Below, one piece after another: positions 1 through 32,069 of a stretch of 32,069 nucleotides of DNA; positions within the stretch are counted from its first letter, which is position 1, and every line of letters starts with the position of its first letter. Where the stretch lies: NCBI GenBank assembly GCA_945874545.1, contig CAMCHD010000006.1:1-32069 (forward strand), given 5' to 3'. The translations under genes and the position numbers were made by a program. The DNA comes from Akkermansia muciniphila (GTDB taxonomy: Bacteria; Verrucomicrobiota; Verrucomicrobiia; Opitutales; Opitutaceae). Below the pieces are notes generated by a model, which saw nothing but the letters and a program-made list of their open reading frames with translations, did not search any database and was not told where the DNA came from.

Positions 1-266
1 CCCACGTTCAACGGCGACGCGGGCGGGAGCGGTCCGGTGAAGGGGGGAGGCAAGGCGTCGTCGCGGGCCGCCTGAGCCTCGTGCCAGACGAAGGGATGGC
101 GGCGGGCGTAGGCGGCGGGCGAGCAGGTGCGGCGGGGCGGGCCCCAGTCACGGGAAGTTCCCGGCAGCAGGCGAAGGGCGGCGGTGGGCACCAGGGTCCG
201 GAGCCAAGTGAGAAGCAGGGCGCGGACCTTCACCGGGCCGGCGCGAGTTTTGTCCCGCACGCTCAT
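1..266 (-). CDS. GT61 (DUF563)-like glycosyltransferase, N-terminal part only, runs off the left window edge
   Basis: Manual reverse-strand translation from ATG at 266..264: MSVRDKTRAGPVKVRALLLTWLRTLVPTAALRLLPGTSRDWGPPRRTCSPAAYARRHPFVWHEAQAARDDALPPPFTGPLPP..., open to position 1. Resembles the N-terminus of the GT61-like ORF at 6805..7992 (RVALLAFWTLTPRAALRLLPGSSLRFGPPRRW...). Absent from the ORF track because it has no stop inside the window. Confidence 0.7.
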   Translation of the reverse strand, partial: MSVRDKTRAGPVKVRALLLTWLRTLVPTAALRLLPGTSRDWGPPRRTCSPAAYARRHPFVWHEAQAARDDALPPPFTGPLPPASPLNV

Positions 267-458
267 GCGGTGATCGATCGATTGGAAACGGACGCGCCGG
301 GAGGACTCGACATCGTCGCCCAGACAACCGCACGGCGCCGGGCAGGCGAACGAAAATCCGGGGAGCGCGGGGCCGGGCCTGGTCCGGGCTTGCCTGCCGT
401 CGCGCCGGCCGCTGCCACTCCGACCGCGCCACCCGCCGCCAACGCCGCGCCTCGACCC

Positions 459-747
459 CGGGTGGTGGTTTACCATCCGGAGTTTTGCGACCGCGGTGGC
501 GGCGAGATGGTCTGCGCCTGGATTTTACAGGAACCGGCCCGAGACAACGACGTGTATGTCGCCTGTCGCAGGCCGGTGGATTGGGCGCGAATCGACCGGC
601 GTTTCAGCACGTCGTTGGCGGAGCGGCCGCCGGCGCACGTGCGTTTGCGCAACACTCTTTCGAAACCTGGGCGTGGAGTGCGAGCTGGTTTACCCGCCCG
701 TGCCGGGGGACAAAGCCGCCCGCCTCGTCGTGGATCGAGCGGGCTAA
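459..747 (+). pseudogene. Remnant of a GT4-family glycosyltransferase (N-terminal fragment plus a frameshifted mid-protein fragment)
   Basis: Frame of ORF 81..956 reads RVVVYHPEFCDRGGGEMVCAWILQEPARDNDVYVACRRPVDWARIDRRFSTSLAERPPAHVRLR (GGxE-type GT4 N-terminus). The adjacent frame then reads TLFRNLGVECELVYPPVPGDKAARLVVDRAG* (GT4 'YPPV' region). The intervening and C-terminal parts of a normal GT4 are missing. Confidence 0.55.
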
Positions 748-749
748 GA

Positions 750-1008
750 CGTGGTCGGGCGCGCGCCATTTGCGCCGGGTGGGCGAAAGCATGGCGGCCA
801 TCGGTTCCGGTGTGGTCTCGTGGTCGGGATGGGCCTCCGGGATCTCGATCACCGCGCCGGCGTCGTCGCCGATGTAGACGCGGAAATGGCGGTCGGTCCG
901 GGCGCGCAGCGAACCGAGCGCGGGCGCGAAGTGCCGGACGCGCCAGCCGGGGATGACGACGGCGAGACGGCGGTCCGGGCCGCCGGGCGTAGGGCGGCGG
1001 GGCGTCAT
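750..1008 (-). pseudogene. 5' remnant of a GT2-family glycosyltransferase
   Basis: From ATG at 1008..1006 (overlaps the TGA of the upstream GT4): MTPRRPTPGGPDRRLAVVIPGWRVRHFAPALGSLRARTDRHFRVYIGDDAG..., a GT2 N-terminus with a GDDA nucleotide-binding motif. GT2-like sequence stops soon afterwards. 3' limit approximate. Confidence 0.5.
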
Positions 1009-2129
1009 GGCGCGGCGGGCGACAAACGGTGGAAGTCGGCGATGAACTCCGTCGCGATGCGCGCGGGAGAGTGGCTCTCCCGCACCGCGAGGGCGGCGGC
1101 GGAGAGCGGGGCGGGATCGAGAGCCGAGGCCGCGACGAGGGCGCGGGCGAGGGCGGCGACCGGAGCCGGCGCGCGGTGGTCGAAGACGAGACCGTTTTCC
1201 CCGGGCCGGATAAAATCGCGGAAGCAGGCCAGGTCGGATACGAGCGGGATGCAGCCCCACGCCATGGCCTCGAGCGGGGCGAGGCCGAAACTCTCGCCCT
1301 TTTCCGCGAGCGATGGGTAGACAAACACGGTGGCCGATTCGTAGCGCGCGGCGAGGGTCTCCGGATCGTAAATCGGGCCGGACCACGTCGTGTCGGGCGA
1401 GGCGTGGCGGGTCAGCAGGTCGCGCAGCCACGCCTCGCCGCCGCCGCCCCGCCCGATCTCGGCCGGGCCTACCAGCTCGAGCGTCCAGCCGGCGAGGGCG
1501 CCGCCGGCCTTGGCGGCGGCGAAGGCCGCGAGCAGCAGGGCCACGCCTTTTTCGGGGTGCAGGCGGCCGACAAACAAAAACCGTTTTGTCCGGCGCGCGG
1601 GATCGGGCGCGCGCGAGGGTGCGGCCGGCAGCGGATTAGGGATGACCACGAGACGTTCGCCGACGCGGGGCAGCTCGGCGCGGATGGCGGCGGCGACGGC
1701 GGACGAGTTGGCCCGCAGGCGGGAGGCCCGGTGGTAGAGACGCATCTGGCCCTTTGGCATGCGTTCGACGCTCACGTGAATGCGGCCGTGGCGACCGGAG
1801 GCGAGGATCGGGGCCCAGAAGGTGTTTGTGACCAGGATGTCGCCGTCCGGCGCGGCGCGGAGGGCGCGACGGGTGTAGAGCAGGTCGGCCCATTTCAGCG
1901 CGAGGCCGGACGCGGGCTGGTCGCGGCCCGGCACCCGCAGGTGGCGCACGCCCTCGAGCTCGCCGGAGGCCGGTAGTTCGGGCACGGCGCGCGAGACCTG
2001 CGTCACCACCTCGCCGCGGCGGGCGAACTCGATCGCGAGGCGATGCCAGAGTTTTTCCACCGCGCCGCCGCGCAGGGGAGGGACGGGGAAAAAGGCCCCC
2101 TGGAGGATGGTGATGCGCAGCGCGGACAA
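1005..2129 (-). CDS. GT4-family glycosyltransferase
   Basis: 374 aa; N-terminal PLRGGAVEKLWHRLA, 'FLFVGRLHPEKGVALLLAAF' and 'VFVYPSLAEKGESFGLAPLEAMAWGCIPLVSD' motifs typical of GT4. Confidence 0.9.
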   Translation of the reverse strand: MSALRITILQGAFFPVPPLRGGAVEKLWHRLAIEFARRGEVVTQVSRAVPELPASGELEGVRHLRVPGRDQPASGLALKWADLLYTRRALRAAPDGDILVTNTFWAPILASGRHGRIHVSVERMPKGQMRLYHRASRLRANSSAVAAAIRAELPRVGERLVVIPNPLPAAPSRAPDPARRTKRFLFVGRLHPEKGVALLLAAFAAAKAGGALAGWTLELVGPAEIGRGGGGEAWLRDLLTRHASPDTTWSGPIYDPETLAARYESATVFVYPSLAEKGESFGLAPLEAMAWGCIPLVSDLACFRDFIRPGENGLVFDHRAPAPVAALARALVAASALDPAPLSAAALAVRESHSPARIATEFIADFHRLSPAAP

Positions 2130-2353
2130 GGCAGCCGCAGGAGGAACAGGGCGGGGGTCGGGAACAACTCCAAACCCGGTGCTTGGAGAAACGACCGGGC
2201 CGCCGCCGCCGCGCTTGAATTCGGCCCCGGGAACCCTCCTCCTTTCCGCAGACTCATGCCCACGGTTACCCCACGCGACGATGCCGCAGTTTCGGACGCG
2301 GTCATCTGCGTCCGTCCCGGCGGGCGACGGCCGGGCGGGCGCGCGAATCTCGC

Positions 2354-3877
2354 ATGACCACCCCGCCTTCCGTGCTTGGTTTGACGGCGGGGTTGGAGCT
2401 GGGGCTCGCGCTCGGCTTTCTTTCTATTCTCAACGGACTGGCCGGTTCGGAGGGCGGGTCCGTTCGTCGCCGCCTCTTGTCGGTGGCCGGCCTCGGGTGT
2501 GCGCTGATCCCGCCGGCCCTGCGCCTGGCGACCGGTCCGGTCGCGGCCGAGCCGTGGTTTCTTTTGCTGGCCGGCGTCCTGACCTGGAAGGCGATCGGGT
2601 TGGATTATGAGTGGACGAGGCCCCCGCGAAACACCCCGCTTTGGCGGGCGCTGGCCGTGGTGTTTTGCGCGGCCGGTTCGGTGGACGCGTTGTTTTTGCT
2701 GCCCTGGGCGGGTATCGTGATCGGCCGGCTGGGTCTCTGGACCCACCATGCGCACCTGCCGTTGCGATTGATCTTCGCCCTGCTGTCCCTCGGCCTGGCC
2801 GACCAGGCGCTGGATTTCACGCCTTTCGGCGGCGACGCGGCGGACGGCCTCATCGCGACCGCGCTTTACCTCGCCGTAGTGCTGATCCACTACTGGGTGC
2901 CGGGGCTGGCCAAGATGGCGCTCGGCCCGCGCTGGTTCTCCTGGGCGCGGGACAATACATCCCACTTTTTCCCGGTGAACGCCTACCTGCACGGCTGGAT
3001 GGCCTTTCTGCCGGCCCGGCGAATGCGGCGGGTGTCCCGTGCGCTCAAGCCCCTGAACCGGCCGCTTCAGATCGCCGTGCTCGCCATCGAGGCGGGCGCG
3101 CCGCTGTTTTTTTTCTCCGCGCCGACCTTCCTGGTCTGGCTGGGATTGGTGGCGGCCATGCAGACCGCGATTTTCCTGCTCACGGGCCTGTTGTTCCTGG
3201 AATACATCATCGTCTGCCTCGCCGCGATTTTCCTCTTTCCCGGAACCCCGGACCCCTTCACCGGCCTGCTGGCCGTGCTGCTGGGAGGCGTGCTGTGGAA
3301 GGCCCGGATCATCCGGCCTTGCAAGCTGGCCTGGTGGGATTCGCCGCTGGGCGGCAAGGTCTGGCTGGAGGCCGAGCTGGACGACGGTCGTCGGGTGCAT
3401 CTGCCCAACCGCCTCCTCTGCCCGCTGGAACGGGACTACGGCCAGACCCGCACGCTGCGATTTCTCGACGAAAAACTGCCCTATTGGCATCTGGGCGAAG
3501 TCGCGAGTCGCGCCACGCACGCGCGCCTGCTGGCGGCCGGGGCCGATCCGGCCGCGCTCGGCCGTATCGCGGGGGAGGCGGGACGTTCCCATGGCGAGCC
3601 GCGGCGGCGCGCGACCGATCTGGCCGAGTTGGAGCGTATCCGCGCGGAGGATTTTTTTGAACGAAAGCGGTTTTTGCCGCGTCCGCTGCGTTGGCTGAAG
3701 TTTCCGGCGGAGCATAATTTTCACTGGGGTCCGCTTCCCGCCTGGAATCCTTGGACGGACCGCATCGGGGCGCTCGAGCTGGTCTTTCGCGAGCACTACC
3801 AGACCGACGAGGAGATTGTCCTGATCCGGAAAAAAACCATTCTGCGGCTGGACGGCGGGTCGAGTGGCCCGGGATGA
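2354..3877 (+). CDS. Polytopic membrane protein, HTTM/vitamin-K-dependent gamma-carboxylase-like
   Basis: 507 aa with many hydrophobic helices; 'HYWVPGLAKMALGPRW' and 'IEAGAPLFFFSAPTFLVWLGLVAAMQTAIFLLTGLLFLEYIIVCLAAIFLF' resemble HTTM-domain proteins; soluble C-terminal region. Family call tentative. Confidence 0.6.
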   Translation: MTTPPSVLGLTAGLELGLALGFLSILNGLAGSEGGSVRRRLLSVAGLGCALIPPALRLATGPVAAEPWFLLLAGVLTWKAIGLDYEWTRPPRNTPLWRALAVVFCAAGSVDALFLLPWAGIVIGRLGLWTHHAHLPLRLIFALLSLGLADQALDFTPFGGDAADGLIATALYLAVVLIHYWVPGLAKMALGPRWFSWARDNTSHFFPVNAYLHGWMAFLPARRMRRVSRALKPLNRPLQIAVLAIEAGAPLFFFSAPTFLVWLGLVAAMQTAIFLLTGLLFLEYIIVCLAAIFLFPGTPDPFTGLLAVLLGGVLWKARIIRPCKLAWWDSPLGGKVWLEAELDDGRRVHLPNRLLCPLERDYGQTRTLRFLDEKLPYWHLGEVASRATHARLLAAGADPAALGRIAGEAGRSHGEPRRRATDLAELERIRAEDFFERKRFLPRPLRWLKFPAEHNFHWGPLPAWNPWTDRIGALELVFREHYQTDEEIVLIRKKTILRLDGGSSGPG

Positions 3878-3905
3878 TTCGGCGCGGACCACCGCCGCTT
3901 TCGAC

Positions 3906-5057
3906 TCATGCCAGGGCTCGCTCCACCGCGGCGTTGAAGCGGGCCTCGCCGGCGGCGGGGAGGTGTGTCGGAGCGAGCGGGCCGGCGAATCCGGACTCGC
4001 CTTCGGCGGCGGAGAGCAGCCGCGCGATCAACTCGGCGGGCTCGTGCGGCGAGAACAGGCGTCCGGGGTCGGAGATCAACTCGAGGAACGAAGTGGCCCG
4101 GGCCGCGATCAGCGGCGTGCCGGTGGCGGCGGCCTCGATCACCGGGTAGCCAAAACCCTCGTAGAAGCTCGGGCAGACCACGAGGGAGGCGAGTTTGTAG
4201 AGCGCGGGCAGGTCCTCCTCGGGCACGTGGCCGATGCGGAGCACGGAGTCCCGAAGCTCGGGCAGGCGGGCCAGGGTCGCGAAGAGGGGCCCGGTGAAGG
4301 GGGTGTCGCCGGCGGGGATCTTTCCGGCCAGCACGAGGGGTGGGAGGGTGCGCCGACGGGAGGCTTCGGCGTAGGCGGCGAGCAGAAAGGGCAGGTTTTT
4401 GTTTAACCGGTAGCCACCCAGATAGAGCCAGAAACGCGGCGGCAGACCGAGGCGTGCGCGCAGGTCGGCCATGCGGGCCTCCGCCGGCCGGGGGTCGAAA
4501 TCACGCGGCAGCCAGTTGGGCACCACCTCCACGGCGGGCGGGGTGAGCCCGTGCAGATCGGCCAATTCGCCGGCGGTGAAACGGGAGACGGCGAGCAGGC
4601 GGCTGCGCCGCATCTGGGCCAGCAGCAGCCGGCGCCCCGGGCCGGGGCGGCCGCCCCGGCTGGGGGCGCCAAAACGGTCTCCGTAGCAGTCGTGGGAAGT
4701 GAGGACGGGTCGGCGCAGGGGCAGGAAGGCCTGGCATTCGAAGGGGGCGTAGAAAACGGCCTCCGGGGCTTTGCGCCGCAGGTGCAGGGCGAGCAGGTTG
4801 GACCAGAAAAGGTTGGCGAAGGAAAAGCCCCGGCGCGGGTCGGGGGCGGGGAAAAACTCCGCCACGTCGGCGAGTCCGGCGGGCGCCTCCGCGCGGCGGC
4901 AGGAGGGCAGGTAGACGCGAAAGCGCCCGGCCAGCGGGCCGCCGCGCAGCGCATCCACCGCCGCCCGGGCGTAGCGTTGCAGGCCGCCGGTGCCGTCGAG
5001 CAGGGTGTGGCCGTAAAAGGCGAGGGCGGGGGATGCGGACGGCGGACGCCTTTTCAT
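3906..5057 (-). CDS. GT4-family glycosyltransferase
   Basis: Start taken at MKRRPPSASPALAFYGHTLLDGTGGLQRYARAAV (ATG 5057..5055, 4-nt overlap with upstream gene); 'LYLGGYRLNKNLPFLLAAYAEA' and 'VVCPSFYEGFGYPVIEAAATGTPLIAA'. The track's 5147 start would overlap the upstream gene. Confidence 0.88.
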   Translation of the reverse strand: MKRRPPSASPALAFYGHTLLDGTGGLQRYARAAVDALRGGPLAGRFRVYLPSCRRAEAPAGLADVAEFFPAPDPRRGFSFANLFWSNLLALHLRRKAPEAVFYAPFECQAFLPLRRPVLTSHDCYGDRFGAPSRGGRPGPGRRLLLAQMRRSRLLAVSRFTAGELADLHGLTPPAVEVVPNWLPRDFDPRPAEARMADLRARLGLPPRFWLYLGGYRLNKNLPFLLAAYAEASRRRTLPPLVLAGKIPAGDTPFTGPLFATLARLPELRDSVLRIGHVPEEDLPALYKLASLVVCPSFYEGFGYPVIEAAATGTPLIAARATSFLELISDPGRLFSPHEPAELIARLLSAAEGESGFAGPLAPTHLPAAGEARFNAAVERALA

Positions 5058-6808
5058 AAGCGGGTGGGCGCGGACCGGCGCCGGAAAGGAGAGAGGAGAC
5101 GGGGGGCCCCGGTGGCGCGCAGCAACTCCTTGTAGAAGGCCGGGCAAAGGATGGGGCGCAGCGGGGCGGCGCCGATGGCGCGGGCGGCGCGGTTAAAATT
5201 CGCCTGTCGCAGCAGCAGATTTTTCAGCGGTGTCGCGCGCTCGCGGAGATTCTGGGATTTAGGCAGCCGGCGCCAGGCGGTGAGCGCGGGCTGCAGCGTG
5301 ATGACGGGACCGTGCAGGGGCGCGACTCCGGCGAGGGCGCTGTCGATCGCCAGGCCGAGGCCACCGGGGTAGTCGAGCGGCAGTCGGGCGGCGAGGAAGT
5401 CGCGGCGAAAGGCGAGGGCGCTGGTCCAGTAGTGCAGGTCGGTGTCCTGGGTGGCGTAGGTGGCGGCGAGGTGGTCCGCCACGTGTTTGCGCGCCTCCCG
5501 TTCCTCGCGCAGCGGACGGCCCTCCGCGTCTATCCGCAACATCGGAGCCTGCACCAGCACGGCGGCGGGCCGTTCGGCCCAGGCCTCCTCGTAGAGCCGT
5601 ATCCGGTCGGAAAGATACACATCGTCGCCGTCCAGCAGGTGCAGGTGGTCGGCGGTGCTGGCGGCGAAGGCGTGATGGAGCGCCGCGCCCTGGCAGGCGC
5701 GGCCGGGGAGCGAGTGGTCATGCACGCCCGCGATCAGCCGCAGGCGGTCGCCGTAGGAGCGGAGGATGGCGAGCGAGTCGTCGGTGGAGCCGTCGTCGTA
5801 GGCGATGATCTCGTCGGGCGGGCGGGTCTGACCGAGGACGGAATCGACGCAGGCGCGCAGCCACGGTCCGTTGTTGTAGTTGTTGATCAGCACGCCGACG
5901 CGGGCCGGGGGTCCGTCGGGGCGCGGCGGGGCGGCGAGGGGCGGGGGAGGGGCCGGCCGGAAAAGGCGGATCACGGGCGTCAGGCCGGCGGCGCGGGCCG
6001 TCTCGATAAAAAGGGCGCGGCTGCGCCACGGACGGAGGGGTCTGGCGCCGAGTTTACGGGCCACGCGATTGAAGTGGGCCTGGCGGGCGCGGAGATTGGC
6101 CAGGCGGCCGGCGCTTTGGTTCCGGCTGAGGGAGCGGGGATGGCGGCGCCAACCGGTGAGGGCGGGCTCGAGGGTAGCGACCGGGCCGAGCAGCGGGGCC
6201 ACGCCGGCGATGGCGCTGTCCATGGCGAGGGCGGGCGTGATCGGCGCGCAGAGTTCGAGCAGCCGGGCGAGCGGTTCGCGACGGAAGGCGAGGGCGCTGG
6301 TCCAGTAGTGAAAATCCGGATCCTGGGCGGCGTAGGTCGCGGCGAGGGCGTCCGCTATCTGTTTGCGGGCCTCGCGTTCCTCGCGGAGCGGGGCGCCGGC
6401 GGGATCGATGCGCAGCATCGGCGCCTGGACCAGCACCAGGTCCTCCCGGGCGGCCCAGGCCGCCTCGTAGCGCCGGATCTTTTCCGGCAGGAAAACATCG
6501 TCGCCATCGAGCAAATACAGGTGGTCGGCGGTGCTGGCGGCGAAGGCGGCGCGGACGGCCGCGAACTGCGAGGCGAAGGCGTGGCGCGCGTCCTCGTGCC
6601 GGCCTGCGATCAGCCGCAGGCGGTCGCCGTAGGAGCGAAGGATGGCGAGGGAATCGTCGGTGGAGCCGTCGTCGCACACGATGATCTCGTCCGGCGGGCG
6701 CGACTGGGCCAGGACGGAGTCGACGCAGGCGCGCAGCCACGGTCCGTTGTTGTAGTTGTTGATCAGCACGCCGACCCGGGGCGCGGCGGGGTTCGGGGCG
6801 GTGTTCAT
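5054..6808 (-). CDS. Bidomain glycosyltransferase: two tandem GT2 domains in one ORF
   Basis: Start at MNTAPNPAAPRVGVLINNYNNGPWLRACVDSVLAQSRPPDEIIVCDDGSTDDSLAILRSYGDRL...; the same motif recurs mid-protein (RVGVLINNYNNGPWLRACVDSVLGQTRPPDEIIAYDDGSTDDSLAILRSYGDRL) after a proline-rich linker (RPAPPPPLAAPPRPDGPPA). No stop between domains. Confidence 0.88.
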   Translation of the reverse strand: MNTAPNPAAPRVGVLINNYNNGPWLRACVDSVLAQSRPPDEIIVCDDGSTDDSLAILRSYGDRLRLIAGRHEDARHAFASQFAAVRAAFAASTADHLYLLDGDDVFLPEKIRRYEAAWAAREDLVLVQAPMLRIDPAGAPLREEREARKQIADALAATYAAQDPDFHYWTSALAFRREPLARLLELCAPITPALAMDSAIAGVAPLLGPVATLEPALTGWRRHPRSLSRNQSAGRLANLRARQAHFNRVARKLGARPLRPWRSRALFIETARAAGLTPVIRLFRPAPPPPLAAPPRPDGPPARVGVLINNYNNGPWLRACVDSVLGQTRPPDEIIAYDDGSTDDSLAILRSYGDRLRLIAGVHDHSLPGRACQGAALHHAFAASTADHLHLLDGDDVYLSDRIRLYEEAWAERPAAVLVQAPMLRIDAEGRPLREEREARKHVADHLAATYATQDTDLHYWTSALAFRRDFLAARLPLDYPGGLGLAIDSALAGVAPLHGPVITLQPALTAWRRLPKSQNLRERATPLKNLLLRQANFNRAARAIGAAPLRPILCPAFYKELLRATGAPRLLSPFRRRSAPTRL

Positions 6809-7992
6809 GCGGCGAGGAGGGCGTCCAGCGCGGCGGCGAAGGCGCGGGGGCAGACGTGGAAGGGACTGTTGGGATTCCTGCCGTGCGGGTGCCAGGCGTG
6901 GCGGCGGCTGCGGCCCAGCAGCGCCCCGTAGCCGATGCCGGCGCCGGCGCAAAGGGAGCGGAAGTAGGGCCAGGGGTTGCTGGTGGGGATGAGTTCGAGA
7001 AGGCGTGCGCCGGGTCGGGCGTGGACCAGGTTGGCGAGGGCGGCGCCGTGCACGCCCACGATGTGGGTGGCGGCGGCGAGGCGGCTCCGCAGCCGGGGAA
7101 AATCGGTCGGGTCGGCCTCGACAAAACCGCGCGCGACGAGCTGGGCCTCGATCTCGGCCTCGTTTTCGATCCCGCGGTTGCCCCGGCGGGCCAGATACAA
7201 CCGCGCGGGGCCGGCGGGTGCGGCCGGGGGAAGCAGCGAACGGTGAAAGGCGACGACCTCCGGGGGGTAGCATCGGCATTCCCCGGGGTTGGACGGCTGC
7301 ACGAGCACATCGCAGAGAAACTGGGACGTGCGGGAGGGACGCACCCATTTGCCCTCCGGGATGCCGAGCGCTCCGGTGACGATCCGGGCGGTCTCGCCGG
7401 GGAAACGGGGCAGCACGACGTGATCCAGATCGGCCCAGGCGAAACCGGCGGCGCGGGCGTAGGCCAGACGCGCGACCGCGTCGAGCAGCCAGTGGTTGAA
7501 GTTGTAGCCGGCGTGGGCGGAGCAGAGATTCAGGGTGCGGCCCGGCAGGTGCACGGGGGCGTCGGAAAGGAGCGTCCGGTAGATCAAGGACATCCGGTGA
7601 CCGGAATAGGAGCAGAACTCGGGCAGCAACACGTCCCCGGGCGCGACGGGCCAGCCGGCCTCGTGAAAAATCCGGGTGTTGCGGAGCAGGGCGACGCCCC
7701 GCTCGGAGAGGGCGTGTTCGGGGCGGCGGACCAGGGGCGGCAGGCCGTCCTCCGGCAGAAACATCGGCGGCAGGCGGAGGACCCGCGCGGGCAGGACCGG
7801 GCGCCACTCGTCCCCGCTCGCCCGGAGGTGGTCGGCGGTGCGGGCCCACCGGCGGGGCGGGCCGAACCGAAGCGAGGAGCCGGGCAGGAGGCGCAACGCG
7901 GCCCGCGGGGTGAGGGTCCAGAACGCGAGGAGGGCGACGCGTTTGAGCTCGCCGAGAGCCGGGTGGGCGGGGATGCGAAAGGCGGCGGACAT
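6805..7992 (-). CDS. GT61 (DUF563)-like glycosyltransferase
   Basis: 395 aa; 'SAHAGYNFNHWLLDAVARL', 'RLYLARRGNRGIENEAEIEAQLVARGF', 'IVGVHGAALANLVHARPGARLLELIP' motifs. Confidence 0.85.
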   Translation of the reverse strand: MSAAFRIPAHPALGELKRVALLAFWTLTPRAALRLLPGSSLRFGPPRRWARTADHLRASGDEWRPVLPARVLRLPPMFLPEDGLPPLVRRPEHALSERGVALLRNTRIFHEAGWPVAPGDVLLPEFCSYSGHRMSLIYRTLLSDAPVHLPGRTLNLCSAHAGYNFNHWLLDAVARLAYARAAGFAWADLDHVVLPRFPGETARIVTGALGIPEGKWVRPSRTSQFLCDVLVQPSNPGECRCYPPEVVAFHRSLLPPAAPAGPARLYLARRGNRGIENEAEIEAQLVARGFVEADPTDFPRLRSRLAAATHIVGVHGAALANLVHARPGARLLELIPTSNPWPYFRSLCAGAGIGYGALLGRSRRHAWHPHGRNPNSPFHVCPRAFAAALDALLAA

Positions 7993-7999
7993 ATGGGCC

Positions 8000-8884
8000 T
8001 CAAGCGGCGGGCCGGCGCCCTTCGGGATTGCGGGCCAGGCGGGCGGCCAGGACGGACGGCAGCAGACGGCGGACCAGCTGACGGTAGAAGCGCCGGTTCA
8101 GCCAGAGATGGATCGGGGGGTGGCCGTGGCGACGGGCCACGTGGTTGAAGCAGCGATGGCGGCGCCGGGTGGCGGCGAGCGGATCGCGCTGGCCGGCGGC
8201 GCGGGAGATCGAGCCGCCGCGCTGGCGCCAGCAGGAGAGCGGCTCATCGAGCGTCAGCACCGGGCCGAACAGGCACACGGCGGCGGTGAGGCGGGCGTCG
8301 ATCGGCGCGTCGCGGATCACGGAATAGTCGATCGGCACCTCGTGCGCGAGGTAGGAGCGGGTGAACGCGATCGCGCTGGTGGCGTAGTAGAGGTCGCAAT
8401 CCTGCTGGCGGTAGGTGGCCCGCCGGTGGTCGCGCTGGTGTTTGTTCGACTCGTAGTTATCCCGCAGGCGTTCGCCCGCCTCGTCGATCAGCCACATCGG
8501 GGCCTGGACGAGCGCGGCGTCCGCCCGCGCGGCCCAGGCGGCCTCGTAGCGTTCGATTTTTCCGGGCAGGAAACAGTCGTCGCCGTCGAGCAGATAGAGG
8601 TGTTCGGCGGTGCTGGCGGCGAAGGCGCCGGCAAGGGCCGCGCCCTGCGAGACGATGCCCGGGCGGGTGCCGTCGTGCACGCCCTCGATCAGGCGGAGGC
8701 GGTCGCCGTAGGAGCGCAGGAGGGCGAGCGAGTCGTCGGTGGAGCCGTCGTCGTAGACGATGATCTCGTCGGGGCGGCGGGATTGGGCGAGCACGGAGTC
8801 GACGCAGGCGCGCAGCCAGGGGCCGTTGTTGTAGTTGTTGATCAGGACGCCGACGGCCGGGAGCGATGGGGAGCGTGGCGTCAT
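8000..8884 (-). CDS. GT2-family glycosyltransferase (same subfamily as 5054..6808)
   Basis: 294 aa; VGVLINNYNNGPWLRACVDSVLAQSRRPDEIIVYDDGSTDDSLALLRSYGDRLRLIEGVHDG, LLDGDDCFLPGKIERYEAAW. Confidence 0.9.
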   Translation of the reverse strand: MTPRSPSLPAVGVLINNYNNGPWLRACVDSVLAQSRRPDEIIVYDDGSTDDSLALLRSYGDRLRLIEGVHDGTRPGIVSQGAALAGAFAASTAEHLYLLDGDDCFLPGKIERYEAAWAARADAALVQAPMWLIDEAGERLRDNYESNKHQRDHRRATYRQQDCDLYYATSAIAFTRSYLAHEVPIDYSVIRDAPIDARLTAAVCLFGPVLTLDEPLSCWRQRGGSISRAAGQRDPLAATRRRHRCFNHVARRHGHPPIHLWLNRRFYRQLVRRLLPSVLAARLARNPEGRRPAA

Positions 8885-9759
8885 CGGGAGGCGGAGCGGG
8901 GGCGGCCGCGCAGTCTTTGCACGGCGACGCGGAGGCCGACCGGCGCCCAGGTGCGGACGCAGGCGTGGAAAAAGTTATAGTTGTGCCAGAACAACAGCGG
9001 CCGCGCGCCGATCGCGCAGGCATGGCGGTTGAAGTAGCGCACCCGCATGAGCATCAGGTTCAGGTAGGAGCGTCGGGGTTCGCGCCGCCAGAGCGATTCG
9101 GGACGGGTGCGCCAGTAGGTCGAAATCCCGGGGACGAGCAGGATCGGTCCGTAAAGCGGGGCCACCGCGGCGAGGCGCACCTCGAAGCCGAGGTGCAGGC
9201 CGTCGTTGACATCGAGCGGGAGCCGCCGGGCCAGATAATCGCGGCGGTAGGCGTGGGTGCTGGTGGCGTAGCACAGGTGGCAGTCGTGCACCCGGTAGGT
9301 TTGTTCGTAGTAGTCGTGGGTGTGGTTCAGCGCCCAAAAGTGGACCTCCAGGGGCGCGCCTTCGGGGGAGAGGTTTTGGCTTTGGGAGTGCAGCAACACG
9401 GCTTCGGGCGTGCGAGCCCAGGCGTCCTCGTAGCGGCGGATCCGGTCCGGTAGATAGACGTCGTCGCCGTCGAGGAGGTGCACGTGCTCCGCGGTGCTCG
9501 CCGAGAAGGCGGCGGCGACTGCGGCGGCGTGCGAGGCCCGGCCGGAGCGGGTGTAATCGTGGACGCCTTCGATCAGGCGGATGCGGTCGCCGTAGGAACG
9601 CAGAATCGCGAGCGAGCCGTCGGTGGAGCCGTCGTCGTAGACCACGATCTCGTCGGGGAGGCGGGTCTGGGCGAGGACGGAATCGACGCAGGCGCGCAGC
9701 CACGGACCGTTGTTGAAGTTCGTGATCAGCACGCCGACGCTGGGGGTGGAACGTTTCAT
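8881..9759 (-). CDS. GT2-family glycosyltransferase (same subfamily)
   Basis: Start at MKRSTPSVGVLITNFNNGPWLRACVDSVLAQTRLPDEIVVYDDGSTDGSLAILRSYGDRIRLIEGVHD (ATG 9759..9757, overlapping the upstream TGA); LLDGDDVYLPDRIRRYEDAW. Confidence 0.9.
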   Translation of the reverse strand: MKRSTPSVGVLITNFNNGPWLRACVDSVLAQTRLPDEIVVYDDGSTDGSLAILRSYGDRIRLIEGVHDYTRSGRASHAAAVAAAFSASTAEHVHLLDGDDVYLPDRIRRYEDAWARTPEAVLLHSQSQNLSPEGAPLEVHFWALNHTHDYYEQTYRVHDCHLCYATSTHAYRRDYLARRLPLDVNDGLHLGFEVRLAAVAPLYGPILLVPGISTYWRTRPESLWRREPRRSYLNLMLMRVRYFNRHACAIGARPLLFWHNYNFFHACVRTWAPVGLRVAVQRLRGRPRSASR

Positions 9760-10955
9760 TCTCGGGTCGGGGGGACGAGGCTCCGGTAGAGCGCGAGGTA
9801 ACGTTCGATCATGCGGGTCGGGGCCCAGACGGGGGCGCGGGCGAGGCCGGCCGTTCCGAGCCGTTCGCGGTCGGGCCAGGCGCGGGCGATGGCGGCGGCG
9901 GCGGCGGCGGGGTCGGTCGGATCGAAGTAGATCGCGGCGTCCCCGCCCACCTCGGGCAGCGGCGGGCGGTCGGAGGTGAACACGGGGCCGGCGCAGGCCT
10001 GGGCCTCCGCGACCGGCCAGCCGAAACCCTCGGCGAGCGAGGGGAACACCAGCCCGGCCGCGAGCGAGTAGAGGGCCTCGAGTTCGGGGTTCGACGGACC
10101 GAGCACGACGTGAACAAAGGCGTCGAGGCCGAGGCGCTCGACCAGCGCGCGGTCGGTCGCGCCGAGCGGTTTGCCCACCATGACCAGATCCGGGCAACCC
10201 GGCAGGACGGTGCGCAGGCGGGCATAGAGCGCGAGCAGCCCGGGGCGGTTTTTATACCATTGGCCGCCGCCGACGTTTACCAGGAATCCGTCCGGGCGGA
10301 CGAGGCCGGCGGGCAGGGCGCCGCCCGCGACCAGAGGGGCGAGGGTGGCGGCGGCCTCGGCCGGGGTGCGTCGCCGGTAGGGGTGGTTCAGGCCGTTGGG
10401 GATCACGGTGGCGCGGTCGGGCGACCAGCCGGTCAGGCGGAGCAGGTCGCCGCGGGTGGTTTCCGACACGCACGCCGCGTGGGGCAGGCGGCGGATATGG
10501 TCGAGGATCCAGCGTTGAAAAGCCCGCGCGGCGCGGCCGGGGGTCTGACCGGGGATCTCCCCTGCGGCGGCGCGGATGCGCAGCAGGTCGTGGCAGGTGC
10601 ACAGCGCGGGGAAGGCCAGCCCGGTCACGCACGCGGCGTTGGCGTGGTCGACCACATGCACCACGTCGGGGCGGAGGCGGGCGGCGACGGCGCGGAGCCG
10701 GGTGGGATAGACCACGAACTTGTCCAGGTAGCCGAGCAGTTTGGGAAAACCGTCGTAGCGGTAGGGGCGGGCCAGGCGGGCGAAGCGCGGGCGCGGGCAC
10801 TCGAGAAGGGGTTCGTGGCCGGCGGCGGCGAGGCCGTCGCGCAGGAGGTCTCCGAAACGCAGCATGCTTTGCTGGCGGTCGGCGAGGAAGTTGCCCGCCA
10901 GCAGCACGCGCAGCGGCCGTTCCGGTCCGGAGGATATGGTCTCGCTCCGGGTCAT
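9756..10955 (-). CDS. GT4-family glycosyltransferase
   Basis: Start at MTRSETISSGPERPLRVLLAGNFLADRQQSMLRFGD; 'LVNVGGGQWYKNRPGLLALYARL', 'GLVFPSLAEGFGWPVAEAQACAGPVFTSDRPPLPEVGGDAA'. Confidence 0.9.
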   Translation of the reverse strand: MTRSETISSGPERPLRVLLAGNFLADRQQSMLRFGDLLRDGLAAAGHEPLLECPRPRFARLARPYRYDGFPKLLGYLDKFVVYPTRLRAVAARLRPDVVHVVDHANAACVTGLAFPALCTCHDLLRIRAAAGEIPGQTPGRAARAFQRWILDHIRRLPHAACVSETTRGDLLRLTGWSPDRATVIPNGLNHPYRRRTPAEAAATLAPLVAGGALPAGLVRPDGFLVNVGGGQWYKNRPGLLALYARLRTVLPGCPDLVMVGKPLGATDRALVERLGLDAFVHVVLGPSNPELEALYSLAAGLVFPSLAEGFGWPVAEAQACAGPVFTSDRPPLPEVGGDAAIYFDPTDPAAAAAAIARAWPDRERLGTAGLARAPVWAPTRMIERYLALYRSLVPPTRE

Positions 10956-12268
10956 GTCGTCGCGGTCGCGGCGGTCTCGTCCTCGACTCCGTCGGCGGCG
11001 TCCGTCTCCTCGTCCTCCTCGTTTTCGACCGGACCGGCGGCGGCGGCGAGGGCGAGGCCCGAGCCGAAGACCGCAAAACCGAGGATGGTGGGCGGAGCCC
11101 ACTGGCCGGAGACCACCAGCAGCAGGCTGGCGCCCACCAGCATCCAGCCGAGGCCGTCGTTGTGCCGCAGCAGACCCAGCCAGGCGGACCAGAGCACGTG
11201 CAGGGCGAGCCAGCAGCGGAAGAGGATGAAGCCGGCCCCGAGGACGGGACCGAGTTCGAGCAGGATTTTCGGCCACTCGCCCTCGGCGAGCAGGAAGGTG
11301 AGCGCGCCGGTGGTGAAGCGGGCGCCGACGTTGGAGCCGAGGCCGATGCCGTGGCCGAAAAGGGGCGCGTCCCACATCACAGCAAACGCCACCAGGTGAT
11401 CGTTGAAAAAACGCTGGAAGATACTCACGCCGACGCCGCCGCCCCGGACGGTGGATTCCTCCCAGCGGGCGGAAAACGCCGCGGTCAGCTCCTGGTTCGC
11501 CGCGACCTGGAGCATGAGGACGGCCAGACCGATCGGCACCAGCACGGTGCCGAGCCGGCGCACATCCCGCGCGACGGTGAAGAGGCCGAAGACCACCACC
11601 ACGAGCACCGAAAACAACAGGCTCCGGCTGATCGAAATGGGCACCGCGATCACGATGGCGGCGGTGGCGGCGACCAGGAGCCGGCGCGGATAGGTGCCGG
11701 GGTGGGTCCAGCCGTAGAAGGCGAACGCGGTCGCCAGCGGATACCAGGCCATCGGCCCGGTGATGAAGGAAAACGGTCCGGGCGGGCGGATCTTGCCCAG
11801 CGCGCCGCCCAATTGTCCGACCTCGCCGCCGCCGATGCCTTTGTTCAGGAACGATCCGGGCCCGGAGTTGTATTGCAGGAACATCAGTCCGGTGATGCCG
11901 AGCGTGAGCCACAGGGCCGCGCGGCCGATGCGCACGACATCGGCGTGGTCCAGGGCGGCGCCCATCACAAAAACGAGCGGCACGTGAAGGTAGTTGATCC
12001 GCAGTCCGTAGATCGCGACGAACAGCGGGGCGCCGGCGATCAGGGCGAACACCAGCGAGAGTCCCGCCAAACCCGCCAGCGCGAGCAGGGCGGGGCGGAA
12101 GGGAAAGTGTCCGCTGGACAGGGCCAGAAAGTAGGTGGCGATGACCACGGGATCGCGCACGATCAGGAGAGGTTCGGCCAGCCCGGGGAGGATCCACTTG
12201 CGCAGCGCGCCCTCCAACACGAGCAGGAGGAAATAGGCCCAGAGAAGCGGTTTTACATACGGGTGCAC
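10952..12268 (-). CDS. Polytopic O-antigen polymerase/ligase-like (Wzy/WaaL-type) membrane protein
   Basis: About 439 aa from a likely GTG start at 12268..12266 (VHPYVKPLLWAYFLLLVLEGALRKWILPGL...); many TM segments; 'SARWEESTVRGGGVGVSIFQRFFNDHLVAFAVMWDAPLFGHGIGLGSNVG'. The track start at 12403 would overlap the upstream GT4; true start uncertain. Confidence 0.75.
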   Translation of the reverse strand: MHPYVKPLLWAYFLLLVLEGALRKWILPGLAEPLLIVRDPVVIATYFLALSSGHFPFRPALLALAGLAGLSLVFALIAGAPLFVAIYGLRINYLHVPLVFVMGAALDHADVVRIGRAALWLTLGITGLMFLQYNSGPGSFLNKGIGGGEVGQLGGALGKIRPPGPFSFITGPMAWYPLATAFAFYGWTHPGTYPRRLLVAATAAIVIAVPISISRSLLFSVLVVVVFGLFTVARDVRRLGTVLVPIGLAVLMLQVAANQELTAAFSARWEESTVRGGGVGVSIFQRFFNDHLVAFAVMWDAPLFGHGIGLGSNVGARFTTGALTFLLAEGEWPKILLELGPVLGAGFILFRCWLALHVLWSAWLGLLRHNDGLGWMLVGASLLLVVSGQWAPPTILGFAVFGSGLALAAAAGPVENEEDEETDAADGVEDETAATATT

Positions 12269-12287
12269 AAAGAGGGACGCGGGTCGT

Positions 12288-13529
12288 TCAGCGGTTGGCG
12301 AGCCGGGATACTTCCCGGGCGAGGCTCGCGCGATATTTTTCCCAGGTAAAATCGGCGGCGCGAAGCATCGCGGACCGGCCCATGGCAAACCGGCGCTCCT
12401 CATCCCCGGCGAGGGTGAGCAGGCGGGAGGCGATGGCTTCCGGGTCGCGAATCGGCACGATGTTCCCTTCGCGGTTCTCCGTGATCAGGTCCGGCGCGGC
12501 GGTGTGCGGGGTCGCGATGATCGGCAGTCCGCAGGCCATCGCCTCGAGCAGCACCAGGCCGAAGCCTTCGAACAGGGAGGGAAACACAAACACGTGGTGC
12601 CGGGACATCTCGTCCAGGATGGCGGCGTGGGGCAGGCTGGGGAGGTGGCGGTGGCGGCGCAGGGCGGCGGCGAGGGGGGCGCACGGGGCGGCCGGCGCGG
12701 TTCCGATCAGGGTGAGGGCGAAACCCGGTCCGAGGGCGTCGACCGCTTCGAGCAGGTAACGCAGCCCTTTGCGCTGGCCGAGCGAGCCCACGAAGAGGAC
12801 GCGCAAGGGTTCGCCGGGCGCGCGGCGGGCGGGTTCGCCGCCGGCGGGGCGGGGTGGCGCGCCGTAGGGAATCACGATCGTTTCGGCCGGGACCCGCGGG
12901 GCCCCCGCCAGGGTGGCGCGGGTGAAGGAGGAGGCGACGAACACCGCGTCGGCCGTCTCCAGTTCGCGGTCCTTGCGCGCCAGCTTGGCCGCGCTGTCGC
13001 GCATGCCGCCGAGGGTGCCGGCCCATTCCGGCGAGCGTTCGGCCTCCTCGGCCAGGATGCGGCGCGCCGCCCGCCAGTAGCCGATGGGCAGGTCGTAAAG
13101 GGTGGCCAGCCCCCGGGCGCGGGCGGTGGCGAAGGTCTCCACCGCGCCGTCCTCGTAGGCGTAAACGCCGGAAAAAAAGCCCGGACGGGCGAGAAGGCGG
13201 CGCGCCGCCGCGCGATCCAGATCCCGGTAGACGCCGTCGACCGAAAAGATGCCGGTCTCGTGTCGACTCCACCGGTTCCAACCGAGGGCGGAGAACCCCA
13301 GGCGTCCGACTTCGCGCCACGGGCGGGTCTTGATCAATCCCGCCAATTCCGCCGGACGGGCGCGACGCAGCGCCTGGCGCCGCAGGCCGGCCGGCAGCGC
13401 TCGGAGCCAGGGCGCGGCGGGATCGGGGGCCAGGCAGGTATGGAACTCGCCGAGCAGACCGGCCGCGGCGAGGGCGCCGGCGGCGTTGCGCACGTTGGCG
13501 TTGCCGGTGGGATGGCTGAGCAAGATCAT
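12288..13529 (-). CDS. GT4-family glycosyltransferase
   Basis: 413 aa; 'LRVLFVGSLGQRKGLRYLLEAVDAL', 'HVFVFPSLFEGFGLVLLEAMACGLPIIATPHTAAPDLI'. Confidence 0.9.
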   Translation of the reverse strand: MILLSHPTGNANVRNAAGALAAAGLLGEFHTCLAPDPAAPWLRALPAGLRRQALRRARPAELAGLIKTRPWREVGRLGFSALGWNRWSRHETGIFSVDGVYRDLDRAAARRLLARPGFFSGVYAYEDGAVETFATARARGLATLYDLPIGYWRAARRILAEEAERSPEWAGTLGGMRDSAAKLARKDRELETADAVFVASSFTRATLAGAPRVPAETIVIPYGAPPRPAGGEPARRAPGEPLRVLFVGSLGQRKGLRYLLEAVDALGPGFALTLIGTAPAAPCAPLAAALRRHRHLPSLPHAAILDEMSRHHVFVFPSLFEGFGLVLLEAMACGLPIIATPHTAAPDLITENREGNIVPIRDPEAIASRLLTLAGDEERRFAMGRSAMLRAADFTWEKYRASLAREVSRLANR

Positions 13530-14638
13530 GGCGCGGGAGAGGCTGCGTCGTCCCCGGTTTCGAGGTAGGCCAGCCAGCGCCGGGTCACGACCTCGGGCGC
13601 GAAGTGGGTGTCGTAGGCGCGGCGTTGGGCGAGGCGCGACGTCCCGCCGTCCCGGATACGCCGCTCGAGCTCGAGCACGCCCTCGCGCAGGGCGCGGTGG
13701 TCGGCGGGGTGTTCGACCACCACCGCGTCGGGCGGGCTTACCGCCAGTTCACGGGTGCCGCCCCGGTCGGTCGCGATCCAAGGCAGGCCGGCGGACATTC
13801 CCTCGATCAGGCTCAGCGGCATGCCCTCGTTGTGGGTGGAAAACAACACCAGCGCATCGAGACCGAGCAGGGCCCGGGCCTGGGTCTCGGGGCCCTCGTA
13901 GGCGCCGTGGTGGGCGACGTTCGGCCAGTCTTTGAAAAATTCACGGGGATAGCGCGGCCCGTCGCCGTGGACGTGCCAGGCGATCCCGGACAGGTCGGGA
14001 TCGGCGCTGAGCCGGCAGAGCGCGTCGACGCCCTTTTCCGGGATCAGGCGCCCGACGAAGCCGAGATGAAGCACCGGCCCGGGGGGGCGGTCGGCGATGT
14101 CGTCCGGGCGGACGGGGCAGTGCGTGAGGTAGGGCAGGAAACGCGTGTCCGCGCGTCCGGTCCCGGCCGCGAGGCCGGCGCAGGTGGCGCGGCTGCAGCC
14201 GACCAGCTCGGGCGCGTCCCGGAGCACGCGCAGGAAGGCCGGGGTCCAGCGGGCGCGCTCGGCCGCGTCCGCCGCGGTATGATGGTGATGGATACGGCGC
14301 ACCCGGGGCCCGCGTCCGGCCCGCCAGGCGATGCGGGCCAGGGCTCCCTGCGCGTTGGTGTAGATCACGTCCCAGCGGGTGCCGCGGAGCCGGGCGACGC
14401 GCAGGAGCAGCCAGAGGATCTTGCGCGCCGGGCCGGCGCTCCGACGCGGCGCGGGCAGCTCGAGCAGGGCGACCCGGGCGCGCGCGAGTTCGGCTCGGAG
14501 GGCGGGGCCCAGGGAGTTGCCGGTGGTGAGCAGGGTGACGGCGTGCCCCCGCCCGGCGGCGGCGGCGGCGAGCGAACACAGGTGTCGTTCGATGCCGCCG
14601 TAGGGGGCGAGGTGGGGGCAATAAAAGAGCAGGTTCAT
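13526..14638 (-). CDS. GT4-family glycosyltransferase
   Basis: Start at MNLLFYCPHLAPYGGIERHLCSLAAAAAGRGHAVTLL; 'LHLGFVGRLIPEKGVDALCRL', 'VLFSTHNEGMPLSLIEGMSAGLPWIATDRGG'. ATG overlaps the TGA of the upstream gene. Confidence 0.88.
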   Translation of the reverse strand: MNLLFYCPHLAPYGGIERHLCSLAAAAAGRGHAVTLLTTGNSLGPALRAELARARVALLELPAPRRSAGPARKILWLLLRVARLRGTRWDVIYTNAQGALARIAWRAGRGPRVRRIHHHHTAADAAERARWTPAFLRVLRDAPELVGCSRATCAGLAAGTGRADTRFLPYLTHCPVRPDDIADRPPGPVLHLGFVGRLIPEKGVDALCRLSADPDLSGIAWHVHGDGPRYPREFFKDWPNVAHHGAYEGPETQARALLGLDALVLFSTHNEGMPLSLIEGMSAGLPWIATDRGGTRELAVSPPDAVVVEHPADHRALREGVLELERRIRDGGTSRLAQRRAYDTHFAPEVVTRRWLAYLETGDDAASPAP

Positions 14639-15546
14639 CGCGGAGCGGCGGACGGCGCCACGGCGCGATAGGTCGCGCGGGTCATGCGAAATGCGGCCGA
14701 GTTTTTCCAGACCCGATCGATTCCGTGCCCGGTTTGGAGAAGTTCGCGATCCAGGACGTAGCCGAGGCCGCCGGCGCGCCCGTCCAGATGGACCGCCGCC
14801 GCGCCGGCTTCCGGGGTAAAGGGGACGGTGGCGAAACGATGGAACCGGGCCTTGTTCCGTCCGAGAAAATGCAGGGCCGCCGCGGTCGAATCCCTGGGCA
14901 GGGGCCTCGCGTCCGAAAGCACGGTCGGCGCCCCGATCCGCAGATGGGGGCGGGTGGCGTAAAGGAAGGCCCAGGCGGTTTGTTCCACCAGGTCGAGCCG
15001 GCGGCAGGGCGAGGCGCGGGCCAGAAACCACTCCGTCCGGTCGAGGTCGAAGAGTCCCTCCGGCACCGCCAGCAGGCCGGAGTTCAGGCGCATGGCGAGC
15101 GGGCTTCGCAAACGGGCGATCCATTGTCGCAGGGAATTCGCCAGGTAGACGCCGGGCTCGTCGAGGCAAAGGGCGGCACCCTCCTCCGGCCAGAATCCGG
15201 GGCAGGGACGACGGAAAAGCACATCGCAGTCGACGTAGCGAAACGCCCCGGCGGCGATGAGCGGCACGGCGAGCAGTTTGTTGGCCAACGCGTGGAAGCG
15301 GTAATAGTCCAGGCAGGCGGGACGGCGCGCGAGCTGGCTTTCCACCTGCTCGCGAATCTCCCGGCGGGGACGGAATACGGCGGAGGGGAACGCGGCGCGC
15401 AGACCATCCCAGTCTTCGGCGTCGAGGGTGCCGTCGTCGAGGATCTCGAGCCGGACGGGGCGGCCCCAGGCGGCTTCGAGCCGGCTCAGGCAAACGTGGG
15501 CCATCGCGAGGTCGCGGCGGCAGAGTAGGGTGAACACGCGCATCAT
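14635..15546 (-). CDS. Putative GT-A-fold glycosyltransferase
   Basis: Start at MMRVFTLLCRRDLAMAHVCLSRLEAAWGRPVRLEILDDGTL; DxD-like 'FRYVDCDVLFRRPCPGFWPEEGAALCLDEPG'; 'RLNSGLLAVPEG'. Confidence 0.6.
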   Translation of the reverse strand: MMRVFTLLCRRDLAMAHVCLSRLEAAWGRPVRLEILDDGTLDAEDWDGLRAAFPSAVFRPRREIREQVESQLARRPACLDYYRFHALANKLLAVPLIAAGAFRYVDCDVLFRRPCPGFWPEEGAALCLDEPGVYLANSLRQWIARLRSPLAMRLNSGLLAVPEGLFDLDRTEWFLARASPCRRLDLVEQTAWAFLYATRPHLRIGAPTVLSDARPLPRDSTAAALHFLGRNKARFHRFATVPFTPEAGAAAVHLDGRAGGLGYVLDRELLQTGHGIDRVWKNSAAFRMTRATYRAVAPSAAPR

Positions 15547-16688
15547 GTTGGGGCCGGCCCGGCGGCGAGGGCGGTGGCGAAGGCGCGCGCGGTCTCCGCG
15601 GCCGAGTCGCGCGCCGCGCGGCGCAAGGCGAGAAACTCGGGCCAGACGAAGGAGGCCGGGGCGGTGGGGAAGAGGCGCACCAGCGGGTCTTGGACCAGGG
15701 CCGGGGCGCAAAAGGCGGAGCGCCAGTCGTCGCGGGTCACCAGCACGGGCAAACCGAGGTCGAGGCAGGCGGCGGCCGTCCCGCTTTTGCCCAGCAAGGC
15801 GAGGGGGCTCGTGGCCAGTCCGAAGGCGCAGCGGGCCAGCAGCGCGGCGACGCGTCCGGCGGGCAGTTCGCCGCCGCGGATCACGGCGAGGCCGGGGGCG
15901 GCGGCGCGGAGGGCGTCCAGCCTGGCTTCGCCGTCCGGACCGAGGCGGCCGAGGGCGAGCAGGGCCGATCCCTCGCCGGCGGCCTGATTGTGCTCCGTCC
16001 ACGAGCGCAGGGCGGCGCCGGGCTCCCACTCCCGGTGAAGGGTTCCGAACACACCCGCGAGCGCGACGGGTCCTTTTCCGACCAGGCCGTGGTCGCGCAA
16101 CCAGGAAAGGGCCCAGGCGGAGTCGTCCGGCGCGGGGGCGGGGAGATTGCCGGGCAGGGGCAGAAGGGGCGCGGACCGGCCCAGGTCGGCCAACATGGCG
16201 GCGTAGACCGGTGTGCTGGTGTGGACCAGGGCGGGGTGCCAGGCGCGTATCAGGCGTTTCGTTACCAGACGCTGGAGCGGGCGCCACAGCCGGCGATCCA
16301 GCGGCGGTGCCCCGCGATTCTCCCCCACCCAGAGCTCGTGGGCCATGAGGTGCCGGCGGCACGCGGCGGGGTGCAGGGCGGCCAGCCGGCGTCCGGTGGT
16401 CCAGGGCAGGCCGCGAGGGTGCCAGCCGTAGGGGACCCATTGCAGGCTGATCCAGTCGGGGGCGAAGTCCGCCAGTTCCCGGCTGGCCCGGTCCGGCGTG
16501 TCGGCGGCGTGAAAGCGGCCGATGCGCGGACCGGCGACGGGGTCCTCGATCGTCGTGCGGGTGTCGCGCAGGGCCAGGGCGAGCACGGGATGACCCTGGG
16601 CCACAAGGGCGGAGGCCAGGCGCCGCACATAGTCGCCCACCCCGTCCTGCCCGGGACCCAGACGGCTGCAAAGGAAGGCGACACGCAT
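15543..16688 (-). CDS. GT-B-fold glycosyltransferase (GT4-like)
   Basis: 381 aa; MRVAFLCSRLGPGQDGVGDYVRRLASALVAQGHPVLALAL; C-terminal 'LLARCAFGLATSPLALLGKSGTAAACLDLGLPVLVTRDDW'. Confidence 0.65.
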   Translation of the reverse strand: MRVAFLCSRLGPGQDGVGDYVRRLASALVAQGHPVLALALRDTRTTIEDPVAGPRIGRFHAADTPDRASRELADFAPDWISLQWVPYGWHPRGLPWTTGRRLAALHPAACRRHLMAHELWVGENRGAPPLDRRLWRPLQRLVTKRLIRAWHPALVHTSTPVYAAMLADLGRSAPLLPLPGNLPAPAPDDSAWALSWLRDHGLVGKGPVALAGVFGTLHREWEPGAALRSWTEHNQAAGEGSALLALGRLGPDGEARLDALRAAAPGLAVIRGGELPAGRVAALLARCAFGLATSPLALLGKSGTAAACLDLGLPVLVTRDDWRSAFCAPALVQDPLVRLFPTAPASFVWPEFLALRRAARDSAAETARAFATALAAGPAPT

Positions 16689-16710
16689 GGGAAAACGGGC
16701 TCGGTCGGGG

Positions 16711-17640
16711 TCAGGCCCGGGCGAGAAAGCGGCCGAGAAAACGGGCGAGTCGGATTTCCCGGCGCCGTCTCGCCGGGAATCCGGCGGGCCAGGCCTGAAC
16801 GGGGCCCTCGGCGTGACGCCAGAAAGCCTCGTCGGCGGCTCCCGGCGGACGGCCGGCGAGAATTTCGCGCAGGTAGGCGCGGCGCCAGGGTTTCCGGCGG
16901 CCCAGCGCGTGGGGCAGCACGCGAAGCCCCGGGGCGAAGCCCATCGCCTCGCGGCCCAGGATCGAGACGGGAACCTCGGGACGGGCCTCCAGGGCGGCGT
17001 TGAGCGCGTCCTGGTCGTGCACGTTAAAACAATAGAAGGGGTTTCTCATTTTCCGGGACGTGCCGCCGTCGAGTTTCACCTGATCCAGACCACCGATCTC
17101 CTCGCCCATCAAATCCTGCAGCGTCTCCCAGGTTTTTAGAAAATCCGCCCGCCCGCGGGTGATGCCGACCGCGCCGCTGTTGATGTAGGGATCGCCGCGG
17201 TAGCGCAGGTTGAAGCCCCGGGCCGCGTAGAACTTTCGCCAGCCCACCCGGCGGGGATGGTTTTCGTAGAGCGGCGAATTCACGTCCTCGGCCAGGGCGA
17301 CGCCGGCCTCGATCCACTCCTCGATGAACTGCCACGGCGCGGTCAGGCAGATGTCGGGGTCGGCGTAGAGCACCGCGTCGGAGGCCGGAGCGAACTCCTC
17401 GAGCACGCGTCGCATGAACTGGGGTTTGTGGTTGGCGAAATGGCAGCCGGTTTCGAGTGAAACGAGCACCACGCGCACGTCGCCGGCCGCGGCCGCCCCC
17501 TCGGTGGCCCAGGCGGGGCGCGGGCCGCGGTGGCCGGCGAAGATGTTTCCGGCGAAGCCCGCCCGGTGCAGCGAGTTGGCCAGCGCGGCGACGCCGGAAT
17601 GGTAGTCGCCTTCAAAAAGGGTGCAGACTGCGGTGGTCAT
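16711..17640 (-). CDS. GT8-like / nucleotide-diphospho-sugar transferase family protein
   Basis: 309 aa; MTTAVCTLFEGDYHSGVAALANSLHRAGFAGNIFAGHRG; DxD motif 'DAVLYADPDICLTAPWQFIEEWI'; 'YINSGAVGITRGRADFLKTW'. Confidence 0.65.
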   Translation of the reverse strand: MTTAVCTLFEGDYHSGVAALANSLHRAGFAGNIFAGHRGPRPAWATEGAAAAGDVRVVLVSLETGCHFANHKPQFMRRVLEEFAPASDAVLYADPDICLTAPWQFIEEWIEAGVALAEDVNSPLYENHPRRVGWRKFYAARGFNLRYRGDPYINSGAVGITRGRADFLKTWETLQDLMGEEIGGLDQVKLDGGTSRKMRNPFYCFNVHDQDALNAALEARPEVPVSILGREAMGFAPGLRVLPHALGRRKPWRRAYLREILAGRPPGAADEAFWRHAEGPVQAWPAGFPARRRREIRLARFLGRFLARA

Positions 17641-17652
17641 CAGGGGTGCGAT

Positions 17653-18540
17653 TCAGCGGATCAATAGCGGGAGGACGAGAGCGTTCAGCAGGGCGCGGAG
17701 CGCGCGAAGCGGGCGGGAGCGACGCAAGGGACGCGGGCCGGCGTGGATGCGGGCGGCGTTCAGGAAAAGGCCGCGCACACGGGCCCGGCGAAGGGCGGCG
17801 GGCGCCGCGCGCCAGGAGCGGTGCTTGTAGTGAACCCGACCCAGCTCGGCGATCAGGTCCGCGCTGCGGCGGGACATCGCCCCGGGATGTTTGCGGTAAC
17901 GAAGCGTCGTGCGTCCGGTGCAGCGGAAGGGCAGGCCGGCGCGCAGGATTCGTATCCAGAAGTCCACGTCGTTGCAGATGGGAAGCCCCGGATCGAAGGG
18001 GCCGACGCGGTCGAGCAGGGTCCGGGTGAAAAGCACGCCCGAGGGCTGCGCTACAAAACGGCCGGCGTGGAGGGCCTCCGGAATGCGTTCCCGATCGGCC
18101 GGGTTCAAATCGCGCCGGCCGATCACCGCGCCGGTCGCGTCGTCGAAGATCTCGCAGGGGGACCAGACCGCGGCGGGCGCGGCGGGGTCGCCCAGGGCGG
18201 CGAGTCCGGACGCGAGGTGATCGGGGGTCCAGAGGTCGTCGGCGTCGAGCAGGGCGAGGACGGGCGCGGTGGTGGCGGCGAAACCGGTGTTGCGGGTCGC
18301 GGGCAGACCCCGGTTGACCTCGTGCCGGGTGTAGCGCACGGGCTGCGGGATGGTCGCGGCGAACGCGCGCACGATCGCCTCCGTCCGGTCGCGGGAGCCG
18401 TCCTCGGTCACGACGAGCTCCCAGTCGGGGAAATCTTGGGCCGCGACCGACGCGAGGGTGGCGGCGAGGTGCTTTTCGGCCCGGAAGGCGGGGATGCATA
18501 CCGACACGGCGGGCGGGGGCGGGGCGGCGGGATCAGGCAT
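17653..18540 (-). CDS. GT2-family glycosyltransferase
   Basis: Start at MPDPAAPPPPAVSVCIPAFRAEKHLAATLASVAAQDFPDWELVVTEDGSRDRTEAIV; 'LALLDADDLWTPDHL'. Confidence 0.9.
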   Translation of the reverse strand: MPDPAAPPPPAVSVCIPAFRAEKHLAATLASVAAQDFPDWELVVTEDGSRDRTEAIVRAFAATIPQPVRYTRHEVNRGLPATRNTGFAATTAPVLALLDADDLWTPDHLASGLAALGDPAAPAAVWSPCEIFDDATGAVIGRRDLNPADRERIPEALHAGRFVAQPSGVLFTRTLLDRVGPFDPGLPICNDVDFWIRILRAGLPFRCTGRTTLRYRKHPGAMSRRSADLIAELGRVHYKHRSWRAAPAALRRARVRGLFLNAARIHAGPRPLRRSRPLRALRALLNALVLPLLIR

Positions 18541-19408
18541 GGACGGCGAGGGCGCGAAGCGGCAGATCGAGCGCGGCGGGCCAGACCCGCCAGCCGCGAA
18601 GGAAGGCGGCGCGGGCGGCGGCGGGGTTTTCGCGCCGGGTGAGGCGACCCAGGGTGCGCAGGGCGGCGGCGAGGGCACGGTGGGCGACCGCGCGGGGTAT
18701 GCCCGGGGCGTGGAGATGTTTTTCGTGGAAGCGGACGACGTCCTCGGCGACGCGGCGGGTGCGCGTCATGCTGCTGCCGGCGTGTTTGGTGTAACGGCAG
18801 GTGGGCGCGGGGGAAAAGCCCAGCGCGCCGCCGTCGGCGAGGGCGCGCAGCCAGTAATCGCGATCCTCGCCGATCTGGAACGACTCGTCGAAACGGCCCA
18901 CCCGGGCGAGGGTGGCGCGGGGCAGCGCTACGCACGAGGAGGTCTCGATGAACGAGCGGGTGAAAAGCGAGCGGTGGGGGGCGCGGAGCTGGGCGGTGGT
19001 GGGACGGTGGACGCCGAGCGGGCGGTCGGCGTCGCCATCCCAGCGTTCCAGGGTGGACACGGCGAGGACGGGGGCGGGCGCGGCGGCCAGGGCCGAGGCT
19101 AGACCGGCGAGATGTTCCGGGCGCCAGCGGTCGTCGGCGTCAAGAAAGGCCACGGCGTCCCCGGCCGCGAGCTCGAGGAGGCGGTTGCGGGCGGCCGCGA
19201 CACCGCGGTTCACGCCGAGGTTGGCGTAGCGCACCGGGCGGGTCGAGCCGGCGGCGAAGGCGCGCACGATTTCCTCGGTGCGGTCGCGGGAGCCGTCCTC
19301 GACCACGACGAGTTCCCAGTCCCGGTGGGTCTGGGCGGCGACGGAGGCCAGGGCGGCGGCGAGGAAGCGGTCGGCCTGATAGGCGGCGATGAGCACGCTG
19401 ATGTTCAT
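18533..19408 (-). CDS. GT2-family glycosyltransferase
   Basis: Start at MNISVLIAAYQADRFLAAALASVAAQTHRDWELVVVEDGSRDRTEEIVRAFAAG (ATG 19408..19406); 'VAFLDADDRWRPEHLAGL'. Confidence 0.9.
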   Translation of the reverse strand: MNISVLIAAYQADRFLAAALASVAAQTHRDWELVVVEDGSRDRTEEIVRAFAAGSTRPVRYANLGVNRGVAAARNRLLELAAGDAVAFLDADDRWRPEHLAGLASALAAAPAPVLAVSTLERWDGDADRPLGVHRPTTAQLRAPHRSLFTRSFIETSSCVALPRATLARVGRFDESFQIGEDRDYWLRALADGGALGFSPAPTCRYTKHAGSSMTRTRRVAEDVVRFHEKHLHAPGIPRAVAHRALAAALRTLGRLTRRENPAAARAAFLRGWRVWPAALDLPLRALAVHA

Positions 19409-20508
19409 GTGCGGCCCTCCGCGAAATCGAGCCATTCCAAGCTGGTGGCGAGGCCGGCGGCGAAGGGCACCGGCGGGACGTAACCGAGCAGCCGGGCGGC
19501 CTTGGCGTGGGGCAGTTTCCAAGCGCAGCCTTGAAGCAGGGTTTGCTCGAGGGTCAGGCGGCCGGCGGGCGCGCGCGGCAGGACCCAGGCGTCGCGCGCC
19601 GGGGCCGGGGCGGGCCAGGCGGAGGCGAGGCCCTTCACCAGGCGTTTGGCGCGGTCGGGCACGGCGTCACCAAGGCGTTGATACAGCCGGGTGCGGGTGA
19701 GGGCGGCGAGAGGCGGGGTGCGCTCGGCGACGAGCGGGGCGGGCGGGGGCTCGGCGAACGCGGTTTCGTCCAGGCCGAGGTGAAGGGCGATAGGCAGCAG
19801 GAAATCCCGCCAGGCGACGGTCTCGGCGTCGCCCACCAGGAAGGCCTCCCCGGCGGCGGCGGGCACGGTCGCGGCGAGGCGGAGGGCGTGCACGAGGTTG
19901 TCCACGTGGATGCTGTTGCATACCCCTCGTCCCCGCCCGAGCCAGCCGGCTCGGCCGGCGCGGAGATCGGCGGCGGCGTCGGTGATCCAGCGCGAGCGCG
20001 GCCCGAACACAACGCCGGGGCGAAGCCGCACCACCTCGACGCGGCCGTCGCGGGCGAGTTGTTCGAGGCGGCGCTCGGCCCGGACCTTCGCGTTGTTGTA
20101 GGCGAGGGGATGGCTCTCGTGGAGCGGGGTGGACTCGTCGGTGCCGGGCGGGGGATTCTGGCCGTGCACCGAGGCGCTGCTCAGCCAGACGAGCCGGCGC
20201 ACGCCGGCGGCGGCGCAGGCCCGGTAGGCGATGGTCGCCATCCGCTCGATCTGGACGGGGTCGCCGAGGGCGGCGTGGAGGCAGACCGGACAGCCGCGCA
20301 GGGCCTCGGTGAGCGCGGGCAGGTCCCGTGGATCTGCGATGCGCCAATCGAGGCGGCGACGGGCGAGCACGGCCAGGCTGGTGGCGGATCGCACGACCGG
20401 GCGGAGGTTCACGCCGTCCCGGCCGTGAAGGCCCTCGACCGTGCGGAGGCCGATGAAGCCGCTCGCGCCGATCACGGCCCAGGAAGTGGAGAGGTTCGCC
20501 GTGTTCAC
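19405..20508 (-). CDS. NAD-dependent epimerase/dehydratase (SDR) family protein
   Basis: GTG start at 20508..20506 (GTGA overlap): VNTANLSTSWAVIGASGFIGLRTVEGL (GxxGxxG); 'LVWLSSASVHGQ', 'YNNAKVRAERRL' (Yx3K), 'VVRLRPGVVFGP'. Confidence 0.85.
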   Translation of the reverse strand: MNTANLSTSWAVIGASGFIGLRTVEGLHGRDGVNLRPVVRSATSLAVLARRRLDWRIADPRDLPALTEALRGCPVCLHAALGDPVQIERMATIAYRACAAAGVRRLVWLSSASVHGQNPPPGTDESTPLHESHPLAYNNAKVRAERRLEQLARDGRVEVVRLRPGVVFGPRSRWITDAAADLRAGRAGWLGRGRGVCNSIHVDNLVHALRLAATVPAAAGEAFLVGDAETVAWRDFLLPIALHLGLDETAFAEPPPAPLVAERTPPLAALTRTRLYQRLGDAVPDRAKRLVKGLASAWPAPAPARDAWVLPRAPAGRLTLEQTLLQGCAWKLPHAKAARLLGYVPPVPFAAGLATSLEWLDFAEGRT

Positions 20509-21539
20509 CGGAGGGAAAGCGGGGTTCGGCGGGCGTAGCAGGTTTCGACCCAGCGTAGGGCGGCGGCGCCCTCGGCGCCGGGCACGAAGGGGGGGCGATG
20601 CTCGTGCAGGGCGGCGCAGACATCGACCAACTGGGCGAGGAAGGCCTGGGGATTGGTTTCGAGGGCGCGGGAAGGGGGGGCGGGGCGGGCGGGCAGGGGG
20701 TGGCGGAGTTCGGCGGCGAGGGTGAGGGGCAGGTCGTCGAGGGTGATCTCCAACTGGTTCGCGGCGTTGACCCGGCAGTGGACCACCGCCCGGGCGAAGC
20801 GGAAAACGTAGACGTTTTCGGTGCGCCAGTCGCGGCTCAGGCGCAGGCGCACGCGGGCGCCGCCGGCGAAGGTCGCGTCGAGCCGCGCGTTCGCCTCGAG
20901 ACCGTCGAGCGCGTCGTCCGCGTAGGTGAAGTCGGCCGGCTCGCCCAGCCACCAGCGCAACAGGTCGAGCACGTGGACGCCGATGTCGAGGAGGACGCCG
21001 CCCGGGGTTTGTTCGCGGCGGAAAAACGAGTCGGTGGCGGCGGGCCAGGCGAATTTCCCGCCTTCGACCAGGGTGGCCTCGAGCAGCGGTCCGAAGGTCT
21101 GGCGTTCGATCAGGGTCTTGAGCGCGCGGTGGGCGGGGAAAAAGCGTTTGTAGTGGCCGGCGGCGAGCGGGCGGGCGGCCCGGGCGGCGGCCGCCACGAT
21201 GGCGTCGGCGTCATCCGCGGTGGCGGCGAGGGGTTTTTCACACAGAACCGCGCAGCCGGCGGCGAGAGCGGCCTCGGCCTGGACGCGATGGAGGGAGGGC
21301 GGGGTGGCGATGGCGACGAGGGCGGGGCGCAGGGCGAGCGCCGCGTCGAGGCTGGCGCAGGCGGCGCACCCGAGTTCGCGGGCGAGGGGATCGCGGGCCT
21401 CGGGCCGCGGGTCGACCACGGCGACCAACTCGACCAGGCCGTGGCGGCGCAGTTCGCGGAGGGCGGGTCGGTAGAACAAGCGCGAAACGGCGCCGCAGCC
21501 CACGAGGGCGAGGGAGACGGGGGTGTTTGGCGGCTTCAT
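20505..21539 (-). CDS. Gfo/Idh/MocA-family NAD(P)-dependent oxidoreductase
   Basis: 344 aa; 'SLALVGCGAVSRLFYRPAL', 'VAIATPPSLHRVQAEAALAAGCAVLCEKPLAAT' (EKP motif), 'DIGVHVLDLLRWWLG'. Confidence 0.93.
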   Translation of the reverse strand: MKPPNTPVSLALVGCGAVSRLFYRPALRELRRHGLVELVAVVDPRPEARDPLARELGCAACASLDAALALRPALVAIATPPSLHRVQAEAALAAGCAVLCEKPLAATADDADAIVAAAARAARPLAAGHYKRFFPAHRALKTLIERQTFGPLLEATLVEGGKFAWPAATDSFFRREQTPGGVLLDIGVHVLDLLRWWLGEPADFTYADDALDGLEANARLDATFAGGARVRLRLSRDWRTENVYVFRFARAVVHCRVNAANQLEITLDDLPLTLAAELRHPLPARPAPPSRALETNPQAFLAQLVDVCAALHEHRPPFVPGAEGAAALRWVETCYARRTPLSLR

Positions 21540-22699
21540 GCGACGAGGGCGTCGGCAAAGACGCGGTGGATACGTTCGGGGGAAAACTCGCCGGCGGCGA
21601 GCGCGAGTGAGCGGCTGGCGCGAGCGTTCCAGGCGGCTTTTTCGATCAGTTCGACCGTCCAGGCCGAGAACGCGGGGTCGAGCGCGCCGGGTTCAAAGAG
21701 ATCGGGAAATCCGTTCGCCTCGGCCCACGATCCCACGGCGGTCTCGCGCGGGGCGACGATGGCGGCGGGAAGACCGAGGTGACAGAACTCGGCGAGTTTG
21801 CTGGGGAAGCTGGTCGCGCTCCACGGCATGGCGGCGACGGTGTCGGCGTAGGACACCACCACGGCGGAGGCGTGCGCGGCGAGGTGGGCGAGGGCGTCGC
21901 GGTTTTCCGCGAAGGGCGGGACTTGTTCGAAACGGGCCTCGGCGGCGAGGGCGGCGAGGGCGGGGCCGGGCCGGGCCAGAACCACGAGTCGGGCGCCGCC
22001 GTTTTCGAGCAGGCGGGCGAGGCGCGCGAGCAGGGGGACCTGGGCGGGCCAGAGGTGCCCGGCGTAGTAGACGCGCGGCGTCGCGCCCGCGGCGGGGGGG
22101 CGGGCGAGGGGGCCGGCCCAGCCTTCGGGCAAAGGCGGGAGAACGGAGCGGCGATCGGGCGGGGCGGGGCAGGCGGCGCCAAGGGCGGGCGTGACGAACC
22201 AGTTTGTCCGCGCGGTGGATAAGAGGCGGGCGTGGCGCGCGCGCAGGCGGGTCCGGCGTCGCGGGTCGGTTTCAAAGGCCGCCGCGTCGTCGTGGATCAG
22301 CAGGGTGAGCGGGCGGCGCAGTTCGTCGGCGCAGGCGCCGGCCAGTTCGGCGGCGAAGTCGGCGTGGGCGGCGAGGTAGCCGAGGACGGCGTCGGGCGGG
22401 CAGGGCACGAGGCGGGCGGCTTCGCGCGCCAGGAGGCGGAGGCGCACGCGACGGAGCCACCCGGGGTGGCCCTCGCGGTAGGGCGGCCACCAGGGCCGTC
22501 GTATCGGCAAATCGAGGACGGACCAGCCCTCGCGCTCGCAGGCGCGGGTGGATTGTCCGCGTTCGCCGATCACGGAAACGGACCAGCCCTCGGCGGCGAG
22601 GCGCCGCAGATGCCGCCAAACCACCACCGGGCTGCCGGTGCCCTGGTCGGGGGTCTGCCCGACGTAGAGAACGTGACGGGAGGGCGCGGCGGGTTTCAT
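21536..22699 (-). CDS. GT-B-fold (GT4-like) glycosyltransferase
   Basis: Start at MKPAAPSRHVLYVGQTPDQGTGSPVVVWRHLRRLAAEGWSVSVIGERGQ; 'PRVYYAGHLWPAQVPLLARLARLLENGGARLVVLA'; 'FPSKLAEFCHLGLPAAIVAPRE'. Confidence 0.75.
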   Translation of the reverse strand: MKPAAPSRHVLYVGQTPDQGTGSPVVVWRHLRRLAAEGWSVSVIGERGQSTRACEREGWSVLDLPIRRPWWPPYREGHPGWLRRVRLRLLAREAARLVPCPPDAVLGYLAAHADFAAELAGACADELRRPLTLLIHDDAAAFETDPRRRTRLRARHARLLSTARTNWFVTPALGAACPAPPDRRSVLPPLPEGWAGPLARPPAAGATPRVYYAGHLWPAQVPLLARLARLLENGGARLVVLARPGPALAALAAEARFEQVPPFAENRDALAHLAAHASAVVVSYADTVAAMPWSATSFPSKLAEFCHLGLPAAIVAPRETAVGSWAEANGFPDLFEPGALDPAFSAWTVELIEKAAWNARASRSLALAAGEFSPERIHRVFADALVA

Positions 22700-23619
22700 G
22701 CGGCCGGTTTCCTCGTCGGGGCGGTGAGGGCGTAGCGCAGGCAGCGCCACGACTCGCGGGAAAACGGGGCGAGACGGCAGGCGGCGAGTCCATGCCCGAG
22801 CGCGACGCGGCGCCCGGAGAGCGGCAGCGCGGTGACCGCCCAGCGTCGGTGGTGGGCCACCGGGTCGGACCAGGCGGAAACGTCGGCCGCCCGCGGCGCG
22901 TCGAGAGGCAGACCCCGCGCCCGGCGGGCCTCGTGGAGCACGCGGTCCAGGGTGGCGAGCCGGCCCTGGTTCCGGGTGAAATTGATGCTGGAAAAGTGCA
23001 CCCGGTAGTCGAGCAGGGTCTCGGGGAGGTTGCCGAGGGAGCCCACGCGGGCGAGGCGAAGGAAAAGATCGAGATCCTCGACATATTGCGCGGCGGGCCG
23101 GTAGCGCCCCACCGCCTCGACCGCGGCGCGGCGCAGGCAAACCGCGGGATGGATGAGGGTGCCGCCGTCCCCGCGCAGCAGCGCGGCTTCGTTTTCGCGG
23201 TGATGGACAGGCCGGCCCAGGCGCTCGACCCGGGCGCCGGCGGCGTCGATCAGATGCACGGCCGAGCCGAGCGCGACACACTCCGGCCGGGCGCGAAGGT
23301 GGGCGACCTGGCTTTCGAGGCGGCGGGCGTCGGCGATGTCGTCCGCGTCCATGCGGGCGACGAATTCGCCACGCGCGGCGGCGAGGCCGTCGTTCAGCGC
23401 CCCGACGATACCGGTGTTGGGCCGGCGGATCAGGCGCACCCGGGGATCGGCGGCGGCGAAGCCGTCGAGCAGGGCGCCGGAGCCATCGGTCGAGCCGTCG
23501 TCGACCGCGATCAGCTCGAAATCGCGGAGGGTCTGCGCGAGCAGGCTCTCCATGGCGGGGCGCAAATAGCGACCGGCGTTGAAGACCGGCAGGACTACGG
23601 ATACGGCGGGGTTTCTCAC
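22696..23619 (-). CDS. GT2-family glycosyltransferase
   Basis: GTG start at 23619..23617 (GTGA overlap): VRNPAVSVVLPVFNAGRYLRPAMESLLAQTLRDFELIAVDDGSTDGSGALLDGFAAADPRVRLIRRPNTGIVGALNDGLAAARGEFVARMDADDIADARRLESQV. Confidence 0.92.
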   Translation of the reverse strand: MRNPAVSVVLPVFNAGRYLRPAMESLLAQTLRDFELIAVDDGSTDGSGALLDGFAAADPRVRLIRRPNTGIVGALNDGLAAARGEFVARMDADDIADARRLESQVAHLRARPECVALGSAVHLIDAAGARVERLGRPVHHRENEAALLRGDGGTLIHPAVCLRRAAVEAVGRYRPAAQYVEDLDLFLRLARVGSLGNLPETLLDYRVHFSSINFTRNQGRLATLDRVLHEARRARGLPLDAPRAADVSAWSDPVAHHRRWAVTALPLSGRRVALGHGLAACRLAPFSRESWRCLRYALTAPTRKPAA

Positions 23620-24554
23620 CTGGGGACGGGGCGCCGGCGCATTTGTTCGCGAAGGATCCTCGCCCGGGCGCGCGCTTCCGCGAGCAAGCCGTTGGACGCT
23701 CCGGCGTAGGAGCGGGTGAAGCGCTCCTCGGCGGCGGGATCGACGCGTCCGTCCTTCGGCGCCCTGGGTTCGCCCACGGAGGTCGCGATATTCGGCAGGT
23801 GGCGCAGCGCGTCGCCGATCGTGTGGGTCGCCTCGGGGCCGAAGCCGAGGTTTTTCACCAGATTGCGCGCCGGCATGAGACTGAAGCCGTCCGCCGCGCG
23901 CACCGAATACTGCCATTGAAAATCCCAGGTGTCCCCCTGCCTCGGGTCGCGGCGCGCCCGGTCCCAGGTCGAGAGCCAGTAGCTGGCCTCCCAGGCGGTG
24001 GCGAAGGTGCGACGGACGGCGGCCAGATTCCGGTCCCAGCCCGACATGTCCGGGTCGTAGTGTTGCCAGGCGCGCGCCCAGGCGGCCCAGCCCCACATCC
24101 AGGCGTGGCGGCTGAAGCGATGGGTGGCGCCGCCGGCAAGCGCGCCGGGAGCCAGGTTGGTGCCGTTGATATGCAGCACCTCGGGGTCGTCGCGATGCCG
24201 CGCGAGCAGACGGCTGCAGAACGGAAAAAAGGAGGGGTCGGGAAGGCAGTCGTCCTCCAGGATGATCGCCTCCGGAACCCGCTCGAACGCCCAATCGAGA
24301 CCCGACGCGACGCGCCGGCGGCAGCCCAGGTTCTCTTGCGCGAAATTCGTTTGCACCCGGCACGGCCAATCCACCCCGTCCAGCACCGTCCGCCGGGTCC
24401 GCGCCACGCGTTCCGCCTCGCCGGGGCGATCGGGCCTCGCGGCGTCGCCGACCACAAGCAGATCGGCGGGGCGGCTGTCGCGGATGCGGGCGAAAACCCG
24501 GGCGGCGACTTCGGGCCGGTTGAAAATGAAAAAGACCACCGGGGCGGTATTCAT
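23616..24554 (-). CDS. HlpA-like GT2-type sugar transferase ('hemolytic protein HlpA-like' annotation group)
   Basis: Start at MNTAPVVFFIFNRPEVAARVFARIRDSRPADLLVVGDAARPDRPGEAERV; 'EAIILEDDCLPDPSFFPFC', 'FSRHAWMWGWAAWARAWQHYD', 'WDFQWQYSV', 'NLVKNLGFGPEATHT'. Confidence 0.8.
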   Translation of the reverse strand: MNTAPVVFFIFNRPEVAARVFARIRDSRPADLLVVGDAARPDRPGEAERVARTRRTVLDGVDWPCRVQTNFAQENLGCRRRVASGLDWAFERVPEAIILEDDCLPDPSFFPFCSRLLARHRDDPEVLHINGTNLAPGALAGGATHRFSRHAWMWGWAAWARAWQHYDPDMSGWDRNLAAVRRTFATAWEASYWLSTWDRARRDPRQGDTWDFQWQYSVRAADGFSLMPARNLVKNLGFGPEATHTIGDALRHLPNIATSVGEPRAPKDGRVDPAAEERFTRSYAGASNGLLAEARARARILREQMRRRPVPR

Positions 24555-25822
24555 CGTCCTCCCCCCAGGGCGGCGGCGAGCGGGCCGTAACAGGTTTGCG
24601 GTGACAACGCCTCCGCGACCGAGTCGCGGACGCGGGTGGCGAGGGCGTCGCGGGCCGCCGGATCGGCCAGCAGGCCTGCGACCGCGGCGGCGAAATCCTC
24701 CGCGGTGTCGGCCGCCGCCAGGGCGCCGCGAAGAAAGGGCGCCCCGTCGAGGGTGGCCGAGGTCGAGACGACCGCGCGGCCGAGGCCCGCGGCCTCGACG
24801 AGCTTGATGTTGAGGCCGGTGGCCCGGAGCAGGGGGATGATCACGACGGCGGCCTCGCGGTAGAACGGGGAGAGATCGGGCACCGGACCGTGGGCGTCCA
24901 CGCCGGCGGGCAGGGGGCGGGGCAGGGCGCGGGCGATGCTGCCGCACAGGTCCAGGCGGGCCCTGGGCACGCGGCGCAGGAGGGCGGGCCAGACCGAGTT
25001 CAGGAACCAGGCGACGCCCTCGATGTTGAACGGGTTGTCGCTGCCGACGAACAGCACGCGGGTGGAGTCGGCGGGGGCGGGTGGCAACGGGGTGGCGGCG
25101 ACCGATTTCGGCGCCAGCACGACGCGGGCGCGGGGCGCGAGGCGCGCGAGCTCGGCGGCGTCGGCGGCGGAAATCGATCCGATCACCTCGGCGGAGGCGA
25201 GCAGGGCGCCCTCGGCCATCGCGGTGATCGCGGGCGCGCCGTCGGCCGGGGCGGAGAGGGCGGCGCGTTTCCAGGCGACGTCGGAGTGAAGGCAGGCGCG
25301 AAGTCCGTGAAAGGACGAAGGGATGGCGGACAGCATCCAGGCGTAGTTGGCGAGCACGACGTCGGGCCGCACGGACGCGATCATCCGGGCGGCGAAAGCG
25401 CGTTCCGCCGCGTCGGCCGGGGCCATCCAGGCGACGTTGGAATCGATCGGGGTGCGCGAGGGCGCGGGGTGGGGGGCCGGCGGCGGGCGGCGGCGGGCGG
25501 TGAACAGTCCCAGTCGGCGGAGGGCGGTTTTGACGCGGTGCTTGGCGCGGGCCTCGAAGGGTTGCCAGTAGACGGCGGGAAAAAGGAGGCCGCGCCCGAG
25601 CGGCCAGGCGCCGGGGGCGCGCAGGCGGACAGATCGGGTGAAATCCCGCGGTGGCGTCCACAGCCCGCGCCAGCGGAGGTGGTCGTGGGGCCGGGTCCAG
25701 GCGATCGTCACGCGAAAATCCCGGGAGGAAAGGTAGGTCAGCAGGTCGAAAAGATAGGCCCCGGCGCCGTCCTCCCACGGGAGAGGCGTGTGGCGCGTGA
25801 TCACGAGCAGGGTTCGGGGCAT
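24551..25822 (-). CDS. GT4-family glycosyltransferase
   Basis: 423 aa; MPRTLLVITRHTPLPWEDGAGAYLFDLLTYLSSRDFRVTIAWTRPHD; 'RVLFVGSDNPFNIEGVAWFLNSVWPALL', 'VVIIPLLRATGLNIKLVEAAGLGRAVVST'. Confidence 0.87.
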   Translation of the reverse strand: MPRTLLVITRHTPLPWEDGAGAYLFDLLTYLSSRDFRVTIAWTRPHDHLRWRGLWTPPRDFTRSVRLRAPGAWPLGRGLLFPAVYWQPFEARAKHRVKTALRRLGLFTARRRPPPAPHPAPSRTPIDSNVAWMAPADAAERAFAARMIASVRPDVVLANYAWMLSAIPSSFHGLRACLHSDVAWKRAALSAPADGAPAITAMAEGALLASAEVIGSISAADAAELARLAPRARVVLAPKSVAATPLPPAPADSTRVLFVGSDNPFNIEGVAWFLNSVWPALLRRVPRARLDLCGSIARALPRPLPAGVDAHGPVPDLSPFYREAAVVIIPLLRATGLNIKLVEAAGLGRAVVSTSATLDGAPFLRGALAAADTAEDFAAAVAGLLADPAARDALATRVRDSVAEALSPQTCYGPLAAALGGGR

Positions 25823-25835
25823 GGCCGGATCGGGC

Positions 25836-27089
25836 TCAGGCGGAGGCGGGGTGGTGGTCGACGGTCGCGCGCAGGCGGCAACCGCCGAAAGCGCGGTCGC
25901 TTTCCCAATCGTTGCGCCCGCCGGGGTGCACTTCCCACAGGGCGAAGTTGTCGACGATATCGCACATGTGGCGTCCCTGGCCGATGGCGGCGTGGCAGTA
26001 GTAGCGGCCGGGTGAAAGGGGCAGCGCCGGGAGCGAGAGCGTGACGGTGTGCAGGCCCGGGTGGAGCCGCAGCGTCCGGCCGTCGGCGTCGCTGTCGAGG
26101 GTCATCACCCGGCTGCCTTCCACGGTGTTGAACGCGATCCCGATCATCCCGGCGTCGATCGTCGAGCGGACCCGCACGGTGAACTCCACCTTCAACGGTT
26201 CGCCGAAAAAGAGGCCGCGTCCGTCGCCGGCGCGGATACGGACGAGGCGGGCCTCCTCGCCGGTGCTGCCCCAGGCGCGGGGCAGGCCATCGGTGTCCAC
26301 ATCCAGATCGCTCGCCCCGGCGTCGCGGTTGTAGTGTTCGATCGCCTCCTCGGCGGGGTAGATGCCGCGCAGCCGGCCGCCCTCGAGCACCACGCAGCGC
26401 TGGCACAGGCGGCGGATCGTGGTCATGGCGTGGCTCACGAAAAGGACGGTGCGACCGTGGCCGCGGGCGATCTCCTGCATGCGGCCGATGCACTTGCGCT
26501 GGAACTGGGCGTCGCCCACGGCGAGCACCTCGTCGATGATCAGGATCTCCGGCTCGAGATGGGCGGCGACGGCGAAGGCCAGCTTCACATACATCCCGCT
26601 CGAGTAACGCTTCACCGGCGTGTCGATGAAACGCTCGATCTCGGCGAAGGCGATGATCTCGTCGAGCTTGGCCGCGATCTCCGGGCGTTTCATGCCGAGG
26701 ATGGCGCCGTTCAGGAACACGTTGTCCCGGCCGCTCAGCTCGGGGTGGAAGCCGGTGCCGACCTCCAGCAGGCTGGCGACGCGGCCGCGCAGGACGGCCT
26801 CGCCCGAGGTGGGCTCGGTGATGCGGCTGAGGATTTTCAGCAGGGTGCTCTTGCCCGCGCCGTTGCGTCCGATGATGCCCACGACCTCGCCGGGCTGGAT
26901 CGAAAAGGACACGTCGCGCAGGGCCCAGAATTCCCGCTCGGCGGGCGCGGTCTCGGGCGTGGTCTCGGGGGTGCGGCCGCTCAGGCGGCGCACCCATTTT
27001 TCCGTCTCCTCCCGGAAGCTGGAGAAACCGAATTCGCCCAGGGCGTAGCGTTTGGATAGGCCGGAAATCTCGATGATGGGGCGGGACAT
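25836..27089 (-). CDS. wzt: Polysaccharide ABC exporter ATP-binding protein with C-terminal Wzt_C-like domain
   Basis: 417 aa; Walker A 'GIIGRNGAGKSTLLKIL', signature 'YSSGMYVKLAFAVAAHLEPEILIIDEVLAVGD'; about 180-aa C-terminal beta-rich extension after 'EEAIEHYNRDAG'. Confidence 0.93.
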   Translation of the reverse strand: MSRPIIEISGLSKRYALGEFGFSSFREETEKWVRRLSGRTPETTPETAPAEREFWALRDVSFSIQPGEVVGIIGRNGAGKSTLLKILSRITEPTSGEAVLRGRVASLLEVGTGFHPELSGRDNVFLNGAILGMKRPEIAAKLDEIIAFAEIERFIDTPVKRYSSGMYVKLAFAVAAHLEPEILIIDEVLAVGDAQFQRKCIGRMQEIARGHGRTVLFVSHAMTTIRRLCQRCVVLEGGRLRGIYPAEEAIEHYNRDAGASDLDVDTDGLPRAWGSTGEEARLVRIRAGDGRGLFFGEPLKVEFTVRVRSTIDAGMIGIAFNTVEGSRVMTLDSDADGRTLRLHPGLHTVTLSLPALPLSPGRYYCHAAIGQGRHMCDIVDNFALWEVHPGGRNDWESDRAFGGCRLRATVDHHPASA

Positions 27090-27099
27090 GGAAGGGGCC

Positions 27100-27957
27100 T
27101 CAGGCGTAATCGATAAAATCGCGGGCCAGGCGCTGGTAGAAGCCGACGCCGACCACGAGCACGACGAGCGTCACGGCCACGGACAGGGCGTAGGCGCCGG
27201 GCTGGACGCCGGACGTGCCGAGCAGGGTGGCGCGGAAGGCCTCGATGACGGGCGCGACGGGGTTCACCGCCGCCAGCCAGCGCCAGCGTTCGGGGATTTG
27301 CGAGATGGGGTAGATCACCGGGGTCACATACAACAGCAGGTTCAGGAAAAACGGGGCGACCTGTTGGAAGTCGCGGTATTTCGCGGTCACGGCGGAGAGG
27401 AGCAGGCCGGAGCCGAGGGCGAGCAGTCCCAGGTGGAGGAACAACAAGGGCAGAAGCAGGGCGCCCCAGCCCGGGCGGGCCGCGAACTCCGGGTTTTTCA
27501 GCACGGTGAAGACAAACATCGCGGTAAACGTGAACAACTGGACGCCGGCGGCGGCGAGATTGGACACCGCGAGGGCGAGCGGCACGACGAGGCGGGGAAA
27601 GTAGACTTTGCTGAACAGGCCGTAGTTGCCGCGCAGGGTGTTGCTGGTGGCGTTCAGGGTCTGGTTAAAATAATTCCACCCGAGCAGACCGCAGAGGTAA
27701 AAAAGCGAGGGCGGGATGCCGTCGGTGGCCACGCCGAGCACGCGCCCGAAGACGAAGCCGAACACCACGGCGGTGACCACCGGGGTGACCATGGCCCAGG
27801 CGGGGCCGAGGATGGTCTGTTTGTAGCGCGCGACAAAATCCCGCCGGACGAGCAGCACGAGCAGGTCGCGGTAGTCGATCAGGCCGCGCCAATCGAGCCA
27901 GAGCCAGCCGTTGCGGGCGCGGATGCGGATCTCGATTTCGGGCGGGGCGGAGGACAT
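27100..27957 (-). CDS. wzm: Polysaccharide ABC exporter permease (ABC-2 type)
   Basis: Start at MSSAPPEIEIRIRARNGWLWLDWRGLIDYRDLLVLLVRRDFVARYKQTILGPAWAMVTPVV; 'LLLYVTPVIYPISQIPERWRWLAAVNPVAPVIEAFRATLLG'. Confidence 0.93.
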   Translation of the reverse strand: MSSAPPEIEIRIRARNGWLWLDWRGLIDYRDLLVLLVRRDFVARYKQTILGPAWAMVTPVVTAVVFGFVFGRVLGVATDGIPPSLFYLCGLLGWNYFNQTLNATSNTLRGNYGLFSKVYFPRLVVPLALAVSNLAAAGVQLFTFTAMFVFTVLKNPEFAARPGWGALLLPLLFLHLGLLALGSGLLLSAVTAKYRDFQQVAPFFLNLLLYVTPVIYPISQIPERWRWLAAVNPVAPVIEAFRATLLGTSGVQPGAYALSVAVTLVVLVVGVGFYQRLARDFIDYA

Positions 27958-27968
27958 GCGGGGAAAAA

Positions 27969-28520
27969 TCAGCTCAGCACGCGGGTGAGGACGGGCAGGA
28001 GGGCGGCGCCCTTGCGGCGCCAGTTCTCCAGCTTTTGCACCCGGGCGCGGAGCACGGCGGCCTCGGCGCGGGACAGGCCCTTGCCGGCGGAGATCTCCGC
28101 CCCCACCCGGTCGAGCCGCTGGCGGCCGTGTTCGAGGTGCGGGCTGATGCGGTCGCGCAGCAGCCCGCCGACCAGGGTGCGCAGCTCCGTCTCGGGTTCG
28201 AAATACTCGCGACGGTCGTCGGGCAGACCGGCCGCGCGGATGGCGCCGAGGCTCCTCAGGGTGCGCAGCCCCTGGCTGACCGAACCCTTGCTGAGGGCGA
28301 GGCGATCCACGATGTCCTGAAACGACAGCGGGCGTGGCGAGGCGTAGAGCACGCCGTAGATCTCGCCGAGGGAGCGCGGAACGCCGAGCGCCTCCGCGGC
28401 GGCGACAAAAAGCTCGATAAAGCGCGCCTGCACCGGCTCGAGCGCGGGCGGGGTCGCGCTCACCGCGCCGGCCGCGGACGGCGCGGCGGGAGGTGGCGAG
28501 GACGAGGCGGAGGTGGGCAC
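27969..28520 (-). CDS. GbsR/MarR-like winged-helix transcriptional regulator
   Basis: 183 aa, GTG start; 'EALGVPRSLGEIYGVLYASPRPLSFQDIVDRLALSKGSVSQGLRTLRSLGAI' winged-helix region. Confidence 0.8.
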   Translation of the reverse strand: MPTSASSSPPPAAPSAAGAVSATPPALEPVQARFIELFVAAAEALGVPRSLGEIYGVLYASPRPLSFQDIVDRLALSKGSVSQGLRTLRSLGAIRAAGLPDDRREYFEPETELRTLVGGLLRDRISPHLEHGRQRLDRVGAEISAGKGLSRAEAAVLRARVQKLENWRRKGAALLPVLTRVLS

Positions 28521-28530
28521 GACGGGAGAT

Positions 28531-28554
28531 TTTGTTCAAAAAAAAATGAACAAA
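28531..28554. promoter_or_regulatory. Candidate operator: perfect inverted repeat TTTGTTCA-A8-TGAACAAA
   Basis: Read directly: tttgttca aaaaaaaa tgaacaaa; AT-rich island in very GC-rich sequence, about 10 nt upstream of the GTG start of the GbsR-like gene, in the divergent intergenic region. Confidence 0.6.
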
Positions 28555-28577
28555 TCAGGAGGGTCAAGGGGCAATGT

Positions 28578-28600
28578 CCGGCGCGCGGGGGGCGCGCCGG
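28578..28600 (+). promoter_or_regulatory. Candidate leader hairpin upstream of the ligase-like gene
   Basis: ccggcgcgc-ggggg-gcgcgccgg: perfect 9-bp stem with 5-nt loop, followed by ggcg-tgtttt-cgcc, in the region 5' of the ATG at 28651. Confidence 0.35.
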
Positions 28601-28650
28601 CGGCGTGTTTTCGCCTTTCGGTCGCGGCGGCCGGTGGCGAGGATCGGGGC

Positions 28651-30054
28651 ATGAGACCCGTCTCCCGCGCCCGCGAACGTGAAGCCGAGCCCGTTCCCGG
28701 GGCGGCGGAAAAGGTGGCGGTGGGCGGGGCGTGGTTGACGGTGGCGTTGACCACCTGGGGTTTCGCGGGGCGGGCGTCCTGGGCGCCCTTTGCGTTTACC
28801 TGCTGCGCGGCGGCGACGGCGTTGTTGACCGCGTGGTGCGTTTGGCGGGAGGGCTTGCGGGTGAAGGTCGGGCCCTTTGTGCCGCTCGGCCTCCTGCTGG
28901 CCTACGTCGGCGTGGGGCTGCTCAATCCCAGCCACTACCGGGATGGCGGCGCGCTGGTGGTGTGGGTGAGGCGCGCGGACTGGATCGAGTGGCTGCCCTC
29001 CACGGTGGATCGCGTCGCGACGCTGGGCGCGGTGTTGCCCTGGGCGGCGGCGCTGGCCCTGGGCGGGGCGCTGCGGCAGGCGCGTCTGGGGCGGACGGCG
29101 ACGCGGTGGTTGTGGGCGGCGCTCCTCGCGCACGGGCTGGTGGTCGCCTTGGTCGGCGCATATTTTTTCGTCACCCGCGATCCCCGGATGCTGGGTTTCG
29201 TGGTGGCGCGGCACGGGTATCACTTTTCCTCCTTTGTCTACCGCAACCACTGGGCGGCCTACGCGGTCTTGTTGATGGCGGTGGGCTTGGGTTTCGCCTT
29301 CTCGGCCCTGCGGCGGTGGCGGGCGGGGGGCGGGCCGGCGGACCGGGCCTTGGCGGGCTTCGGGGCGGCGGTTCTGCTGGCGGTCACGATTCCGATGCCG
29401 GGGTCGCGGTCGGGGACGGTGATGGCGCTCGGTTTGCTTGGCGCGGCCCTGCTCGGCATCGCCTGGCTGGGCCGGAGGCAGGCGGGGCGACGGGGGGATG
29501 ACGAAGGCCGAGGGGCCAAGCTCTGGGCGATCGCGGGCTTTGTCGCGGTGGTGCTCGTGGCGGGGGCCTTTTTTAACCGCGGCCAGGTGCGCGAGCACTG
29601 GGGGCGGACGGTGCGCGAGGTCTCGGGTCTGGCGCAGGGCGCGGAAAATCTGCGCGTTTCCCTGACCCGGGACACGGTGCGGATGGCGCTGGACCGGCCG
29701 GTCTGGGGCTGGGGTCTGGGCTCCTACCTCATCGTGTTTCCCCAGTATCAGGGGGATTATCTCCGCGACTCGCGGGGGCGCATCACCAGCAAGCTGGTCC
29801 ATGCCCACAACGACTGGGCGCAGATCTGGGCCGAACTCGGTCTGGTCGGCGGAGCGATTCTCTGGATCCCGGCGGGCTGGCTCGGGTGGCGTGTTTTCCG
29901 CACCCGCGGCGTGGGCGTGCGTTGGACGGCGGGCGGGCTGGGCCTGATCGCGGTCTACGGGCTGGTGGATTTTCCGGCGCACTGCCCGGCGGTGTTGTTC
30001 CTCGGCGTGACGCTCCTCGCCAGCGCGGCGGAGCCGTCCGAGCGGCGCGAGTAG
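28651..30054 (+). CDS. O-antigen ligase (WaaL/Wzy_C)-like polytopic membrane protein
   Basis: Start at MRPVSRAREREAEP (ATG 28651); multiple TM segments; 'FVYRNHWAAYAVLLMAVGLGF', 'IPMPGSRSGTVMALGLLGAALLG', 'RPVWGWGLGSYLIVFPQYQGDYLRDSRGRITSKLVHAHNDWAQIWAELGLVGGAILW', the H(A)HN(D)-E-G pattern of the Wzy_C family. Confidence 0.88.
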   Translation: MRPVSRAREREAEPVPGAAEKVAVGGAWLTVALTTWGFAGRASWAPFAFTCCAAATALLTAWCVWREGLRVKVGPFVPLGLLLAYVGVGLLNPSHYRDGGALVVWVRRADWIEWLPSTVDRVATLGAVLPWAAALALGGALRQARLGRTATRWLWAALLAHGLVVALVGAYFFVTRDPRMLGFVVARHGYHFSSFVYRNHWAAYAVLLMAVGLGFAFSALRRWRAGGGPADRALAGFGAAVLLAVTIPMPGSRSGTVMALGLLGAALLGIAWLGRRQAGRRGDDEGRGAKLWAIAGFVAVVLVAGAFFNRGQVREHWGRTVREVSGLAQGAENLRVSLTRDTVRMALDRPVWGWGLGSYLIVFPQYQGDYLRDSRGRITSKLVHAHNDWAQIWAELGLVGGAILWIPAGWLGWRVFRTRGVGVRWTAGGLGLIAVYGLVDFPAHCPAVLFLGVTLLASAAEPSERRE

Positions 30055-30081
30055 GGCGGGGCGCGCGCCCCGGCCTCCGGC

Positions 30082-31011
30082 TCAGGCTTCGAGGCCGAAC
30101 ACGGCGCGTGCGTAGGCCTCGGGGGCGAAGGGCTGCAGGTCCTCCTTTTGCTCGCCCAGGCCGACGTAGTGGATGGGCAACTTCAATGCGCGCCAGATGC
30201 CGACGACGGCGCCGCCGCGGCTGGTGCCGTCGAGCTTGGTCACGACCAGGCCGGTGAGGCCGAAACTTTTGTGGAAGACGCGGGCCTGCTCGATGGAGTT
30301 GCTGCCGAGCGAGCCGTCGACCACGAGCCAGGCGAAGTGGGGGGCGGAGGGGTCGAGTTTTTGCAGCACGCGGCGGATCTTGGCCAGTTCCTGCATGAGG
30401 TTGTCCTTGGTGTGGAGTCGGCCGGCGGTGTCGATGATCACGACGTCCTTGCCCCGGCTCTTGCCCGCCTGGAGGGCGTCGAAGGCGACGGCGGCGGCGT
30501 CGGCGCCGGTGTGGCTGGCGACGACATCGAGCCCGAGGCGGTCGGCCCAGGTCTTCAGCTGCTCGACGGCGGCGGCGCGGAAGGTGTCGCACGCGGCGAC
30601 GAGCACGGACTTGCCCTCCTGCTGCAGGGACCAGGCGAGTTTGGCGGTGGTGGTGGTCTTGCCGGAGCCGTTCACCCCGATCATCACCACGACGGCGGGC
30701 GAGCCGTCGGGGCGGCGCCGGAGATCGGGTGCGCCGGCGCTTCCGGCGAGGACGCGGGTGAGCACGGCGGCGCCGAGTTCGGCGGCCTGTTTGCCCTTGA
30801 GTTCGGGGTCCTTGCGGTAGGCCTCCTTGATCTCGGCGAGGATCTCGCCGGTGGTCTCGACGCCGAAGTCGGCCGTGATGAGGGCTTCCTCCAGCTCCTC
30901 CAGCGAGGAGGCGTCGATGCGTCGGCCGCCGAAGAGGGAGCGGGTGGTGCCGGCGATGGCGGCGACGGTCTTGGCGAGTCCGTCGCGGAATTTTTTGAAT
31001 AGGCCAAACAT
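30082..31011 (-). CDS. ftsY: Signal recognition particle receptor FtsY
   Basis: 309 aa; 'GVNGSGKTTTTAKLAWSL', 'AACDTFRAAAVEQLKTWADRLG', 'VVIIDTAGRLHTKDNLMQEL', 'TGLVVTKLDGTSRGGAVVGIWRALKLPIHYVGLGEQKEDLQPF'. Confidence 0.97.
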   Translation of the reverse strand: MFGLFKKFRDGLAKTVAAIAGTTRSLFGGRRIDASSLEELEEALITADFGVETTGEILAEIKEAYRKDPELKGKQAAELGAAVLTRVLAGSAGAPDLRRRPDGSPAVVVMIGVNGSGKTTTTAKLAWSLQQEGKSVLVAACDTFRAAAVEQLKTWADRLGLDVVASHTGADAAAVAFDALQAGKSRGKDVVIIDTAGRLHTKDNLMQELAKIRRVLQKLDPSAPHFAWLVVDGSLGSNSIEQARVFHKSFGLTGLVVTKLDGTSRGGAVVGIWRALKLPIHYVGLGEQKEDLQPFAPEAYARAVFGLEA

Positions 31012-31013
31012 TT

Positions 31014-31139
31014 ATGTGGAAGACTGGAAACGGAAGGGGGCGGATGGGGAAGACGGGAAACGGAAAGGGAATGTGGAAGGCTGGAAGTGGGCAGGAAGTT
31101 AAATTCGGTGAATGTGGAAGGCTGGAAACGGAAGGGAAG
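31014..31139. repeat. Four degenerate copies of a GTGGAAG(A/G)CTGGAAACGGAAGGG-like unit
   Basis: Approximate copies at 31014-31039 (atgtggaagactggaaacggaaggg), 31044-31070 (tggggaagacgggaaacggaaaggga), 31071-31095 (atgtggaaggctggaagtgggcagg) and 31112-31139 (atgtggaaggctggaaacggaagggaagg). Confidence 0.75.
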
Positions 31140-31148
31140 GGAACGGGC

Positions 31149-31529
31149 TTATTGGCGGCCGGGGCCCACGCGTTTGATGGTGAGGGGGTGGGTGGCGATG
31201 TTGAGGATCATGCCTTCGGCGAGACGGGCGGCTTTCATTTGTGAACGGGCGATGGCGAAAAAGATATCCTCCAGGTCGCGCACGGCCTTCAACTCGACGA
31301 GAAAAACGCCTTCGACGACCAAATCCAAGCGGTGCTCGCCGACCTCGATGTCGCGATGGAGGATGCGGACGGGCTTTTGCTGTTCGAAGCGCAGACCCCG
31401 CGCGGCCAGTTCCACGCAAAGCGCGTTTTCATAAACTTTCTCCACGAAACCAGGCCCTAGCGCGGTGTGCACCGCGAGGGCCGCGGCGATGATTCTTTCG
31501 CTGAGGTCGCGGTGTCCGAGATCGGTCAT
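31149..31529 (-). CDS. GxxExxY-family protein
   Basis: 126 aa; 'LSERIIAAALAVHTALGPGFVEKVYENALCVELAARGLRFEQQKPV', 'HRLDLVVEGVFLVELKAV': the GxxExxY motif (GFVEKVY) and PD-(D/E)xK-like spacing. Confidence 0.92.
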   Translation of the reverse strand: MTDLGHRDLSERIIAAALAVHTALGPGFVEKVYENALCVELAARGLRFEQQKPVRILHRDIEVGEHRLDLVVEGVFLVELKAVRDLEDIFFAIARSQMKAARLAEGMILNIATHPLTIKRVGPGRQ

Positions 31530-31554
31530 TTTCCAGATTTCCCGCTTTCCACAT
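31529..31554. repeat. Inverted counterpart of the 31014-31139 repeat unit on the other side of the GxxExxY gene
   Basis: tttccagatttcccgctttccacat; reverse complement atgtggaaagcgggaaatctggaaa resembles the left-side unit atgtggaaggctggaaa. Confidence 0.55.
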
Positions 31555-31576
31555 CGAAGCCGGCTGAGACCGATCC

Positions 31577-32035
31577 TCAGGTCACCTTGCGGGCGTCGCG
31601 GCCGACGTGGTCCTTGAGTTTGTCGAGGATGCCGTTGATGAAGCGTTTGGCGTCGGCGTTGGAGAAGAGCTTGGAGAGATCGATGGCCTCGTTGATCGAC
31701 ACCACGGGCGGGATGTCGGTGCGGTGCATCATCTCGAAGATCGCCAGGCGGAGGATGGCGAGGTCGATTTTGGCGATGCGCTCGAAGTCCCAGTTCTTGG
31801 CCAGACCGCGGATGCGGCCGTCGATCTCGTCGCAGTGCTCGATCACGCCGTGGATCAGCTCCTCGCCAAACGAATAGTGGTCGCGGGGTTTGCCGTCGAC
31901 CGCCTCGAGGTTGGCGAAAAACACGGCCAGGTCGTCGGGCAGGTGCGCGGGGCGGTTGAGGCTCCAGGCGTAGAGGTATTGAAGGGCGGCGACGCGGCCA
32001 TCGCGGCGTTTGGCGAACACGGCTTTGTTGCTCAT
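31577..32035 (-). CDS. nusB: Transcription antitermination factor NusB
   Basis: 152 aa; 'RRDGRVAALQYLYAWSLN', 'RIAKIDLAILRLAIFEMMHRTDIPPVVSINEAIDLSKLFSNADAKRFINGILDKL', canonical NusB C-terminus. Confidence 0.95.
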   Translation of the reverse strand: MSNKAVFAKRRDGRVAALQYLYAWSLNRPAHLPDDLAVFFANLEAVDGKPRDHYSFGEELIHGVIEHCDEIDGRIRGLAKNWDFERIAKIDLAILRLAIFEMMHRTDIPPVVSINEAIDLSKLFSNADAKRFINGILDKLKDHVGRDARKVT

Positions 32036-32069
32036 CTCAGGAAAGGGAACGGTGGAGGGCGGCCATCTC

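Follow-up and report, generated by a model that had tools for sequence, protein, structure and literature searches.

The closest described counterpart of the fused glycosyltransferase considered here is KfoC of Escherichia coli K4, a two-domain GT2 polymerase in which domain A1 transfers GalNAc and domain A2 transfers GlcA (PMC7764085). In the ABC transporter-dependent O4 and O7 O-antigen systems of Klebsiella pneumoniae, the polymerase components are distributed across single and multi-module proteins (PMC11231755). Partial gene conversion between bacterial paralogs has been described for RF1 and RF2 (PMC4530459). The locus analyzed here resembles each of these systems in part. Similar to KfoC (PDB 2z86, 2z87), the fused protein A-B carries two GT2 domains on one chain of similar length, but the two proteins are only about 19% identical. 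In contrast to KfoC, the halves of A-B are 66% identical to each other and hence perhaps use the same donor; the two proteins are likened by sequence and by the fold of domain B. Similar to the K. pneumoniae O4/O7 transferases, the GT modules of this locus occur in single and multi-module proteins beside Wzm/Wzt. This likeness is one of organization; here, the modules of A-B are tandem duplicates of one subfamily. Finally, as in RF1/RF2, the proposed conversion is restricted to a region whose function is common to the paralogs, although the genes differ and the tract detected here, a 5'-terminal stretch of about 170 bp, is seen as a silent-site signal. Among the papers listed in literature searches, none offered a direct precedent for such conversion in part of a bacterial GT2 array, which is not proof of absence.

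The window, meaning the whole stretch of DNA that was analyzed, is contig 6 (32,069 bases) of an Opitutaceae genome assembled in 398 contigs and estimated to be 83% complete. The genes for Wzm, Wzt with a Wzt_C domain and a Wzy_C protein, together with the many GT genes, mark a surface-polysaccharide locus (Table 1). Nearly all of the operon genes lie on the minus strand, and many overlap the next gene by the 4 bases ATGA. No chain terminator was identified in the window locus, and the Wzy-like membrane protein has no match in Pfam or NCBIfam. At the contig end (81-1008), frames on both strands resemble, by eye, the broken-off starts of GT genes. These frames have no Pfam match and may be decayed cassettes or an artefact of the contig end.

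Table 1. Features of the polysaccharide locus in the window.
Feature	Coordinates	Strand	Description
GT2 domain D	8881..9759	-	292 aa; opens the array, immediately after GT4a; PF00535
GT2 domain C	8000..8884	-	294 aa; groups in the tree with G006_178a of a sister species; PF00535
GT61 gene	6805..7992	-	Between C and fused A-B; PF04577
Fused GT2-GT2 protein A-B	5054..6808	-	584 aa; halves A (5933-6808) and B (5057-5932) joined by a Pro-rich linker
GT4b	3906..5057	-	Final slot gene on the minus strand; G006 and G004 have orthologs, G001 has weak traces
GT4a	9756..10955	-	Conserved backbone gene; one flank of the slot
GT4c	1005..2129	-	Conserved backbone gene; opposite flank of the slot; adjoins GT4a in G010
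Multi-spanning membrane protein	10952..12256	-	Backbone gene; Wzy-like by eye
GT4 backbone gene	12288-13529		
Wzt (ABC_tran + Wzt_C) and Wzm (ABC2_membrane)	25836..27957	-	Polysaccharide exporter
Wzy_C protein	28513-30054	+	Ligase or polymerase both possible

A sequence-only reading of this DNA had placed four GT2 domains of a single subfamily in the window, two of them fused in one ORF and interleaved with a GT61 gene, and this arrangement is confirmed: all four domains are found on the minus strand at the coordinates in Table 1, with matches to PF00535 (GT2) and PF04577 (GT61). The three GT2 proteins exceed the PF00535 gathering score of 23.3 with 147.6, 74.8 and 83.2 bits, and the fused protein contains two separate stretches that match this family. 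The nucleotide-binding DDGSTD motif and the DxD-type DGDD motif are kept in all four domains. Within the motif LGFEVRL of D, D alone has Glu at a nearly invariant site where the 18 further domains in the comparison have Asp; this may alter the catalytic base.

Comparison of five genomes of the genus (the window genome, G006, G004, G001 and G010) places the array in a variable slot of a conserved operon. The backbone GT4 gene, the Wzy-like gene, GT4a and GT4c are common to all five genomes, and the slot lies between GT4a and GT4c. In G010, a complete genome, the slot is empty and GT4a directly meets GT4c through an ATGA overlap. In G001, about 0.66 kb separates the two genes (L075 6617-7282, G001:C79), and this scar contains weak, degraded traces of GT4b (E values of 5e-5 and 1e-4), which suggests a deletion there; no GT2 remnant was found in the scar. 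The G001 match to GT4a contains one in-frame TAG.

The window slot holds D, C, GT61, A-B, GT4b and a membrane-protein gene on the opposite strand (2354-3877, plus strand, between GT4b and GT4c). The 507-aa product of this last gene has no Pfam or NCBIfam match and was not seen by tblastn in the slots of the other genomes. The G006 slot contains G006_5, two GT4-like genes, GT61, another GT2, G006_178b, G006_178a and GT4b. It spans the end of contig 5 and contig 178, and one gene is apparently broken by the contig ends. The GT61 and second GT2 types are each present twice at this locus (L052 6176-8331 and 13638-16980; G006:C178), indicating that duplication extends beyond the GT2 subfamily of the array. 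The G004 slot contains G004_301a, two genes resembling GT4, a protein of 307 aa that we would take for a sulfotransferase, G004_301b and G004_301c, with GT4b and GT4c on a separate contig. Contigs in G006 and G004 were joined by gene order, and the three genomes with an array are all fragmented MAGs. The proposal that copy number could vary is supported, as related genomes vary in both the number and the content of genes at this locus.

Taken as a whole, these data are probably best explained by old GT2 paralogs held in a variable operon slot, with a fused A/B duplication and occasional conversion at the 5' end. The conversion component has been probed through the shared 5' block. Blocks of about 150 bp had been described as nearly the same by eye; the shared block is 168 bp long, with nucleotide identities of 92% for A/B, 91% for B/C, 89% for A/C, B/D and C/D, and 85% for A/D, and identity among the copies drops to 54–66% outside it. 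However, when a single 55-aa block is back-translated twice at random with local codon usage, the two versions already agree at 85 ± 2.4% of their nucleotides. Nucleotide identity alone was therefore rejected as a yardstick, and the block must be judged by its excess of silent identity.

Silent identity in the 5' block versus the rest of the gene is 0.98 versus 0.72 for G006_178a/b (Fisher 8e-5), 0.88 versus 0.60 for A/B (Fisher 3e-4) and 0.87 versus 0.57 for B/D (Fisher 3e-4), with a weaker excess in the remaining window pairs. A silent-site permutation test in the manner of GENECONV was run with three penalties, and its P values are uncorrected over the 12 within-genome array pairs. The resulting values are 4e-4 to 9e-4 for G006_178a/b and 1e-4 to 1.5e-3 for B/D, while A/B gives 1e-3 to 2e-3 at two of the three penalties and 0.07 at the third. 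A bounded tract of excess silent identity is thus present in G006_178a/b and B/D and, less firmly, in A/B. The G006 tract has a boundary on either side and shares 47 of 48 silent codons and 166 of 174 bases, yet the rest of these two genes is only 59% identical in nucleotides and 44% identical in protein. In tree tests, a clade of G006_178a and G006_178b is rejected by the 3' part (AU 8e-7). The tree of the 3' part is in turn rejected by the 5' block (AU 0.03; 0.014 with two outgroups), although this block does not reject the single ortholog pairings when these are imposed one by one. Within-genome paralogs are not closer than orthologs across the whole gene, as ortholog pairs win outside the 5' block.

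These results indicate patchy conversion that would be confined to the 5' block, strong in G006 and supported for A/B and B/D, and we read this as occasional conversion in a block where protein constraint keeps homology. The strongest alternative is that there was no conversion and that the 5' likeness comes from protein constraint alone in a GC-rich, codon-biased genome, which would leave the remaining anatomy unchanged. In its favor are the back-translation value, the permutation test, which is not significant for A/C, A/D, B/C, C/D and the other within-genome pairs, and a slight rise of silent identity at the 5' end in the two ortholog pairs C/G006_178a and G196_3/G017, from which it follows that codon-level constraint may account for part of the signal. 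Constraint alone does not readily explain the bounded tracts in G006_178a/b, B/D and A/B, and the rise is missing from two control pairs, the orthologs G006_5/G004_301a (0.53 versus 0.55) and the tandem pair G131a/b (0.50 versus 0.54). This alternative is possible but somewhat unlikely. Short-read assembly of such blocks could also swap 3' halves between copies.

The origin of the copies was examined with a maximum-likelihood tree of the array copies and their relatives from the genus and family. The ten copies of the genus form a single clade (98/98) separate from those of other genera. Within it, A and B are sisters (100/98), C pairs with G006_178a of another species with moderate support (90/92), G006_178b groups with G004_301b (100/99), G006_5 groups with G004_301a (98/95), and D is a deep branch. 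The cross-species groupings and the depth of D suggest that most of the divergence in this family reaches back at least as far as the compared species themselves. A search of the family genomes with a single-domain profile (E <= 1e-45) finds the subfamily in 10 of 252 genomes. G017, G018, G080, G131, G149, G196 and G243, all other Opitutaceae, have one or two copies each. Similar to the array, these proteins belong to the same GT2 subfamily and have the same invariant motifs, but they are unfused and lie outside the clade of the window genus. A tandem pair of the subfamily is also present in another genus (L058 9461-11540, G131:C7); it is an independent duplication without detectable conversion, as it has no 5' silent-site excess. 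A viral origin was rejected, as the IMG/VR relatives are just 24–33% identical.

It is conceivable that the copies were imported one at a time by horizontal transfer into a hotspot slot and were not duplicated in place. The patchy presence of the subfamily in the family, the empty slot of G010 and the very different slot contents are what such transfer would produce. This explanation is nevertheless improbable, given that the ten genus copies form one clade apart from the other genera, that A and B are adjacent sisters, and that ortholog pairs occupy the same locus.

A revision concerns age. The sequence-only reading can be taken as a model in which all four domains arose by recent local tandem expansion and the array is actively recombining and altering its copy number. 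The common block, the sister relationship of A and B and the unequal copy numbers among related genomes are compatible with that model, and the phylogeny and pairwise identities do identify A and B as local sisters. However, A and B are 66% identical in amino acids and 71% in nucleotides, and all other pairs are at 48–53% and 61–66%, respectively, with silent sites near saturation. Furthermore, C is nearer to the copy of another species than to its neighbors, and the copies are mostly old paralogs. Outside the 5' block, the silent identity of A/B is 60%, compared with 58–72% for orthologs of neighboring genes between the window and G006. The silent sites of A/B have therefore diverged about as much as those of orthologs between species, indicating that the A/B duplication is not recent either. 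The longest exact repeat is 56 bp for A/B and 23–34 bp for the remaining pairs, and these short repeats give no indication of frequent unequal crossing-over. The idea of a recombination substrate is thus retained for partial conversion in the 5' block and not for unequal crossing-over. A recent four-fold local duplication is rejected on the tree and on the identity outside the 5' block, and an actively recombining recent expansion, which the tree already largely refutes, is very unlikely.

The fusion of tandem copies stands with this correction of its age. The frame of A-B is open for 584 aa, with no in-frame stop in the Pro-rich linker, and its start codon shares an ATGA overlap with the GT61 stop codon. 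The description of two complete GT2 domains joined by a proline-rich linker is borne out, as the open frame, a dN of 0.26 that is lower than the dS of 0.75, and the presence of DDGSTD and DGDD in both halves are consistent with two functional domains. The model of domain B has a GT-A fold (pLDDT 91) that matches solved GT2 structures including Leptospira 6p61, the K4 chondroitin polymerase 2z86 and WrtF, and the K4 enzyme ranks among the best of these fold matches. When the subfamily profile was compared with the PDB, the K4 chondroitin polymerase was the best sequence match, with both of its domains matched. Structure prediction of the full protein yields two GT-A domains separated by a low-confidence, disordered linker (pTM 0.55), and this model does not fix the relative position of the domains. 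The 398-contig assembly, the exact 56-bp A/B repeat and the absence of a second fusion of the subfamily (among 57 relatives and 388 phylum genomes, none gave a match covering the two halves together) might suggest that A-B is a product of misassembly or a gene in decay. This is hardly credible, because the junction falls in the linker, beyond the 5' block that the copies share, and would hence not result from a misjoin through the repeat, and because the frame stays open through A and B with dN about one third of dS and motifs in both halves.

In a GT-A domain the first half binds the nucleotide and the second half binds the acceptor. The preferred explanation, old paralogs with a fused duplication and occasional conversion, is built from sequence, synteny, slot states, phylogeny and silent-site patterns, and the activities, substrates and role of each part are predicted. 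The array would consist of paralogous single-step GT2 transferases of GT-A fold in the slot between GT4a and GT4c of a surface-polysaccharide operon with a Wzm/Wzt exporter nearby. Most copies may have split before or around the divergence of the species and been kept as distinct enzymes, probably with one linkage each. A and B would derive from a lineage-specific tandem duplication in which the stop and start between them were lost to give one protein. We infer that D, C and the halves of A-B are single-step transferases of one glycan. The two apparently intact active sites of A-B most likely add two sugars at separate sites, in outline like KfoC. The first ~170 bp would encode the constrained nucleotide-binding half, which may remain similar enough for copies to convert one another occasionally. 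This block would then be partly homogenized within a genome, while the 3' part, where sugar and acceptor specificity are expected to reside, diverges.

A further reading is that the array generates diversity, with the 5' block serving as a recombination handle for 3' specificity halves and stop loss joining whole domains. This is quite doubtful; if true, it would mean new surface-glycan linkages between strains. The separate ingredients of the locus are already known, and it is a worked case and not a new kind of system. As such, it offers a natural series within one genus, in which a single polysaccharide-operon slot is found empty, scarred or filled. Paralogs with a partly converted nucleotide-binding half and a divergent remainder provide a case for locating linkage specificity in GT2 enzymes, and the fused A-B protein provides a usable case for how two-domain transferases arise from tandem genes.
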